This document shows positions 1-64,000 of a stretch of DNA of 64,000 nucleotides, piece after piece. Location: NCBI RefSeq assembly GCF_022921055.1, contig NZ_CP095061.1, forward strand, positions 4,627,501 through 4,691,500, in the 5' to 3' direction. Position 1 is the first letter of the stretch, and each line of letters starts with the position of its first letter. Origin of the DNA: Hymenobacter volaticus (GTDB taxonomy: Bacteria > Bacteroidota > Bacteroidia > Cytophagales > Hymenobacteraceae). The notes beneath the pieces are model-generated. The model searched no databases, was not told where the DNA came from, and worked only from the letters and a program-made list of their open reading frames with translations. The translations under genes were made by a program, and so were the position numbers.

Positions 1-121
1 TCACCGGTAAATAACATTCCTTTTATAGGAGTACCTATCCTTTCGAGGTAGTAGGCTCACTACTTTTTCAGCCAACTATCGCACAAGACGTTCCTGCCCA
101 AGCAGGAAGACACTGACTATT

Positions 122-1626
122 ATGAGTTCAATTGCCAAGCGTCTTGCTTCGCAGACGGCCGTGTACGGTATCAGCAGCATTGTGGGGCGCGTGCTGACTT
201 ACCTGCTGGTGCCAGTGTATACCGGACGGTTCGCCGCGGCCGAGTACGGTATTGTGACGGCCCTGTACGCCTGCGTTTCATTTCTGAACGTGCTGTTCAC
301 TTACGGGCTCGAAACAACCTTTTTCCGCTTTGCTTCCCGCCCCGGCACCGACCGCCAACTACTATACAGCCGGGTGCTGAGCTTGCTAATCGTGAGCAGC
401 ATTGTGTTTTCGGGGCTGCTGGCGTGGCAGGCAGGCGCGTTGCTGCGGCTGCTAAAGCTGCCGTCAGGACAAGAGCGGTATGCAGTTTGGCTGGCGCTTA
501 TTCTAGGTCTCGATGCGGTGGCGGCTATTCCGTTTGCGCGGCTGCGCCTAGAGAACAAGGCCCAGAAGTTTGCAGCTATTCGCATGGCTAATATCGTGCT
601 GAACGTAGCCTTAAATCTGTTCTTCATCATCGTGTGCCCCGATATCATGGCGGGCGAATACCTGACTGTACTTCAGCCCCTGATAGCGCGCATCTATGAC
701 CCAAGCATTGGGGTTGGCTACGTGTTTTTGTCGAACCTAGCTGCTAGTGCGTTCACATTGCTACTCCTGGCGCGCGAACTAGCCGCCTTCCGCTTCAACA
801 TTGACGTAGCAAGCATCCGGCCGATGCTGGTATATGCCTATCCTATTATGTTGATGGGACTGGCCGGCATGGTAAACGAAACGCTCGACCGGATTTTGCT
901 GCCGGCCTGGCTACCGGAGGGATTTTACCCGGGCAAGAGCAGCGAGACGGTAGCGGGTATCTACGGGGCGTGCTATAAGCTGAGCATTTTCATGAGCCTT
1001 GTTATTCAGGCCTTCCGTTACTCTGCCGAGCCGTTCTTCTTCTCGCAGAGCACCGAAAAGAACTCTCCGGCTACGTTTGCCTTGGTTTTGAAGTGGTTCA
1101 CACTCTGCTGCGCTTTTATTTTCGTCTTTATCAGCGTCAACCTCGAAGACTTTGCCAAACATTTTTTGCGCAGTGCCGAATACCGCGAAGGCATTGCAGT
1201 AGTGCCCGTATTGCTGCTAGCCAACTTATTTTTGGGTGTGTACTGGAATCTGTCGGTGTGGTTTAAGCTTACCGACAAAACCTATTACGGCACCTACATT
1301 GGGGGGCCGGCGCCGTACTCACCATCGTGCTGAACATTTTGCTGATTCCGGTGCTCGGCTATATGGGTTGCGCCCTCACCACCCTAGCCTGCTACTTTAT
1401 GATGGCCGCCATTTGTTGGCGGCTGGGTGAACGGCACTTCCCGGTACCTTACCCGGTAGGGCGCCTACTGACGTGGCTACTGGTAGCATCGGGAGTGGTG
1501 GCGCTCGGATGGTTTGTTTCCTTCGATGATTATTGGGTGCGCCACTTTTGGCATTTGGTGCTGTGCGCCGGCTTCTTGGGATTGGTAGTGCTGGTTGAAA
1601 AACCACACCGCTTGCTGGCCCGATGA
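122..1626 (+). CDS. Oligosaccharide flippase family membrane protein (frameshifted)
   Basis: Polytopic inner-membrane protein of the MOP/PST polysaccharide-export superfamily, expected to flip lipid-linked sugars across the membrane. It starts at ATG 122 with an amphipathic SIAKRLASQTAVYG helix followed by about a dozen hydrophobic segments, typical of Wzx-like flippases. The frame breaks at the G6 run 1304-1309. Adding one G joins TYYGTYIGG to AGAVLTIVLNILL and gives 501 residues, the usual family length, ending at TGA 1624-1626. The two frames overlap without any gap in homology. The gene leads a cluster that in Cytophagales commonly continues with dut, a nucleotidyltransferase, TPR, DUF4292 and EnvC genes. 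The substrate cannot be told from sequence. The shift is probably a sequencing error. Confidence 0.85.
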
Positions 1627-1633
1627 GGCAGTG

Positions 1634-1707
1634 AGTGTACGTACAGGTTGCCGGTTACCACTGATGACTGGCTTCGGAAAGCGTACCGGCAACTCGTAAC
1701 GTACACT
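1634..1707. repeat. Imperfect inverted repeat between flippase and dut
   Basis: Arms 1634-1655 and 1685-1707 are near reverse complements (AGTGTACGTACA... against ...ACGTACACT, with two bulges), separated by 29 bases. No T-run follows, so a classic terminator is not supported. It could be a transcript-end hairpin or a protein-binding palindrome upstream of the dut promoter. Confidence 0.5.
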
Positions 1708-1743
1708 TGATTGCTGGCAATCCAATTAATTGAAACCAGAAAC

Positions 1744-1751
1744 TACCTTTG
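1744..1751 (+). promoter_or_regulatory. TAnnTTTG -7 element of dut
   Basis: TACCTTTG matches the Bacteroidota -7 consensus exactly and ends four bases before the dut ATG. No TTG is found at the usual 17-20 base spacing. If transcription starts a few bases downstream as usual, the mRNA would be nearly leaderless. Confidence 0.6.
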
Positions 1752-1755
1752 CCGC

Positions 1756-2189
1756 ATGCAGATACCCGTTATCAACCGCTCCCGCCACCCATTGCCCGAG
1801 TACCAGACGGCCCATGCCGCGGGCCTCGATGTTCGGGCCAACCTCAGCGAGTCCGTTACGTTGAAGCCATTGCAACGTGCCCTTATTCCGACGGGTCTGT
1901 TTCTGGAAATTCCAGTTGGCTATGAGGTGCAGGTGCGGCCTCGCAGCGGCTTGGCGTACAAGCACGGTATCGGTATCGTGAATAGCCCGGGCACCATCGA
2001 CGCCGATTATCGTGGCGAGCTGAAGGTGCTATTGGTTAACTTGTCCGACACCGAGTTTGTGGTGCAGGATGGGGAGCGTATTGCACAGCTAGTAGTGGCT
2101 CGCCACGAAATAATTGCTTGGCAGCCAACCGAGGCCCTGAGCGAAACCGCCCGCGGTGCGGGGGCTACGGCAGCACCGGTGCAAGCTAG
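1756..2189 (+). CDS. dut: Deoxyuridine 5'-triphosphate nucleotidohydrolase (frameshifted near C-terminus)
   Basis: Hydrolyses dUTP to dUMP and pyrophosphate, keeping uracil out of DNA and supplying dUMP for thymidylate synthesis; the family is a cytosolic homotrimer. Motif I AGLDVRA (22-28), motif II PRSG (62-65), motif [13 protein letters not shown] (79-88) and motif [11 protein letters not shown] (106-114) are all present. In the raw frame the C-terminal motif V is scrambled and the reading runs to 2217. Adding one G to the G5 run 2160-2164 restores RGAGGYGSTG, then a stop at 2187-2189, giving 144 residues, the normal length. ATG 1756 is preferred over an upstream TTG because the promoter element lies between them. 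Function is certain once the frame is repaired. Confidence 0.95.
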
Positions 2190-2300
2190 TAGTCTTGTCT
2201 ATAGCATAGCTGCCTAGTTTTCGCTTGTGCCATTCCTACCTTGACATTCACCACCCTTCAATAAGTAACCTTCCCTTCCAACCTTTCAACTATTCAACAC

Positions 2301-3311
2301 ATGAGAATCATTGTCCCGATGGCCGGCATGGGCAAGCGCATGCGCCCCCACACGCTTACTGTTCCAAAACCTCTTATTCCGGTTGCGGGCAAACCGATTG
2401 TGCAGCGTCTGGTGGAAGACATTGCGAAAGTATGCGGTGAACCGGTGCAGGAAGTAGCCTTCATTATTGGCCGCTTCGGGGCGGAAGTAGAGAAAAGCTT
2501 GGTGAAAATTGCCGAATCGGTGGGTGCCAAGGGCACTATCCACTACCAAGACGAGCCCCTCGGCACGGCGCACGCCATCCTGTGCGCGCAGTCGGCCCTG
2601 ACCGGCCCCGTAGTGGTTGCTTTTGCCGATACCTTATTCAAGGCGGACTTTACGCTCGATACTAATGTTCCCGGCACTATCTGGGTGCAGAAAGTAGAGG
2701 ACCCCAAGCCGTTTGGCGTGGTGAAGCTCAACGAGCAAGGCCAGATTACCGACTTCGTGGAGAAGCCTACTGAGTTTGTTTCCGACCTCGCCATCATCGG
2801 CATCTATTACTTCCAAGACGGTGAGTACTTGCGCCAAGAGCTACAGTACCTGCTCGACAACGACATCAAGGACAAAGGCGAGTTTCAGCTCACCAACGCC
2901 CTCGAAAACATGAAGAACAAGGGCACAACCTTCGTGCCCGGCCGCGTGACCGAATGGTTGGACTGCGGCAATAAAGACGCTACCGTTTACACCAACCAGC
3001 GCTACCTAGAGTACTTGCAGGAGCGCGGAGAACCGCTAGTAGCTGAATCTGCGAAAGTGACAAACTCTGTGCTGATTCCGCCGGTTTATATCGGTGAGGG
3101 CGTTACTATTACCGATTCGGTGGTAGGCCCGCACGTATCTCTCGGCAGTCAAAGCAACGTTCGGAGCTCAGTGGTGTCCAATTCTATTGTGCAGCAGTCG
3201 GCAACGGTATTGCACGCCAACGTAACCAATTCCATGATTGGCAACTTTGCCACCGTGGCTAGTACTCCCCAAGACCTAAGCTTGGGCGACTACAACACGT
3301 TGCGCGTATGA
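2301..3311 (+). CDS. Sugar-phosphate nucleotidyltransferase
   Basis: Cytosolic enzyme that activates a sugar 1-phosphate with an NTP, forming a nucleotide sugar for envelope polysaccharide. The N-terminal signature MAGMGKRMRPHT followed by PKPLIPVAGKP is the nucleotide-binding motif of the RmlA/GlmU class, and FVEKP near residue 155 is also conserved. The C-terminal third (about 250-330) has hexapeptide-like repeats (VYIGEGVTITDSVVGPHVSLG) that form a left-handed beta helix. Length 336 residues, complete. The base and sugar cannot be assigned from sequence alone. It follows dut by about 110 bases and probably shares an operon with the genes around it. Its partner could be the flippase pathway. 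Confidence 0.85.
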   Translation: MRIIVPMAGMGKRMRPHTLTVPKPLIPVAGKPIVQRLVEDIAKVCGEPVQEVAFIIGRFGAEVEKSLVKIAESVGAKGTIHYQDEPLGTAHAILCAQSALTGPVVVAFADTLFKADFTLDTNVPGTIWVQKVEDPKPFGVVKLNEQGQITDFVEKPTEFVSDLAIIGIYYFQDGEYLRQELQYLLDNDIKDKGEFQLTNALENMKNKGTTFVPGRVTEWLDCGNKDATVYTNQRYLEYLQERGEPLVAESAKVTNSVLIPPVYIGEGVTITDSVVGPHVSLGSQSNVRSSVVSNSIVQQSATVLHANVTNSMIGNFATVASTPQDLSLGDYNTLRV

Positions 3312-3425
3312 TAATTTCGTAGTTGCTTACGTTACGCAGAGGTGCGGGGCTGGCTCCATTGTTTTGGGTATCTTCACCTCGTTCTGTTTTCCTTGACCGG
3401 CGGCTTGTCCCGCACTTCTGCATTC

Positions 3426-5254
3426 ATGCGTAGCGTTTTTCTTTCTTTTTCACTGGCTCTGAGTTTGTTGGTAGTCGCTGAGCCAGGCCAGGGCCAGCAG
3501 CGACCCTCTGCGCCTGCCCCGCCGATAAAGTGCGGGAGGCCAAGCCAAATAAACCTGGCAAGCTCAGCCGCAAAGAGCGGAAAGAGCTAGCCCGTCGCGC
3601 TGAGCTAGAAGAGGCCAGCCAGCAGCGGCAGCTGTCCGATAGGGACAGAGGCATGAGTGAGTCTTTCTTCGTAGACGGCGTGAAGTACGTGCTGCTCGAA
3701 GATTATAATAAAGCGCTGGAAAGGCTGCTGAAGGCGTACGCACTCAACCCGACCAACGCCGCCATTAGTTACAAAATAGCGGAAACCAATCTGCTTAGCG
3801 GAAACCTCAAGGATGCCACCAACTTTGCGCAGGCAGCCGTAAAGCTCGAACCCAAAAACGCTTACTATTACCTGCTCCTGGCCCAGATCTATGCTTCGCA
3901 GAAGCAGTATGATCAAGCCACGAAAGTGTACGCCCAGTTGATCCAAGACGTGCCCGACTCGGGGTACTATCTCTTCAACTTGGCTGATCTGTACTTGGCG
4001 CAGGGCAAGCTAACTGAGGCGCTGGCAACGCTAGAGCGGGCCGAAAAGCAATTCGGAGCGCTCGATGAGGTATCGTTTAAGAAGCAGCAGATCTACCTCA
4101 AGCAGAATAACTTAGACAAAGCTCTACAGGAAGGCGAAGTCTTGATCAAAGCCAACCCCGACGAAATTCGGTACGTGCTGGCCCAAGCCGAAATGTACGC
4201 CGCCAACAACCGCCTACCGGATGCTCTGCGGGTGGCGCAACAGGCACTACGCACCGACCCCGAGAATCCGCAGGCGCACATGATCATGGCCGACGTGTAC
4301 CGTCAGCAAGGCAACGCGGCAGAGTCGGAAAAGCAAATCAAGCTCGCCTTTGAAAGCCCCGGCCTCGACATCGACGACAAAGTGCGCGTGCTAGTGGACT
4401 TCATCAAGCAACTGCCGAATCCCAAGTTAGAGCAAACTGCTTTGGATTTGGCCGCTATTACCATCCGGGTGCATCCGAAAGACGCCAAAGCCTACTCCGT
4501 AGCCGGCGACATTCAGACGCTGGCAAACCGCAAGAAGGACGCCCGGGATAATTATTTACAGGCTATCAAATACGATAACAGCCGCTACCAGATCTGGCAG
4601 CAGGTGGTACTCATTGATGCCGAACTCAACCAAACGGACTCCCTACTCACGCACTCTGAGCGGGCGCTAGAACTGTTTCCCAACCAAGCGCCGCTCTGGT
4701 TCTACAACGGCGTGGGCTACATGCTGAAAAAGCAGCCCACCAAAGGAGTGAAGTCGTTGGAGTATGGCCGTAAGCTAGCCACCGACAACCCTGAGCTACT
4801 GGCCCAGTTCGATACCCAGCTTGGCGACGCCTACCATGAATTGAAGGACTACAAAAAGTCGGACGCTGCCTACGAAGCCGCGTTAACCTTTGATGCCAAC
4901 AATGCCCAGGCGCTCAACAACTACAGCTACTTCCTCTCAATAAGAGGTGAGAAGCTGGACCGGGCCAAGGAAATGGCGGGCAAGTTGGTGAAGCAATTTC
5001 CTGAAAACGACACCTACCTCGACACTTATGCTTGGGTGCTTTACAAGCAAAAAGACTACGCGGGTGCCCGCCAGAGTTTGGAAAAAGCGTTGCAAACTAG
5101 CAAGGATGGCACCGTAATCGAGCACTACGGCGACGTGCTTTATCAGCTCGGCGAGAAAGACAAGGCGCACGCTGAATGGTTACGCGCCAAGAAAAACGGC
5201 GGAACATCAGAGCTGATCGACCGCAAGATCAAAGACAAGAAACTGTATGAGTAA
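3426..5254 (+). CDS. Secreted tetratricopeptide repeat protein (frameshifted after signal peptide)
   Basis: Starts at ATG 3426 with a signal peptide MRSVFLSFSLALSLLVVAEP, then a proline/alanine stretch. The frame then shifts at the C4 run 3517-3520. One extra C gives PAPADKVREAKPNK and joins the long second frame, 609 residues in all. The mature part begins with a charged region (KLSRKERKELARRAELEEA) and then holds about a dozen TPR units from residue 80 to the end, for example DATNFAQAAVKLEPKNAYYYLLLAQIY written over several repeats. TPR arrays bind proteins, here probably in the periplasm. The stop overlaps the start of the DUF4292 gene by eight bases, which indicates translational coupling. 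The exact role is unknown. Confidence 0.85.
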
Positions 5255-6011
5255 ACGCATTGCCCTAGGCTTGCTACTAGCCGCTACTGCCCTCAGTAGC
5301 TGTAACCGCAAAATATTTCCGACTACTTCCAAGCAACCTTCTTCTACCCGGCCGGTCCCCGAGGCTATACGGGCTAAAAATGTGGACTTCCGTTTTCTGT
5401 CGGCGAAAGGCAAAGCGCAATTCGAGCAGCAAGGTGGCAACCTCAATATCCGCATCCGCAAAGACAGTGTTATCTGGATTTCGGCTTCCTTGATTGGATT
5501 TGAAGGGTTCCGGGCGTATATCACGCAGGATTCCGTACAAGTGCTCGACAAACTGCATCGTGAGTACTACGCCGGCGACTACGCTTACCTTAGTAAGCGC
5601 CTCAACGTCCCTGTCAACTTCGATATGCTACAAGCGTTGCTACTTGGCAACTATTTAGCTCCTATAAGTGAGCAAACATCACCGAAAGTAAGTACGGAAG
5701 GCGCCACGCAGAAAGTAAATTATGAGCAGGCAGGCCTACTGGTAGAGCAATTGATTGAGCTTGGTCAAGGCCGAGTACAGCAGCTTGCCGTGCGCGACAC
5801 CACCACGAAGAACACGGTAACAGTAAACTATTCAGACTTTCAAGTCTTGGAGCGTAACCCGAGTCCCTTTGCCCACACGGCAACTGTAACGCTCCAACAA
5901 GGACAAACGGCCCCGTCCAAGCTCACTATTACGTACCGCAATGTTGACGTGGATAAGGAACGATTGCTGTTTCCTTTCTCCATTCCGAAAGGCTATGCTC
6001 GCAAAAAGTAA
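5247..6011 (+). CDS. DUF4292 lipoprotein
   Basis: Predicted envelope lipoprotein of 254 residues. The N-terminus MSKRIALGLLLAATALSSC carries a lipobox ending in Cys19. The body matches my memory of the DUF4292 family, a LolA/LolB-like beta-barrel half found across Bacteroidota; the motifs DSVIWISASLIGFEGFRAYI and the C-terminal PFSIPKGYARK are typical. It overlaps the TPR gene before it (8 bases) and the EnvC-like gene after it (17 bases), so the three are surely co-translated. A role in outer-membrane lipid or lipoprotein handling is inference from the fold and is not shown here. Confidence 0.8.
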   Translation: MSKRIALGLLLAATALSSCNRKIFPTTSKQPSSTRPVPEAIRAKNVDFRFLSAKGKAQFEQQGGNLNIRIRKDSVIWISASLIGFEGFRAYITQDSVQVLDKLHREYYAGDYAYLSKRLNVPVNFDMLQALLLGNYLAPISEQTSPKVSTEGATQKVNYEQAGLLVEQLIELGQGRVQQLAVRDTTTKNTVTVNYSDFQVLERNPSPFAHTATVTLQQGQTAPSKLTITYRNVDVDKERLLFPFSIPKGYARKK

Positions 6012-7390
6012 GCACTGGCTGCTAGTTGTGCTCGTCGCCGTCTGGCTTGGTGTTCCCGCGCCCAGCGGCGACGTCCAAGCCCAGCAGCGCCGCACCTCCA
6101 GCACCCGACGCCGCAGTAGCACCGCCCCAAATCGAAGGCCCAGCTTGAGCGGGAGCGGCGTGCTACCTTGCGCCGCATTCGCGAAACCAGCCGCATTCTG
6201 GAGCAGACCCAGCGTCAGAAGGAGGCGTCGTTGGGTCAGCTAAATGCCCTAAAGGAAAAGCTGACGGTCCAGCAAGGTGTTATTCGCAATATCTCGTCGG
6301 AGCTGCGCTACATCGAAACCGATGTGCAGCAAACAGAGCAGCAGGTGCAGAAAACTCGCCAGAGTCTAGACCAGTTGAAGGCAGAGTACGGCCGCTTAAT
6401 CTACTCGGCTTCGAAAACGGCCAACAGCTACAACCGCATCATGTTCCTGTTTGCGGCCGAGTCGTTCAACCAGTTTATGCTGCGGCTCCGCTACATCCGG
6501 CAGTATGCGGAAGTGCGCAAGGCCCAGGCCGCCCAAATTGCAGGTACTCAGCAACGCCTTAGTCAACAGCTAACCGGCCTTCAAACCAAGAAGCAAGAGA
6601 AAGGCAGCCTACTCAACACTCAAGTAGCCGAGAAAAACAACCTGCTGACTATGAAAACCCAGCAGGACCAAGTAGTAACCAAGCTCAGCCAGCAAGAGCA
6701 AAACCTACGCGAAGAGCTAGCCAAACGACAACTGGCTGTTAGTCGTCTTGACAATTTGATTGCGGAACGGGTAAGGGAAGAAATTGCCCGTGCCGCCCGT
6801 GTAGCCGCCGCCAAAGCTGCCGCGCGGGCCGCCGCCCGTGAACGGGCAGCACGGGCCGCTGCTGCCGCAGGCCGCGCTTCTGATGCACCTTCACGGACTT
6901 ATTCGGATGCTTCCCCGAAGAAGAAGCTCCTACTCGTACCGATCGGGTTACGCTTACACCGGAGACAGCCGAACTCTCGTCGTCTTTCGCCGATAACCGC
7001 GGACGGTTGCTGTGGCCGGTATCAAAAGGCTTTATCTCCCAGCGTTTCGGGCGGCACAATCACCCAGTACTCAAAAACGTGGTGGTAGAGAACCGGGGCA
7101 TCGATATCCAGACCAGTGCTGGCGAACAAGTCCGAGCCATTTTCGATGGCAAGGTGCTTACCGTGGCCAACGTACCTGGCATGAACAACATCGTCATGAT
7201 TCAGCATGGCGAGTATTTCACGGTGTATGCCAAACTCCGCGGTGTAAGCGTAAGCGAGGGCCAGATAGTGAAGATGCGCCAGCCGATTGGTACCGTTTAC
7301 ACTGATCCTGATGGCACTTCCGAAGTTCAATTTCAAGTGTGGCGCAACAGCGCTAATCTAAACCCTGAAAACTGGATTGGACGCCGCTAA
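5995..7390 (+). CDS. EnvC-like murein hydrolase activator (two frameshifts)
   Basis: Signal peptide from ATG 5995 (MLAKSKHWLLVVLVAVWLG), a basic serine/arginine stretch, a long coiled coil (about 55-290), an alanine/arginine-rich linker, then a C-terminal LytM/M23 domain from GRLLWPVSKGFISQRFG. Two C4 runs each lack one C. The run 6125-6128 restores SKAQLERERRATLRRI, and the run 6913-6916 restores EEEAPTRTDRVTLTPETAEL. The repaired protein has 465 residues. The LytM zinc ligands are lost: NRGID replaces HxxxD, YAKL replaces the HxH site and VQFQV replaces LHFEV. It should therefore activate amidases at the septum instead of cutting peptidoglycan itself, as EnvC does. Last gene of the cluster. 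Confidence 0.88.
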
Positions 7391-7539
7391 ATAAGTAGCA
7401 ATCGTCTACTAGGTACTTTTGTATTTTTCCAATCTTTATTTCTGCAGGCCGTATTCTTTGCATTGAGCTACCTATTGGATAGCTTCTATTAAGATCACAT
7501 AACCGTGGTTATCAGTACGTTCATTAACCAGCAAAAAAA

Positions 7540-7560
7540 ACACCGCACAAAGTGCGGTGT
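7540..7560. terminator. Bidirectional terminator after envC
   Basis: Perfect 9-bp stem ACACCGCAC/GTGCGGTGT with a 3-base loop, an A-run upstream and CTTTCT downstream. It can serve the envC cluster (+) and the convergent GAF-LytTR gene (-). The rest of 7391-7771 shows no gene. Confidence 0.85.
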
Positions 7561-7771
7561 CTTTCTGAGCTATGAAAACAAACTTAGCTACCAGTATCTC
7601 CGGGCTGCACTAGACTTATAAATAGAGGTCGTACAGCGGGGCTACTCCGATAACATGACGAAAGATAGAAGATTGGACGATTTTTATTGTTGCAAATTCG
7701 CCGAAAGCCCTCTTTTTACCGGCGAATGAAGCGTTTTATCCGACTTTGTGCTCGGTTATTCGAAGAAACTA

Positions 7772-8734
7772 TTAAATAAGATTTAATCGGCTTAACAGAG
7801 CTGCTTTGTAGGAGTTACCGATCGGAACAGGCGTAGGATTAACTTGACGGTCGGTGCCCCGCCCGTTGTCTACCAGCATGATGTCTCCTTCAATGGAAGT
7901 GATACGATCCAAGCAAACTATGTACTTGCGATGTACTCGGGCAAATTCGCGGAGAGGAAGCTTAGCCTCCAATTCTTTCATGGTGCTGTAGACCGTATAC
8001 CGCTCCCGCGAAGTATAAATATTTACGTAGTCACCCAAAGCCTCTACGTACCGAATATCATTGGTGTGTACCCGGACCAACTTATGGTCTTGCTTGACGA
8101 ATATTTCGTTGCGGCTGCCTACGAACATGGTTTCGGCCGCGTTATTGGCCATCCGCAGCAAGCCCTCTAGTTTTTGCTGCTCCTGCTCAAGTTGCAGCCG
8201 GGCCCGGCGCAATTCCAAGTGCGCTACCACCTCGCGCGCCAGAATGCGCATGGCTTCGCGTTGCTGATCATTAAGGGAGCGAGGCTGCGTGTCGAGGGCA
8301 CAGATGGTTCCAAGTGGCAGCCCTTCGGGTGAAACCAACGCTGCACCCGCATAGAAACGAATATTAGGATTGCTGACTACCAGCGGATTCTGCTGAAACA
8401 ATGGGTCCAGGGTGGTGTCTGACACCTCAAACACGTCATCTGAGAGCATGGCGTATTGGCAGAAGGCGGCGTCTCGGTGCGTTTCCGAGAACCGCTCCAA
8501 CCCAAGGTTGGCCTTGAACCATTGCCGCTCTGCATCTATTAAAGATACCAGCGAAATGGTTGTGCCACAGATATAAGCAGCTAACCGAACTAGATCATCG
8601 AAAGCCTTTTCGGGCGGCGAATCTAGGATTTGGTAGTTGCGCAGTACTTCGAGCCGTTCGTTTTCATCAGGCTGCTGCAATGATGATACAGATGGGCGGG
8701 TAATTTTGGCGGCTGTGTTCATTTTGGGCGGCAT
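7772..8734 (-). CDS. GAF-LytTR transcriptional regulator
   Basis: Protein of 320 residues with an N-terminal GAF domain (about 30-180: NERLEVLRNYQILDSPPEKAFDDL is the classic start of this GAF class), a short coiled coil (180-205) and a C-terminal LytTR DNA-binding domain (about 210-318, with VRVHTNDIRYVEALGDYVNIY and FARVHRKYIV). No receiver and no membrane segment are seen, so a small cytosolic ligand or redox state probably controls DNA binding directly. It stands alone, convergent with the envC cluster and divergent from tatA. Start could also be the ATG 12 bases further in (8722). Targets are unknown. Confidence 0.85.
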   Translation of the reverse strand: MPPKMNTAAKITRPSVSSLQQPDENERLEVLRNYQILDSPPEKAFDDLVRLAAYICGTTISLVSLIDAERQWFKANLGLERFSETHRDAAFCQYAMLSDDVFEVSDTTLDPLFQQNPLVVSNPNIRFYAGAALVSPEGLPLGTICALDTQPRSLNDQQREAMRILAREVVAHLELRRARLQLEQEQQKLEGLLRMANNAAETMFVGSRNEIFVKQDHKLVRVHTNDIRYVEALGDYVNIYTSRERYTVYSTMKELEAKLPLREFARVHRKYIVCLDRITSIEGDIMLVDNGRGTDRQVNPTPVPIGNSYKAALLSRLNLI

Positions 8735-9068
8735 TCACAAAAAAGTCGGCTTTTGACTTTACCTATCAAGCCGAGCAACATCTGTACGTAAACAGATTTA
8801 GAGACTGTAAATAGAATATGAAACCGATCAACCTCCAATTTTCGACTTTAGACATGAGAAATTACCCGATAAACATTGCTCATACTACGATGAACTGAAC
8901 TTCATGTACGCATCACAATGATAACTTAGATTGGCAGCTTACTAATATAGCGCGGCTACTCGTTGAGGCCCCATTTTAAAATTATGGGGTATCTTTACCA
9001 ATCCTGCTTAGCATCCGTATGCGTATCTCAGGCTTTCCACTTCAAACCGGCTTATACAGCCTTTTTCT
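8735..9068. promoter_or_regulatory. Divergent intergenic region with tatA promoter candidate
   Basis: Region between two divergent genes. TATCTTTA at 8990-8997 resembles the -7 element, with TTG at 8963-8965 (spacer of 24 bases, longer than ideal), about 70 bases before tatA. Nothing else recognised. Confidence 0.35.
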
Positions 9069-9296
9069 ATGCAGTTTTCCTCGCTTTTCCTGATTGGCAA
9101 CTTCGGTACGACCGAAATTCTGCTAATCATTTTTGTTATTGTTTTGCTGTTTGGCGCCAAGCGTATTCCGGAACTGTTCCGTGGTATGGGCCAGGGCATC
9201 CGGGAGTTCAAAGACGCTTCGAAAGAGGAAAAGCCAGAGTATCGCGACCAAACTACCCCCCGTAACCCGAACGAGCCTAACCAGCCACGTTTTTAA
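9069..9296 (+). CDS. tatA: Twin-arginine translocase subunit TatA/TatE
   Basis: 75-residue protein with one N-terminal transmembrane helix (TTEILLIIFVIVLLFGAKRIPEL), the FG hinge and an amphipathic helix FRGMGQGIREFKDASKE, the standard TatA layout, ending in a short polar tail. TatA oligomers form the pore that exports folded proteins across the inner membrane. A second TatA-like gene starts 13 bases after its stop. No tatC is in this window, so the receptor must be encoded elsewhere. Confidence 0.93.
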   Translation: MQFSSLFLIGNFGTTEILLIIFVIVLLFGAKRIPELFRGMGQGIREFKDASKEEKPEYRDQTTPRNPNEPNQPRF

Positions 9297-9309
9297 TTAG
9301 CAGATCGTC

Positions 9310-9726
9310 ATGCATACACCACTTTTGTTTCTCGGCGACATCGGGGGCAGTGAGATGCTGCTTATTATGGTCGTCATCCTCGTCTTCTTTGGTGCCAACA
9401 AGATACCAGAATTAGCGCGGGGATTAGGCAAAGGCATTCGGGAATTCAAGGATGCCTCGCGCGAAATCCGCAGTGAATTTGAAAACCACGTGGAGTCGCA
9501 GCAGCAGCAACCGTATCAGCAACAGTTCAATCAGAACTATATTGCGCCGTCAACTCCCACACCGGCGCCGGAGCAGCTGCCCGACGACGCATACACGCAA
9601 ACGGAGCCGACCTACAGCTCACCTAGTACCTCCTACTCTGCGCCCGTAACTCATACTTCGAGTGCAGACCAAACAGTTCCCGCTCCGACGTCCGCCGAAC
9701 GGCCTCGTCTAGACCAAATGTCCTAA
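9310..9726 (+). CDS. Second TatA/TatB-like translocase subunit with extended tail
   Basis: 138 residues. The first 55 repeat the TatA pattern (SEMLLIMVVILVFFGANKIPEL, then LARGLGKGIREFKDASREI), closely similar to the preceding gene and clearly a paralogue. Beyond residue 60 comes a low-complexity tail rich in Gln, Pro, Thr and Ser. The longer polar tail resembles TatB proteins in length, but the glycine-containing hinge is TatA-like, so I cannot decide between a second TatA and a TatB function. Followed by gatA after 14 bases, probably one transcript. Confidence 0.85.
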   Translation: MHTPLLFLGDIGGSEMLLIMVVILVFFGANKIPELARGLGKGIREFKDASREIRSEFENHVESQQQQPYQQQFNQNYIAPSTPTPAPEQLPDDAYTQTEPTYSSPSTSYSAPVTHTSSADQTVPAPTSAERPRLDQMS

Positions 9727-9740
9727 CTGATTTCTAGAAT

Positions 9741-11183
9741 TTGAGACGCTTTCATTCTCTCACGGAAGTTCGTAACGAGCTGACGGCAGGCAACACGACC
9801 TGCCGTCAGCTCGTGGAGTATTACCTAGATAACATCGAGCGGCGGAATGGCCGCTTGAATGCTTTTCTGGAAGTATGGCCCGAAGAAGCCCGTGCTCAAG
9901 CCGAAGCCGTTGACGCTAAATTAGCGGCCGGAACAGCTGGCAAGCTTGCCGGTATGGTTATCGGCCTAAAAGATGTGCTGGCTTACAAAGACCATTCTTT
10001 GCAGAGCAGCAGCCACATCCTCGACGGCTTCAAGTCGTTGTTCACGGCTACGGCGGTGCAGCGGCTGCTTGATGAGGATGCTATTTTTATTGGCCGGCAG
10101 AACTGCGACGAGTTTGCTATGGGCGCCTCCAATGAGTCTTCGTACTTCGGGCCGGTGCGCAATGCTATCGACGAGGAGCGGGTTTCGGGCGGCTCTTCGG
10201 GTGGCTCGGCAGTGGCCGTGCAAGCCGATATGTGTTTGGCTTCGATTGGCTCCGATACCGGTGGTTCGGTACGTCAGCCAGCGGCTTTCTGTGGCGTAAT
10301 CGGCTTCAAGCCGACGTATTCTCGGATCTCACGCTACGGCCTCGTGGCGTATGCTTCTTCGTTCGACCAGATTGGAACGCTAACTCGCTCGGTAGATGAT
10401 GCGGCGCTGCTGCTGGAAATAATGGCCGGCGCCGATAATTTCGACAGCACAGCCAGCCAGCGGGAAGTACCTGCTTACAGCCAGTTGCTAGAGCCTGCTC
10501 CGCACTACCGCATCGGATACATCCGCGACGCAGTAGAACGGCCGGGTCTGAACTCTGAAATCAAAGAGGCTTTAGAAACAAACCTGGAAGCTTTGCGCGG
10601 CCAGGGCCACGTGGTAGATGCGGTAGATTTTCCATACCTCGACTACATGGTACCGACGTACTATATTCTGACCACGGCCGAAGCCAGCTCCAACCTGAGC
10701 CGCTTCGACGGCGTGAAGTACGGCTACCGTGCCCCCGACGCTACCGACCTGGAGTCGCTCTACAAAAAGACTCGCTCCCAAGGCTTTGGACCGGAGGTAC
10801 AGCGGCGCATTTTGCTCGGCACTTTTGTGTTGTCGGCAGATTATTACGACGCTTACTATACTAAAGCGCAGCAAGTGCGGCGTTTGATCAAGGAAAAGAC
10901 CGACGAACTGCTGCGGCAGTATGATTTCCTGATCCTGCCCACCGCGCCTACTACAGCCTTCCGCATCGGCGAGAACACGAAAGATGCCTTGTCCATGTAC
11001 CTCGCGGATATATTTACAGTACAGGCTTCCCTTGCCGGGGTGCCTGCGGTGTCGGTGCCGGCCGGTCAGGATTCGGCTGGTTTGCCGATTGGCTTACAGG
11101 TGATGAGCGGCGCGTTCCGCGAAGAGCACCTGTTAGCGTTTGCTAAATCGTTGACGGAGACCCTGATTCCTGCCATGCCTTAA
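9741..11183 (+). CDS. gatA: Aspartyl/glutamyl-tRNA amidotransferase subunit A
   Basis: Amidase-signature enzyme of 480 residues. In the GatCAB complex it releases ammonia from glutamine so that Glu-tRNA(Gln) or Asp-tRNA(Asn) can be amidated. The Ser-cisSer-Lys triad motifs are visible: Lys in MVIGLKDVLAYKD, the glycine/serine loop VSGGSSGGSAVAV and the nucleophile stretch GSDTGGSVRQPA. The start is TTG 9741 (RRFHSLTEVRNELTAG), since no ATG gives the full N-terminus and the preceding stop is only 14 bases upstream. gatB and gatC are not in this window. Lengths and motifs fit GatA better than generic amidases. Confidence 0.9.
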   Translation: MRRFHSLTEVRNELTAGNTTCRQLVEYYLDNIERRNGRLNAFLEVWPEEARAQAEAVDAKLAAGTAGKLAGMVIGLKDVLAYKDHSLQSSSHILDGFKSLFTATAVQRLLDEDAIFIGRQNCDEFAMGASNESSYFGPVRNAIDEERVSGGSSGGSAVAVQADMCLASIGSDTGGSVRQPAAFCGVIGFKPTYSRISRYGLVAYASSFDQIGTLTRSVDDAALLLEIMAGADNFDSTASQREVPAYSQLLEPAPHYRIGYIRDAVERPGLNSEIKEALETNLEALRGQGHVVDAVDFPYLDYMVPTYYILTTAEASSNLSRFDGVKYGYRAPDATDLESLYKKTRSQGFGPEVQRRILLGTFVLSADYYDAYYTKAQQVRRLIKEKTDELLRQYDFLILPTAPTTAFRIGENTKDALSMYLADIFTVQASLAGVPAVSVPAGQDSAGLPIGLQVMSGAFREEHLLAFAKSLTETLIPAMP

Positions 11184-11197
11184 CCCCTGCTGTATTG

Positions 11198-13255
11198 ATG
11201 AAAACGTTGTTGCGGCCGGTTCGCGTTGCCTCTACCCTCCTTTTGCTGACTGCTATGGCTCGCTCTGCTGCGGGTCAGACGCTCCCCCAACGGACGCCAG
11301 AAGTACCTCGTACCAGCAGCCCCGACGACACTACACAGGTTATTGAATTGCCGCTGCTGCTCCCCGATTCGTTGGTGGCAGCCCCTACCTCCGTTGATTC
11401 GGTGCGGCTTTTATGGTTGCAAACCCCACCCGAGTTGCACGACTTAGTAGGCGACCGGGTGGGATGCATAGAAACCGACGCGCCCCACGCCTTCAACCCA
11501 TCGGTGATGTCGTTTGTGACGTTATTCACGGAGCGCAACCGCAAGTACATGCAACGGGTACTGGAGCGGGAAAACGTGTATTTCCCGCTTTTCGAGAAGT
11601 ATCTAGCTAAGTACAATCTGCCCGTTGATCTGAAGTACTTGGCAGTGGTAGAATCGGCCTTGATTCCGACGGCTAAGTCGCACGTTGGTGCTACGGGCTT
11701 GTGGCAATTCATGGGCCCAACTGCCAATGATTTGCGCCTGCGCCGCGACGAGTGGGTGGACGAGCGGATGAACCCAGAGAAATCAACGGAGGCAGCTTGC
11801 AAGCACCTGCGTTATCTGTATGGCGTTTTTCACGACTGGGAACTGGTGTTGGCCGCTTATAACTGGGGCGCGGGCAATATGCAGCGCGTGATGCGGCGCA
11901 CCGGCAAAAAGAACTTCTGGGACCTGTATCCTAGCTTGCCAAGGGAGACGCGCAACTACGTGCCGACCTTCACGGCCATCATGTACTCGATGAAGTACGC
12001 GCAGGCCCACCAGCTACACTCGCCGGAGTTGAAATACCGCTATGCCGAAGTAATGGACACCGTGCAGATTAATGGCAGAGCTATCGATTTGCTGCGTCTT
12101 GGCCAAGCTTGCGGCCTAGAGGATTCCTCGGCTTTACTGCACTACAATCCCGAACTGCGGCATCATTTCCTGCCGGCTGGCTACCGCTCGTACACCGTAC
12201 AGGTACCAGCTACAGCCAAGCCCCAACTTGCCGTAGTTGACCGCGCTACGCTCTTCGATTACTGCCTGCCCCGTACTGACCTGCCGCAGCCTATGCCACC
12301 GATGATGGCGCGCCTAAACGGAGTCGAGCCCTTCCCGACGCGCACTCTGCTAGCAGCCAGCGGAGCTCCGCGCGAGGAAATTGAGCCCACCCCCCGCTTC
12401 CGTCGGGTACGGCACACGGTACGCCGGGGCGAAACCGTATCGGCATTGGCGGGCCGGTATGATGTTAGTGTAGCCCAGTTGGCCCGGTGGAATGGCTTGC
12501 GCAAAGGCCGTCCCTTAGCCCCAGGCAAGCAACTGGTTGTATTCGTGCCCGTGGCTACCCCGGCTTCCCAACCGGCTCCAACTACCGAAACCCTGGCCAG
12601 CACACGCAAGTTGAACGTACCCACCCGGTTGACTTCGCCTGTGGCTAAACCTGCCGTGAGCAGCCAAGTGGCGAGAGCGACTATTGAACCAACTGCGGTG
12701 GAAACCACACCTGAAGTAGCAGTAGCAAGCAAAGAAACTAGAACCTCTGGTCGTGCAAGTCGTAATGCCGCCGCTGCCGCTGTGGCTCCTGCCATTGAAG
12801 CAGTAGAGGCAGTCGAAACCGCAGTGGCCGACGACAGCCTACCCACTGAATACGTGGTGCGCAAGGGCGACTACCTCAGCCGCATTGCCGAGATCCGCGG
12901 TTTAAGCGTAAAGCAGGTGATGGAATGGAATAAGCTAACTTCTATCAAAGTATCGCCCGGCCAAAAGCTGGTGTTTACTGAACCCGCAGAGGCAGAAGAA
13001 GCTCCCGCTAGAGAAGAGGAGGTAGTTGCGGCGGTACCTGTTCAGCAGAAGCCAGCCCGCGCGCCTAAAATTGCCACCGTTCAGAAACCTGCTGCAAAGG
13101 AAGCCATCCGGAAAGTGCATTTGGTGCAAGCCGGCGACACGCTCTACAATATTTCGCGCCGCTACCAGGGCGTGACGGTAGAGCAATTGAAGCGGCTCAA
13201 TAACTTAACTACCGACGAGGTGAAGCCAGGACAAAAGCTAATTGTAGCCCGATAA
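11198..13255 (+). CDS. LysM-containing membrane-bound lytic transglycosylase (MltD type)
   Basis: Secreted peptidoglycan lyase of 685 residues. Signal peptide at the N-terminus (MKTLLRPVRVASTLLLLTAM). The SLT/GEWL domain spans about 115-250, with catalytic Glu152 in AVVESALIPTA, then GATGLWQFMGPTA and LAAYNWGAGN. Three LysM modules follow at about 405-450, 553-598 and 640-685 (each with a xGDTLYxI-like motif), separated by Ala/Thr/Val-rich linkers. It cuts glycan strands with formation of 1,6-anhydro-MurNAc ends and binds glycan through LysM. ATG 11198 is chosen over TTG one codon upstream. It follows gatA by 14 bases. Confidence 0.93.
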   Translation: MKTLLRPVRVASTLLLLTAMARSAAGQTLPQRTPEVPRTSSPDDTTQVIELPLLLPDSLVAAPTSVDSVRLLWLQTPPELHDLVGDRVGCIETDAPHAFNPSVMSFVTLFTERNRKYMQRVLERENVYFPLFEKYLAKYNLPVDLKYLAVVESALIPTAKSHVGATGLWQFMGPTANDLRLRRDEWVDERMNPEKSTEAACKHLRYLYGVFHDWELVLAAYNWGAGNMQRVMRRTGKKNFWDLYPSLPRETRNYVPTFTAIMYSMKYAQAHQLHSPELKYRYAEVMDTVQINGRAIDLLRLGQACGLEDSSALLHYNPELRHHFLPAGYRSYTVQVPATAKPQLAVVDRATLFDYCLPRTDLPQPMPPMMARLNGVEPFPTRTLLAASGAPREEIEPTPRFRRVRHTVRRGETVSALAGRYDVSVAQLARWNGLRKGRPLAPGKQLVVFVPVATPASQPAPTTETLASTRKLNVPTRLTSPVAKPAVSSQVARATIEPTAVETTPEVAVASKETRTSGRASRNAAAAAVAPAIEAVEAVETAVADDSLPTEYVVRKGDYLSRIAEIRGLSVKQVMEWNKLTSIKVSPGQKLVFTEPAEAEEAPAREEEVVAAVPVQQKPARAPKIATVQKPAAKEAIRKVHLVQAGDTLYNISRRYQGVTVEQLKRLNNLTTDEVKPGQKLIVAR

Positions 13256-13397
13256 GCTCTCACTCGTTCTGTTGCGTTGGAAATAAAGGCTCTCGCCTAA
13301 ACTTTTCCGCTGTTATTGAGCTTAAACAGGACAATACTCTGTACGTCTCGTAGTTACTTTTCCCACTTTCCACTAGTAGGAGTTGCTATAATGGAGG

Positions 13398-13405
13398 TAC
13401 TTTTG
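13398..13405 (+). promoter_or_regulatory. Candidate -7 element for the desaturase gene
   Basis: TACTTTTG fits TAnnTTTG and lies about 110 bases before the desaturase ATG. No well-spaced TTG box was found. The rest of 13256-13514 shows nothing recognisable. Confidence 0.35.
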
Positions 13406-13514
13406 TTGGATGCGGGGTCTACTGTCGCTCGTCAAAAGACGGTGTTAACATCGAGAAAGTAGTGCTACTACTACCCTACAACCTATACTAACGCTCCATT
13501 TTCCAACCAACCTG

Positions 13515-14527
13515 ATGCCCTCCACCGTTAAGTCCTTCGTTCTGGTTGACACGCCAGAGCCACATCGTGTGCGTACCCGCCAGATTGTGAAAGCGCACCC
13601 GGAAGTAAAAGAACTGATGACGCGCACGCCCGCTACTGCTCTGATTGGAATAGCCTGCGTAGCGGCCCAAGTGGTATTGGCGGCGCTACTTCGCGATCAA
13701 CCTTGGTACGTAATGGCGCTAGCGGCTTATCTGGTGGGCGCGTTCTTCTCGCATACCTTATTTGTGGTAATTCACGAGGCGGCGCACAACTTGGTGTTCC
13801 GCAAGGTGTGGCAGAACGTGGCAGTCGGTATTGTGGCCAATTTTGCTTCGGTTGTCCCAACGGCTATTTCCTTCAAGAACTTCCACATCAAGCACCATGT
13901 GTTTCAAGGGGTGCATGAGTTGGATGCCGATTTGCCGGACTGGTACGAGGCCAAGCTGATCAAGAACTATTCGGTGGGCAAAGCCATTTGGCTGTTCTTT
14001 TTCCCGCTGTTTCAGGTAATCCGCACAATTCGTTGCCGCGAAGTGGCCGTATTCGACCGGTACGTGGTGGCCAATATTGTGGCGCAACTGGCTTTCGATG
14101 CAGCTATTGTGTACTTCTTTGGCTGGGTGGCGCTGGGTTACCTTTTCCTTAGCTTCTGGTTTTCGGTAGGCTTACACCCACTCGGGCCCGCTGGATTCAA
14201 GAGCACTATCTCACCTTGGATGAGGGTCAGGAAACCTACAGCTACTACGGCCGACTGAACGGGGTGAACATGAACGTTGGTTACCACAACGAGCACCACG
14301 ACATGCCTTCTATTCCGTGGAACCACTTGCCCCGCCTGAAGGCCTTGGCCCCGGAGTTCTACGAACCGCTGTTACATCACCGCTCCTACACCAAGCTGTT
14401 CTTTCAGTTTCTGTTTGACCAAGAAATAAGCCTTTTCTCGCGTATCACCCGCCGCAGCCGCGGCCGCGCCACGCTTCAGGATAATTCCACCCCCGACAAG
14501 CAGCTTGTTGAAGGCGCATCAGCCTAA
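13515..14527 (+). CDS. DES1-like sphingolipid desaturase (frameshifted)
   Basis: Membrane di-iron fatty acyl desaturase resembling dihydroceramide delta-4 desaturase. Histidine boxes are HEAAH (87-91), HIKHH (124-128) and, after frame repair, HNEHH (258-262) inside NVGYHNEHHDMPSIPW. The N-terminal RTRQIVKAHPEVKELM and the GLHPLGARWIQEHY...ETYSYYGRLN stretch match the eukaryotic DES family pattern. The shift is at GGGCCC 14184-14189, where one extra G or C gives 337 residues. About four hydrophobic segments lie between boxes. Bacteroidota such as Bacteroides and Sphingobacterium make sphingolipids, so a ceramide substrate is reasonable inference; an ordinary acyl-lipid substrate is the alternative. 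Monocistronic, with its own terminator. Confidence 0.87.
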
Positions 14528-14534
14528 AGTATCC

Positions 14535-14563
14535 GCCCTCAGCCTTACCGCTGAGGGCTTTTT
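14535..14563 (+). terminator. Rho-independent terminator of the desaturase gene
   Basis: Perfect 9-bp stem GCCCTCAGC/GCTGAGGGC, 6-base loop, followed by five T. Lies eight bases after the stop. Confidence 0.92.
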
Positions 14564-14760
14564 CTTGCACTAGCCAACACCTTCTTAGCGTGTAGCAAGC
14601 CCGTAACTGCGAGCTTGAAACTACTACTGGTACCTATATCGTTATTGCATTACACTCAACACCTCGTAAGGTTGAACACGAAGTGCCTGCTGCGTTCTGT
14701 AGGCATAAACCTTTTCCAGTGGTTGCAGCTTATACTCGCCAAATCTCGACTCCTCGTCCC

Positions 14761-15468
14761 ATGAAAAAGATACAAGTAGAAATATGGTCTGACATCCTCT
14801 GCCCCTTTTGCTACATCGGCAAGCGGCGGCTGGAAAAAGCACTAACGACCTTCGAGCACGCTGGTGCTATTGAAGTGAAGTGGCGCAGCTTCGAGCTCGA
14901 TTCGCAGGCTAACCCGACGCCCGGCGTCAGCCAATACGCGCGCTTGGCCAGCAAGTACGGCAAGTCGGAAGAATGGGCCCGGCAAATGAGCGCCAACATG
15001 ACCCAAATGGCCGCTGAAGAAGGTTTAGCTTTCGACTTCGACCGGGTAGTACCCGCCAATTCGTTGCGGGCCCACCGCCTCGTGCACTTAGCTGCCCAGC
15101 ATGGCCACCAAGATGCCGCTAAAGAGCGCCTGTTCAAAGCCTATTTAGAAGAAGGCCTCGACATCAATGACGTGCCCACGCTTGCGCGCCTTGGTGCTGA
15201 GTTGAACTTACCTGCCGCAGAAGTAGAGCAACTCTTGGACTCTACTACTTTCGAGCAGGAAGTACGGCGCGACGAATATGAAGCGCAGCAAATTGGCGTA
15301 CGCGGAGTACCGTACTTTGTCTTCGATGACAAGTACGCCGTATCGGGTGCGCAACCGACCGAGCTGTTCAAGGAAGTGCTGGAGAAGGTCTGGGAAGAAG
15401 CCCGCCCGCAGCCAGTAGCTATTGGCGGCTTAGAAGGTGCTGCCTGCGACATTGATGGCAATTGCTAG
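14761..15468 (+). CDS. DsbA family oxidoreductase, FrnE-like
   Basis: 235-residue thioredoxin-fold protein with the active-site motif SDILCPFCYIGKRRLE near residue 12 and the cis-Pro stretch GVRGVPYFVFDDKY near residue 180. This is the FrnE/2-hydroxychromene-2-carboxylate isomerase-like branch of DsbA. It has no signal peptide, so it should act in the cytosol as a disulfide or polyketide-related oxidoreductase. ATG 14761 is preferred over an upstream in-frame ATG because the family starts right at the IEIWSD-type strand. The C-terminal AACDIDGNC adds two extra cysteines. Monocistronic. Confidence 0.87.
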   Translation: MKKIQVEIWSDILCPFCYIGKRRLEKALTTFEHAGAIEVKWRSFELDSQANPTPGVSQYARLASKYGKSEEWARQMSANMTQMAAEEGLAFDFDRVVPANSLRAHRLVHLAAQHGHQDAAKERLFKAYLEEGLDINDVPTLARLGAELNLPAAEVEQLLDSTTFEQEVRRDEYEAQQIGVRGVPYFVFDDKYAVSGAQPTELFKEVLEKVWEEARPQPVAIGGLEGAACDIDGNC

Positions 15469-15481
15469 GTTTACTTACCTA

Positions 15482-15531
15482 CCCACAAACAAAAGCACCA
15501 CCTCAGGAGAGGTGGTGCTTTTGTTTGTGGG
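15482..15531. terminator. Bidirectional terminator, 23-bp perfect stem
   Basis: Arms 15482-15504 and 15509-15531 are perfect reverse complements with a 4-base AGGA loop; the stem contains A4/T4 tracts on both sides. It sits between the convergent FrnE and META genes and can stop both. Confidence 0.93.
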
Positions 15532-15540
15532 CTATTGGCA

Positions 15541-15984
15541 CTACTTCGTGCTGTTCTCAAAAACGAGTAGTGGCCGCAAGGAATTGCTAACGTCGTAGAG
15601 GCGCAGTTCCTTGCCGCTGATTTCGTAGCGCACCGTGCGCGGCAGAGCATTTAGGTATTTGTCTTCTAAGGTCTGAGTGGCGCAGGTAGCCTTGGTTGAT
15701 GCCTGTTGGCTGATTGTCAGTTGTCCGGCTGTATTGCCCTGCGAGAACGTGCCGCTAAATGAATTGCAGGGTCCAAGACCGGTAGTCGTGTTCTGCCTAG
15801 TAAACTGAATGTAGGATCGGTAGGTATCGGAATAGCTGGAAGTCCAGAGGGGTGTCTCTTCCACTTGCGTCAGCCTCCAGCGGGTATCCAGTAGTGACAA
15901 CTTGGGAGTAGCTTCATTTTCTTCACAGCTTCCTAAGGAAACCAAGCCAACAACACCAAGGACACAAAATGATAACCGATGCAT
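15541..15984 (-). CDS. META domain lipoprotein (HslJ-like)
   Basis: 147-residue predicted lipoprotein. Signal MHRLSFCVLGVVGLVSLGSC with lipobox Cys20. The body is one META/HslJ-type domain: LDTRWRLTQVEETP at the start, then GLGPCNSFSGTFSQG, the two-Cys arrangement around KATCATQTLEDKY, and a closing KELRLYD strand. Such domains occur in heat-shock and secreted proteins and the molecular role is poorly known. ATG 15984 is chosen because it gives the signal peptide; an extension to 16107 would place random sequence in front. It faces the DUF892 gene divergently. Confidence 0.82.
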   Translation of the reverse strand: MHRLSFCVLGVVGLVSLGSCEENEATPKLSLLDTRWRLTQVEETPLWTSSYSDTYRSYIQFTRQNTTTGLGPCNSFSGTFSQGNTAGQLTISQQASTKATCATQTLEDKYLNALPRTVRYEISGKELRLYDVSNSLRPLLVFENSTK

Positions 15985-16205
15985 AGATAAGAGTAGGAAA
16001 AAGATCAGCGAGCAACCACTAGAGGGAGCCAACCACGGCCAGAAAGGTTGCAAGCCACAAAAGCAGACGCTGCCAGAATACTTGTGAGCTAGAAAATGCT
16101 TGATCACACCTCCACTGTAAGACGGAAAACTGTAAGCCCGACGATAACATGGTGTTTTTTCGTCCGTACTGCCTAGTGATCTTTCACTCTCATTTTCAAA
16201 TGTTT

Positions 16206-16703
16206 ATGGCTCAGCTTCAAAGTTTACAAGATCTTTTCGTTCACGGAATGCAGGCACTCTATAGCGCCGAAAACCTGTTGGTTGACAGCATGCCCCGCAT
16301 GGTGGAAAACACCCAGAACGAAGAATTGAGAAAGGCCTTCACGGTACACCTCCAAGAAACCCAGCAGCAGATTCAGCGCCTCGAGCAAGCTGCCCAAATA
16401 CTGGGCGTCGACCCGAACGGGGAAGAAAACGTGGCGCTTCAGGGCCTGATTGCGGAAGGCGAAAAACTGATGCAGAAAGATGCCTCGCCCGAAGTACTAG
16501 ATGCCGCTTTGATTGCTGCCGCTCAAAAAATCGAGCACTACGAAATTGCTGGCTACGGCACAGCGGCGTACTTAGCCGAAGAACTAGGTTACACCGAGGT
16601 AGCGCAACTTTTGCAGCAAACCCTGCAAGAAGAAAAGAAGACTGACGTGTTGTTAAATGAAATTGCCAAAAACAGCGTAAATCGCCGCGCCGAACAGGCC
16701 TAA
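16206..16703 (+). CDS. DUF892 ferritin-like protein (YciE/YciF type)
   Basis: 165-residue, all-helical protein. MAQLQSLQDLFVHGMQALYSAENLL followed by RMVENTQNEELRKAFTVHL and KIEHYEIAGYGT are the helix motifs of the DUF892/YciF family, which has a ferritin-like four-helix bundle with Glu and His metal ligands. Members are stress-induced and their function is not settled. ATG 16206 is preferred; ATG 16200 two codons upstream is equally possible. The gene stands alone and ends near a very long palindromic terminator. Confidence 0.87.
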   Translation: MAQLQSLQDLFVHGMQALYSAENLLVDSMPRMVENTQNEELRKAFTVHLQETQQQIQRLEQAAQILGVDPNGEENVALQGLIAEGEKLMQKDASPEVLDAALIAAAQKIEHYEIAGYGTAAYLAEELGYTEVAQLLQQTLQEEKKTDVLLNEIAKNSVNRRAEQA

Positions 16704-16807
16704 AGCAACACCCTCCAAATCACTACTAACGCTGCGTCACTATTCCCTTCTCCTAGAACACCTTGGCTTTTAGAGAATAACGCAAGGTATATAGCACTAG
16801 CCAACCA

Positions 16808-16861
16808 TTGACTAACGCAAAAAGCACAGCCTATATAGGCTGTGCTTTTTGCGTTAGTCAA
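16808..16861. terminator. 54-base perfect palindrome, bidirectional terminator
   Basis: Positions 16808-16834 are exactly reverse complementary to 16835-16861, 27 bp with no loop other than the central TATA, and with A5/T5 tracts inside. Located between convergent DUF892 and aldo/keto reductase genes. Confidence 0.9.
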
Positions 16862-16873
16862 CTGATGACTTCC

Positions 16874-17872
16874 TTATGCAGGCTGCTGTTGCATCTGCTC
16901 GAGGCGCTCGGTGATGAAATCTACCTCGTGTGTAACAAGCTCGAAATCAGTAGTGCGGGCGTTCTGGATGGCTTGCTCGGCATTGCGGGCACCTACCAGA
17001 GCTACCGAAAGGCCAGGCTGCGCCAGCGTCCAGCGCAACACCAACTGGCCTAGTGTGGCGTTTTTGCTTTCCGCCAAAGGCCGGATTTTCTCTAGAAACT
17101 CATTGACGCGGGTCACATTTTCCGGCTTGAAAAGACGGTTGGTAGAGCGCAAGTCACTAGCGTCGAAGTGCTGACCGGGCTTCATCTTGCCCGTCAGCAA
17201 CCCGAGTTGCATGGGGCTGTACGCTAAGATGGACATATCGTGCCGTTGGCAGAATGGCAGTACATCCTTCTCGATGTCGCGGCGTAGCATGCTGTAAGGC
17301 ACCTGGTTGGATACTAACTCCACCGTTTTCAGGGCTTCCTCCATCTGCGCTACCGAGTAGTTGCTTACGCCTATCGCGCGGATTTTTCCTTGCTCCAGTA
17401 AGCGAGCCGCAGCTTCCATCGTCTCGTCGATAGGAGTAGTTACATCGGGCCAGTGCTGCTGATACAGGTCGATATAGTCGGTGCCGAGGCGGCGCAGGCT
17501 GTCTTCGCACTCCTTGATGATGCTGTCGCGGCCGGCGTACTTGTACACGTCAAGGTCTTGGCCGTCGTTGTTCTTGGTTTTCATGGCGAAGTCGCCTTTG
17601 GCCAAGTCCCAGCGCATGCCAAATTTGGTTAGAATCTGCACTTTGTCGCGGGGCAAGGACTTGATGGCTTCGCCCACAATTTCCTCGCTCAACCCCTGGC
17701 CGTAGATGGGTGCCGTGTCGATGCTGGTGACGCCCAAGTCATAGGAGGCATGTATTGCTCCCACGGCGTCGTTCTGCTCGGTGCCCCCCCACATCCAGCC
17801 CCCGGCAGCCCAACTGCCGAACGTAATGCGCGAAACTTCAATGTCGGTATTGCCTAATTTTATGTATTCCAT
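16874..17872 (-). CDS. Aldo/keto reductase
   Basis: 332-residue NADPH-dependent oxidoreductase with a TIM barrel. The catalytic tetrad is recognisable: Asp and Tyr in SIDTAPIYGQGLSEE, Lys in ILTKFGMRWD and His in YQQHWPD. The cofactor site motifs GVSNYS and LVGARNAEQ are also present. Start is ATG 17872 (MEYIKLGNTDIEVSRI), the family N-terminus, rather than ATG 17890. The physiological carbonyl substrate is unknown. The gene is monocistronic, divergent from the large plug protein. Confidence 0.93.
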   Translation of the reverse strand: MEYIKLGNTDIEVSRITFGSWAAGGWMWGGTEQNDAVGAIHASYDLGVTSIDTAPIYGQGLSEEIVGEAIKSLPRDKVQILTKFGMRWDLAKGDFAMKTKNNDGQDLDVYKYAGRDSIIKECEDSLRRLGTDYIDLYQQHWPDVTTPIDETMEAAARLLEQGKIRAIGVSNYSVAQMEEALKTVELVSNQVPYSMLRRDIEKDVLPFCQRHDMSILAYSPMQLGLLTGKMKPGQHFDASDLRSTNRLFKPENVTRVNEFLEKIRPLAESKNATLGQLVLRWTLAQPGLSVALVGARNAEQAIQNARTTDFELVTHEVDFITERLEQMQQQPA

Positions 17873-18213
17873 GGGAAGAAATGCTAGCATGAAAATGCCG
17901 GCTTCGTTACTGGCAGTTTTTCTTTGCTAAATACCCTATGGAGCAAGCCAAGGTTACGGCGCAGCTTGAACATACTAGCACTTAGGGCAATGTATCTGTG
18001 CGTCAATCCCCGGAATTAGACTATACTTACCACAATTTAGTGCTAAGCTTACGTTGCTTGAAATTAGTAAGTCGGCTTCAATGCGAGCTGGCGTATTCTA
18101 AACTTAGAAATCTTGGGTTGAAGTGTTGATACCTTGTAGAAGTGGGCCCGCTGCACTTAGAAAGGCCTGCTTATCACTGTCGTTTTTGCTATAGCTACTT
18201 TCTTGATTTACAT
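17873..18213. other. Divergent intergenic region, no gene seen
   Basis: 341 bases between the divergent aldo/keto reductase and plug-protein genes. Must contain two promoters, but no convincing TAnnTTTG with a spaced TTG was found. Somewhat AT-rich around 18000-18120. Confidence 0.4.
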
Positions 18214-20679
18214 ATGAGGCGCTACTTGCTCTCTATCCTGGTGCTTGCGGGCACCTGCCTATTATCCTTAGCCTTTCAGGGGCCGCCCGATGCGTTTATT
18301 GCCTTGGTGATAAAGCAACTGACTCGGTTTTATGCTAGCACGTACCCCGAGAAAAGCTATCTGCAATTCGACAAAGACACCTACGCCGCCGGCGAAACTA
18401 TCTGGTTTAAAGCCTACGTGGTGGAGGGCTCCACCCACCTACCCGATACGCTCAGCCGCATCTTGTATGTCGACCTGCTGAACCCCGACCAGAAAGTGGT
18501 GCAGCAACGAGTGCTGACGCTGAAAGGCGGCACGTCGCCCGGCGACTTCCAGCTAGCCGACAGCTTGAAGCAGGGCACCTACACGGTGCGGGCCTACACC
18601 AGTTGGATGCGCAACGCCGGTACGGGCTATTTCTTCACGCGTCCGCTCACGGTTTGGTCGAGCGCGGTAGCTACTGCCAGCAAGCCCGGCCGCCGGCCAA
18701 CGACCGTTACGCCGCCTAGCACGCCGCCCGCTTCCAAGTGGCTGGATGTGCAGTTGTTTCCCGAGGGGGGCCAGTTTGTGACCGGGCTACTAAGCACCGT
18801 AGGCTTCAAAGCCATCGACTCGTACGGGATGGGCGTGGATATTCAAGGAGTCATTCAGGACGAAGCCGGGCAGCCAGTAACTGAGTTCCGCAGTGAGCAC
18901 CTTGGTATGGGGCGTTTCCAACTCAAACCCGAAGCCGGCAAACGCTACGTGGCCGTGGTGCGCCAACCCGATGGGCAACGAGTTCGGCACGAATTGCCGG
19001 CAGCTCAACCCACCGGCTTTACCATGCGGGTGCTGCAGTTGCTGACCAGCTACCAGGTTGCTATTCAGTGCAAACTCCCGCCCAATTCCCCGGCCGAGCG
19101 CGTTACGGTAGTAGGGCACGTGCGGGGGCAAGTGGTATACGCGGGGCAAGGCGAAATCAGTGAAGGCAACACCTTTTCGACTAGCATTCCGAAAGACCGA
19201 TTCCCGGGCGGCGTGGTGCACTTCACGCTCTTCGATAGCAAACAGGTGGCCCGGTGCGAGCGGTTGGCTTTCACCAATGCCAATCCTGGCTTGCGTATCA
19301 CGCTACAGCCCGACAAACCAAGCTACGGCCCCCGCGAAAAGGTAACGGTGAATGTAGCCGTAACCGACGAGGCCGGCCGACCAGCACCAGGCCAGTTTTC
19401 GGTGGCCGTCAACAGTACTGCCTTGGTTCCTCTCGACTCTAGCGCCATCGACATTCGCACGCATTTGCTGCTGACCTCCGACTTGCGTGGCACCGTGGAG
19501 CAGCCCGGCTACTACTTCCGCAATCAGAAACCCGACACCCGGCAGGCCCTCGACAATCTGCTGCTCACGCAAGGGTGGCGGCGTTTTGTATGGAAACCAC
19601 TGCTAGCCAATAAGCTCGGCGACTTTCCGTATCCGTTGGAGCAGACGCTAAGTTTGAGCGGTCAAGTATTTGGCAACAAGCAAGCTCCCGCGGTCAACAC
19701 CAAAGTGTCGTTGTTCCGGTTTGGTTCGGCGCAGGACATCACGCAGGCCACTACCGATTCGGCCGGGCACTTCTTGTTCATGGGCTTCAGTGGGCGCGAT
19801 ACGGCCCGGGTACTGGTGCAAGTACCGTCGCAGAAGGGCTTGCGCAACCCCAACGTCAAGCTCGACAGACGAGTAATAGAAGCCAGCAAATTTCCGGCCC
19901 GACCCCTGCCCGATGCCATCCCCGCCCGGGAGCCTTACCTAATCAGCAGCAAGCGGCAGCAGGTGGTGGAGCGACAATACAGCCCCAATGCCAAGTCCAT
20001 CATGCTCGGCAACGTGACGGTGAAAGGCAAAAAGACCGTGCAGCCAGACACTCGCCGCATTTATGGGCAGGCCGATGTGGTAGTGAAAACCAAGGATATT
20101 CCGGCGGCCAGCAGCTACACCAACGTGTTGCAACTACTGCAAGGCCGCGTGGCGGGCGTTTCCGTCACCGGCAACCCAATAAACATGAACGTGCAGATTC
20201 GGGGGCAGGGCACACCGCTTATTCTGATTGACGGCATTCCGGTTGATACCGACGCGCTGAACTCCATTCCGGTAACCGACGTGGAAAGTGTGGAGGTACT
20301 CAAGGGTCCTTCGGCGGCTATTTATGGTTCGCGTGGTGGGGGCGGCGTTATTGCCATCTTCACCAAGCGCGGCAACCCCGACTACGACTTCTCGAATGAT
20401 CCGGCTCGGCCAGGAATACAGCCCTACACCATGCCGCAGCTGTACCAGGCGCGCGAGTTTTACGCTCCTACCTACGCCAACACCAAGAACGCCTCAGTAC
20501 CCGACTTCCGCAGCGCCACGCTCTACTGGAACCCCACCGTCCGCACCGACGCCTCCGGCCAAGCTACCCTCTCGTTCTACTCGTCCGAAGAAGCCGGTCC
20601 GTTCCGCATGACGCTTGAAGGCATTTCCAACACAGGCGCCCCCGGCCACGGTACCGGCAGCTTTCAAGTAAGCAAGTAG
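18214..20679 (+). CDS. Macroglobulin-like protein with C-terminal TonB-receptor plug domain
   Basis: 821 residues with signal peptide (MRRYLLSILVLAGTCLLSLAF). The first part contains MG2-like beta-sandwich sequence (YPEKSYLQFDKDTYAAGETIWFKAYVV split here into two stretches), as in alpha-2-macroglobulin-like Bacteroidota proteins. A carboxypeptidase-regulatory-like segment lies around 495-560. Residues about 640-720 form a plug domain with the SusC/RagA signature (LLQGRVAGVSV, IRGQGTPLILIDGIP, VESVEVLKGPSAAIYGSRG). There is no room for a 22-strand barrel, so it is not a transporter. It is probably a periplasmic or surface protein that interacts with the TonB or outer-membrane machinery, function unknown. 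ATG 18214 gives the signal peptide. Confidence 0.8.
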   Translation: MRRYLLSILVLAGTCLLSLAFQGPPDAFIALVIKQLTRFYASTYPEKSYLQFDKDTYAAGETIWFKAYVVEGSTHLPDTLSRILYVDLLNPDQKVVQQRVLTLKGGTSPGDFQLADSLKQGTYTVRAYTSWMRNAGTGYFFTRPLTVWSSAVATASKPGRRPTTVTPPSTPPASKWLDVQLFPEGGQFVTGLLSTVGFKAIDSYGMGVDIQGVIQDEAGQPVTEFRSEHLGMGRFQLKPEAGKRYVAVVRQPDGQRVRHELPAAQPTGFTMRVLQLLTSYQVAIQCKLPPNSPAERVTVVGHVRGQVVYAGQGEISEGNTFSTSIPKDRFPGGVVHFTLFDSKQVARCERLAFTNANPGLRITLQPDKPSYGPREKVTVNVAVTDEAGRPAPGQFSVAVNSTALVPLDSSAIDIRTHLLLTSDLRGTVEQPGYYFRNQKPDTRQALDNLLLTQGWRRFVWKPLLANKLGDFPYPLEQTLSLSGQVFGNKQAPAVNTKVSLFRFGSAQDITQATTDSAGHFLFMGFSGRDTARVLVQVPSQKGLRNPNVKLDRRVIEASKFPARPLPDAIPAREPYLISSKRQQVVERQYSPNAKSIMLGNVTVKGKKTVQPDTRRIYGQADVVVKTKDIPAASSYTNVLQLLQGRVAGVSVTGNPINMNVQIRGQGTPLILIDGIPVDTDALNSIPVTDVESVEVLKGPSAAIYGSRGGGGVIAIFTKRGNPDYDFSNDPARPGIQPYTMPQLYQAREFYAPTYANTKNASVPDFRSATLYWNPTVRTDASGQATLSFYSSEEAGPFRMTLEGISNTGAPGHGTGSFQVSK

Positions 20680-20742
20680 CAAAAGGAAAGGTGCTGCTGA
20701 CTTCACTTAAGAGCCAGGCGGACCGGCATTATCCAAGTAACG

Positions 20743-20839
20743 GTCCTGCTGAGCGCAGCCGAAGCATCTCGCTAGGGTGATAAACCCATTAGCCGTTGCA
20801 ACGATTCGAGCGAGATGCTTCGGCTGCGCTCAGCATGAC
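20743..20839. repeat. REP-like inverted repeat, 31-bp arms
   Basis: Arms 20743-20773 and 20809-20839 pair with one mismatch and enclose 35 bases. The core of the left arm reads GAGCGCAGCCGAAGCATCTC. It lies between convergent genes and lacks a T-run. I recall this motif as a frequent intergenic repeat in Hymenobacter genomes, which I cannot verify here. Confidence 0.75.
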
Positions 20840-20937
20840 TGTCTTTTTTAGCTTAGCACTGCCGTTCCGTTTGAAGCTTTTCCTGATGCTTTGTAGTCGA
20901 GTGCTGTCAGAATAGTATCAGTGCTCTGCTACAAGGA

Positions 20938-21561
20938 CTACGGTAGCACTTCGTAGGTCTGCAACTCAGTGCGGAGTTGCTCGGGCGAATGGAAGTGCAC
21001 GGTGTGCAGTCCCACAGCTTGTGCCGCTAAGATGTTCCGCTCGTTATCATCAATGAATACAGCTTGCTGGGGGTCGATGTGGTAGCGGGTCAGCAGCAGG
21101 TGATAGAAATCGGGGAAGGGCTTGCGCGACTTCTCCACACCCGACACGACAATGCCTTCAAACCAATGCAGAAACTCGAACTGCTCTAGCGCAATCGGGA
21201 AGGTTTCGGCCGACCAGTTGGTGAGGGCGTACAAGCGGTAGCGGCCACTGTCGCGCAGCTCAGTCAGTATGTCGACGGTGCCTTGGATAGCGCCACCCAG
21301 CATTTCCGACCAGCGGCCGTAGAAGTGCTCGATCATCTCGCGGTGCTCGGGATGCTTGGCTACCAGAAACGCGGTAGCATCGGCTATGCTGCGGCCGGCG
21401 TCTTGCTCCTCGTTCCAGTCGGGCGTTGTGACAGTTTCAAGGAAGGTGTTCATTTCCTGCTCGTCGGTGAACAACTTGCGGTACAGGTAGCGCGGGTTCC
21501 AGTCGATAAGCACGCCGCCAAGGTCGAAGACGATAGTCGTAATTTGGGGTGAATCAGCCAT
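20938..21561 (-). CDS. HAD family hydrolase (subfamily IA, YihX-like)
   Basis: 207-residue soluble phosphatase. Motif I is TIVFDLGGVLIDWNP, where Asp is the nucleophile and DLG replaces the usual DxD, as in the HAD-IA variant 3 group that includes glucose-1-phosphatase YihX. Motif II is LTNWS, motif III Lys is in SGVEKSRKPFPDFY, and motif IV is VFIDDNERNI. Start ATG 21561 (MADSPQITTI) is closest to motif I. The substrate is a sugar phosphate or similar by family analogy only. Confidence 0.88.
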   Translation of the reverse strand: MADSPQITTIVFDLGGVLIDWNPRYLYRKLFTDEQEMNTFLETVTTPDWNEEQDAGRSIADATAFLVAKHPEHREMIEHFYGRWSEMLGGAIQGTVDILTELRDSGRYRLYALTNWSAETFPIALEQFEFLHWFEGIVVSGVEKSRKPFPDFYHLLLTRYHIDPQQAVFIDDNERNILAAQAVGLHTVHFHSPEQLRTELQTYEVLP

Positions 21562-21737
21562 AAATGATACGAAGTTTACGGGCAATGATAAGTAAGATTT
21601 GTTTGCTTACGACAGCAAGAGCTTACGATAGTTGTTGCAGTGCAGCACGCTCATGGCTGTTCTCGTTACGGCTGTCATACAAAGCTTTTCCTTACTTTAC
21701 TAGGCTACGGTGTCGGCTACATAATCTACTACCAAGT

Positions 21738-21770
21738 AAAAAGCTCGCCATTAACAAGGGCGAGCTTTTT
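21738..21770. terminator. Terminator between two minus-strand genes
   Basis: Perfect 12-bp stem AAAAAGCTCGCC/GGCGAGCTTTTT with a 9-base loop. On the minus strand it terminates the lipoprotein gene that ends at 21826; its symmetry allows plus-strand use too. Confidence 0.9.
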
Positions 21771-21825
21771 ATTTGATAACATCTACACAGTAAAAACCAA
21801 CTAGTTACGCTGACAGCGCAGGAGC

Positions 21826-22533
21826 TTATTTGCGGCAGTACGGGAAATTAGGAACGGCGGCGCGCACCAAATTTTGAGTTAGGCGGTCGGGCTTTAGAGC
21901 AGCATTGCCGGTGCCCTCGAAATCGAGGCGCCACGCTAGCTGGTTGGCTCGGCAGTCGTATAGCATGAGGCTAGTAGTTTGGCTGGCCGGAACGCTAGAC
22001 CGCTGATTGCCAATAAGCGGCTCGTTGAGCATGAGGCGCGCTGCTAGCCCTAGCACATTGGGCAAGGGCTGGTAGAGCATGGTCTGCCCTGATAGCACTG
22101 CATCGACGCCTAGCGCTTGCTCCACCTCTTTGAGGGTACGGTCGGGAAAATTCTCGTAGGTGATGCCTGCTTGCTGCAACAGGCGGTTGGTTTCGCGCAC
22201 CTCCTGAAACTGCACGGTATAGCCGCGGGCTGGCTTTTGCGCCTGTAGCTGCGTATAGAGCATTTCTTGCAGTTGAAAGGCCATCTGGCGGCTTTCCTGT
22301 TGCTGCCGAGCAGTCCACTCCTGCTTCATACGCTGCTGCGTAGCCACAGTCGTATCGGTGCCGGCGTATTGAATATCACTCAGTCGGATACGCTCTTGCT
22401 CTACCTCAAATGGCAGAATGGCAACGGTGCGATGTGCAGACAAAGCAGCCTCGTTGAGGGTCTGGACGGTGGAGCGCCCAGGAACACAAGAGGCCAGCAG
22501 CCCAACAAGTAAAATCAGTAGAAAGCGTCTCAT
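21826..22533 (-). CDS. Putative lipoprotein with TolB-like N-terminal segment
   Basis: 235 residues. Signal MRRFLLILLVGLLASC with lipobox Cys16. After that TVAILPFEVEQERIRLSD resembles the first strand of TolB-N or GNA1162-like periplasmic lipoproteins, followed by a glutamine-rich helix (about 75-105) and LKEVEQALGVDAVLSGQTMLY. I do not recognise a named family with certainty. The sequence suggests a periplasmic lipoprotein that takes part in an envelope assembly. It stands alone, with a terminator on its 3' side, divergent from an ABC ATPase gene. Confidence 0.6.
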   Translation of the reverse strand: MRRFLLILLVGLLASCVPGRSTVQTLNEAALSAHRTVAILPFEVEQERIRLSDIQYAGTDTTVATQQRMKQEWTARQQQESRQMAFQLQEMLYTQLQAQKPARGYTVQFQEVRETNRLLQQAGITYENFPDRTLKEVEQALGVDAVLSGQTMLYQPLPNVLGLAARLMLNEPLIGNQRSSVPASQTTSLMLYDCRANQLAWRLDFEGTGNAALKPDRLTQNLVRAAVPNFPYCRK

Positions 22534-22784
22534 CCTCTCAAAGAGCATATGATGCCCTAATAGGTTGTATTAAGCCCGACTAGCAGTAAAAGTACAAAGC
22601 TGTTTGGGCAGGTTAAGTTGTCTTCCGAACCTTATTCCTAGCTTGCCGCCCCGCGAATACGCCAACTAGCCTTGATTTTGCCTGACGTCCCAATGAATTT
22701 TTGCTCGGGACCTAGCATGTGGGGCACTCCAATGTAGGCTAGTTGCTGTTGTTCATGATTGTCTACTAGTTTTCTTCTACCCGC

Positions 22785-23771
22785 ATGAGTTGGTTAAGCG
22801 TATCGAATGTTTCATTGCAGGAAAAAGAAAGCTTCGCTTTACAGGAAGTCAGCTTCACGCAGCAACAGTTCCAAAAATTAGCCATTGCTGGAGAAACCGG
22901 GGCGGGCAAAAGCACGCTTCTGCAAATTGTTGCCGGTCTGATTCAGCCTACAGCCGGCGAAATACGGTTTGAGGGCGAGCGGGTGCGGGGACCCGTCGAG
23001 AAGCTGGTACCGGGGCATCCGGGTATAGCGTATTTGTCGCAGCATTTCGAGCTGCCGAAGTTTTTGCGGGTAGAGCAGGTTTTGCGCTACGCCAACACGT
23101 TTCGGATTGAGGACGCCAACATGTTCTACGAGGTGTGCCGCATCAGTCACTTAGCGGGCCGCCAAACCAACCAACTTTCGGGCGGCGAAAGGCAGCGCAT
23201 AGCGCTGGCCCGGCTGCTCCTGACTTCACCTAAACTGCTACTCCTCGACGAGCCCTTTTCCAACCTGGACCGGATGCACAAGCACATCCTGAAATCGGTT
23301 ATCGAAGACATCGGTACTAAACTCGGCATTACCTGCCTTCTGATTTCGCACGACCCCACCGATACCTTGTCGTGGGCCGATACGATTCTGGTGCTCAAGG
23401 GCGGCCAGCTCGTGCAGCAAGGCCCGCCCGAGCAGATTTATCGCCAACCCGTAGACGAGTATACGGCCTCTCTTTTCGGCGACTACAACCTAATAACGGG
23501 GCCACCAGTAACGGCCTTTACCAAACTGGCGGGCAGCAAGAGGAAGCCCAAGAGCAAGCAGCTACTCATCCGACCAGAAGCGTTTCAACTAAACGTTGCC
23601 ACTGGTGGCCAAACGGGCACCGTGCGGGCAGTACGCTTCTACGGTAGCTACTCCGAACTAGACGTGGAACTGCTTGGTACGAGCGTAACCGTAAAGACCA
23701 GCGAAGCCGGCTTCGAAGCTGGCAGCGAGGTGCGCGTTTCGCTATCAAACGCCGGGGTGTGGTTTGTGTAG
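22785..23771 (+). CDS. ABC transporter ATP-binding protein with TOBE-like tail
   Basis: 328 residues. Walker A GETGAGKST (36-44), Q-loop in YLSQHFELP, signature LSGGERQRIALAR, Walker B LLLLDEPFSNLD and H-loop LLISHDPTD are intact. The C-terminal 90 residues (LLIRPEAFQLNVATGG to the end) look like the TOBE domain of importers such as PotA, FbpC or ModC. No permease or binding protein is adjacent, so the cognate transporter must lie elsewhere. Substrate (polyamine, iron, molybdate or another small anion) cannot be chosen from this sequence. Confidence 0.88.
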   Translation: MSWLSVSNVSLQEKESFALQEVSFTQQQFQKLAIAGETGAGKSTLLQIVAGLIQPTAGEIRFEGERVRGPVEKLVPGHPGIAYLSQHFELPKFLRVEQVLRYANTFRIEDANMFYEVCRISHLAGRQTNQLSGGERQRIALARLLLTSPKLLLLDEPFSNLDRMHKHILKSVIEDIGTKLGITCLLISHDPTDTLSWADTILVLKGGQLVQQGPPEQIYRQPVDEYTASLFGDYNLITGPPVTAFTKLAGSKRKPKSKQLLIRPEAFQLNVATGGQTGTVRAVRFYGSYSELDVELLGTSVTVKTSEAGFEAGSEVRVSLSNAGVWFV

Positions 23772-24009
23772 CTGAATTGGATGCCGCTGTAGGGCTATTG
23801 AGAGCAAGCTGAACCATTTTCCAGTAGTTCTACCTGCTATTCAAAGGTTTGTTTTGCTTGGAGTTTCGAGCCGGCCACTATATTAATAGGAGATTAAAAA
23901 GGTTTGCAAAGCCAACAAGATTATGGCAATTGTAGAACCTTCTGATTATCTACTGTTTAGGTTATGTGTGTTTTGAACATGCGCTATGTCCCATCCCATC
24001 TTACCCTAC

Positions 24010-24564
24010 ATGAAAAAGCAAACTGTCTTCTCGTTTTTACTGGCTTGCATTGTATCCTTAAGCGGTGCCCAACTTGCTACTGCCCAAACCGCCGCTTCGG
24101 CACCGGCCGCAACATCGGCTTCTGGTGCTTCCACCGGCAAAGACCTGGCTGCTAGCGCCGCCCTGTCGCCCAACCACACCACGCTCCTAAAAGCCTTGCA
24201 AGCTGCTGGCTTGGCCGAGAAAGCAAAAGGCGCGGGCCCATACACCGTATTTGCCCCCGACAACGCCGCTTTCGACAAAATACCCGCCGCAACAATGGCC
24301 ACTCTGCTAAAGCCAGCCAGCAAAAAGCAGCTCGCTAATATCCTGAGCTACCACGTAGTATCCGGCAACGTAATGGCGGCCGATCTGAAAGACGGCCAGG
24401 TGATCAAAACTGTACAAGGCGAGTCGTTGACAGTGGGGGTGCAAGGTGGTGCCGTCACTATTAAAGACGCCAAAGGCGGTACTGCCACCGTCACCCAGCC
24501 CGATATCAAGACTACCAACGGTGTAGTACACTCCATCGACACCGTATTGATGCCCGCTAAGTAA
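24010..24564 (+). CDS. Secreted fasciclin domain protein
   Basis: 184 residues. Signal peptide MKKQTVFSFLLACIVSLSGA with cleavage near ATAQ, an Ala/Ser/Thr-rich linker, then one FAS1 domain (about 55-184): HTTLLKALQAAGL, the H1 motif GPYTVFAPDNAAFDKIP, the YH motif LSYHVVSGNV, and the H2 region NGVVHSIDTVLMPAK. FAS1 domains act in adhesion or as secreted stress proteins. Start ATG 24010 gives a clean signal peptide. Monocistronic and followed by two hairpins. Confidence 0.9.
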   Translation: MKKQTVFSFLLACIVSLSGAQLATAQTAASAPAATSASGASTGKDLAASAALSPNHTTLLKALQAAGLAEKAKGAGPYTVFAPDNAAFDKIPAATMATLLKPASKKQLANILSYHVVSGNVMAADLKDGQVIKTVQGESLTVGVQGGAVTIKDAKGGTATVTQPDIKTTNGVVHSIDTVLMPAK

Positions 24565-24589
24565 GCTACAACTCACAACGGTTTCAAAT

Positions 24590-24622
24590 AAAAAGGTCGC
24601 TCCAAGCTGGAGCGACCTTTTT
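24590..24622 (+). terminator. Terminator of the fasciclin gene
   Basis: Perfect 15-bp stem AAAAAGGTCGCTCCA/TGGAGCGACCTTTTT with a three-base loop. A second 10-bp hairpin GGTGCTGGAA/TTCCAGCACC follows at 24629-24655 without a T-run. Confidence 0.93.
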
Positions 24623-24756
24623 GCGTTAGGTGCTGGAACCACCAATTCCAGCACCTGGCAACACCGTAACTTGTTGACCCATAAATCCCTATTTCATAAA
24701 CAAATCGGAATAGCTTCTAGCGGAAGTTTACGCCCCTCTAGGCCAAGCAGAACCTG

Positions 24757-25323
24757 CTACTCTGCTTGACTGTCCGCTTGCGCCAGTTGATACGTGAGCA
24801 CCACGACACCTGTGCTAGTGGTTTTGGTATCGAGCAGTTGCATATCGGCTTGGGCTCCGTCTTGAAAAAGCCGCTTGCCACTGCCTACCACCACCGGGTG
24901 CACCATAAGCCGATACTCGTCGATGAGGTTGTGTTGGAGCAGGTAGCGCACGAGTTCGGCGCTGCCGTAAAGCAGGATGTTTTCACCGGGCTGTTGCTTG
25001 AGCTGCGCTACTTCCTGCGCTACTTCCTGCGCTACGTTGCCTTGCAGGATGCTGGCGTTCCACTCCTCGGTCTTCAAGGTGCGGGAAGCCACGAATTTGG
25101 GTAGGCTGTTCATCCGGTCGGCAAAGCCTTCTTCGTCTTTCATACCCGGCCAGGCCGCAGCAAACCCCTCGTAGGTGACGCGGCCTAATAGCAGCGCGTC
25201 GCTAGCGAAGTTCAGGTCGCGCTGGAGCCTTGCTAAATCTTCGTCCCAGTAAGGAACAGTCCAGGTGGGGCTCTCCATCACGCCGTCGAGCGACAGGTAG
25301 ATGGCTGCAATTACTTTTCTCAT
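24757..25323 (-). CDS. Dihydrofolate reductase family protein (RibD C-terminal like)
   Basis: 188 residues. MRKVIAAIYLSLDGVMESP is the N-terminus of the YyaP/RibD-C branch of the DHFR superfamily; ALLLGRVTYEGFAAAWP and LYGSAELVRYLLQHNLIDEYRLMVHPVVVGSGKRLF (here split across the domain) form the NADPH-binding fold. It is not the folate-pathway FolA. A small tandem duplication, codons for AQEV twice, lies near residue 100. It probably forms a unit with the VOC gene upstream and is close to a GlxA-type regulator, a group often found together. Substrate unknown. Confidence 0.88.
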   Translation of the reverse strand: MRKVIAAIYLSLDGVMESPTWTVPYWDEDLARLQRDLNFASDALLLGRVTYEGFAAAWPGMKDEEGFADRMNSLPKFVASRTLKTEEWNASILQGNVAQEVAQEVAQLKQQPGENILLYGSAELVRYLLQHNLIDEYRLMVHPVVVGSGKRLFQDGAQADMQLLDTKTTSTGVVVLTYQLAQADSQAE

Positions 25324-25381
25324 AGGGTGATGCTTGCAAGTATAGTTCGTTTGAAATCAGCCGGGTAGCAACGCGAGTTGC

Positions 25382-25807
25382 TTATTGCGCTGCCTCGTTC
25401 TTGTCGTAATTGAGCATCCAGTTTATCCCGAACCGGTCGGTGAACATGGCAAACTTGGCGCTCCAAAATGTGTCGCCTAGCGGCATCGTGACGGTGCCAC
25501 CTTCGGCTAGCTTGGCGTAGTAGTTTTCTATCTCCTCGTCGCTGCTGCAATTCAAACTCAGCGCGACATTGTTGCCTTCGGTAACTGGCTGAGAACCGGC
25601 GTCAGAGCCAAACAACACCAAATTTTCGGTTTCCAATCGGGCGTGCAATACCCCATCTTGCGCATCGGCGGGCACATGTTCGGCGGCTGGTGTACCGGCA
25701 AAAGTTTGGACATCCAGCTGGCCACCCAAGCATTGCTGATAAAACTGCATGGCTTCGCGGCAAGTACTAGCGAAGATCAGGTAGGGGGTTAGTTGGGGCG
25801 TTTTCAT
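25382..25807 (-). CDS. VOC family protein, PhnB-like
   Basis: 141-residue glyoxalase/bleomycin-resistance fold protein of the PhnB (3-demethylubiquinone-9 3-methyltransferase-like) group: LTPYLIFASTCREAMQFYQQCLGG at the start (in two stretches), then VLHARLETENLVLFGSD, and WSAKFAMFTDRFGINWMLNY at the end. The usual His metal ligand in the ARLE strand position is present as VLHARL. It lies 58 bases upstream of the DHFR-like gene on the same strand, so the two are probably co-transcribed. The function within this subgroup is unknown. Confidence 0.88.
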   Translation of the reverse strand: MKTPQLTPYLIFASTCREAMQFYQQCLGGQLDVQTFAGTPAAEHVPADAQDGVLHARLETENLVLFGSDAGSQPVTEGNNVALSLNCSSDEEIENYYAKLAEGGTVTMPLGDTFWSAKFAMFTDRFGINWMLNYDKNEAAQ

Positions 25808-25991
25808 GGAAAGAGAATGAGGTGATTAGGAGGAAAAAAGGCTTAAATACCAACTAATTTTCTTAGCTTGACCAGCTATTAAATCAGTTTCTACTCCAAC
25901 AAAATTAGCAAAGCCTACCCCATCCGGCGGGGGCGAATGCGACTATCTGCGGGTAGATTACGACATTACATTCTCCTAGCTTTCGCCCACC

Positions 25992-26972
25992 ATGAAGCGC
26001 ATTTCTATTCTGGTTCCTAAGGGAGCTGTATTGGGCAGCATCGAAGGCCCACGCCTAGTGTTCACGGAAGTAAATGCCCTTCTTAAGCGCATGGGCAAGC
26101 TACCCTTGTTCGATGTTCAGTTAGTTGGGTTAGCGACCGAAACACCCGTCTGTGGCGGTATGTACACCATCAGCACGGCCACACTCACCGCCGATATCAC
26201 CCAAACCGACTTGGTGATTATTCCGGCCCTCGACGGCGACCTGGGGCAAGCCTTAGAAGTAAACAAGGAGTTTATTCCTTGGATCATCCGTCAGTATAAG
26301 CAGGGTGCGGAAGTAGCCAGCTTGTGTTTAGGGGCGTTTCTGCTGGCGTCCACTGGCCTCATCAAAGGTCGGCAGTGCACCACCCACTGGGCCGCGGTGG
26401 CAGATTTCCGGCGCATGTTTCCGGATGTGGAACTGGTTGAAAACAAACTTATCACCGACGAGCACGGCATTTACTCTAGCGGCGGGGCCTTCTCCTACCT
26501 CAACCTGGTGCTGTACCTGATAGAGAAGTACGCGGGCCGGGAAATGGCCATACTGTGTTCCAAGGTGTTCCAGATTGATATTGAGCGGGTCAGCCAGTCG
26601 GCCTTTATCGTGTTTCAGGGCCAGAAAGAGCACGGCGACGAGCTAGTGAAAAAAGCGCAGGTGTATATAGAAGACAACTACCAAGAGAAGATAACCATCG
26701 ACCAGCTAGCCGACATGTTGGCTTTGGGGCGGCGTAATCTGGAACGGCGCTTCAAGAAAGCCACTGCCAACTCGGTGGTCGAGTATATTCAGCGGGTGAA
26801 GATTGAGGCCGCCAAAAACAGTCTGGAATCATCGCGCGAGAACATAAACGAGGTGATGTACAACGTGGGCTATACCGACCCCAAAGCGTTCCGCGTAACA
26901 TTCAAGCGCATTACGGGCCTCTCGCCCATGCAATACCGCAGCAAGTACAGCCGCGAGAAAGTAGAGGCCTAA
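25992..26972 (+). CDS. GlxA family transcriptional regulator (DJ-1/PfpI plus AraC)
   Basis: 326 residues. N-terminal DJ-1/PfpI-like domain (about 1-180) with nucleophile-elbow sequence VASLCLGAFLLASTG, and a C-terminal AraC-type double helix-turn-helix (about 220-320): ITIDQLADMLALGRRNLERRFKKAT and VGYTDPKAFRVTFKRITGLSP. Such proteins sense a small molecule through the DJ-1-like domain and activate nearby genes. It is divergent from the VOC and DHFR-like genes, its likely targets (inference). A near-consensus -7 element TAGCTTTC is at 25977-25984. Confidence 0.9.
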   Translation: MKRISILVPKGAVLGSIEGPRLVFTEVNALLKRMGKLPLFDVQLVGLATETPVCGGMYTISTATLTADITQTDLVIIPALDGDLGQALEVNKEFIPWIIRQYKQGAEVASLCLGAFLLASTGLIKGRQCTTHWAAVADFRRMFPDVELVENKLITDEHGIYSSGGAFSYLNLVLYLIEKYAGREMAILCSKVFQIDIERVSQSAFIVFQGQKEHGDELVKKAQVYIEDNYQEKITIDQLADMLALGRRNLERRFKKATANSVVEYIQRVKIEAAKNSLESSRENINEVMYNVGYTDPKAFRVTFKRITGLSPMQYRSKYSREKVEA

Positions 26973-27031
26973 ATCAGTATTGGCTTGACTGCCGGCCAAC
27001 TAGCTTACGAGTTGCTGCTAGCTGTTAAAAC

Positions 27032-27064
27032 AAGAAGGCCGCCCCGGTGAGGGGCGGCCTTCTT
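27032..27064. terminator. Terminator after the GlxA-type gene
   Basis: Perfect 14-bp stem AAGAAGGCCGCCCC/GGGGCGGCCTTCTT with a GGTGA loop, between convergent genes. Confidence 0.88.
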
Positions 27065-27090
27065 AGCAAGTAGTGGCAGGCGCTAATGGC

Positions 27091-27390
27091 TTACATCGAG
27101 CCGCTCGTGGAAGTAGCGGACTTCGTTTTCGATTTCTTTACGCGGGCTTTCTTCGCGGCTTTGGTTTCCGTAGAAGTAGAACCGCTAGTTGTGCTGGCTT
27201 CTTTGTCGCTGGCGGGTTGGGTGTTGCTGGCAGGTAGCGTGCCCGTTGAGCCTGGGGGCTGCGCTGGCGGCGACGACTGTGGGCTGGTTGTACCATTGAC
27301 AGTAGGCGTGGTACTTGGTGTGGTAACTTGAGCAGAAGCAGCCGTAACACTCAGCGCCAATGCCGCAGCAAAAGCAAATACAGTTTTCAT
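27091..27390 (-). CDS. Small secreted low-complexity protein
   Basis: 99 residues. Signal peptide MKTVFAFAAALALSVTAASA, then a tract almost wholly of Thr, Ser, Pro, Gln and Gly, and a basic C-terminus (KAAKKARVKKSKTKSATS). No family recognised. Small secreted Thr/Ser/Pro proteins with basic tails are common in this group and of unknown role. The signal peptide and terminator placement support a real gene. Confidence 0.65.
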   Translation of the reverse strand: MKTVFAFAAALALSVTAASAQVTTPSTTPTVNGTTSPQSSPPAQPPGSTGTLPASNTQPASDKEASTTSGSTSTETKAAKKARVKKSKTKSATSTSGSM

Positions 27391-27763
27391 AGCAGGTTGA
27401 TTAGCAAGAAGAATACAAGCGCCACCAATTGGCGCCTAGCTAGCATACGTGCCTTAGTAAATCGGTGTTTTGCTCTACGCTTCTAAAGCCTTGCAAGAAT
27501 TGCTGAGCACGCGCTTTACTGACCTGTTTCATTGTTCGTGCATGCTAGCAGAGGTCATCATTTTTACGCTTAGATCGGCTTTTGGGGCAGGAAATCCATA
27601 ATTATCTGTTTTAAATTAGCATACGTAGAAAGCTTATCAGTACCCGTGCCTGCTCGTAATATTGCTGGTGGCAAAGCTAATTTTCGGCGTTAACCCGCAA
27701 AGCCCTTGACATTATGCATATGTGACAGGTAGTGGGTCCTCGTACAACCTCAGCAACAACCAC
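27391..27763. other. Divergent intergenic region, no gene seen
   Basis: 373 bases between the small secreted protein and the CheB-like gene. No convincing ORF, repeat or consensus promoter found. Confidence 0.4.
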
Positions 27764-28828
27764 ATGGCATCAACAAAAAAACCCATTCGTTCTCAACCAA
27801 AGCGAGACATTGTGGTCATTGGTGCCTCGTCGGGCGGTATAGCGGCGCTGCTAGAGTTTGTAAAGAGCCTGCCGGAGGATTTTCCCGCTCCTATTTTTGT
27901 GGTGCAACACATGGCGCCTTACATCCATAGCGTGTTGCCGCAGCTTTTGAGCCATGTGTCGCCGTTGCAGGTAAAGCATCCGCACGATGGCGAAGACATT
28001 CAGCCGGGCATCATCTACGTCGCCCCTCCCGACCATCACCTGCTCATCGAAAACAACAAGGCCTTGGTAAAGCGTGGGCCGAAGGAAAATAGATTCCGCC
28101 CTTCCGTAGATGCATTGTTTCGTTCGGCTGCTTACAGCTATGGTCCCCGGGTTATTGGGGTAGTCCTCACGGGGTATCTCGACGATGGCACCTCGGGTTT
28201 GTGGTGCATTCAGCGCTTAGGAGGCATAACGGTGGTACAAGACCCGCAGGATGCCGTTTCGCCTGCCATGCCCACCAACGCTCTTGAGTTTGTGGAAGCC
28301 GATCATATCGTACCGCTGGCCGACCTGGCCGCTTTGCTGGTGAAGCTCACTGCTCAGCCGGCTCCCGCCCAGCCCCGGGTTGCGAAAGAGGATTTAAACC
28401 GCATTGAAATCGAACTCACCATTGCCAAGCACGATGACGCCTTCGAAATGGGCATCATCAAAAAAGGAGAACTTACGCCCTTCACTTGCCCCGATTGCCA
28501 CGGGGCCCTTACCAAGCTCATTGAAGGCAAGCTGATCCGCTTTCGCTGCCACACCGGGCACGCCTATACCATTAGCGCACTGCTCTCGGAAGTAAATGAG
28601 TCGGTGGAGAGCATGCTTTACCAGTCGATGCGGGGTCTGGAGGAAAGCAAGATGCTGTTGCAAAGCTTAGGCGAGTACTTTGCTAAGGACGGCCAGCAAC
28701 ATGTAGCCAACATATTTCTTACGAAAGCCGAGCAAACGGGCCGCCAGGCCCGCATTGTGCACGATTCTATTTTCGAACACACTATTTTCAGCGGCGACAC
28801 AGTGCCCCACAACCGAAAGCAGAAGTAG
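27764..28828 (+). CDS. CheB-type methylesterase domain protein without receiver
   Basis: 354 residues. The CheB catalytic domain occupies about 13-195: catalytic Ser22 in VIGASSGGIAALL, His in VVQHMAP and Asp in LTGYLDDGTSGL. The N-terminal receiver of classical CheB is missing. The C-terminal part has a zinc-ribbon-like pattern (FTCPDCHGAL then RFRCHTGHAYT) and a helical segment. Classical CheB removes methyl groups from chemoreceptor glutamates; no chemotaxis receptors, CheR or CheA are near, so the substrate is uncertain. ATG 27764 is chosen over an upstream in-frame codon. A CheY-like gene follows about 195 bases later. Confidence 0.83.
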   Translation: MASTKKPIRSQPKRDIVVIGASSGGIAALLEFVKSLPEDFPAPIFVVQHMAPYIHSVLPQLLSHVSPLQVKHPHDGEDIQPGIIYVAPPDHHLLIENNKALVKRGPKENRFRPSVDALFRSAAYSYGPRVIGVVLTGYLDDGTSGLWCIQRLGGITVVQDPQDAVSPAMPTNALEFVEADHIVPLADLAALLVKLTAQPAPAQPRVAKEDLNRIEIELTIAKHDDAFEMGIIKKGELTPFTCPDCHGALTKLIEGKLIRFRCHTGHAYTISALLSEVNESVESMLYQSMRGLEESKMLLQSLGEYFAKDGQQHVANIFLTKAEQTGRQARIVHDSIFEHTIFSGDTVPHNRKQK

Positions 28829-29022
28829 CCTTAGCAACCCCAGTAGGTTAGGCTTGAGCACGCCACACCAGGTTCTGAATAAGGCCAGGATTGCATGATA
28901 ATGTAGCGAGAAGTAGGCTTTCGCCCCATATTTTGTGTATTTGCTCTACCGATGTATCGTATACCCTACTAGCCAAAGTAGCTTATACCTACGCCAGATG
29001 GTCGTATTCCTGTAGTGTCTTT

Positions 29023-29436
29023 ATGCCTAAGATTTCCTCTGCTCTTTTAGTTGACGACGACCCAACCACCAATTTTTTGAATGAGTTGACGCTGCGCAAA
29101 ATGGCAGTTGCCGACAAAGTAACGATAGCTCGGAACGGGAAAGAGGCCCTAGAAGTGCTCCTGGAATACTGTGAGAACCCAGACTTAAGCTGTCCGAGGC
29201 TTGTCTTTCTGGATATCAAAATGCCCGTCATGGACGGGTTTGAATTTCTGGAAGTGTACGCCAAGTTGCCATGGGCACAACAACGAGCTATCGTTATTGT
29301 GATACTTACTACCTCGCTTCACGCCCGCGACACCGAACGAGCCAAACGGCTTCACGTGGCGGATTTTATTAGCAAGCCCCTTACCCCGGACAAGGTCTCA
29401 GCCATCCTGGAGAAGCACTTTTCGCAAGCCCACTAG
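29023..29436 (+). CDS. Single-domain response regulator (CheY/Rcp1-like)
   Basis: 137 residues consisting of one receiver domain. Acidic pocket LVDDDPTTN, phospho-acceptor Asp64 in LVFLDIKMPVMDGFEFL, conserved Thr/Ser in VILTTSLH and Lys in FISKPLTPDK. The inserted loop EYCENPDLSCPRL is typical for Rcp1-like receivers that work with phytochrome-type or hybrid kinases. ATG 29023 is preferred over upstream codons that would give a non-conserved extension. Its partner kinase is not adjacent. Confidence 0.88.
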   Translation: MPKISSALLVDDDPTTNFLNELTLRKMAVADKVTIARNGKEALEVLLEYCENPDLSCPRLVFLDIKMPVMDGFEFLEVYAKLPWAQQRAIVIVILTTSLHARDTERAKRLHVADFISKPLTPDKVSAILEKHFSQAH

Positions 29437-29676
29437 CCCCGCCTACCGACCGGAGCTATGGCGTTGCAACTGCTTGGCTGCCGTGCGTATGCCACCTGTT
29501 GACAATGACAACGCTTCCAAAAACTAGGCTTGCCACCAGATCTACACTCCAATAAAGGAAGGCCACAAACGCCCCCTAAGCTTGTGTGTGAAGCTATGAC
29601 CCGGTAGAACCATTCATAAGGACTTTTTTGGCGTAGAATGGTAATCTAGTAAACGCCCGGTGGCTTCTTGCTCATT

Positions 29677-30177
29677 TTAGTTCAGCTCTTCTAATAAATA
29701 TAGCTCATACCCATTGGCCAATTCGGCAAAAGGGTCTTGCTGTTGCGGGTCAAGAAAATAAACAGCCACGTTCAAGTCGTGCGCGCTGGCCAGCAGCACC
29801 TGAAAGCGGCGAAGGTAGAACACGAACTTTCCCTGCTCGCGCAAACCTTTGGTTGTCAGACTTATTAGTTTCTGCCAACCTTCTAAGGGCAACGCTGTAG
29901 AGCTGAAAGTATCCAAGTAAAAGGCATCACTATTGCGGAACAAAGTGGCAAACAAGGCCACAAATTTGTCTTCTTCGCGGAGGTAAAAACGGTACTCCTG
30001 AAGGGAGTTGAGGACAGCAAAACTGATTGCGTCAGTAGTAGCTTCTTCCATGCTTAGCCAATGGTCATGGATAGAAAGTACTCGTTTCTGAATGCCATCT
30101 TCAGACGTAAGACGGCCCTGTTCCGCAAGTTTCTGCAAGAGTGTCTCTACAGTTGTTTCTAACATAGATTGTGACAT
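29677..30177 (-). CDS. Hypothetical protein, 166 residues
   Basis: Unrecognised. Soluble, helix-rich, acidic protein without signal peptide or membrane segment. Starts MSQSMLETTVETLLQKLAEQ; the second half has hydrophobic strand-like stretches (FYLDTFSSTALPL, FVFYLRRFQVLLASAHDLNVAVYFLD). The reading frame and base usage look like its coding neighbours, so it is probably real. ATG 30165 four codons in is an alternative start. It stands alone, downstream of a CheY-like gene on the other strand. Confidence 0.6.
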   Translation of the reverse strand: MSQSMLETTVETLLQKLAEQGRLTSEDGIQKRVLSIHDHWLSMEEATTDAISFAVLNSLQEYRFYLREEDKFVALFATLFRNSDAFYLDTFSSTALPLEGWQKLISLTTKGLREQGKFVFYLRRFQVLLASAHDLNVAVYFLDPQQQDPFAELANGYELYLLEELN

Positions 30178-30675
30178 AGCTGGCTAAATCAGATCCGTGT
30201 CCTTAGGGCGTGGCCACCTGTTGATGCGAGCTTTTACGCATAAGCTTTCAGGCCGAGTTCTTGGTGCTTGCTGCTGCTTTTCTGAACTCAGAAGTTTCTA
30301 GTAGCAACAGTGGTTGAAAGACCAGTGCAAAAAGCTTCAGCAAGAGTTGTAACAAGCCCTATTAAAAGTACCGCATTTCGATTCAAAAAAGCGGACCTGC
30401 AACGTCCTACTAAACTTATGCTATAAGAGCGGGACAAGAACCGGCTTGTATATATTTTCTCGCATATTTTTTTGATATAATTATAAATTATAGCAGTATA
30501 ATTAAAGTCACAAATATGCCCTATGTTTCTTATTCTTTCTTCTTTTATCCTTCTAAACTTACAACCCGGCTAAACGGAAAACCTCTAGTACATATAGAAA
30601 TTATTATATGCTCAGCAGGTTTTCTTAGTTATCCGAGCTTTCCTTTCCCGTTCACTCCACCACTACCACTCAATC
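30178..30675. other. AT-rich upstream region of the subtilisin gene
   Basis: About 500 bases with no supported gene. The part 30440-30520 is very AT-rich (TATATATTTT, ATAATTATAAATTATAGC), which may be the promoter and upstream region of the protease gene. No exact TAnnTTTG was found. Confidence 0.4.
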
Positions 30676-32076
30676 ATGAAGTCAAACAACTCCTCGTTTA
30701 CACGTAAGTCTTGGCTAGCGGCTAGCCTCGTATCGGCTCTCGCTTTAGGAAGCTGCGAAACCAATCTGGAAGCTCCAGATTCCGGCAGTGTAGCGCAAAG
30801 TGATGCAGCTAATGCCTATGGCGAATCAGGCAAGGATTACGTTGCCAACGAAGTGCTAGTTAAGTTCAAGCCGGGCCAGTCGGAGACAGCGAAAAACAAT
30901 GCGCTGGCCCGCATTAGCGGCCGGGTTTCCGAGAAGATTTTCACCAAAGCCATGGAGAAACATGGCGACAAAGAAGGCCTGTTGGTGGTACACACGCCTT
31001 TGGCAGCCATCGAGGCCCTATCCAAAGTCAAAGACGGCGCGGAAGTGGAATTCGCTGAGCCCAACTACATCTACACGCACGCCGCCGCTTCCACCGACCC
31101 CTACTTCACCAATGGCTCGTTGTGGGGCCTCGATGCCAAAAATACCTTTGGCAGCCAAGCTTCTACGGCTTGGGCCGCTGGCCATACCGGCTCGGCTGGC
31201 GTATTCGTTGGCATCATCGACGAGGGCGTGCAGTTCGACCACCCCGATCTGGCCGACCAAATCTGGACCAACCCCTTCGACCCGATTGATGGCGTCGACA
31301 ACGACGGCAACGGCTACGTCGACGACGTCCACGGCTGGGACTTCGACGGCAACAACAACAGCGTGTACGATGGTACCACCCGCGGTTCCTCCGACGACCA
31401 CGGCACGCACGTGGCTGGCACCATCGGCGCCAAAGCCAACAACAACGCAGGCGTAGTCGGCATGAACTGGAACGTTACTATCATTTCAACCAAGTTCTTG
31501 GGCAAACGCGGTGGCACCACCGCCAATGCCGTGAAAGCAGTTGATTACCTAAACGATTTGAAATCGCGCCACAATCTGAACATCGTGGCCAGCAACAACT
31601 CTTGGGGTGGCGGTGGCTTCTCCCAAGCCCTTTCCGACGCCGTTGACCGCGCCAACGCCCGCAACATTCTGTTCATTGCCGCTGCCGGCAACGGCGGTAG
31701 CGACGGGGTAGGCGACGACAACGATGCCGTAGCCAGCTTTCCTTCCAATCTGCCCCAGTCGAACGTAATTGCGGTAGCGGCCATCACCTCCACGGGTGCC
31801 AAGTCTAGCTTCTCCAACTACGGGGCTACCACTGTTGATATCGGCGCTCCGGGTTCCGGCATTTGGTCGAGCACGGCGTACAACATCTACGAGTCGTACA
31901 ACGGCACGTCGATGGCTACGCCACACGTAACGGGTGCGGCGGCTCTGTACGCAGCTTCTCACCCTGGCTCTACGGCGGCAGCTATTAAGGCGGCCATCCT
32001 GAACAGCGCTACTCCTACGCCTTCGTTGGCCGGCAAGTGCACAACCGGCGGCCGCTTGAACGTAAGTAGCTTCTAA
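30676..32076 (+). CDS. S8 family subtilisin-like serine peptidase, lipoprotein
   Basis: 466 residues. Signal ending in lipobox Cys27 (ALALGSC) predicts lipid anchoring. An inhibitor-I9-like propeptide covers about 52-135 (YVANEVLVKFKPG to VEFAEPNYIY). The catalytic domain has Asp182 in GIIDEGVQFDHPDL, His242 in DDHGTHVAGT, oxyanion Asn in NNSWGGG and Ser412 in NGTSMATPHVTG. No C-terminal sorting domain is seen. Asp-rich loops (DGVDNDGNGYVDDVHGWDFDGN) suggest calcium sites. Broad-specificity extracytoplasmic protease by family. Confidence 0.95.
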   Translation: MKSNNSSFTRKSWLAASLVSALALGSCETNLEAPDSGSVAQSDAANAYGESGKDYVANEVLVKFKPGQSETAKNNALARISGRVSEKIFTKAMEKHGDKEGLLVVHTPLAAIEALSKVKDGAEVEFAEPNYIYTHAAASTDPYFTNGSLWGLDAKNTFGSQASTAWAAGHTGSAGVFVGIIDEGVQFDHPDLADQIWTNPFDPIDGVDNDGNGYVDDVHGWDFDGNNNSVYDGTTRGSSDDHGTHVAGTIGAKANNNAGVVGMNWNVTIISTKFLGKRGGTTANAVKAVDYLNDLKSRHNLNIVASNNSWGGGGFSQALSDAVDRANARNILFIAAAGNGGSDGVGDDNDAVASFPSNLPQSNVIAVAAITSTGAKSSFSNYGATTVDIGAPGSGIWSSTAYNIYESYNGTSMATPHVTGAAALYAASHPGSTAAAIKAAILNSATPTPSLAGKCTTGGRLNVSSF

Positions 32077-32114
32077 ACACAAACGAAAACGCTTAGCTTC
32101 CAGCTACTCCTTGG

Positions 32115-32152
32115 CAAAAAGAGTCCCGACTTAGCAGTCGGGACTCTTTTTG
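32115..32152 (+). terminator. Terminator of the subtilisin gene
   Basis: Perfect 16-bp stem CAAAAAGAGTCCCGAC/GTCGGGACTCTTTTTG with a 6-base loop and a T5 run. Confidence 0.93.
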
Positions 32153-32231
32153 GTTTCAGGCCCATGACTCCGCTATTTCATGTATATTCACAAATCAATA
32201 TACTTAGTCGAGACCGAAACGCCGGGGATGT

Positions 32232-33866
32232 ATGAAAAAGCTACTATTGGGCGTGTGGGGTTTGTGGCTGGCGAGCGTCGCGGCTTACAGTCAGCAACAA
32301 CCCGTTGATTTGGTGTTGCTGAATGGCCGGCTCTTCACCTCGGATGCCGCTCGGCCCACGGCGCAGGCGCTTGCCATTCGAGGGGAGCGGATTGTGGCTG
32401 TGGGCACCTCAGCGGAGATAGCCAAACTAGCCGGAGCCACCACCCGCCGCATCGATTTGCAGGGGCATACCGTAACGCCAGGCTTCAACGACGCGCACAA
32501 TCACTTCAGCCCCAGCCCGCGCGGCGAATTTCTTACCTTCAAAAGCAGGGAGCCCACGTGGGAAGAAGCTTCCCAAGCCATAGCCTTGGCCGTACAAAAA
32601 GCGCCCGTTGGCACCTGGATCTTTGGCGAAGTGGGCGTGGCCGTTGTCACAAACGAGCAAGTAAACCGCGCCGCACTCGACCAGTTGGCTCCGCGCCACC
32701 CGGTTTTGCTGCGGGCGTATTACGGGCACGGCTATATTGCCAATTCGCTGGCGCTGAAGCAACTCAACATTCAGGAGCAGACGCCGGATCCACTCGGCGG
32801 CTATTTCGAACACACTACTTCCGGCACTCGCCAGCTCAACGGCCGCTTTTGGGAGTACGCGCAGTGGCAACCCAGCCGCACCCTTACGGCGCAAGCCCCA
32901 GATTCGGTGGTTTTGGCGGAGCTACGAAGCTTTTCGGCGGAGGCCGTTCGGTTGGGCATCACGTCGATGCAGTTGTTTTCGTTTATGCCCTTCGAGCGGT
33001 TCCGGCGGCTACTGATACAAGCCAAGCTACCGATACGGGTACGGGCCATTCCCTTCTCCCCAACCACCGCACAACAGCGCGACTTAACCGAGGTGCGCCA
33101 GCTCCCGCCGCTCAGCAAGCAAACCGGCAAGGTGACAGTCAGTGGCATCAAGTGGGTGCTCGATGGCACGCCTTACGAACGAGGCGCCGCCCTGCGCCAA
33201 CCTTATCAAGACCGCCCCGGCTGGACCGGCAAGCTGAACTTCAGCGAAGCCGAAGTGGCGCGCATGGTGCAAGAATCCGTGGACTTCCACCAGCAACTCT
33301 TGATCCACTGCGCCGGCGACCGAAGCGCCGAAGTAGTACTTAAGGCGCTGGAAAGCAATGGCCCGGCCACCAGCTGGCCCGCCCGGCGCGTCCGCATCGA
33401 GCACGGCGACGGCCTCCTGCTGCCTGACTTGCTGGCGCGGGCCCGTGCGCTCGGCGTGGTAGTAGTTCAGAATCCAAGCCATTTCGGGGAGCCCGAGTTG
33501 TTTCGGCAGCGGTGGGGCACGACGATGCAGCCGCTCCGCTCGTTGGTAACGGCGGGTATTCCGGTGGCCATCGGCTCCGATGGGCCCCTGAGCCCGTTCC
33601 TGAATATTATGCTAGCCAGCCTCACTCCTTCTCAACCGCAGGAGGCCCTTACGCGCGAGCAAGCAGTGCAGGCCTACACCTACGGCTCCGCCTTCGCCGA
33701 ATTTGCGGAAGCCGACAAAGGAAAACTTGCCGTGGGTCAACTTGCCGACGTGGCAGTGCTCTCGCAGGATATTTTTGCGGTACCGCCGCCCGAGCTTCCC
33801 AAAACCAGCAGCATCCTCACTCTAGTAGGCGGGCAAGTGGTGTACGATGCCAAGGTGCTGAAGTAG
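32232..33866 (+). CDS. Secreted amidohydrolase, YtcJ-like
   Basis: 544 residues. Signal peptide MKKLLLGVWGLWLASVAAYS. Composite beta domain with LLNGRLFTSDAARPTAQALAI and metal motif TPGFNDAHNHF (HxH) as in amidohydrolase superfamily members of the YtcJ/LAF group. Further ligands are the carboxylate region ISGIKWVLDGT, LIHCAGD, RIEHGDGL and the final Asp in AIGSDGPLSP. It hydrolyses amide or related bonds of an unknown small substrate, in the periplasm. Complete, probably monocistronic, convergent with the DUF6624 gene. Confidence 0.9.
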   Translation: MKKLLLGVWGLWLASVAAYSQQQPVDLVLLNGRLFTSDAARPTAQALAIRGERIVAVGTSAEIAKLAGATTRRIDLQGHTVTPGFNDAHNHFSPSPRGEFLTFKSREPTWEEASQAIALAVQKAPVGTWIFGEVGVAVVTNEQVNRAALDQLAPRHPVLLRAYYGHGYIANSLALKQLNIQEQTPDPLGGYFEHTTSGTRQLNGRFWEYAQWQPSRTLTAQAPDSVVLAELRSFSAEAVRLGITSMQLFSFMPFERFRRLLIQAKLPIRVRAIPFSPTTAQQRDLTEVRQLPPLSKQTGKVTVSGIKWVLDGTPYERGAALRQPYQDRPGWTGKLNFSEAEVARMVQESVDFHQQLLIHCAGDRSAEVVLKALESNGPATSWPARRVRIEHGDGLLLPDLLARARALGVVVVQNPSHFGEPELFRQRWGTTMQPLRSLVTAGIPVAIGSDGPLSPFLNIMLASLTPSQPQEALTREQAVQAYTYGSAFAEFAEADKGKLAVGQLADVAVLSQDIFAVPPPELPKTSSILTLVGGQVVYDAKVLK

Positions 33867-33920
33867 CAACGGTAGCATCTCCCATACCGTCACCGTTGCC
33901 ACTCTACCACCTCGAAACAG

Positions 33921-34637
33921 CTAGTGTTGCGTACCCCTAGCGGCCTGCTCTATCCGCTGAACTTCGGCCATCGTCATAGGTTTGTAAGGAATGCCCAAGC
34001 GGAGCGCGTTTGCTTCTACCGTGGAATCGAAGCCGGCTTTTTTGCGCCGCTCATTTACGTGGGTTGCATCCTCGATGGGCCAGATAAATGATACCTGCTC
34101 CATCTTGCCAGTGGCGGCATTGGGTACGTTGTAGCTGCGGCCTTGAGTGCCATAGAGTTGCATCTTGCCCTGCTGCATCAGGTGACGGTCGAGCATACGG
34201 GCGTAGGTGGCAAAGGACACCTCACCCTGGTCGGCCATGCGCTTGATGAGCGGCAGATACTGCGGAATGCGCGAAGAATGCTGAATTACGAGTAAGGCCA
34301 CTTCGTTGGTGGGGGTGCCAACCAGCGTACGACCGGGGTAGCCGTACTGCTTGATGATCTGCACAATACGCTTAATGTTCACCGAATCAACCGCCATCAT
34401 GCGTTGGCCAAGGTAGTCGCCTACCTTCTCAACCGGAACGCCTGCTACTCGGGCTATTGAATCGAGGCGGGGGCGCATGGCCGGGCCGCCCATAATCAGC
34501 AGCCGATATTGCTGGTCTACCACTTCTATACTATCCAGTTCGCGCTTCAGTCGCAGGTTCAGTTTAGATTGAGCGCTGGCCGACATCCTCAGGAGTAGCA
34601 GGACTAGAAGCAAGGGGTAGCAGCGGACAGCAAGCAT
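33921..34637 (-). CDS. DUF6624-type secreted protein
   Basis: 238 residues. Signal peptide MLAVRCYPLLLVLLLLRMSASA. The body matches the pattern I know from DUF6624 proteins: LDSIEVVDQQYR, VDSVNIKRIVQIIKQYGYPG, VGTPTNEVALLVIQHS, LPLIKRMADQGEVSF and MLDRHLMQQGKMQLYGTQ. The function of that family is unknown. It lies 55 bases from the amidohydrolase stop, tail to tail. A small membrane protein gene lies upstream on the same strand. Confidence 0.8.
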   Translation of the reverse strand: MLAVRCYPLLLVLLLLRMSASAQSKLNLRLKRELDSIEVVDQQYRLLIMGGPAMRPRLDSIARVAGVPVEKVGDYLGQRMMAVDSVNIKRIVQIIKQYGYPGRTLVGTPTNEVALLVIQHSSRIPQYLPLIKRMADQGEVSFATYARMLDRHLMQQGKMQLYGTQGRSYNVPNAATGKMEQVSFIWPIEDATHVNERRKKAGFDSTVEANALRLGIPYKPMTMAEVQRIEQAARGTQH

Positions 34638-34751
34638 GGTATTGTAGAAGAAAGAGTGATAGTAACAGCAACTTAGCCAGCCGCCTTTCTTGAACTATGA
34701 GACGCTTGCAGCAGCTAGAGTTGCTTGCCTAGGCACTTCTTTGTTACGGTG

Positions 34752-35288
34752 TCAGGCCGCCACCTGCACAGTGACAGCAGTTTTAGCACCAGTGCGCCAC
34801 CGAAGCGGCCACAGCAGCAAGGCTATTCCCACGGCTATCAGTGCGCCGCCTACCAGCGCAAGGCGAGCTTCCATCGGAAGTCGTTCGAAAGGCCACCGCA
34901 GTAATGCTAAGGCTTTGTAGACGGCTGTGCTTTCGTAATAATGAGTCCAGGAACTGACGATGGTTCCTACAAAAACCAACAACGGAATCAGCCAGCTTTC
35001 CCGCCGACTCCATACCACCACCGCCGATACCGAGCAGGCAACGAGTATCGCCAGCAACCAAGTATAGTAAGGGCCGCTTTGAGCCCACACGATAACATCG
35101 GAAACCTCGAAGGGCTGTAGGCTTGCTGGCGGATGTTTCAGGGCCTCCATACCACCCCGCTGGTATGTTTCGACAACACTTGCGAACCGGATCAGGTGAA
35201 GCTGCCGCGCCCCTAGAATCAGAAACGGAGTTGCTAACAAATGGACAGCGACTATGCGCCAATAAATAGGTTTCAAGCGGCTTGCCAT
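34752..35288 (-). CDS. Hypothetical four-helix membrane protein
   Basis: 178 residues from ATG 35288 (MASRLKPIYWRIVAVHLLATP). Four hydrophobic segments are seen: IVAVHLLATPFLILG, WLLAILVACSVSAVVVW, LIPLLVFVGTIVSSW and LALVGGALIAVGIALLLWPL. No family recognised. An upstream in-frame ATG at 35348 would run through the left arm of an inverted repeat, so it is rejected. No convincing operon partner; a DUF6624 gene follows 114 bases downstream. Confidence 0.6.
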   Translation of the reverse strand: MASRLKPIYWRIVAVHLLATPFLILGARQLHLIRFASVVETYQRGGMEALKHPPASLQPFEVSDVIVWAQSGPYYTWLLAILVACSVSAVVVWSRRESWLIPLLVFVGTIVSSWTHYYESTAVYKALALLRWPFERLPMEARLALVGGALIAVGIALLLWPLRWRTGAKTAVTVQVAA

Positions 35289-35310
35289 TGTTTCGATACG
35301 TAGAGTTTCC

Positions 35311-35427
35311 CCACAGCACGGTCGTTGAGTGGACATGCCGCGCACCAAGCGGAAAAGGAGTCTGCGTTTGGTTGTTCAGCAGATACACGCAGACTTGTCC
35401 GGCCTCCCAACGACGACCGTGCTGTGG
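35311..35427. repeat. Nested inverted repeat between divergent genes
   Basis: Outer arms 35311-35327 (CCACAGCACGGTCGTTG) and 35408-35427 are reverse complements with a 3-base insertion on the right. Inner arms AGTCTGCGT (35359-35367) and ACGCAGACT (35387-35395) pair exactly. Together they could form one long interrupted hairpin. Confidence 0.65.
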
Positions 35428-35585
35428 CATACCAAGATACTAGTTGGTACAGAACCACCCGTTGGCGCATACGCTGCTAGCTATTTATCTGGCTACCACG
35501 TACTACTAACTCAACCATTGCTAACGCCCTACTGATAATAGCTCGCCGGGTGATGGTACGGTCCAACCCTTACGCTACGCCTACT

Positions 35586-36418
35586 ATGCACCTGCACCAC
35601 ACCCGACACGGCTCCGGCAAACCACTCTTACTTGTTCATGGCATCGGCGGAAGTGGCCGCTCCTGGAGTACCATCCTCGACGAGCTGGCAACTCACCGCG
35701 AAGTAATAGCCCTCGATTTGCCCGGCCACGGCCAAACGCCCCGCTCCCCGGTTCCAATTCCTTCTACGCTCTGGTCGATGCCGTTGCCGATTGGCTGCGT
35801 GCTCACAACCTAGTAGGCATCGACTGCGTGGGCTCCTCAATGGGGGCCCGGCTGGTGCTGGAACTAGCCCGGCGCGGCGTGGTGGGGGCCGTAATATCGC
35901 TCGACCCTGGCGGATTTTGGCAGGGCTGGCAGATACCGGTTTTCTACTACTCGGTGGCTGGTTCGGTGCGCTTGCTGCGGGCAGTGGAACCCGTGCTGCC
36001 AGCTCTCATAGCTAGTACCGTCGGGCGGACGTTGTTGCTGGCGCAGTTTTCGGCGCGGCCGTGGCGCGTGCCTGCCTCGGTGGCGCTGACGGAGCTACGC
36101 AGCTTTGTGCACACGCCTATCTTCGATGAGTTGCTACGGGACCTAGCCTACGGCAAAAAGCAGGAAGGTGCCCCGCACGGCAGCATCCGGCATCCCTTGG
36201 TGATTGGGTGGGGCCGACAAGACCGGGTGTGTTTCCCGAGCGAAGCACGCCGCGCCGTAGCTGCCTTCCCCGATGCTGCCCTCTACTGGTTCGACCACTG
36301 CGGCCACTTTCCGCATTGGGACCAGCCCGCCGAAACCGTGCAGCTGATTCTGTCGGTAACCGGCCAGCAAACCCCTGCTCCGGCAGCTAGCGTGCCTGCC
36401 CACCAAGTAGTCGAGTAA
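35586..36418 (+). CDS. Alpha/beta hydrolase (frameshifted)
   Basis: 277 residues after repair. ATG 35586 (MHLHHTRHGSGKPLLLVHGIGGSGRSW in two stretches) shows the oxyanion HG motif. The C4 run 35746-35749 needs one more C, giving RSPGSNSFYALVDAVADWL. Nucleophile Ser85 lies in VGSSMGARLVLEL, the acid is Asp in IGWGRQDRVCFP and the base His in DHCGHFPHWDQP. Soluble esterase, lipase or similar; substrate unknown. The last 98 bases occur a second time at 37945-38042, which shows that a second copy once existed. An overlapping start at 35550 is possible but less likely. Confidence 0.85.
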
Positions 36419-36634
36419 CCTCAACTTCTTGCAACAGCTACGCACAGCACCTCCGGTCGTATGATTGGGGGCGCTGTGTTGGTTTGAATCCTGCATTAAC
36501 ACCAGCTGAGCAGGCAGACAAAAGCAATTGTTCTATTCCTAGTTGAAATATAACGGTAGCATAACTACCGAGCCTGGAACAATGGCGTTATTTGCTAACT
36601 GGTTTTGTGTGTTCCTTTCTTCATTCCCTCTGCT

Positions 36635-37800
36635 ATGAAAAACCGCTTCCCACTTGCAACGCTCCTTCTCGCATGTACCGCCGTTCCGCTACTCACGGGT
36701 TGCGCCGACGATGACTCGGACACGCCCACAACCCCTATAAGCGTGTCTTCGCTCCGCTTTATCGGCGAGAAGATTGTGCCGTTCAAACAAGATTACAATG
36801 GCACCACGCTCGGCGGCTTCTCAGGCATTGATTACCGCCCCGACAACAACTCGTACTACATCATGTGCGATGATGCGTCGGCGTTTCAGCCGGTGCGCTA
36901 CTACACGGCCAACCTAGATTTCAATCAGACCACCTTCTCGGGCGTCACGTTTACGGGCGTCACCACCCTCAAGCGGCCCGATGGCAGCAACTTCCCCAGC
37001 GCCGCCACCGACCCCTACAATACTGTGGACCCGGAAGGCATCCGCTACGACGCCACCAAGAAACAAATCATTTGGTCGAGTGAGGGAGTGCGCAACGTGG
37101 CTATAACCCCACCCGCGCTGATCAATCCGTTTCTGCGTACGGCCACCCCGGATGGTGCGTACCTAGCCGAATTCGCGCTGCCGCCCCTGTTCCGTGTGCA
37201 AGCCACCGACAACGGCACTCGCTCCAACGGGTCGTTCGAGGGGCTGTCCATCTCGCCCGATGGCCGCTACCTGTTTACGGCGCAAGAAGAACCACTCTAC
37301 GAAGATGGCCCCCGCGCCAGTGCGGGCGTGGCCGGCGCGGTTATCCGCATCGTCAAGTACGACAAAGACACGCGGCAGCCGATTGCGCAGTTTGCCTACA
37401 AGCTGGATGCCGTGCACGCAGCCCCCGTACCCGCCAACCAGTTTCAGCTGAACGGGGTAGTGGAAGTGCTGGCCTTGTCGGGAAGCAAGCTGCTGGCCAT
37501 GGAGCGGTCCTTTGCCGTCGGCGCCACCCCCGACTACGTGGTAAAGATCTATGAAATCGACTTGGCGCGCGCCTCCGACGTCTCGTCGTTGACTTCGCTG
37601 ACCAACGCCAGCTATGCCCCGTCACGAAGCGCTTGGTACTGGACGTAGCCACTACGGGCATTCAACGAGTTGACAACTTGGAGGGCATGACCTTCGGACC
37701 CAAGTTGCCGAACGGCCACAATTCCCTGGTTCTGGTAGCGGATGATAACTTCGGTGCCACCCAGATTTCGCAGTTCCTGGCCTTTGAAGTGATGCCCTAG
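36635..37800 (+). CDS. Phytase-like esterase domain lipoprotein (frameshifted)
   Basis: 388 residues after repair. Signal with lipobox Cys23 (MKNRFPLATLLLACTAVPLLTGC). The body is the 'esterase-like activity of phytase' beta-propeller-like family: GGFSGIDYRPDNNSYYIMCDDAS in two stretches, VDPEGIRYDATKKQIIWSSEG, NGSFEGLSISPDGRYLFTAQEE and, in the second frame, NLEGMTFGPKLPNG then SLVLVADDNF. The C4 run 37617-37620 needs one C, giving NASYAPVTKRLVLDVATTG. Likely a periplasmic or surface esterase; no substrate evidence. Confidence 0.85.
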
Positions 37801-37826
37801 CCTGCTTAGTTCGATTAGGTTATTAC

Positions 37827-37870
37827 CACAGAAGCGGAAGCTCGGATACAACCGGGCTTCCGCTTCTGTG
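37827..37870 (+). terminator. Hairpin after the phytase-like gene
   Basis: Perfect 15-bp stem CACAGAAGCGGAAGC/GCTTCCGCTTCTGTG with a 14-base loop; only a weak T-rich tail. Confidence 0.7.
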
Positions 37871-37944
37871 TTCGGTGCCATACATCAGCAGTTTCTTAGC
37901 ACTACAGCCATAGTAGGCGCTGCTGGTTTGCCATAACCTATTGC

Positions 37945-38042
37945 ACCAGCCCGCCGAAACCGTGCAGCTGATTCTGTCGGTAACCGGCCGGGAAACCGCC
38001 GCCTCGGCCGCTAGCTCCCCCGCCCACCAAACCGCTGAGTAG
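37945..38042 (+). pseudogene. 3'-end remnant of a second alpha/beta hydrolase gene
   Basis: Positions 37945-37989 are identical over 45 bases to 36321-36365 near the 3' end of the hydrolase gene. The similarity continues, with substitutions, through the stop (TAG 38040-38042): QPAETVQLILSVTGRETAAS then SPAHQTAE against QPAETVQLILSVTGQQTPAP then VPAHQVVE. Nothing of the upstream hydrolase sequence precedes it. It is the trace of a tandem duplication mostly removed by deletion, right beside the AT-rich island. Confidence 0.85.
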
Positions 38043-38069
38043 CCGCCGCTTCTAGCAGTAGCTAAATAC

Positions 38070-38101
38070 AAAGCCCCTAGCCGTATGGTCAGGGGCTTTT
38101 T
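38070..38101 (+). terminator. Terminator following the hydrolase remnant
   Basis: Stem AAAGCCCCT/AGGGGCTTT with a 12-base loop, then T-rich. Probably the original terminator of the lost second hydrolase gene. The base composition drops sharply just after it. Confidence 0.8.
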
Positions 38102-38269
38102 GGTATTGTAACCTCTACGAATTATGGCAAGTAGTGTAAAGAACAGGTGGATAAACAAAAGATCTGTCAGCAATTCACTTTATGGATTTAACAATTATGA
38201 AAATTCAATATAAATTAAACTAAGCTTTATAATCCATAGTCAAATAGAACACTATCGAAATGAATTTCA

Positions 38270-38893
38270 TTATAAATATTCATTCATTGATTTAAGTAAA
38301 ACTAGTTTCAAATTATTCTTTGCAATATTTGCTTCCTGCAAAGCATTCGTCGAAAAAACAATATTTTCACCATTGAGAGTAATATCCTGTGATTCATTTT
38401 TTGCTGATGTTCGAGTACACTTAGATTTAAATCGCCTAAACATCTTAACAAAATCATCTTCAAGCAAATCAACTATATTATTATTAGCTATATTTCTTTC
38501 AACTTCTTTCAAAAACTTATAATCTGTAAATAAATCCTTAATACTCAAATTTAAATCAGCTAAAACAGGTTCACTTTGTAACGTTCTATAAATAATATCA
38601 GTATCATCCATTAATTTCTTTATAAGATTTATTATTAAATCTTTTTCGGATTTATCTCTTTCTGATCTTTTATTAAATATTTCAATAACAAATAATCCAG
38701 CAGCCAAACTACATATACTTATTACGCAATTTATAATATCTATAATACTTACCTCTTTTTCAATTGATAATACATTATAATTACCAACAGAAGATATTGC
38801 AATTATTGCAATCAACAATACAACAGACAAAATCAACAAGGCGATAAGCCAAGTGAAAGTACTTGCTGCTTTATTAAAGTTATTTTTATTCAT
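38270..38893 (-). CDS. Two-TM protein with cytosolic helical domain, third gene of island operon
   Basis: 207 residues from ATG 38893. Two hydrophobic helices, FTWLIALLILSVVLLIAIIA (about 11-31) and IIDIINCVISICSLAAGLFV (about 51-72), are followed by a charged helical region (NKRSERDKSEKDLIINLIKKLM) and a soluble C-terminal part to residue 207. No family recognised. Its start lies inside the last codons of the DUF4325 gene (ATGAATAA overlap, 8 bases), so it is translationally coupled. In analogy to other small two-TM proteins next to signalling ATPases it could be a membrane effector or sensor, which is inference only. Confidence 0.75.
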   Translation of the reverse strand: MNKNNFNKAASTFTWLIALLILSVVLLIAIIAISSVGNYNVLSIEKEVSIIDIINCVISICSLAAGLFVIEIFNKRSERDKSEKDLIINLIKKLMDDTDIIYRTLQSEPVLADLNLSIKDLFTDYKFLKEVERNIANNNIVDLLEDDFVKMFRRFKSKCTRTSAKNESQDITLNGENIVFSTNALQEANIAKNNLKLVLLKSMNEYL

Positions 38894-39235
38894 TTTGATC
38901 TTCAAAGTATATCACGTCGTTAATATACTCCTCAATATCGTCTTTTAAATACTCCTCCTCATCGCAAATTATTTTAATAGTATTAAGGACCTTATGTCCT
39001 CCGTATTTGCGAGCTAATCCCCGAAAACTTCTTCTAAAAAAGATGTTGCAAACCCGTGAGTTCCATCCAAATTAACAGTTAAAACTTGTCCAGTAGAGGT
39101 AGCTCTTTCAAATGCAGGCTCTAAGACTGTGGACCTGAACCATTGCCCTGAGTAGTCTCCCTCATCTTCGTAACGTGGCCCAGGGGTACGAGTGTAATCC
39201 CGTACTCTTATCACTTGTGTATTATCATTGTTCAT
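38886..39235 (-). CDS. STAS-like domain protein, DUF4325 (frameshifted)
   Basis: 116 residues after repair. NNDNTQVIRVRDYTRTPGPR then YSGQWFRSTVLEPAFERA and LTVNLDGTHGFATSFLEEVF is the DUF4325/STAS-like signature as I know it. The raw frame stops right after EEVFGD at 39014. Adding one G to the G4 run (plus-strand C4 39019-39022) yields EEVFGGLARKYGGHKVLNTI and runs on to 38886, giving the expected C-terminus. The N-terminus overlaps the ATPase gene by 11 bases. The domain resembles anti-sigma-factor antagonists and commonly accompanies HATPase proteins, suggesting phosphorylation-dependent partner switching. Confidence 0.83.
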
Positions 39236-40433
39236 CGTCGCCTTCTATGAAATTGATAGGCAAATTGAAACAATCTGCGTCTAATTCCCATGAAAAAAAT
39301 GTACCAGAAAAATCTTCGTTAACATATTCATATAAGTTATTATCGATATCAGCCCTAACATTATTAGTTATCCCAAAAAGCTTTTTGATATGATTCCTAT
39401 CTAATGTTTGCTTCAATGTTGGCAATCCCTTTCCTCGATAATACAAGTTGGTAGATGTGCGTCTCATGTCATTCTTGTTTTTTGACTTCTGACGCTTTTC
39501 CTCTTTATGAAGCGACCCCTCTAGTAGTAGTCTTAAGTATTCCGGCTCAAATGCACTATAAATAAACCCAAACATAAACACATCCCTACCATATACTGTC
39601 CCCACCTTTGTTAAAACTAATTCTTGCAAAATTTTTCGCCAATTGTAAAATTTCTCACCCTGCTTTTTATTATCCAGATTTCTTATAATACCCAAACCAA
39701 AATCTACAAAAGAAAACTTTACTACCTTATTCTCATTGTCTTCAATAATGGATAACCACCAATTTTGCTGCCCCCTAACCTTTTTATTCGCATGATTATG
39801 CGTATTATGCATTAATTCGATCAGAACCTTATAAAGACCTGGACACCTTTTTGGCTCACCCCATACATACTTACTAGCCTCTACAACTATTCTTTCAGCA
39901 ATACTAAAGTCAACTTTTCTATGAGAAAGCGTCTCTGTATTTTTATTCAACCTTATTCTATAATAGTTAGCTTCTATATATTTATCATCTAACTTTTTAT
40001 ACAAACCCGTCTCTATCAATATATTGTTAATATCTTTATTTTTTGGTCGAGTAATTTTTAATATAACCTTACCGGCAATATGCTGAACGAGCGCGGCAAC
40101 TATTACTACTACAGAATCTTTATCTATGAATTCGACCGAAGAAAAATCAATATGGGTTGATTTTTTATACTGATATGTGTATCTTATTTTATTAATAAAT
40201 TTAATAAAATCATCCGTGCTTCTTTTAAGTGATATATCAATTGGAGCTGCAATTTTTGTAAAAGGATTTCTATTTAGCTTGTTCTCTAATCTTATTTGTT
40301 CACGGGTTTTTCCATTAGCCTTTCTATTTTTATTTTTTTTCCATTTTTTATGACGAGCTTTTTGCCTATGGCTTTTCAAAGCTCTTATAGAATTGAATAT
40401 TTTATAATTTGGTTGCGTGTAAATCAGTTTCAT
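39225..40433 (-). CDS. STAS/GHKL-ATPase protein, first gene of island operon
   Basis: 402 residues. A lysine/arginine-rich N-terminus (RQKARHKKWKKNKNRKANGK, about 23-42) leads into a STAS-like segment (about 90-165: HIDFSSVEFIDKDSVVVIVAAL). Next is a GHKL/HATPase domain with N-box ELMHNTHNHAN (about 212-222), G1 box VDFGLGI and a G2-like GKGLPTL near 350. A His-kinase phospho-acceptor domain is absent. Together with the STAS-like partner it resembles anti-sigma kinase/antagonist pairs fused and doubled. No DNA-binding domain is seen apart from the basic tail. Function unknown; defence or stress signalling is inference. Confidence 0.8.
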   Translation of the reverse strand: MKLIYTQPNYKIFNSIRALKSHRQKARHKKWKKNKNRKANGKTREQIRLENKLNRNPFTKIAAPIDISLKRSTDDFIKFINKIRYTYQYKKSTHIDFSSVEFIDKDSVVVIVAALVQHIAGKVILKITRPKNKDINNILIETGLYKKLDDKYIEANYYRIRLNKNTETLSHRKVDFSIAERIVVEASKYVWGEPKRCPGLYKVLIELMHNTHNHANKKVRGQQNWWLSIIEDNENKVVKFSFVDFGLGIIRNLDNKKQGEKFYNWRKILQELVLTKVGTVYGRDVFMFGFIYSAFEPEYLRLLLEGSLHKEEKRQKSKNKNDMRRTSTNLYYRGKGLPTLKQTLDRNHIKKLFGITNNVRADIDNNLYEYVNEDFSGTFFSWELDADCFNLPINFIEGDDEQ

Positions 40434-40538
40434 ATGTAATGAAAATTACTTTTATATATAGTTATACCTTGGCATAAAGGTGCCTAGTAAGATAGATTCA
40501 ACACAAATTAATGAAACTATTCTTTAAAGCTTTTTCAC

Positions 40539-43500
40539 TCATACCCCCACCTTCTCTTCACTGCCTAGCTCGCTGAGGATGCGCTTGGCGACTTGCACGC
40601 TTTTCACCTCCTCGATGCTGACGATGAGCTGTTCTTTGCGCTCCTTCATGCTGGCCGTGCGGGTGTGGGTTTGCACGTAGCTGAGGATGTTGCCGAAGGT
40701 GTCGCTCTGGAAGTAGGGCTCGTTGTTGGTGGCCGAGATGTAGCCTTTGAGCAGGTTTTTCTTCAGCGTCAGCTTCTCGAAGCCCACCTGGCAGGCCTGC
40801 CAGCGCAGGCGCACGATGTCGGCCAGTTGCTCTACTTCCGCCGGCAGCGGCCCAAACCGGTCCACGATGCCGGCCACCAGCTTGCGCAGTTCCTCGGGGC
40901 CCTTCACCCTATCGAGCTTGCTATACAGCTGCAAGCGCTCCGACACGTTGCTCACGTAGGAGTCGGGAATCAGGATTTGCAGGTCCGTCTCGATGTTGCA
41001 CTCCTTGGGGCCGCTGGCTTTCACGGCCGCTTGCAGGCGCTCGGTCGGGTCGCCGAGGAACAGGTCGCGGAACTCGGTTTCCTTGAGCTCCGTCACTGCC
41101 TCGTCCAGAATCTGGTGGTAGGTTTCAAAGCCCAAGTCGTTGATGAAGCCCGACTGCTCGCCGCCCAGCAGGTTGCCGGCCCCCCGGATGTCCAGGTCGC
41201 GCATAGCCACCTTGAACCCGTCGCCGAGGTCGGAAAACTCTTCGAGCGTGCTTAGGCGCTTGCGGGCATCGGAAGGCAAACCGGCCACCGGCGGCGTGAG
41301 CAGGTAGCAATAGGCTTTCTTGTTGGAGCGGCCGACGCGCCCACGCATCTGGTGCAGGTCGGAGAGGCCGTGCATGTGGGCGCGGTTGATGATGATGGTG
41401 TTGGCGTTGGGAATGTCCAGGCCCGACTCAATCAGGTTGGTGCTCACCAGCACGTCGTAGTCGCCGTCCACGAACTTCATCATGCGCTTTTCCAGCAGGT
41501 CGCCTTCCATCTGCCCGTGAATGGTGGTCACGCGGGCATCGGGCACCAGGCGCAGCACCATGTTGGCCAGCTCATCGATGTCCTTCACGCGGTTGTGCAC
41601 GAAAAACACCTGCCCACCACGCTTGATTTCGCGGGCCACCGCGTCGCGCACCAGCAGCTCATCAAACACGTGCAGTTCGGTTTGCACCGGCTGGCGGTTC
41701 GGTGGCGGCGTGGCAATCACGCTCAGGTCGCGAGCGCCCATCAGCGAGAAGTGCAGCGTGCGCGGTATCGGCGTCGCCGACAGCGTGAGCGTGTCCACGT
41801 TCACCTTCAGCTCCTTGAGTTTGTCCTTGGTTTTCACCCCGAACTTCTGCTCTTCGTCAATGATGAGCAAGCCCAGGTCCTTGAACTTGATGTCTTTATT
41901 GGTGAGGCGATGCGTGCCAATCAGAATGTCGGTTTTGCCCTCGGCCACCCGGCCCAGCGTCTCCTTGATCTGCTTGGTGCTCTTGAAGCGGTTCACGTAC
42001 TCCACCGTCACGGGCAGGGCTGCCAGCCGCTCCCGGAACGTTTTGTAGTGCTGCATGGCCAGAATGGTGGTAGGCACCAGCACGGCCACCTGCTTGCCAT
42101 CGGCCACCGACTTAAACGCCGCCCGAATAGCTACTTCCGTCTTGCCGAAGCCCACGTCGCCGCACACCAGCCGGTCCATGGGGTGGGGCACCTCCATGTC
42201 GCGCTTCACGTCTTCGGTGGCCTTGGCCTGGTCGGGCGTGTCTTCGTAGATGAAGCTCGATTCTAGCTCGGCCTGCATAAACGAGTCCATGGCGAAGGCG
42301 TGGCCGGGCGCGGTTTTGCGCTTGGCGTACAACCGAATCAGCTCGGCCGCAATGTCCTTCACCTTCTTCTTAACCGACTTCTTCTTGTTTTCCCACTCCG
42401 GCGAGCCCAGCTTGCTCATGTTCGGCGGCGTGCCCTCGGCGCCTGAGTACTTGGCAATCTTGTGCAGGGCGTGGATGCTCACCGTCAGCACGTCGTCGTC
42501 GCGGTACACCAACCGGATGGCTTCCTGCACCCGGTCGTTGATTTCCACCTGCGTCAGGCCCGCAAAGCGCGCAATGCCATAGTCTTGGTGCACCACATAG
42601 TCGCCGGGGCTCAACGTGCGCAGTTCCTTCAGGGTAAGCGCTTTCTTCTTCGAGAACTTGCGCCCTTCCTGCGCTCGGTAGAACCGCTCGAACAGTTGGT
42701 GGTCGGTGTACACTACCAGTTTCAGCGTCTCGTCTACGTAGCCTTCGCGCAGCCCCAGCAGCAAGTGCTGAAACTGCACGTTGTTGTCGAGCTCGTCGAA
42801 GATGGTTCGCAACCGGTCCGCCTGCCGCACCGATTCGGCCGCAATGATATTGGTGTAGCCTTTCTCCTGGTTTTCGTGCAGGTTTTTCACCAGCCGGTTG
42901 AAGTCCTTGTTGAAGCTCGGCTGCGGCTTGGCCGTAAACTGAAACTCCTCGGCCCCCGCCTTGTAGTGGAACCGTTTGCCGAACTCTACCACCGCAAAGC
43001 CTTCCAGCAGCTTCTTAAACGACTTCCCCGTCTCAAACAAATCCTCGGGCTTGCTCACGATTTGGGTGCCGCCCGCCGTCAGTAGCAGTTCTTGGAAACC
43101 CGCCTCCGCTTTGTCGAACGATTCTTCTACCACGTCCAGGGTCTGGCGCATGTCCTTGGCCCACACCGTAGTGTTCTTCGGAATAAAGTCCAGGAACGCC
43201 TCCCGGGTTTCTTGCAGCAACTTGGTTTGCACGTTCGGGATAATGCTCACCTGCTCCCGCTTCTCCACCGACAGCTGGCTTTCCGGGTCAAACGTCCGGA
43301 TGGTTTCCACTTCGTCGCCGAACAGCTCTATCCGGTACGGCAGCTCATTGGCATACGAGAAGATGTCCACGATACCGCCGCGCACCGCAAATTGCCCCGC
43401 CTCGTACACAAAATCGGTCCGCTCGAAGTCGTACTCCGCCAGCATCTCACTGATGAAGTTCACGTCCAGCTTGTCGCCGTTCTTCACAATAAACGTGTTG

Positions 43501-44090
43501 GCCACCAAGCTTTTCTTGTTGATTACCTTCTCGAACAGCGCCTCCGGATACGTGATGATGATAGCACCAGCTGTGTCTTTCACGCTGGCCCGCGCCCCCT
43601 TCTTGCCCTTGGGCTTGGCATCGGTTTCCGCAGCGGCCGTGTCGGCAGCATCTTCCGCGTCTTCAGTGGCTTGCTCGGCGGCGGTTTTAGGTCCGCGGTG
43701 CGAGTTCAGCTTGTTCAACACCTCGGCCCGCATCAGCACGTTGGCGTTTTCGGTCTCGTCGAAAGCGTAGGGCCGCTTGTAGGAGCTCGGAAACAACAGC
43801 GGTTCCTCGTTGGGCAACAAGTGCTGCAAGTCGGCCAAGAAATACGCGGCTTCCTCCCGGTCATGCAAGATGAACAGGTGGTGCTGATCAGGAAATGCTG
43901 TGTGCATAGCCGCAGCCAGCACCGCATCCTGGCTCCCAACAAGGCCGCGCAAGTGCAGCCGTGGGTGCGCCACGTTCTCGGCTGGCGCAGCCCCGCGGAG
44001 CGAGTTGCGTGTGGCCGGGTTCAGGCGGGCCCCCACGGTCATGACGGTAGGGTCGAGAGAGTATAGCTGGAGAAAATCAGAAACCTTCAA
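40539..44090 (-). CDS. mfd: Transcription-repair coupling factor
   Basis: 1183-residue ATP-dependent translocase that removes RNA polymerase stalled at lesions and recruits UvrA. UvrB-homology region at the N-terminus (to about 350), RNA-polymerase-interacting CarD-like domain about 483-545 (LSPGDYVVHQDYGIARFAG), RecG-like motor with Walker A GDVGFGKT (about 643-650) and DEEQKFG (about 744), and a C-terminal TRCF domain. A 35-residue Ala/Glu/Asp-rich insert (about 137-171) interrupts the UvrB-like part. TTG 44090 is taken as start since KVSDFLQLYSLDP fits the family N-terminus; ATG 44042 is the alternative. Its stop abuts the AT-rich island. Confidence 0.95.
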   Translation of the reverse strand: MKVSDFLQLYSLDPTVMTVGARLNPATRNSLRGAAPAENVAHPRLHLRGLVGSQDAVLAAAMHTAFPDQHHLFILHDREEAAYFLADLQHLLPNEEPLLFPSSYKRPYAFDETENANVLMRAEVLNKLNSHRGPKTAAEQATEDAEDAADTAAAETDAKPKGKKGARASVKDTAGAIIITYPEALFEKVINKKSLVANTFIVKNGDKLDVNFISEMLAEYDFERTDFVYEAGQFAVRGGIVDIFSYANELPYRIELFGDEVETIRTFDPESQLSVEKREQVSIIPNVQTKLLQETREAFLDFIPKNTTVWAKDMRQTLDVVEESFDKAEAGFQELLLTAGGTQIVSKPEDLFETGKSFKKLLEGFAVVEFGKRFHYKAGAEEFQFTAKPQPSFNKDFNRLVKNLHENQEKGYTNIIAAESVRQADRLRTIFDELDNNVQFQHLLLGLREGYVDETLKLVVYTDHQLFERFYRAQEGRKFSKKKALTLKELRTLSPGDYVVHQDYGIARFAGLTQVEINDRVQEAIRLVYRDDDVLTVSIHALHKIAKYSGAEGTPPNMSKLGSPEWENKKKSVKKKVKDIAAELIRLYAKRKTAPGHAFAMDSFMQAELESSFIYEDTPDQAKATEDVKRDMEVPHPMDRLVCGDVGFGKTEVAIRAAFKSVADGKQVAVLVPTTILAMQHYKTFRERLAALPVTVEYVNRFKSTKQIKETLGRVAEGKTDILIGTHRLTNKDIKFKDLGLLIIDEEQKFGVKTKDKLKELKVNVDTLTLSATPIPRTLHFSLMGARDLSVIATPPPNRQPVQTELHVFDELLVRDAVAREIKRGGQVFFVHNRVKDIDELANMVLRLVPDARVTTIHGQMEGDLLEKRMMKFVDGDYDVLVSTNLIESGLDIPNANTIIINRAHMHGLSDLHQMRGRVGRSNKKAYCYLLTPPVAGLPSDARKRLSTLEEFSDLGDGFKVAMRDLDIRGAGNLLGGEQSGFINDLGFETYHQILDEAVTELKETEFRDLFLGDPTERLQAAVKASGPKECNIETDLQILIPDSYVSNVSERLQLYSKLDRVKGPEELRKLVAGIVDRFGPLPAEVEQLADIVRLRWQACQVGFEKLTLKKNLLKGYISATNNEPYFQSDTFGNILSYVQTHTRTASMKERKEQLIVSIEEVKSVQVAKRILSELGSEEKVGV

Positions 44091-44117
44091 AGCGGCGGAT
44101 AGTCTAGAAGAGGAAGC

Positions 44118-44125
44118 AAAGGTAG
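44118..44125 (-). promoter_or_regulatory. TAnnTTTG -7 element of mfd
   Basis: On the minus strand the sequence is TACCTTTG, 27 bases before the TTG start of mfd. No TTG box at 17-20 bases spacing. Confidence 0.5.
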
Positions 44126-44289
44126 AAGCCCGGCCGGACGAATATCCGGTCGGGCGACGCTATAAGACGGTGCGCCAAGGCACACGCTATCCAATACCAC
44201 AGCCCGCCCCTGAAAGTTTCCGCAACATTTTCGCTTTGTGTGTTGTACCTTCCTACTTCACGCGCTAACCCGGCTCTGCTACCCTCTTC

Positions 44290-44505
44290 ATGACAGAACC
44301 AACTCACGAGCCCGCCGGCCAAGACTGGGACCAGCTCCTCGACCAGTTACGCCAACTCCGCCAGCAAGTCAAAGAGCACGGCCCCCTCGCCCCCGAAGAG
44401 CAGGAAGAAGCCACCAATGCCTTCAAACACGGCTTATCTCTTCTCGAAAACCAAGTGGAAGATATTCGCAGTAACGGCTTGAAAGGCAGCTCCGGCGAGT
44501 GGTAA
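44290..44505 (+). CDS. Small acidic helical hypothetical protein
   Basis: 71 residues, MTEPTHEPAGQDWDQLLDQL then RQLRQQVKEHGPLAPEEQEE. Amphipathic, Gln/Glu/Leu-rich and likely coiled coil, with no signal or membrane segment. Family not recognised. The ATG is preceded by a purine-poor leader with TACCTTCC at about 44251, a weak -7 match. Divergent from mfd. Base usage resembles coding neighbours. An overlapping reading frame of similar length on the same strand looks like a shadow. Confidence 0.6.
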   Translation: MTEPTHEPAGQDWDQLLDQLRQLRQQVKEHGPLAPEEQEEATNAFKHGLSLLENQVEDIRSNGLKGSSGEW

Positions 44506-44917
44506 GGTCTCTGGAATACACTCCATCAACCTGAACGTGCTGCATGATGCGCAGTCTGCGCTGACTGATATGAGTTGCGACGATGATTTTGTTTTCGCCA
44601 GCAGACGACGATTTCTTCGCCAAGGAAATATCAAGTTTCGAATGCTTTGTCTGTTGCTAAGCGGCTTTCCTATAGCAGCATAGCAATACGCGCGCCACGG
44701 TGTTACTGCTAGCATGATCTTTTTTATTATAGAATAATAGAGATGTAAAATTTTACTGTTTAGCTTAATCGGTTAGATTTGGGCTTCTGTAGATGAAATT
44801 TGCTTTTATATCGAAAACTCACTCTATATAGCACTTAAAATAGCTATTATTGTACTCTCGCTAGCAGCATCATTCTAGTTGTTTTATTATCTAGTACTCT
44901 ATAACTATTAAGTTCAT
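44506..44917. other. Intergenic region, AT-rich toward the 3' side
   Basis: 412 bases without a supported gene; 44720-44900 is AT-rich. No hairpin or consensus promoter identified. Confidence 0.4.
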
Positions 44918-45658
44918 TTGCGCGGATCATCTCATCTAGCTATCGGTCTTATCACTGGGGTTGCCATTGGCGGTTTAGTAACAGGAGTTAAGTTTTCTCC
45001 GGCTGGTATAGCCTTAGCTGGCTTCTCTGCCCTTGCCCCCGACCTCGACCATCCGGAATCCCGCCTCAGCAAACGCCTTGGCTTCGCGCAAAACTATGTG
45101 CGCTGGGCGTTTGTGTTGGTAGCAGCTGGTCTCGCACTCTACACGCATTTCATGGAGCCCCCAGGCCCCGACAGGCGCATGGGCTTCACGGCGGCGCTGG
45201 CTTTTGGGCTACTTGGGGCAGCCATGCAAGGTGGCTCGGCCCGTAAGCTGGCTTTACTGTTTACCGGACTTTGCACCGTAATGGCCGGGCTCTACACGGG
45301 CTATGTCTGGCTAAGCATGCTTGGTTTGTTTGTAGCCGTGGCGCCGTTCACCTCGCACCGCTCCTGGACCCACACCATCTGGGCGGCTGGCCTCTGGACC
45401 TACATCGGCCACCTAGCCAATCAGAGCCTTGGCTGGCACGGCGTAGCTCTCTTTGCAGGTGGTGGTTACGTCTCTCACCTGCTTGCCGATACCCTCACCA
45501 AAGCGGGCGTCAAATGGTTTATGCCCCTCATCGATACTTCATTGAAAATTCCGCTCATTCGTACTGGCTCTACTAGCGGCAATTTGTTGGAAGTGGGTAT
45601 CTGTAGCGGCTACGGCTTGCTGGTTTTAGGACTTGTAATAGGTAAAATGAGCTTTTAA
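44918..45658 (+). CDS. Metal-dependent membrane hydrolase, YdjM family
   Basis: 246 residues, several membrane helices. Starts at TTG 44918 (RGSSHLAIGLITGVAIGG), because an in-frame stop lies three codons upstream and no ATG fits. Conserved His/Asp motifs of the YdjM/LexA-binding membrane hydrolase family are SHLAIG, PDLDHPESRLSK, SHRSWTHTIWAA and GGYVSHLLADTLTKAGVKW. These probably ligate a metal at the membrane. Biological role is poorly known; in E. coli ydjM is SOS-regulated. Monocistronic. Confidence 0.87.
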   Translation: MRGSSHLAIGLITGVAIGGLVTGVKFSPAGIALAGFSALAPDLDHPESRLSKRLGFAQNYVRWAFVLVAAGLALYTHFMEPPGPDRRMGFTAALAFGLLGAAMQGGSARKLALLFTGLCTVMAGLYTGYVWLSMLGLFVAVAPFTSHRSWTHTIWAAGLWTYIGHLANQSLGWHGVALFAGGGYVSHLLADTLTKAGVKWFMPLIDTSLKIPLIRTGSTSGNLLEVGICSGYGLLVLGLVIGKMSF

Positions 45659-46380
45659 CTTTAAAAAGATTCTTCACTGAACCCTGCCGCTGCCAGACAG
45701 TGTTCTCCAATTACCGATTGTATGGAAGACTTTGCAACTATGTAGGTACTTATGTCATCATTCGTAAATTAGTGTCGCTTTGTGCTAAATGTGCGGTTGA
45801 TGTGGACAAGTGGTAGTCGATTTTTGGCAGTTTCAGGGGTATTGTCTACTTAGTAGCACCCCCAGACTAACATTCAAGATTTAGGGATTATTTGTAGTAA
45901 CCTTCATACTCCAATAAATTCGTGCTCCAGCACAAAAACTCGCTCAGCTTCTAAAGCTCTCGTTTATGCTCATCAATCTATAGATTAACTGTATTCATTT
46001 ATATTATGTAAAATATATTTTTTATAATATTACACCTACCCCGGCTAGTGGTATAACTATCCGGAGTTAGCAGGCCCCTCAGTTGTAGGCACCGGCTTCT
46101 GGCTATCATCTTGTCCTATACTATTCGTTTCTATTCAGCAAAAGCTTGTTTTTTCTTCAGCTACTCCCTCTCGCACCGCTCGCACCTCCACACAGGATTT
46201 CCCTTCGCCTGATCATGCAAAGAAGTGGTATTCACTAGTTGCAGCCTTATAGGCTGGTAGCTGAGTTGTTAAGCTTCGTACCTTTGGCCTGGTTTTGTAG
46301 AAATCCTAAATCCTATTGCACCAGATTACCCGCTCTTATATCCGCACACCTCTTGCTTACTCTCAACCCTTTTTCACAGT
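45659..46380. promoter_or_regulatory. Long gene-free region with NYN-gene promoter element
   Basis: 722 bases. TACCTTTG at 46279-46286 matches the -7 consensus, about 95 bases before the NYN gene, and would give a long leader. A small hairpin-like sequence is at 45836-45862 (GGGGT...CTACT/AGTAG...ACCCC). 45980-46050 is very AT-rich. No ORF seems real. Confidence 0.45.
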
Positions 46381-47388
46381 ATGAACCAGATAAATAGCCC
46401 TCTGATTAGGATCGGCGTCTTCTACGACGGCAATTATTTCCTAAAGATCAGTGATTACTACTACTTCCAGCATGACCGCAAGGCCCGCATTAGCTTGGAA
46501 GGACTACACGAGTTTATTCGTCATCAAGTTGCTGAAGAAGAAGACGTAGATCTTCGCTTAAGCCGAGTTATAGATGCTCATTTTTTCCGCGGCCGTCTCT
46601 CCGCCACGGAAGCCCGTGATAAAGACCGGTTGTTCCACGACCGATTGCTCGACGATATCCTCATGAACATGGGTATCGCTACGCACTACATGCCCCTCAA
46701 AACGCGTGACGGTCGCTTGCAAGAAAAAGGCATCGACGTATGGCTGTCGTTGGAGGCTCTCGAGCTGACCCTGCACAAGAGCTACGATGTAGTGGTGCTT
46801 ATTGCCGGCGACTCCGACTACGCTCCCCTAATCAAGAAGCTCAACACCATCGGCACCCGGGTGATGCTGCTGAACTGGGATTTCAAATACGTTGACTTCA
46901 AAGGCGAAGCCCGCGTAACGCGTGCTTCCCAGCACTTGCTAGAGCAAGCTACGTATCCTGTGCAGATGCACGAAATCATCGACCAGGGCCTCGCCGACGG
47001 CGACGAGCTGATTGAAACCATGTTCGTGAATACGCCGGAGCCGGTTGCTTTCCCCGCGCCTGCCAAACCCGTGCGCCCCACTGGCCCCACAGCCGCAGGT
47101 CCGGTAGGCACTGTAGGCATCAGCACCATCAAGAATCTGAAGAACGGCTTCGGTTTCGTGGTAATGCCGCCAAACAACCTGTTCTTCAGCTACGCTGACA
47201 TGTCGGAAGGCGACTTCAACGAGTTGCGCGAAGGGGATTGGGTTGAATTCACTGTTGGCCGCAACCACCGCGACGAAGACTGCGCCCGCAATGTGCGCAA
47301 AGTTGATCCGCCGCAAATGGAAGAAGGTGACGAGTACGACGAGGAGCACAGCCAAACCGAGTCGGCCGACTCATCGGACCGTCTCTAA
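46381..47388 (+). CDS. NYN domain RNase-like protein with cold-shock domain
   Basis: 335 residues. NYN/PIN-like domain (about 8-185): Asp16 in GVFYDGNYF, KGIDVWLSLEALEL and AGDSDYAPLIKKL supply the acidic metal-binding residues of the LabA/DUF88 family. A proline-rich linker (about 222-242) leads to a cold-shock-like OB fold (about 246-310: GISTIKNLKNGFGFVV, then LFFSYADM and LREGDWVEFTVGRN) that resembles RNP-1/RNP-2 motifs. The acidic tail (EEGDEYDEEHSQTE) ends the protein. The domain pair suggests a ribonuclease that binds RNA by its C-terminus. No toxin or antitoxin partner is adjacent. Confidence 0.88.
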   Translation: MNQINSPLIRIGVFYDGNYFLKISDYYYFQHDRKARISLEGLHEFIRHQVAEEEDVDLRLSRVIDAHFFRGRLSATEARDKDRLFHDRLLDDILMNMGIATHYMPLKTRDGRLQEKGIDVWLSLEALELTLHKSYDVVVLIAGDSDYAPLIKKLNTIGTRVMLLNWDFKYVDFKGEARVTRASQHLLEQATYPVQMHEIIDQGLADGDELIETMFVNTPEPVAFPAPAKPVRPTGPTAAGPVGTVGISTIKNLKNGFGFVVMPPNNLFFSYADMSEGDFNELREGDWVEFTVGRNHRDEDCARNVRKVDPPQMEEGDEYDEEHSQTESADSSDRL

Positions 47389-47412
47389 TCTTCGTTCTCA
47401 GTTGAGTTTGTT

Positions 47413-47451
47413 AAGCAAAAAGCCGCCGGTATCTCCGGCGGCTTTTTGCTT
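47413..47451 (+). terminator. Terminator of the NYN gene
   Basis: Perfect 17-bp stem AAGCAAAAAGCCGCCGG/CCGGCGGCTTTTTGCTT, 5-base loop. Confidence 0.93.
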
Positions 47452-47575
47452 TTTAATAATGTAATCAGTCGCCTATTGCACCTATCAAAACATTCTATGG
47501 AGGGCCCAGACCCACTTTCAGCGGCCTATGCAACCCGCGGCAGATAAGTATAAAGCTGAACCCGTGATTTTGCGC

Positions 47576-48049
47576 TTATTGGTCGGCCTCTGGGAAAAGC
47601 AGCCGATGAAAGTCCCGCTTATCGGCGGGGTAGCGGTTGAAGGTCCCCATGCCACGAGCAACTACCACATTATTGCGCGTGGGGCAGCTGATAGAAGCGC
47701 TGCTCACCACTAACGTCTTGCCGTTGTGCTCGACTGTGGCGCGGGCAACCAGGTGGTCGTGCAGGCGCACGGGATGCAAGTAGTTAATCTTGAATTCCAC
47801 GGTCGATACTAGTTCCCCGACGGTGAAAGCCAGCGAAAGGGCTGCCGCTCCTAGGGCCGCATCCATCAGGCCTGCTATCACTCCCCCATGGCAAGTACCC
47901 GGCGACGACAAGTGCTCCTCGCCGATGGTCATGGTGTACAGCACTTCGCCGGGCTGCGTCACGGTGAGGTCCATGCCATTGGTACGGCCGTAGTTGTTGA
48001 TCTGATTGTAGATGGCTACTAGCGTAGCAACATCAGGAACCTGTTCCAT
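47576..48049 (-). CDS. Hotdog-fold thioesterase, PaaI family
   Basis: 157 residues from ATG 48049 (MEQVPDVATLVAIYNQINNY). HLSSPGTCHGGVIAGLMDAALGAAA is the active-site helix motif (shown in part: TCHGGVIAGLMDAA), with VEFKINYLHPV and ATVEHNGKTLVV strands closing the hotdog fold. The nucleophile or general base Asp is in the LMDAA helix. It hydrolyses acyl-CoA thioesters by family; chain specificity unknown. An extension to 48112 would add an unlikely hydrophobic leader. Monocistronic, divergent from the Mpo1-like gene. Confidence 0.9.
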   Translation of the reverse strand: MEQVPDVATLVAIYNQINNYGRTNGMDLTVTQPGEVLYTMTIGEEHLSSPGTCHGGVIAGLMDAALGAAALSLAFTVGELVSTVEFKINYLHPVRLHDHLVARATVEHNGKTLVVSSASISCPTRNNVVVARGMGTFNRYPADKRDFHRLLFPEADQ

Positions 48050-48216
48050 AAAGCAGAAAAGTGGAAGCAGAGGAAAAAAGCACTGCCGCGAGTAATGATT
48101 ACGCTTGCCCATCTGGTGGGTGCATGGACCGAAGGTAGCGGCTAGCCCTCAAACCAATAGCAACTTTTGTCGGCAAAGAAGTATCTTCCGGTACCGCCTC
48201 CACTTATCCGTGTTCT

Positions 48217-48522
48217 ATGCCTGCTCCACCCCTCACCTTCTCGGAATTCTACCCTCGCTATCTACACGACCATAGCCGCCGCGGCACCCGAATTCTGCAT
48301 TTCATTGGCACCACGCTGTTTCTGCTAGCATTGGTAATGGCTGCGGTGTGGCAACGGCCAATTCTAGTTTTGGCAGGCATAGTGGCAGCCTATGGCTTTG
48401 CGTGGATAGGCCATTTTTTTGTGGAGCACAACCGGCCAGCTACTTTCCAGTACCCCTGGCTCTCTCTACGCGGCGACTTTCAGCTGTATTGGGACCTGCT
48501 CCGCGGCCGAGAATCGTTCTGA
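48217..48522 (+). CDS. Mpo1-like (DUF962) membrane protein
   Basis: 101 residues. FSEFYPRYLHDHSRRGTRIL and IGHFFVEHNRPATFQYPWLSL carry the conserved His residues of the YGL010w/Mpo1 family, with two membrane helices between them. In yeast Mpo1 is an iron-dependent dioxygenase that shortens 2-hydroxy fatty acids from phytosphingosine. A similar role here is inference, supported weakly by the sphingolipid-type desaturase elsewhere in the window. It ends 42 bases before the convergent GNAT gene. Confidence 0.87.
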   Translation: MPAPPLTFSEFYPRYLHDHSRRGTRILHFIGTTLFLLALVMAAVWQRPILVLAGIVAAYGFAWIGHFFVEHNRPATFQYPWLSLRGDFQLYWDLLRGRESF

Positions 48523-48563
48523 GTTACCAATTCGCTCTTCCCGTTGTTGGAGCCTGGCAGCAA

Positions 48564-49007
48564 CTACTCGGCTAGCTCCTTGGTCATCAGGAAGTGCGGA
48601 ATACTGCCAAACAACGTGTGCGACGGCGCTTCCAGCACGTAACCCAAACGCGCGTAAAATGGTACAGCCGCTTCGCGGGCATGCAATCGAATTTCGGTGT
48701 AGCCAAGCCGGCGCCCCGCTTCTTCGAGGTACTCCAGCAGCTCCCGTCCGATTCCGTGGCCTTGCCAGGCGGGCGCAACAGCCATAAACCGTACCTGCCC
48801 CCGCGCCTGCTCGGCCGACTGTAGCATGGCCACGCCCACGGCCGTACCGTCGGGCGTTAGCCGGAGGGCGTGTACGGTGGCCGGGTCCTCGTCTTCAGGT
48901 ACTCGTTCCGAGCCTGCGGGCTGCTGCCAGGGCTGGCGCAACACCTCGTAGCGGAGCCGGTAATAAGCGGCCCACTCAGCGGGCGTACGGGGAGAGCGAA
49001 TCTTCAT
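48564..49007 (-). CDS. GNAT family N-acetyltransferase
   Basis: 147 residues. The acetyl-CoA binding signature is VRFMAVAPAWQGHGIGRELL (Q/RxxGxG/A), followed by AREAAVPFYARLGYVLEAP, the beta6-alpha4 region. The N-terminal half has WAAYYRLRYEVLRQPWQQP, which resembles ElaA-like members. Substrate unknown. Complete, with ATG 49007 chosen as the only sensible start. Confidence 0.9.
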   Translation of the reverse strand: MKIRSPRTPAEWAAYYRLRYEVLRQPWQQPAGSERVPEDEDPATVHALRLTPDGTAVGVAMLQSAEQARGQVRFMAVAPAWQGHGIGRELLEYLEEAGRRLGYTEIRLHAREAAVPFYARLGYVLEAPSHTLFGSIPHFLMTKELAE

Positions 49008-49317
49008 GAATAACAGAGCTAAACTAACCTAAGTGCCGGAAGTACGCCACCTTAGCAACGTAGCTTCTAGCGAGGTAATACTTATTATAAGGGAGGTTGT
49101 TTTCTTATTTTCAGAAAGAAGTTCGCTGTGGTTCATACGCCTCTGGTGCATCAATACCATGAAGCCCTAGCTTTACGCTGCAAATCTGGTGGTGCCGCGA
49201 GCAAATCATGTGGCGCTCAACGCATCACATTCGTATGTCACCTTCCTACCTTTACCCCGTAGAACCGGCGGGTCGGTTTAACCTACAGCCCTCCAATTTC
49301 CTTAAACTTCCTATTCC
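49008..49317. promoter_or_regulatory. Divergent intergenic region with yajQ promoter element
   Basis: 310 bases between the GNAT and YajQ genes. TACCTTTA at 49247-49254 is a one-mismatch -7 element, 63 bases before the YajQ ATG. Otherwise nothing seen. Confidence 0.45.
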
Positions 49318-49809
49318 ATGGCATCTTTTGATATCGTGAGCAAAGTGGACCCGCAAACGCTAGAAAATGCGGTGAACACAGCCAAAAAAGAACTGCAAAC
49401 CCGCTACGACCTGCGTGACACCAAAGGTGGTATCGACCTCGATAAAAAAGCCAACACCATTTTGTTGAGCTCGGAAAATTCTATGCGCGTTAAGGCCCTG
49501 GAAGATATTCTGATGGCCCGCGTAGTAAAGCAAGGCATCGACGGTACGTCGCTGGACTTCACGGCCGAAGAACAGCCGAGCGGTAGCTTGGTTAAGAAAA
49601 CCATCAAAGTCCGGGCGGGCATCGACAAAGACGCAGGCCGCAAAATCGTTAAGGCCATCAAAGACGCCAAGCTGAAAGTGGAAGCCCAGATGCAGGACGA
49701 CCAAGTACGCGTTACGGCCAAGAAAATCGACGACCTACAAGCTGTCATTGCGCTGCTGCGTCGCTCCGACATCGGCCAGCCCCTGCAATTCGTGAACATG
49801 AAGAGTTGA
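49318..49809 (+). CDS. yajQ: YajQ family cyclic di-GMP-binding protein
   Basis: 163 residues, the standard family length. MASFDIVSKVDPQTLENAVN, RYDLRDTKGGIDLDKK, GSLVKKTIKVRAGIDKDAGRK and VRVTAKKIDDLQAVIALLR are diagnostic. YajQ proteins have two ferredoxin-like folds, bind nucleotides and in some bacteria c-di-GMP, and influence transcription factors. Followed after 103 bases by terC. Complete. Confidence 0.95.
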   Translation: MASFDIVSKVDPQTLENAVNTAKKELQTRYDLRDTKGGIDLDKKANTILLSSENSMRVKALEDILMARVVKQGIDGTSLDFTAEEQPSGSLVKKTIKVRAGIDKDAGRKIVKAIKDAKLKVEAQMQDDQVRVTAKKIDDLQAVIALLRRSDIGQPLQFVNMKS

Positions 49810-49912
49810 GTGACTGAATGGCTGAATGGTTAAGTGGCTGGTTGTCTGGACAGCCGAGCGAAAAATTCAACCATTCAACAATCAACTCATTCAACCATTA
49901 ACTAATCAATCA

Positions 49913-50686
49913 ATGCATTTCGACTTTTCGGTATTCTCCAACCCGCAAACCTGGGTAAGCTTGCTCACGCTGACCTTCATGGAGATTGTGTTGGGAATCG
50001 ACAACATCATCTTCATTTCCATCATCGTCAACCGGTTGCCGCGCGAACGGCAGGGCCGTGGCCGGACCATTGGGCTCTTGCTGGCGCTGGTTTTCCGTAT
50101 TGGGTTGCTGCTCAGCATCTCCTGGATTGTGGGCTTGAAGTCGGCACTCTTCACCCTGAACCTGCCGTGGCAGACTGAGCCGTTCGGCGTATCGGGCCGC
50201 GACTTGATCTTGCTTGGCGGCGGCTTGTTTTTGATTGGTAAGAGCACCACCGAAATTCACACCAAGCTGCAAGGTGAGGAAGAAGAAACGCATGCTGATG
50301 GCAAGGCCAACGTGTCGATGGGTGGTATCATTTTCCAGATCATCCTCATCGACATCGTCTTCAGCTTCGACTCCATTCTTACGGCGGTGGGTCTGGTCGA
50401 CAATGTGTTGATTATGATTTTGGCCGTCATCCTGTCGATGGGCGTGATGCTGGTTTTCTCGGGCGTAGTAGCCGATTTTGTGAACCGCAACCCAACCATC
50501 AAGATGCTGGCTCTCTCCTTCCTGATTATGATTGGCGTAATGCTGGTGATGGAGTCTTTCCACAAGGAAATCGAGAAAGGCTACATCTACTTCGCTATGG
50601 CTTTCTCGCTCGTAGTAGAAATACTGAACATGCGCCTGCGCAAAAAGTCACCGCCCGTTCAGCTGCGCGAATCCCAGTACGACTAA
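49913..50686 (+). CDS. TerC family integral membrane protein
   Basis: 257 residues, seven to eight membrane helices. [22 protein letters not shown] and [19 protein letters not shown] are the paired conserved acidic motifs of the TerC family (metal efflux or metalation of exported enzymes; manganese in several cases). Upstream in-frame codons fall in an ATTCAACCATT-rich spacer, so ATG 49913 is the start. The spacer 49810-49912 contains two copies of TTCAACCATT (49866, 49890) and a partial inverted copy. Terminated by a strong hairpin. Confidence 0.92.
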
Positions 50687-50717
50687 GCTCAGCACTAGTC
50701 TATTACTCGCCGCTAAC

Positions 50718-50751
50718 AAAAAGGCCCGCAACTTCCGTTGCGGGCCTTTTT
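50718..50751. terminator. Terminator between terC and the DnaJ gene
   Basis: Perfect 15-bp stem AAAAAGGCCCGCAAC/GTTGCGGGCCTTTTT, 4-base loop. Serves convergent genes. Confidence 0.93.
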
Positions 50752-50757
50752 ATTGCT

Positions 50758-51594
50758 TTAATCCTTTCTGAGTGCAGCTACAGGTAACTTTTGTGGGGAG
50801 GCGAAAAACACATTATCCCCGCTTATTGCCATCATCAGCAAAATCACCCCTACGGTAGCAGCCACAATTGCCACATTCACCCGGGCGGCATCGGACAGAT
50901 GTTTGGCTTGGGTGGCGGCAGCCAGCAACAGCAGCAACGCAGTGAAAGCAAGCAGGCTACCCGACGTGGTGTGTATCGGCAACGCAGTTCCGTCGGGTAA
51001 ATAGGCTTCGTGGATAAACTTGAAAAGCAAAGAGGTTCGCACTCGGAAACCAGTCGTGTTGAGAGGAAGTTCTACCGCAGTGTTGAACTCCCCTTGCGAG
51101 GTAACCACCCAGTTATACAGGTTGCCGGCCCCATCACGCGAGGTACCAATGCTAATAAAATCGGCCGTTGCGTAGTGCCGCAACACGAAAAAATCGAGCA
51201 GAATTAGAGCCGGTAGCAGCGCCAGCCATTTTCCCCAGCGCTTGGCCGTGCGAGCGTAAGCCGGGAAGTTGAGCCGCTTGGGCACGTAGCTACGGCGCCG
51301 CCAGATAGGCGGGGGCGGCGGCCGACGAGATGCCCGGGCGGCAACCGAGGGCTGCCCAGGCTGCAATGGCCGCACCCGATTCCGAATTTCGCGCAGTTGC
51401 GAGTCGTAGAAGTAGCGGCGAGTAGGCTCGTTTAACGCTTCGTATGCCTCATTCACGGCAATGAAGCGCTGGTGAGCCGCGGGGTCGGGCGTGCGGTCGG
51501 GGTGAGTGAGTAGTGCCAAGCGCCGGTACGCCCGGCGAATATCATCGGGGGTAGCTTGCTCACTCACGCCTAACACGGCGTAGTAAGTGGTCAT
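50758..51594 (-). CDS. J-domain protein with C-terminal membrane region
   Basis: 278 residues. J domain at 1-65 with the HPD motif in LLTHPDRTPDP and helix IV. A proline/arginine linker (about 80-105) leads to transmembrane segments LALLPALILLDFFVL, LLAFTALLLLLAAA and VAIVAATVGVILLMMA. J domains stimulate DnaK ATPase; here the co-chaperone would be membrane bound. It overlaps the preceding gene by four bases (ATGA). The region after the J domain is not recognised. Confidence 0.8.
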   Translation of the reverse strand: MTTYYAVLGVSEQATPDDIRRAYRRLALLTHPDRTPDPAAHQRFIAVNEAYEALNEPTRRYFYDSQLREIRNRVRPLQPGQPSVAARASRRPPPPPIWRRRSYVPKRLNFPAYARTAKRWGKWLALLPALILLDFFVLRHYATADFISIGTSRDGAGNLYNWVVTSQGEFNTAVELPLNTTGFRVRTSLLFKFIHEAYLPDGTALPIHTTSGSLLAFTALLLLLAAATQAKHLSDAARVNVAIVAATVGVILLMMAISGDNVFFASPQKLPVAALRKD

Positions 51595-52004
51595 ACCCCG
51601 CTGGCTTTCACTACTGCTTCCACTTGGTCTTGCACGCGACGCACGGCCAACTCCAACAACCGGCGGTTTAGCTCGGAGCGGTGCTGCCGATAGAAATCCA
51701 GCTCGGCTGTAGTAAACAAGCCGCTTACTAGTCCTACTACCGTGTAGCGCAGCTTCACGTTGCGAGTCAACAACTCGGTTAGCAGGCGTTGCTGGTCGGC
51801 GGCCGAGGCAGTCGGCAAAGGCACATGATGGTCGCGCACGAAATCGGCCACTACGGCCACCAATAGTTCGTTTTGCAGTTTAAGAATGGGTCGCAGGGCG
51901 TGGTGCAGGAAGTCGCCAGTTGTGGCATCGCCACTGGCTGGCGCCGTATCCACGACTGGGCGCAGGGCCAACAGCGCGGCATCGGGTCGGGTAGTAGATG
52001 ACAT
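51591..52004 (-). CDS. Hypothetical protein coupled to the J-domain gene
   Basis: 137 residues, helical, no signal peptide or membrane segment. Central PILKLQNELLVAVVADFVRD and C-terminal VQDQVEAVVKASG. Ends within the start codon of the J-domain gene (4-base overlap), so both are co-translated and probably act together. Family not recognised. Confidence 0.7.
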   Translation of the reverse strand: MSSTTRPDAALLALRPVVDTAPASGDATTGDFLHHALRPILKLQNELLVAVVADFVRDHHVPLPTASAADQQRLLTELLTRNVKLRYTVVGLVSGLFTTAELDFYRQHRSELNRRLLELAVRRVQDQVEAVVKASGV

Positions 52005-52278
52005 GGAGAGAGCAATAACGGACGAGCTAATACACTAAGTACGAGAAAACCTACCTAGCTTGGATGCCGAATAAGGCGAGAGCAAAAAATAAACTTTTAG
52101 AAGATAGATTGGAATCTATCCTAGTCGTCCTTACTCACGGCTCAGCTTCGCTCTGTCCTCGCTTATTACGGCACTTCACGTAGTAACGCTACTATGCTAA
52201 CCGTCATTTAAGCGCAGCGAAAGCCTAATACTTTTGACTGACAAGCGGTTGCTTATCTGTCGTTACGCGTACTGGCCA
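52005..52278. other. Intergenic region with small hairpin
   Basis: 274 bases. Contains an 8-bp perfect hairpin GATAGATT/AATCTATC at 52103-52120; no T-run of terminator strength. Nothing else seen. Confidence 0.4.
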
Positions 52279-52827
52279 CTACACTTCGCGACCCGTGGTC
52301 CAGCCCAGCTTACTCAGGAAATCCCACAACACCACGCCGGCGGCCACACTCACATTCAACGAATGCTTGGTACCAAACTGAGGAATTTCCACTGCTGCGT
52401 CGCAGAAAGCCAGCACCTCATCTTCCACCCCAAATACCTCGTTGCCCATCACCAACGCGTACGGACGCGCCGGGTCCGGCTGAAAAGCCGGCAGCAGCTG
52501 ACTACCTGTCGTTTGCTCAACGGCCACTAGCACGTAGCCCGCGGCCTTTAGTTGCTGAAGCGCCTCTAGCGTGGTAGCAGCATATTCCCACACCACGGAC
52601 TCCGTCGAGCCTAGCGCTGTTTTCGTGATTTCGCGTTGCGGAGGCCGGCCAGTGATGCCGCAAAGCCATATTTTTTCGATGGCAAACGCATCGGCGGTGC
52701 GAAAGGCGGCACCCACATTATGTAGGCTGCGCACGTTGTCGAGCACTAGGGTGAGGGGGAATTTTCGCGTATTTTTGAAGTCTGCCACCGTTAGCCGGTT
52801 CAGCTCTTCCATCGAGAGTTTGCGCAT
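52279..52827 (-). CDS. TrmH/SpoU family RNA 2'-O-methyltransferase
   Basis: 182 residues from ATG 52827 (MRKLSMEELNRLTVADFKNT). SPOUT fold with motif 1 DNVRSLHNVGAAFRTADAF, motif 2 YALVMGNEVFGVEDEVL and motif 3 IPQFGTKHSLNVSVAAGVVL, all intact; these bind AdoMet in a trefoil knot. Target could be tRNA or rRNA ribose; short members resemble TrmH. Longer upstream starts would run into a REP-like element and are rejected, since a -7 element sits between them and ATG 52827. Confidence 0.9.
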   Translation of the reverse strand: MRKLSMEELNRLTVADFKNTRKFPLTLVLDNVRSLHNVGAAFRTADAFAIEKIWLCGITGRPPQREITKTALGSTESVVWEYAATTLEALQQLKAAGYVLVAVEQTTGSQLLPAFQPDPARPYALVMGNEVFGVEDEVLAFCDAAVEIPQFGTKHSLNVSVAAGVVLWDFLSKLGWTTGREV

Positions 52828-52832
52828 GAGTG

Positions 52833-52840
52833 CAAAGGTA
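52833..52840 (-). promoter_or_regulatory. TAnnTTTG -7 element of the trmH-type gene
   Basis: Minus-strand TACCTTTG ending five bases before the ATG at 52827, the same arrangement as at dut. Predicts an almost leaderless mRNA. Confidence 0.6.
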
Positions 52841-52885
52841 GGAACGCGCCCGTAGGTGACTGATGTTAGTTGCCTGTATCTCGAA

Positions 52886-52989
52886 ATGTAGCGCGAAGCT
52901 CCAGCTTCGCGCGTCGTTGAACGTCTTCGTTGCAACGATACCCGCACCGTCTGCTCAACGATGCGCGAAGCTGGAGCTTCGCGCTACAT
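52886..52989. repeat. REP-like palindromic element before mutS
   Basis: Arms 52886-52920 and 52955-52989 (35 bases each) pair with one mismatch. Each arm is itself nearly palindromic around GCGCGAAGCTCCAGCTTCGC. The loop contains CGTTGCAACG (52928-52937). It fills the space between the divergent trmH-type and mutS genes and ends ten bases before the mutS start. I recall similar GCGAAGCTCCAGCTTCGC elements as dispersed repeats in Hymenobacter, unverified here. Confidence 0.85.
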
Positions 52990-52998
52990 GCCGCCCTA

Positions 52999-55790
52999 GT
53001 GAAAACAAGTACTGCCGCCCCCGATAAGAAGCCCATCCGCATGCACGGCTCGCTCGGCCCCGCTCCCGTGGCCGATACGCCGCTCATGAAGCAATACTAC
53101 CAACTCAAGCAGCAGCACCCGGGCGCGGTGCTCTTGTTCCGAGTCGGTGACTTCTACGAAACCTTCGGCGAAGATGCCGTGACGGCCTCGCGCATCTTAG
53201 ATATTACGCTTACCAAGCGGGGCGCGGGCACTTCTTCGGAAGTAGCCTTGGCTGGCTTTCCCCATCACGCCCTCGACAACTACCTGCCCAAGCTGGTGCG
53301 GGCCGGGCAGCGCGTCGCCATCTGCGACCAGCTCGAAGACCCCAAGCAAGCTAAAGGGCTCGTTAAGCGTGGCATCACCGAACTGGTTACCCCGGGCCTT
53401 AGTCTGCACGACAACGTATTGGAGCGCCGTTCCAATAACTACCTCTGTGCCATTCACTTCGGCAAGCAAGAAGCCGGTATTAGTTTCCTCGACATCAGCA
53501 CTGGGGAGTTCTTGGTGGCGCAAGGAACGGTGGAATATCTTGGCAAGCTGCTCCAGAATTTCCAGCCCGCTGAGGTGCTGTTTTGCAAGAAAAGCCGTCA
53601 GGAATTTGAAGGCCATTTCGGACCCGACTACTGCCATTATGCGTTAGACGAGTGGGTTTTCGGCTTCGACTACGGCTACGAAACCCTCACGCGCCACTTC
53701 AACACCACCTCGCTCAAAGGCTACGGCATCGATTCGCTGCGCGAAGGCATCACAGCGGCAGGCTGCATTCTGCATTATCTCGCCGAAACCAAACATACCG
53801 ATGTAGGCCATATCGGCAGCATTGGCCGCTTGGAGGAAGACAAATACGTTTGGCTTGACCGGTTTACGGTGCGCAACTTGGAATTGGTGCAAGCCCAGCA
53901 CCCCGGTGGCGTGCCCCTCATCGACATTCTCGACCAGACCGTCACGCCCATGGGTGCCCGCCTGCTGCGCAAATGGGTGGTGCTGCCATTGAAAGAGCCC
54001 GCCCAGATTCAGCGCCGCCTCGATACGGTGGAAGCCCTCCTCCAGACCCCGAACTACTCGAAAGTCTGCTGCAACACCTGCGCCAAATCAACGATTTAGA
54101 GCGCCTGATATCTAAAGTGGCCGTGCGCCGCATCAATCCGCGGGAGCTGCTGCAACTAGCCCGTGCGCTGGAAGCCATTGCGCCCATGCGCGAGCAATTG
54201 GCGGCATCTGGCATCAAAGCGCTGCTCAAACTAGCCGATCAGTTGAATCCATGCGCGGCGCTGCGTGAAGAAATCCAGTCGAAGATCCGGGTTGATGCGC
54301 CCCTACTCACCAACCAAGGCGGCGTGCTGAACGAGGGCATAGACAAGGAACTTGATGAGCTACGTGCCATTGCGTTTTCGGGCAAGGATTACCTGTTCCA
54401 ATTGCAGCAACGCGCCGTGCAGGAAACCGGTATTTCGAGCTTGAAAGTAGCCTACAACAAAGTGTTCGGCTACTACCTCGAAGTTACCAACGCTCACAAA
54501 GACAAAGTGCCCGCTTCCTGGATTCGGAAGCAGACGTTGGTTAATGCGGAGCGCTATATCACCGAAGAGCTCAAGACCTACGAGGAAAAGATTCTGCACG
54601 CCGAAGAACGGCTGTTTGTCATCGAGCAGAATATTTACAATGATTTGGTGCTGTCGGCAGCCGAGTACGTAACGCAGATTCAGCAGAATGCCCGCGCCAT
54701 TGGCATCACCGATTGCTTGGCCTCGTTTGCTGCCACGGCCCGGCAATACCGCTACGTAAAGCCCACCGTGAATGATAGCACGGTGTTGGAAATCAAGTCG
54801 GGTCGTCACCCCGTAATCGAACGGCAGCTTCCACCCGGCGAGCAGTACATTCCCAACGACATCCACCTCGACCAAGAAGAACAGCAGATAGTGGTGATTA
54901 CCGGCCCGAACATGGCCGGCAAATCGGCATTGCTGCGCCAAACAGCCCTCATTGTGCTGCTTGCGCAAATCGGCTCCTTTGTGCCAGCCGACGCGGCTAC
55001 CATCGGCATCATCGACAAGATTTTCACCCGTGTGGGCGCTTCCGACAACCTAAGTAAAGGCGAAAGCACGTTCATGGTGGAGATGACCGAAACCGCTAGT
55101 ATCCTCAACAATCTATCGGACCGCAGCCTGGTACTGATGGACGAAATCGGGCGCGGCACCAGCACCTACGACGGCATTAGCATTGCATGGGCGCTAGTCG
55201 AGCACTTGCACAACAACCCCAAGGCCCGCGCCAAAACGCTGTTTGCTACCCACTATCACGAGCTAAACCAACTGGCCGATGACTGCCCGCGCGTACGCAA
55301 CTACAACGTGGCTGTACGCGAAGCCGATGGACGTATTTTGTTTCTGCGCAAGCTCCAAGAAGGTGGCTCTGAGCACAGTTTCGGCATCCATGTTGCCCGT
55401 ATGGCGGGTATGCCGACTTCGGTGGTGCTACGTGCCAACGAAATCATGCACCACTTAGAGCAGGAGCGCGCCAGCGCCGGCCTCGATACCGACGCCCCTA
55501 CCGAGTTTGACGAGGTTTTGTCAGGACTTGATGAGCAGCATGAGGCCAAAGTAGTGCACCTACATGGAGCAGCAGACGCTTCAACTAGCACCCGGGGCCC
55601 TGTGCTCCAGCCCGCGGCTGCAGTGCATAATGCTCCTCGTCCGAGCCTACAACTCAGCATGTTCGAGCCAGCCGATCCGGCTATCGAGCGAGTGCGAGAG
55701 CTGCTCCAAGCGCTGGATGTGAATACCATGAGTCCTATCGAAGCCCTTTTGAAATTAAATGAATTAAAACTAGCGCTAGGCAGCAAGTAA
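52999..55790 (+). CDS. mutS: DNA mismatch repair protein MutS (frameshifted)
   Basis: 930 residues after repair. Mismatch-recognition domain with DFYETFGEDA (Phe-x-Glu wedge), connector, lever, clamp and a C-terminal ATPase: Walker A GPNMAGKSAL, ERESTFMVEM-type stretch KGESTFMVEMTE, Walker B VLMDEIGRGTSTYDG and SEHSFGIHVARMAG. The C4 run 54047-54050 needs one more C, joining VEALLQTP to ELLESLLQHLRQIN. GTG 52999 is preferred (KTSTAAPDKKPIRMHGS); ATG 53041 is the alternative. Recognises mismatches and small loops with MutL. Located right after a REP-like element. Confidence 0.94.
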
Positions 55791-55976
55791 GCTTACCCGT
55801 GCTGCCCATTGACAGCGGACAGCACGGTTACTTTTGCCAGTTACGGCTGCAAATGACAGTTGCATTATGCGGAAGATTGCTGCTAAGAGCATAAGTGAAA
55901 CGAAAAATTTCTACCTGAAAATCAGTTGAAAACGCTCAACATACAGCAGAAATCACACTTTTTTTGAGCCATACTC

Positions 55977-56006
55977 TTGACAAGCCGATTTCCTGTAGTA
56001 CCTTTG
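55977..56006 (+). promoter_or_regulatory. Consensus promoter of tRNA-Gly
   Basis: TTGACA at 55977-55982 (TTG as -33 core) and TACCTTTG at 55999-56006 with exactly 19 bases between TTG and TACC, an ideal Bacteroidota promoter, 34 bases before the tRNA. Confidence 0.85.
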
Positions 56007-56040
56007 TCACACCAAAACGCCACTACGGTGGCTGACTCAA

Positions 56041-56113
56041 GCGAGAGTAGCTCAGTTGGTAGAGCGCGACCTTGCCAAGGTCGAGGTCGCGAGTTCGAAC
56101 CTCGTCTCCCGCT
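56041..56113 (+). tRNA. tRNA-Gly (anticodon GCC)
   Basis: 73-base cloverleaf, anticodon GCC at 56074-56076 in loop TTGCCAA, D-loop AGCTCAGTTGGTAGAG, T-loop GTTCGAAC. CCA is not encoded. The acceptor stem GCGAGAG/CTCCCGC has an A-C mismatch at pair 4-69. Confidence 0.95.
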
Positions 56114-56115
56114 CG

Positions 56116-56147
56116 AAGAGGATGTTGCCCCGCAACATCCTCTTTTT
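56116..56147 (+). terminator. Terminator of tRNA-Gly
   Basis: 13-bp perfect stem AAGAGGATGTTGC/GCAACATCCTCTT with CCC loop, then T-rich. Confidence 0.92.
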
Positions 56148-56151
56148 GTTT

Positions 56152-56182
56152 TTGGCAGCTTAAGTTAGGAGGTATACCTTTG
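56152..56182 (+). promoter_or_regulatory. Consensus promoter of tRNA-Leu
   Basis: TTG 56152-56154 and TACCTTTG 56175-56182, 20 bases between, 16 bases before the tRNA. Confidence 0.8.
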
Positions 56183-56198
56183 TCGCAGCTACCAAAAT

Positions 56199-56285
56199 GC
56201 CGGAGTGGTGGAACTGGTAGACACGAGGGACTTAAAATCCCTTGCTTTCACGAGCGTACGGGTTCGATTCCCGTCTCTGGTACCA
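56199..56285 (+). tRNA. tRNA-Leu (anticodon TAA)
   Basis: 87 bases including encoded CCA (56283-56285). Anticodon TAA at 56233-56235 in loop CTTAAAA. The long variable arm marks a class II tRNA; T-loop is GGTTCGATTCC. Acceptor stem GCCGGAG/CTCTGGT has two G-T wobbles. Decodes UUA and UUG. Confidence 0.95.
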
Positions 56286-56318
56286 AAAGGGCTTTCTACA
56301 AGAGTAGAAAGCCCTTTT
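56285..56318 (+). terminator. Terminator of tRNA-Leu
   Basis: Perfect 15-bp stem AAAAGGGCTTTCTAC/GTAGAAAGCCCTTTT with AAGA loop, starting at the last base of CCA. Confidence 0.9.
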
Positions 56319-56389
56319 ACATTTAACTCGTTTCTGTTCAACCACAAGAGCTAGGCTAGAGCCCATGTAAACAGGGTTTGCTCTTCACA

Positions 56390-57259
56390 CTAACTGGCTA
56401 CTTGCAGCTCAACTCGAGTTGCCTCCCAACCTAGCAGAGCCTGCTTACGGGCAACTCCCCAGCGGTACCCACCTGGCCCGCCGTGCTGCTGAATAACGCG
56501 GTGGCAAGGTATCAAATAGCCAATGGCATTGGCTCCAACGGCTCCACCTACGGCCTGGCTCGCGCGAGGCTGTCCTAGTGCGGTAGCTATATCCTGGTAG
56601 GAAACCATAGCCCCCGATGGAATACGCAGTAATGCTTCCCAAACCTTAATCTGAAAATTAGTGCCTTTTATCAGCAGGTTGAACGGCTTGGTTGCATCGG
56701 CGGCACCAGAGAATAGTTGTGCAGCTACTGCTTCGGTCCTGGCGAAATCAGGCGTCAACGTTGCTTCCGGCCACGCGGCCCGCAATTGGGCTAATGTAGC
56801 GTCTCGCTCCCTTGCATCGTGAAAGGTAAGGCCACAGATACCTCGCTCTGTGAGGCTAAGCAAGCATTCACCGAAGAGAGTAGCATGAAAGCCGTAAACA
56901 ATATGCATTCCTGATGCCTGTTCTTTATACTCTCCCGGCGTCATGGCTTCGTACGTGACGAACAGATCATGCAGACGGCTAGACCCCGATAAGCCTGCTT
57001 GGTAGGTGGCATCTAGCACGCTCCCCGACTCGGCCAGCACCTGCTTGGCGTATTCCTTGGTTAAGAAGCGCACGAACCGCTGCGGACTGATGCCGGCCCA
57101 CCGGGTGAATAGCCTATTAAAATGAAACGGGCTGACGTGCACGTGAGCCGCAATATCTTCGAGGGTTGGGTGCTGCGTATAGTTAGCTGCAATAAACGCT
57201 ATAGCCTGTTCTACTCGAGCGTAATCTAAAGCTACTTGCGAAGTGAGGTGGAGTGCCAT
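56390..57259 (-). CDS. AraC helix-turn-helix/O6-methylguanine-DNA methyltransferase fusion
   Basis: 289 residues from ATG 57259. N-terminal AraC-type HTH (about 12-115: PTLEDIAAHVHVSPFHFNRL, GLSGSSRLHDLF) and C-terminal MGMT domain with acceptor Cys in AIGYLIPCHRVIQQHGG. FQIKVWEALLRIPSGAMVSY marks its DNA-binding helix. The N-terminal zinc domain of E. coli Ada, which takes methyl from phosphotriesters, is missing. It repairs O6-alkylguanine and may regulate DNA repair genes. The upstream start at 57313 would add a random stretch. Monocistronic. Confidence 0.9.
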   Translation of the reverse strand: MALHLTSQVALDYARVEQAIAFIAANYTQHPTLEDIAAHVHVSPFHFNRLFTRWAGISPQRFVRFLTKEYAKQVLAESGSVLDATYQAGLSGSSRLHDLFVTYEAMTPGEYKEQASGMHIVYGFHATLFGECLLSLTERGICGLTFHDARERDATLAQLRAAWPEATLTPDFARTEAVAAQLFSGAADATKPFNLLIKGTNFQIKVWEALLRIPSGAMVSYQDIATALGQPRASQAVGGAVGANAIGYLIPCHRVIQQHGGPGGYRWGVARKQALLGWEATRVELQVAS

Positions 57260-57735
57260 AAGTTGGTTTGCTAGTATGCTACCAAAAGTACCTACCACGA
57301 TACTGCCCCTCAATCTGAATCTTGCGATGTTTGCTGCGCTTAGTTACGAGTACTTAAGCGAGTACCATGTAAAAGGTCTCATGCCTAACCTATAGTGCTC
57401 ATAGCAAGGAACTGTACGAAACTTATGAGCTATGCTTATAACATTATAAGCGAAAGTACGGTATCTATACTTGTACTATAACCTAGGTAGAAGTAGTTGG
57501 GAAAGTGCGTGAGTTGAACAACAGGGCTAAAAGTCACTAAAGTCAGACAGATTTAGGAGTGAAGGCACACTAGCTAACTAATCAGCCAATGTATTCTTCA
57601 TATCTAAAGAATAATGTCCGTCTTAGTTACCTTCCAGCATATCTTGACTGAAAATGGCTACTGCATCAAATAAACAACGCTTATATTTCGCTAAATAAGC
57701 TATAAACTTCGACGTTTTTTCACATCGTCTATCTT
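57260..57735. other. Divergent intergenic region, no gene seen
   Basis: 476 bases, AT-rich at 57400-57500 (ATAACATTATAAGCG). No consensus promoter or repeat found. Confidence 0.4.
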
Positions 57736-58464
57736 ATGTCCAATCCGGGGGCACTTACTTGTTTGGTCATTGATGATGACACCATGAACCGGCTTACGCT
57801 GGAACATTATATTGGCTTAACAGAATCTTTGCAGTTGGTAGGCTCTCTTAATGATGGCGCCCAGGGTCTGAATTTCTTTCGGGCTGGCAACAAGGTTGAT
57901 CTACTGTTTCTCGACGTTGAAATGCCAAACCTTAGTGGCTTAGAGCTTCTTCGGGTCCTTACCGACCCACCCGAAGTTATTCTAGCCACTTCCTACGAGC
58001 ATTTTGCCGTCGATGCTTTTGCATTGCGCGTAACCGACTATCTGGTGAAGCCCTTCGACTATGCGCGGTTTAGCCAAGCAGTACAGCGTGTATTAGAACG
58101 GCGGCCTACTTCAACCATACAGCCTCCTGCTCCTCCGTCGGCGCCCGTGTCTTCTGACCTGTTCGTGAAGGTGAACAACCGGATGGTGCGCCTCAATTTC
58201 GATGAGGTGCTCTACATCGAAGCGCTGTCCGATTATGTAACCATTGTGACGCTACGCCAGAAGCATATCGTGTACACCACGCTCAAGTCGTTTGCGGCGC
58301 GCCTCTCCTTCGACCATTTCGTGCGGGTGCACCGTTCTTACATCTTGAATATGAAGCATGTAGAGTCGATTGAGGATAACACAGCCCGGCTGGTTGGCGG
58401 GCATCAGATACCCATCGGCGTTTCGTATCAGGAAGCGTTTTTCAAGAATCTGAACCGTTTTTAG
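57736..58464 (+). CDS. LytTR response regulator
   Basis: 242 residues. Receiver domain 1-120 with VIDDDTMN pocket and phospho-acceptor Asp60 in LLFLDVEMPNLSGLE, Lys in DYLVKPFD. A Pro-rich linker (about 125-140) leads to a LytTR DNA-binding domain (about 141-240) with FDEVLYIEALSDYV and FVRVHRSYILN. It binds DNA at imperfect direct repeats after phosphorylation. It lies tail to tail with a large hybrid histidine kinase 60 bases away; whether they are partners is not evident, because LytTR regulators usually pair with histidine kinases of another class. Confidence 0.92.
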   Translation: MSNPGALTCLVIDDDTMNRLTLEHYIGLTESLQLVGSLNDGAQGLNFFRAGNKVDLLFLDVEMPNLSGLELLRVLTDPPEVILATSYEHFAVDAFALRVTDYLVKPFDYARFSQAVQRVLERRPTSTIQPPAPPSAPVSSDLFVKVNNRMVRLNFDEVLYIEALSDYVTIVTLRQKHIVYTTLKSFAARLSFDHFVRVHRSYILNMKHVESIEDNTARLVGGHQIPIGVSYQEAFFKNLNRF

Positions 58465-58523
58465 CGCCTATAGGAAGCAACACTACTTCTTTGATCCACA
58501 CGAAATCTTGAGAGCCCTATAGC

Positions 58524-61349
58524 TTAGCCTACAGCTAACTGTAATGCAGCACATACGCGCTCTAGCAACTCACTTAGACGGCGGGCTGCTACTTGCCGGG
58601 TTTCGGGAGAGGCGTGCTGCTCTTCCAATATATGTAGATCGTCGAAGGCTGCTGCTACTTGAAACAGTTTCAGAGAGGATTTCAGCTTGTGCGCCAGCGT
58701 AGTCAAACCCAACCAGTCTTTAGCCGCAGCAGCATCGGTTAGGTCGGTAGCTACTACAGGTATTTCGGTTAGAAATACATTGATCATGCGACGCATGAAA
58801 TCCTGATTGCCATGGGCGTTTCGCTCTAGTTGACTTAAATCAAAGAGGGGAGCAGCCATTGAGGCTTTATTAGTTGGCGCTGGCACAGCGGCTGGCGTGG
58901 CAGGCATGGTGGGTCGGTTGTCGGCGGGGAAAAGCTGGGCCACTAATTTTTGGTAGAGGTCGGCCTCTTCGAAAGGTTTGGTAAGACAGTCGTTCATGCC
59001 AGCTTGTAGGTACCGCTCCCGGTCGGTGCGGAAAGCATTAGCCGTGAGGGCAATTATCGGAATATCAGCCCGTGCAGGGTCCGAGCTTTGGCGGATAGCT
59101 TCGGTCACTTCCAAGCCACTCATGCCCGGCATCTGAATGTCCATCAATATCACGTCGTAGTCGCGCGCCTGAAACAAGGCCAACGCATCGGGACCGTTCA
59201 CGGCGCTATCAACGGCAATACCCCAATTCTTGAGAATAAGGGTCGTGAGTTGACGATTAGTTGCACTATCCTCAGCCAGCAGCACACGGGTACCGCGGAG
59301 ACGGTTATAATCGGGAACGGCGGGCAAGGGTGGTGCCTGCTGGTCGGGCGCTTTAGGTAGCGTAAGCGTGAAGGCAAACCATGTGCCTTGCCCCGGTGTG
59401 CTTGACAGCTCTAATTCGCCGCCTAGTTGCTGCACCAAGCTCCGGCTAATGGTAAGGCCAAGTCCAGTACCGCCGAAACGACGAGACGTGTCGGCGTAGG
59501 CTTGGGTGAAATTCTCGAAAATCTGTTCTTGCTTGTCGGCTGGAATACCAATGCCCGTATCGCGCACCCAGAACCGAATGGTAACGGCAGTAGGTGTATC
59601 ACGGAGTACGTCGCTGCCTAGCGTGACGCTGCCTCGCTCCGTGAACTTAATGGCGTTGCTAAGCAAGTTGAGCAACACTTGGTTAAGCCGGTAAGGGTCG
59701 CTGAGCACCACAGGCTCGGAGAGGCTTAGTGGCTGGATATCGAATAGTAGATTTTTCTCAGCGGCGCGGTACGCTAAGGTTTGAGCTGCCGTGCGAATGG
59801 ATTTGCTGAGGTCGAAAGGTATATGCTCGAGTTCAAGCTTGCCCGCGGATATTTTAGCCATATCCAATACATCGTTGAGAACGGCCAACAGGTTGCGGCC
59901 CGATGTCAGAATTGTATCTAAATATTGACGTTGCTGCGCATCGAGGGGAGTTTTGGCGAGCAAGCCCGCCATGCCAAGCACGCCGTTCATGGGGGTACGG
60001 ATTTCATGGCTCATGTTGGCCAAGAAATTTTCTTTGGCGCGGGCGTTTGCTTCGGCTTCGCGCTTGGCACGGCGTAACTCCCGTTCGGCCTGTACTCGCT
60101 CTGTGATTACTTGCCCGTAAGCTACCACGTACGGCTCTTTCCCTGGATCATCCACTTTGAAATTGTTGAATAGAATATAGTGCTGTTCGTCGTGCTGGTT
60201 GACAAGCTTCATCACCCCCTGACTATGCTTATTTACTTTGATTTCAGTTAGGTATTGCTGCACACCGGCGCGCAGTTCGGGTGGTACAGCCTGCGTAAGA
60301 TGGCACCCAACAATAGCGGCAGCTGGCAGTCCCATCAACTCCTCCACAGCCGGATTCACTGATAGCAGGTGGCCCTGCATATCATGGGTGCCAATAAGCG
60401 CCTGGGTATGGGCCAGCAAGTCGCGGTACTGGGTGGTGCTACGCTCTAGCGTCTGGCGAGCTTCTTTTATTTCGGTGATATCAGTAGCAATAGTCAGGAC
60501 GTGCACCGTACCGTCGGGCTGGGGCAGCGGTAGCTTACTGATCTGAAACCACAGCACGCTACCATCGCCTAGGGTGCAAGAGCTTTCTTGCATAACGGGA
60601 TGCTGGTGGTGCAGCACTTCCCGATAGGCTGCCTCCCACTGGCGCAGTTCAATGGCTTCGGCCAGATTCAGTTGTTGCGGTGCCGCATGGTGAGTACGCG
60701 CCGCCAGCTCATAAAAAGCCCGATTACGGAAGATAAGCTGCCCTAGCGCATCGCGCACGTAGATGACTTGCGGGCTTGCGTCGGTTACCTGCTGAATAAG
60801 AGTTTGTCGCTCGTCGGCAATGGTTTTATTTTGACGGCTGCGCACTTCGGCAGCTAGTCGCTCGGTGATGTCCAAGCCATAGCCTAACATCAGTGGCGGC
60901 TCAGCAGCAGGCCGCGCCATAGGCTTGAAATAGCGCTGGTGGCTGCGCGGGCCTTCCGGATAGGGTGTAACATCCTCCCAGCTAACTTGCTGTTGCTCTT
61001 GCAAGACCTTATCGAAGACGCGACGCCGCTGTTCGGCTAACTCAACGGGGAAATGATATCGCTGGCAGTAATCGAGTACTGTATGCCCCAGTAGCCAGGT
61101 GCGGGCTTCCTCGTCGGGCACGGCCTGCGGATTGGCATACACATAGCGAAAGTGCTGATCCAGAACCACTACCTCAATAGGAAGCTCCTGAAGAATATCG
61201 GCGTAAAAGTCGCGCTGAGCACGCAATTGTTGTTCTCGTTGTTGGGCAGCTGCTAACTCCCGCTTCAACTCGTCCACCTGCCCATCGGTAGCAGGTTGCC
61301 CTGGTTGGCCGGTGGCGAAAAGTGGGATGGAGGGAGCAGATGGTTTCAT
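58524..61349 (-). CDS. Hybrid sensor histidine kinase with PAS, receiver and Hpt domains
   Basis: 941 residues, soluble. N-terminal coiled coil (about 22-50), three PAS domains (about 50-165, 188-293, 305-418), HisKA with His448 in NMSHEIRTPMNGVLG, HATPase with NLLSNAIKFT, DTGIGIP and GGTGLGL (about 550-660), receiver with Asp737 in VILMDIQMPGMSG, and an Hpt domain with His887 in LAHKLKSS. All phosphorelay sites are intact. Each PAS domain could bind a small molecule. No membrane segment, so it senses inside the cell. An adjacent partner regulator without DNA-binding domain is not seen. Confidence 0.93.
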   Translation of the reverse strand: MKPSAPSIPLFATGQPGQPATDGQVDELKRELAAAQQREQQLRAQRDFYADILQELPIEVVVLDQHFRYVYANPQAVPDEEARTWLLGHTVLDYCQRYHFPVELAEQRRRVFDKVLQEQQQVSWEDVTPYPEGPRSHQRYFKPMARPAAEPPLMLGYGLDITERLAAEVRSRQNKTIADERQTLIQQVTDASPQVIYVRDALGQLIFRNRAFYELAARTHHAAPQQLNLAEAIELRQWEAAYREVLHHQHPVMQESSCTLGDGSVLWFQISKLPLPQPDGTVHVLTIATDITEIKEARQTLERSTTQYRDLLAHTQALIGTHDMQGHLLSVNPAVEELMGLPAAAIVGCHLTQAVPPELRAGVQQYLTEIKVNKHSQGVMKLVNQHDEQHYILFNNFKVDDPGKEPYVVAYGQVITERVQAERELRRAKREAEANARAKENFLANMSHEIRTPMNGVLGMAGLLAKTPLDAQQRQYLDTILTSGRNLLAVLNDVLDMAKISAGKLELEHIPFDLSKSIRTAAQTLAYRAAEKNLLFDIQPLSLSEPVVLSDPYRLNQVLLNLLSNAIKFTERGSVTLGSDVLRDTPTAVTIRFWVRDTGIGIPADKQEQIFENFTQAYADTSRRFGGTGLGLTISRSLVQQLGGELELSSTPGQGTWFAFTLTLPKAPDQQAPPLPAVPDYNRLRGTRVLLAEDSATNRQLTTLILKNWGIAVDSAVNGPDALALFQARDYDVILMDIQMPGMSGLEVTEAIRQSSDPARADIPIIALTANAFRTDRERYLQAGMNDCLTKPFEEADLYQKLVAQLFPADNRPTMPATPAAVPAPTNKASMAAPLFDLSQLERNAHGNQDFMRRMINVFLTEIPVVATDLTDAAAAKDWLGLTTLAHKLKSSLKLFQVAAAFDDLHILEEQHASPETRQVAARRLSELLERVCAALQLAVG

Positions 61350-61854
61350 AAAAGAAGCACAGCGCGGTTTTTACAACTTCACTAAGGTAATGCCTATAGA
61401 GCGGCATCCCAGAGGGGCTGGCTGAACTATGCAGCCTAGCCGCCAAGCAAGCCACCTTACTCGGTCAGTACAACTACATTTGGCGAAGCCATATGCTTTA
61501 TATATTCATATTACTACAAATAAGTGCAAACCAGTAAACATAAACGTTACGCCCTCACCTTCAAGTCTCTTCTTTGCTCGTCAGTGAAATGTGCTAGCGC
61601 AATAGCACCCCCCGCACGATAATAGCCAATGGTCAGACAATAAAGTCGATAAGGCGCTGAAGCGGACGGTAAAGTTCTGAGACAGATAACATCTATAGCG
61701 TACAAACGTAGCCAAGTAAGTCCAAAATGCGCAATTGCAGCGTCTAACAACCGCACATCCTTTTCTATTGAATGCTATAGTCCTAGCTTACTCTTACTAG
61801 GCGAAGCCTCCTGATTCTTTACCTTTATTGCCATCCTCCTACTCAGCACCACCT
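61350..61854. promoter_or_regulatory. Divergent intergenic region with moxR promoter element
   Basis: 505 bases. TACCTTTA at 61820-61827 is a near-consensus -7 element, 27 bases before the MoxR ATG. A 69-codon minus-strand frame at 61547-61756 has no recognisable features and is not called. Confidence 0.45.
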
Positions 61855-62838
61855 ATGCTTTCGCCTGAAACCACCTCTATTCCCGACTATCAGCAGAAAA
61901 TCAAGCAAGTATTTGCCGAGGTTGGGAAAGTAGTGGTAGGCCAACATTACATGGTTGGGCGCCTACTGATCGGCTTATTTACGGGCGGCCACATCTTGCT
62001 CGAGGGCGTACCTGGCCTAGCCAAAACCCTTACTATCAGCACGCTATCCAAAGTATTGCACTTGGATTTTCAGCGTGTACAATTCACGCCCGACTTGTTG
62101 CCTTCCGACTTGGTGGGCACCATGATTTACAACCAGAATCAGTCGGTATTTGAAGTAAAAAAGGGTCCTATCTTCTCCAACCTCGTACTGGCCGACGAAA
62201 TCAACCGCTCTCCTGCCAAGGTACAGAGCGCCCTGTTAGAAGCCATGCAGGAGAAACAAGTGACAATTGGCGAAACGACTTATCCACTGGATTTGCCTTT
62301 TCTGGTGCTGGCTACCCAAAACCCAGTAGAGCAGGAAGGCACTTATCCTTTGCCTGAGGCTCAGGTCGACCGGTTTATGATGAAGGTCTTTGTGGATTAC
62401 CTGAAAAAAACCGACGAGCTGGAAGTAATGCGCCGGATGGCTAACATGAGCTACGTAGGTGAGGTCAACCCAATTCTAACCAAGGAAGACATCTTCGGTA
62501 TTCGTCAGCAAATTAATCAGGTTCAGATTTCAGAGACGCTCGAGAAATACATCATTGAGCTAGTATTTGCAACCCGCAAGCCTACCGACTACGACCTTCC
62601 CCAATTTCAGCAGTACGTGCAGTTTGGTGTAAGCCCGAGGGCCAGCATTGCCTTGCACCGAGCCGCCAAAGCCGTAGCCTACTTCGATGAGCGTGACTAC
62701 GTGCTGCCAGAAGACATAAAAGACGTGGCCACCGACGTACTCAACCACCGCATTCTGCTAACCTACGAAGCCGAAGCCGATGGTATTCGCACCCAGGATT
62801 TCATTGAAGCCATTCTCGGCAAGGTGCCGATCAGCTAA
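61855..62838 (+). CDS. MoxR family AAA+ ATPase
   Basis: 327 residues from ATG 61855. Walker A GVPGLAKTLTIS, Walker B LVLADEINRSPAKVQSALLEA, sensor 1 ATQNPVEQEGTYPLPEAQVDRF and arginine-rich C-terminal helical domain (FGVSPRASIALHRAAK). MoxR ATPases act as chaperones for metal or complex assembly, usually with von Willebrand factor A proteins. Here no DUF58 or VWA gene follows; two minus-strand genes come instead. The promoter element upstream excludes the TTG at 61828. Confidence 0.94.
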   Translation: MLSPETTSIPDYQQKIKQVFAEVGKVVVGQHYMVGRLLIGLFTGGHILLEGVPGLAKTLTISTLSKVLHLDFQRVQFTPDLLPSDLVGTMIYNQNQSVFEVKKGPIFSNLVLADEINRSPAKVQSALLEAMQEKQVTIGETTYPLDLPFLVLATQNPVEQEGTYPLPEAQVDRFMMKVFVDYLKKTDELEVMRRMANMSYVGEVNPILTKEDIFGIRQQINQVQISETLEKYIIELVFATRKPTDYDLPQFQQYVQFGVSPRASIALHRAAKAVAYFDERDYVLPEDIKDVATDVLNHRILLTYEAEADGIRTQDFIEAILGKVPIS

Positions 62839-62857
62839 GTAATAGAGCAGCCAGACA

Positions 62858-63151
62858 TTAATGTGCGGCCCTGGCAAAAGTAGATGCCTGAGGTTTTACC
62901 GGCCCAGGAATAGCACGTATTGCACCCTGATTGACAGGCAATTGAAAACTTTGCGGTGGCAATATCAGGTTACTGGTCGTGCGCTTTTTGACGGCGGGTT
63001 GCGTTGGAGTATAGCCTGCTACTCTTCCCACAATCAGCAACAGAAACAAAGCAACAGTTAGCAGCCACAAGCCCGACGAATCGGGCCGGCCAGGAGTTGC
63101 AACACGAGAGGGCAATGGCAATTTGGTAGAGGACTGAATCAGAACGGCCAT
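62858..63151 (-). CDS. Small single-TM hypothetical protein
   Basis: 97 residues. One hydrophobic helix SSGLWLLTVALFLLLIVGRV (about 25-44) preceded by a Ser/Pro N-terminus and followed by a Thr/Pro/Gln-rich region, probably periplasmic. Family not recognised. Convergent with moxR, 20 bases apart, without terminator between. Base usage similar to coding DNA. The downstream neighbour on the same strand also has Pro/Ser-rich composition. Confidence 0.5.
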   Translation of the reverse strand: MAVLIQSSTKLPLPSRVATPGRPDSSGLWLLTVALFLLLIVGRVAGYTPTQPAVKKRTTSNLILPPQSFQLPVNQGAIRAIPGPVKPQASTFARAAH

Positions 63152-63353
63152 AGAGTGTATACTATCTAAACCCTCGAAGCGGGGCGATTAGCAAGTGAAA
63201 CCTGACTGCACTACTTCCAACAAATTCAAGTTTGTTCCTCCCTAGACAGCAAACCACTGAGAAAGGCTGCTATTGCCTACTCTTTTATTTTCAAAGAACA
63301 CGACCCAGACAGCGCAGCATTTGCCTATCCCTACTTGTGTCTAAAATTCCATT

Positions 63354-64000
63354 TTAAAAATCAGGCTGAGCGGCTACTCGAGCCCGATGCGGGCCAAAAA
63401 AGTGCTGCCAATGCTTGACAAAATTGTTCTGAATGCGCCGCAGCCCCCGGCCTCGCTCGGCTAACCGGTGGGTAGGTACTCGGTATTCAGGACGCCGCTC
63501 ACGTAATCCCTCCACTCTTTGGCTTGGCTCCAGTGCTTCGGCTGTACTAGACCTAACCGATGGCGCCGCAGCTACACTTGTATCAAGTGCTTGATTTACT
63601 GACGGCCCAACCTGCGAGATGATGGGCAATTCTGGTTGCACCGCACTTTCTGCAAGTGCGGCTACTGATTCAATTGAAGACACAGCACGCAAAGGCAGTG
63701 AGTCGATGGGAGTAAGAGTGTTTGCAGAGGCTACAAATTCAGGCGGCGGAGATGAGTTGTGACTTTTGGCTTTGGGTGAGAATGTTGTTGCTATTCGCTT
63801 GGCTATAGGCTTATCGATGAGAGCGGTTACTTGCTTGGAAGTGTGGGGAAAAGCCAAGGCTATCGTTGAAGAACGAGGTATCGTGTACGCAGTTCCTGCA
63901 TTCTTATGTAGTTGAGTGCTTAGGCTTGCCAGTCGGGTTTTGGTAGTGGCTTCGTTGGCGGGCCGGGGCACAGGGCTTATGGTGGCCGGCCGGGGCAGCA
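63354..64000 (-). CDS. Pro/Ser/Thr-rich hypothetical protein, 5' end beyond window
   Basis: The frame is open at the window edge (LPRPATISPVPRPANEATTK at the start), at least 215 residues. It is rich in Ala, Pro, Ser, Thr and Val with no domain recognised. The C-terminus is basic and aromatic (RRIQNNFVKHWQHFFGPHRA). GTG 63971 could be an internal start. The composition and absence of a membrane segment suggest a secreted or periplasmic region of a longer protein. 203 bases separate it from the small protein after it. Confidence 0.5.
   Translation of the reverse strand, partial: LPRPATISPVPRPANEATTKTRLASLSTQLHKNAGTAYTIPRSSTIALAFPHTSKQVTALIDKPIAKRIATTFSPKAKSHNSSPPPEFVASANTLTPIDSLPLRAVSSIESVAALAESAVQPELPIISQVGPSVNQALDTSVAAAPSVRSSTAEALEPSQRVEGLRERRPEYRVPTHRLAERGRGLRRIQNNFVKHWQHFFGPHRARVAAQPDF

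Follow-up and report, generated by a model that had tools for sequence, protein, structure and literature searches.

What do three overlapping genes do that lie together in one AT-rich islet behind mfd in Hymenobacter volaticus, and do they work as one unit? The window, that is, the whole stretch of DNA that was analysed (64,000 nucleotides), holds a kinase-type gene (K), a DUF4325 gene (S), and a gene for a membrane protein (T). We consider the chances about even that this trio is a three-part switch in conflict with phages or mobile DNA, and a sister of VapKSC that uses a membrane effector. The features that the argument needs are the following, with positions counted within the window.

39225..40433, minus strand: K, 402 amino acids; its N-terminal tail (residues ~1-59) is basic and is followed by a STAS-like domain (~59-150) and a kinase-type GHKL domain (~157-384)
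39014..39235, minus strand: first piece of S, DUF4325 (STAS-like), 73 amino acids with a Thr64-Ser65 pair, then an in-frame stop
38886..39056, minus strand: second piece of S, in the other frame; the C-terminal part of the DUF4325 protein
38270..38893, minus strand: T, 207 amino acids; one hydrophobic segment starts at residue 16 and another at residue 50, the rest is charged and looks helical; no match in Pfam
38100..40542, no strand: variable AT-rich islet at the mfd 3' end, its edges being set by similarity to genomes G009 and G023, which ends at 40543 and resumes at 38099-38101
40539..44090, minus strand: a gene that we take from its sequence to be mfd; its 3' end carries the islet
38069..38100, minus strand: terminator-like inverted repeat at the right edge of the islet, shared with G009 and G023

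A preliminary description of this DNA had spoken of three overlapping minus-strand genes in a block much more AT-rich than its flanks. The overlaps are there (11 bases between K and S, 39225-39235; 8 bases between S and T, 38886-38893), as are the frames of K and T; S had been read through and is not one open frame. The base composition is as described: in 1-kb windows the trio block has a GC content of 0.30-0.36 versus 0.57-0.62 at 35-38 kb and 40.5-43.5 kb, and 37980-40680 is the sole run of at least 900 bases below 42% GC in the 64 kb. No recombinase was seen among the ORFs of the islet.

What kind of protein is K? It matches no family in Pfam, PADLOC, or NCBIfam at E 1; a search of 5.8 billion proteins listed 60 homologues, and phrog_3364, a phage family of unknown function, matches at E 7.6e-31. 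The GHKL domain read from the letters at the outset stands, as the GHKL residues that we counted are identical in all 29 aligned K sequences. In the 24 sequences whose N-terminal tail is 30 residues or longer, its net charge is +5 to +24. An AlphaFold2 model (mean pLDDT 86.4, pTM 0.77) places an N-terminal helix (8-39) ahead of an alpha/beta domain and a GHKL-type domain. When the PDB was searched with this model by Foldseek, SpoIIAB took ranks 1, 2, 3, 5, and 8 (probability 0.89-1.00, target TM 0.59-0.68), RsbV-sized chains of an RsbV/RsbW entry took ranks 14, 19, and 40, and a STAS protein took rank 29. By these matches K has a GHKL-domain fold and a STAS-domain fold, like the SpoIIAB-SpoIIAA and RsbW-RsbV pairs, and this is one reason for which we favour the three-part switch. 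That no match reaches E 0.001 (the best is 0.0057) counts against it.

One could also read K not as a kinase but as a GHKL-type ATPase like MutL, MORC, and Hsp90, acting to remodel S or T. GHKL motifs by themselves do not separate the two, a topoisomerase subunit (1mx0) stands at rank 4 of the same Foldseek search, and a GHKL-Shedu defence protein has been proposed to use its ATPase domain as a control (PMC12137116). However, the best and most often repeated fold matches of K are SpoIIAB kinases, and its partner is a STAS protein that keeps a pair of hydroxyl residues; we regard an ATPase of this kind as very improbable.

Do the three genes keep together elsewhere? The K profile gave 38 loci, 36 from a set with one genome per species and 2 on viral contigs (L038 repeats the DNA of L034). 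In 37 of the 38, K is followed directly and on the same strand by S (DUF4325) and then by a gene for 169-210 amino acids, and the contig of the 38th stops 118 bases past the K match; the switch is favoured in part because of this constancy. The hosts span eight phylum-level groups, mostly Bacteroidota, and six more loci from the same phylum have all three genes in each. K lies in two ORFs in L042, and the third gene encodes one hydrophobic segment in L046 and L047. With the DUF4325 profile, seven viral loci were found: two repeats, four new trios (L120, L123, L124, and L126), and L125, which is without K. The DUF4325 gene of that last viral contig has neither K nor T and stands between tail-like and transposase-like genes.

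Among 395 genomes of the phylum, K is present in 5 (E 1e-10) and T in 5 (E 1e-5), with 4 genomes common to both. The fifth T match is weak and lies inside a 723-aa frame; in G271, the fifth genome with K, the third gene is short and escaped the T profile. PF14213, the Pfam model of DUF4325, is found in 59 of the 395 genomes versus 5 for this K, which rules out the idea that DUF4325 always means this trio. The preliminary description had raised the case of ATPase and DUF4325 genes that occur widely without the membrane gene. This is so for DUF4325 at large but not for K, which was accompanied by S and a third gene in every place that left space for them. Only 2 of 59 related genomes carry K, the window's own and G010 of the same genus, and this, together with the sharp edges of the islet and the phage and plasmid records discussed below, bears out the earlier suggestion of a transferred module with a membrane protein.

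Over 36 loci the distances of K, S, and T correlate (r 0.68-0.74, with 0 of 2000 permutations as high), which common descent of the hosts can also bring about, and T changes fastest, with a median identity of 0.19 against 0.40 for K and 0.48 for S. Joint divergence with T in the lead is a further reason why we prefer the three-part switch.

Here, we must turn to the state of S. Its naming as DUF4325 was sound: PF14213 scores 24.3 bits on the N-terminal piece, above the Pfam cut-off of 23, and reaches E 0.035 on the second piece (positions 33-59). An S profile built without the window sequence gives E 2.8e-26 and 5.4e-9 for the first and second pieces. From the ATG at 39235 the frame stops after 73 amino acids at 39014, and the rest is in another frame. 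An inner TAG was counted in the window S, and the break sits at a run of G. At the position of the break the reading frame is open in all 36 aligned relatives. A programmed frameshift is unlikely, since none of these 36 needs one. Ser65 is kept in 36/36 relatives and Thr64 in 35/36, and the main reading is favoured because of this pair; the S of L046 has Ala-Ala in its place, and the loss of both hydroxyls there speaks against it.

The broken S beside open K and T also weighs against a switch, because a cell left with a toxic T and no antitoxin should suffer, unless the break is an assembly error or T is non-toxic. A sequencing or assembly error seems a likelier cause of the frameshift than decay, because the same assembly breaks other conserved genes. 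A RecG-like gene (L204) lies in three frames, its pieces being 93-99% identical to the intact 699-aa protein of a close relative, and an alpha/beta-hydrolase-like gene at ~35570-36415 of the window is split into two.

These data also bear on the proposal that the trio of this genome has decayed into an inactive remnant of a system that is intact elsewhere. It would account for the frameshifted S, and the K in two ORFs at a second place in G010 fits it as well. We nevertheless hold it to be somewhat unlikely: K and T are open with all their family features intact, the RecG-like gene is broken twice at 93-99% identity, and mfd is split in G010 too, so that the broken K there may be an error of its own. 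As an observation on G010 itself, the split K of its second trio (L042) may be an assembly error, since its mfd is split too.

What is T? Two hydrophobic segments are present in all 37 T rows (the window and 36 trio loci, with L038 omitted as a repeat), in agreement with the two membrane helices first proposed, and they are arranged with a short loop between them and a larger part behind. A T profile made without the window T still matches it at E 2.8e-15. No Pfam family matches T at E 1, and none is common to its 37 members; the search for a known family ended with weak matches at most in PADLOC and NCBIfam. The PADLOC 2TM model PDLC00706 matches weakly (E 0.019) and in the membrane region alone. 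SLATT and the two-TM effectors of CBASS are likewise built of two membrane segments and then a cytosolic part; the difference is that the match of T to a 2TM model is as weak and as local as just given. No SLATT match was found for the window T in Pfam at E 1, nor among the best 25 of 63 families over the 37 T members, and none of these 25 matches more than 2 of the 37; each of the other 38 families has one or two members at most. The lack of a known relative counts against the main reading.

A wider set of 14 third proteins, the window included, is more mixed. The T profile matches ten of them with E values of at most 1.2e-6 and an eleventh doubtfully (0.03), but not the other three (phage AS1, L126, and a Helicobacter prophage); 8 of the 14 have two hydrophobic segments and 6 have one. 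The six proteins with one segment and the three without T homology are further points against the three-part switch as drawn here.

The nearest relative with data is VapKSC, in which a STAS-GHKL kinase and a STAS protein are joined to a PIN toxin: the STAS protein inhibits the toxin, and phosphorylation frees it (Chambers et al., EMBO J 2026, PMC13373217). There, an S that mimics the phosphorylated form fails to hold the toxin, and protection by the operon amounts to ~2 logs against one phage; both results are reasons for favouring a switch of the same kind here. The words "DUF4325" and "transmembrane" occur 0 times in the paper (PMC13373217).

To see what DUF4325 genes stand beside, 35 of the 40 places that had been fetched were read by eye for a PIN motif. 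In 15 of the 35 the downstream protein has a PIN-like start, and we therefore think that VapS is probably a DUF4325 protein. Many DUF4325 genes of this phylum (L160-L191) stand between a kinase-like and a PIN-like gene; some other relatives form a K-S pair without an evident third gene. We then made profiles of 13 VapK-like kinases and 13 VapS-like proteins from loci of which 11 of 13 have a PIN gene. Against these operons, which we take from their make-up to be vapKSC, hhalign placed K with probability 97.3, E 2.3e-11, over 258 columns, and S with probability 94.7, E 5.7e-8, with Thr64 opposite the VapS-like Ser/Thr. This kinship of K and S is another ground for the main reading and, with the SpoIIAB- and RsbV-type fold matches, upholds the partner-switch idea of the preliminary description.

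The trio shares with VapKSC its gene order of kinase, STAS protein, and effector, the union of STAS and GHKL in one kinase chain, and a family of small STAS proteins that are second in the operon and have a conserved hydroxyl (the window S itself being frameshifted). It differs in its third gene, a membrane protein and not a PIN nuclease (no Pfam match at E 1), and in the added basic N-terminal helix of K. In the same paper, an aromatic residue of VapK and W68 of CapK are tied to ssDNA (PMC13373217). By alignment, the column of the VapK aromatic, F54 in the ssDNA groove, varies in K, the window K having Phe, and this apparent lack of conservation counts against our reading. We conclude that the trio is a sister module of VapKSC and not a member of it.

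CapK-CapS is a second point of comparison. It too has a STAS-GHKL kinase followed by a STAS partner and lies beside immune genes, and it is a transcription regulator, with an N-terminal HTH on CapK and a wHTH on CapS (PMC13373217). Neither domain is found in K or in the S pieces (Pfam, E 1), and unlike CapK-CapS the trio has a third gene that belongs to the unit.

A regulator of this type suggests another role for T, namely that of a membrane sensor feeding K, or of an anchor for S, with the output elsewhere (gene expression or another protein) and a function not primarily in defence. The layout of T, in which a short loop joins the two segments and the larger part comes after them, would suit a sensor, and the K-S pairs without an evident third gene fit as well. 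We judge this quite unlikely: the missing wHTH and HTH tell against it, as do the sites where the trio is found, namely a hot spot of defence genes and the control region of temperate phages, and T is the fastest-changing of the three, as effectors often are.

In the classical systems, SpoIIAB/RsbW-type kinases bind or phosphorylate their STAS partner to keep the output off. The K of the trio differs from them by its own STAS-like domain, and the unit differs in that its third gene is no sigma factor (T has no Pfam match). The classical usage and the fold match of K to SpoIIAB together raise the possibility of a switch of opposite sign, in which unphosphorylated S activates T, K binds or phosphorylates S and so keeps T off, and the signal stops K. 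Such a sign would also account for a cell that tolerates a broken S beside an open T. We think it unlikely, because the broken S may be an assembly error and because in VapKSC, the closest relative studied by experiment, the sign is the reverse of this (PMC13373217).

Under the preferred reading, what we infer runs from phosphorylation and S-T contact through a trigger to membrane action and protection. In the resting state S, a single STAS domain extended at its C terminus, would bind the cytosolic part of T and keep it inactive. A signal linked to infection would activate K; this signal may be a nucleic acid, for which either the basic helix at the N terminus or the STAS/GHKL groove would be the sensor. 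Active K would then phosphorylate S at the Thr-Ser pair (64/65), and phosphorylated S would release T, which might act at the inner membrane as a pore, by depolarisation, or by a block, and so stop the cell or the phage. The computed framework for this consists of gene order, the motifs and fold of K, the kinship of K and S to the kinase-STAS-PIN operon, the hydrophobic segments of T, the mobility of the trio, and its hot-spot setting.

Mobility is seen on phages and plasmids. In Marinobacter phage AS1 the trio genes are two genes away from a Cro/CI gene, and a table for a Francisella phage lists an AS1-like protein, a DUF4325 protein, and a TM protein adjoining a CI gene (PMC7924643). In L123 a gene that we read as repressor-like ends 3 bases ahead of K. 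Among mobile-element records the window K matched no phage and one plasmid, and the K of L120 matched one phage record. The DUF4325 search matched 13 plasmid records, of which 5 were examined. In four of the five (Leptospira, Vibrio alfacsensis, and two Acinetobacter), a gene resembling K is followed by S and by a small gene in third position; in one of these, K is shortened and preceded by an IS element. On the fifth plasmid, S is accompanied by a TM protein, and their strand lacks K. Of the four ordered sets, three have a third protein that the T profile does not match.

The setting in the chromosome is the 3' end of mfd. Although mfd is found in all 38 same-genus genomes, it is not whole in all of them; the DNA behind it was compared in 37 (the window and 36 others), excluding G028, which has no usable mfd. 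Similarity of the window to G009 and G023 stops two bases ahead of the mfd stop codon. In 16 of the 37 genomes an AT-rich run of at least 900 bases lies behind mfd, with mostly different genes; 14 of these 16 islets start at the mfd stop, whereas in G001 and G035 the islet starts further along, where part of the mfd end is repeated. Such copies measure 207 bases in G035 (L086), 399 bases in G003 (L087), where the copy lies behind a gene of normal GC, and 183 bases in G001 (L097), and they hint at insertion with a carried gene end. No second copy was found on the right side in the window. The other 21 genomes are without an AT-rich run; of these, G003 and G004 hold a SLFN_AlbA_2 or an AAA-type gene at host-like GC. 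In G010 the trio occupies the same mfd position in the opposite orientation.

To learn what else is inserted here, we scanned 19 proteins from mfd inserts for families. They include Clp_N plus KAP (G009), Old/AriA-like proteins (G023 and G007), NACHT with SNaCT5 (G035) and NACHT (G006), HATPase_c_3 with a weak HSDR_N_2 (G016), a DUF262-type NsnA (E 6.5e-63) plus HEPN (G030), AAA_15 with DUF3696 (G002), and AAA_15 with an OLD TOPRIM (G026). The inserts of G013, G017, G001, and G027, together with second genes, have no Pfam match or a sole one below the cut-off. Islet proteins without a Pfam match above the cut-off are those of L090 (477 aa), L096 (793 aa), L097 (289 and 165 aa), and L104 (440 aa), and they are candidates for new defence genes.

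The mfd position is the strongest argument for placing the trio in defence, an argument of guilt by location, and we favour the main reading in part because of this defence-type hot spot in 16 of 37 genomes and because of the phage and plasmid carriers. A literature search, mostly without preprints and subscription papers, met DUF4325 in two papers and VapKSC in one, and found no description of a defence hot spot at mfd and none of the K-S-T trio.

Are the immediate neighbours of the trio also defence genes, as the preliminary description had suggested looking for? Up to two genes on each side of the trio in 36 loci gave 127 proteins, and among them are strong matches to PADLOC models of type I, IIG, and III restriction, DISARM DrmD, Thoeris ThsB, AbiE, and others. 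At E 1e-15, and counted per family and not per protein, 194 PADLOC families matched over these 127 near proteins and 108 over 95 proteins taken from 4.5 kb or further away (both sets excluding proteins >1000 aa), with 2 over 50 other proteins of the window, from one genome. The region is thus rich in defence genes, and similarly so at 4.5 kb and beyond, which lends no support to defence genes specifically beside the trio and tells against the main reading; the trio inhabits defence-rich regions rather than a place beside any one system. By eye, L030 has an HsdS-like gene that ends 10 bases ahead of the trio and a DUF262-like gene after it, and L027 has a caspase-like gene upstream. A defence role may be proposed from location.

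Taken as a whole, we put a little short of even the chance of the broader proposal, namely that this is a mobile phage-defence family of eight phylum-level groups and phages in which a SpoIIAB-type kinase with a nucleic-acid-sensing basic helix phosphorylates a STAS antitoxin and thereby frees a two-helix membrane effector, with interchangeable outputs (RNase, repressor, or membrane protein) across such switches, and that the mfd 3' end is a defence hot spot of this genus that had escaped description. If this is true, the kinase-STAS switch described in 2026 would serve defence in general as a chassis whose effectors can be exchanged, with one such effector located in the membrane. A branch of DUF4325 and a family of membrane proteins that has no Pfam model would also gain a function, and the 3' end of mfd would become a place to seek more systems in this genus.
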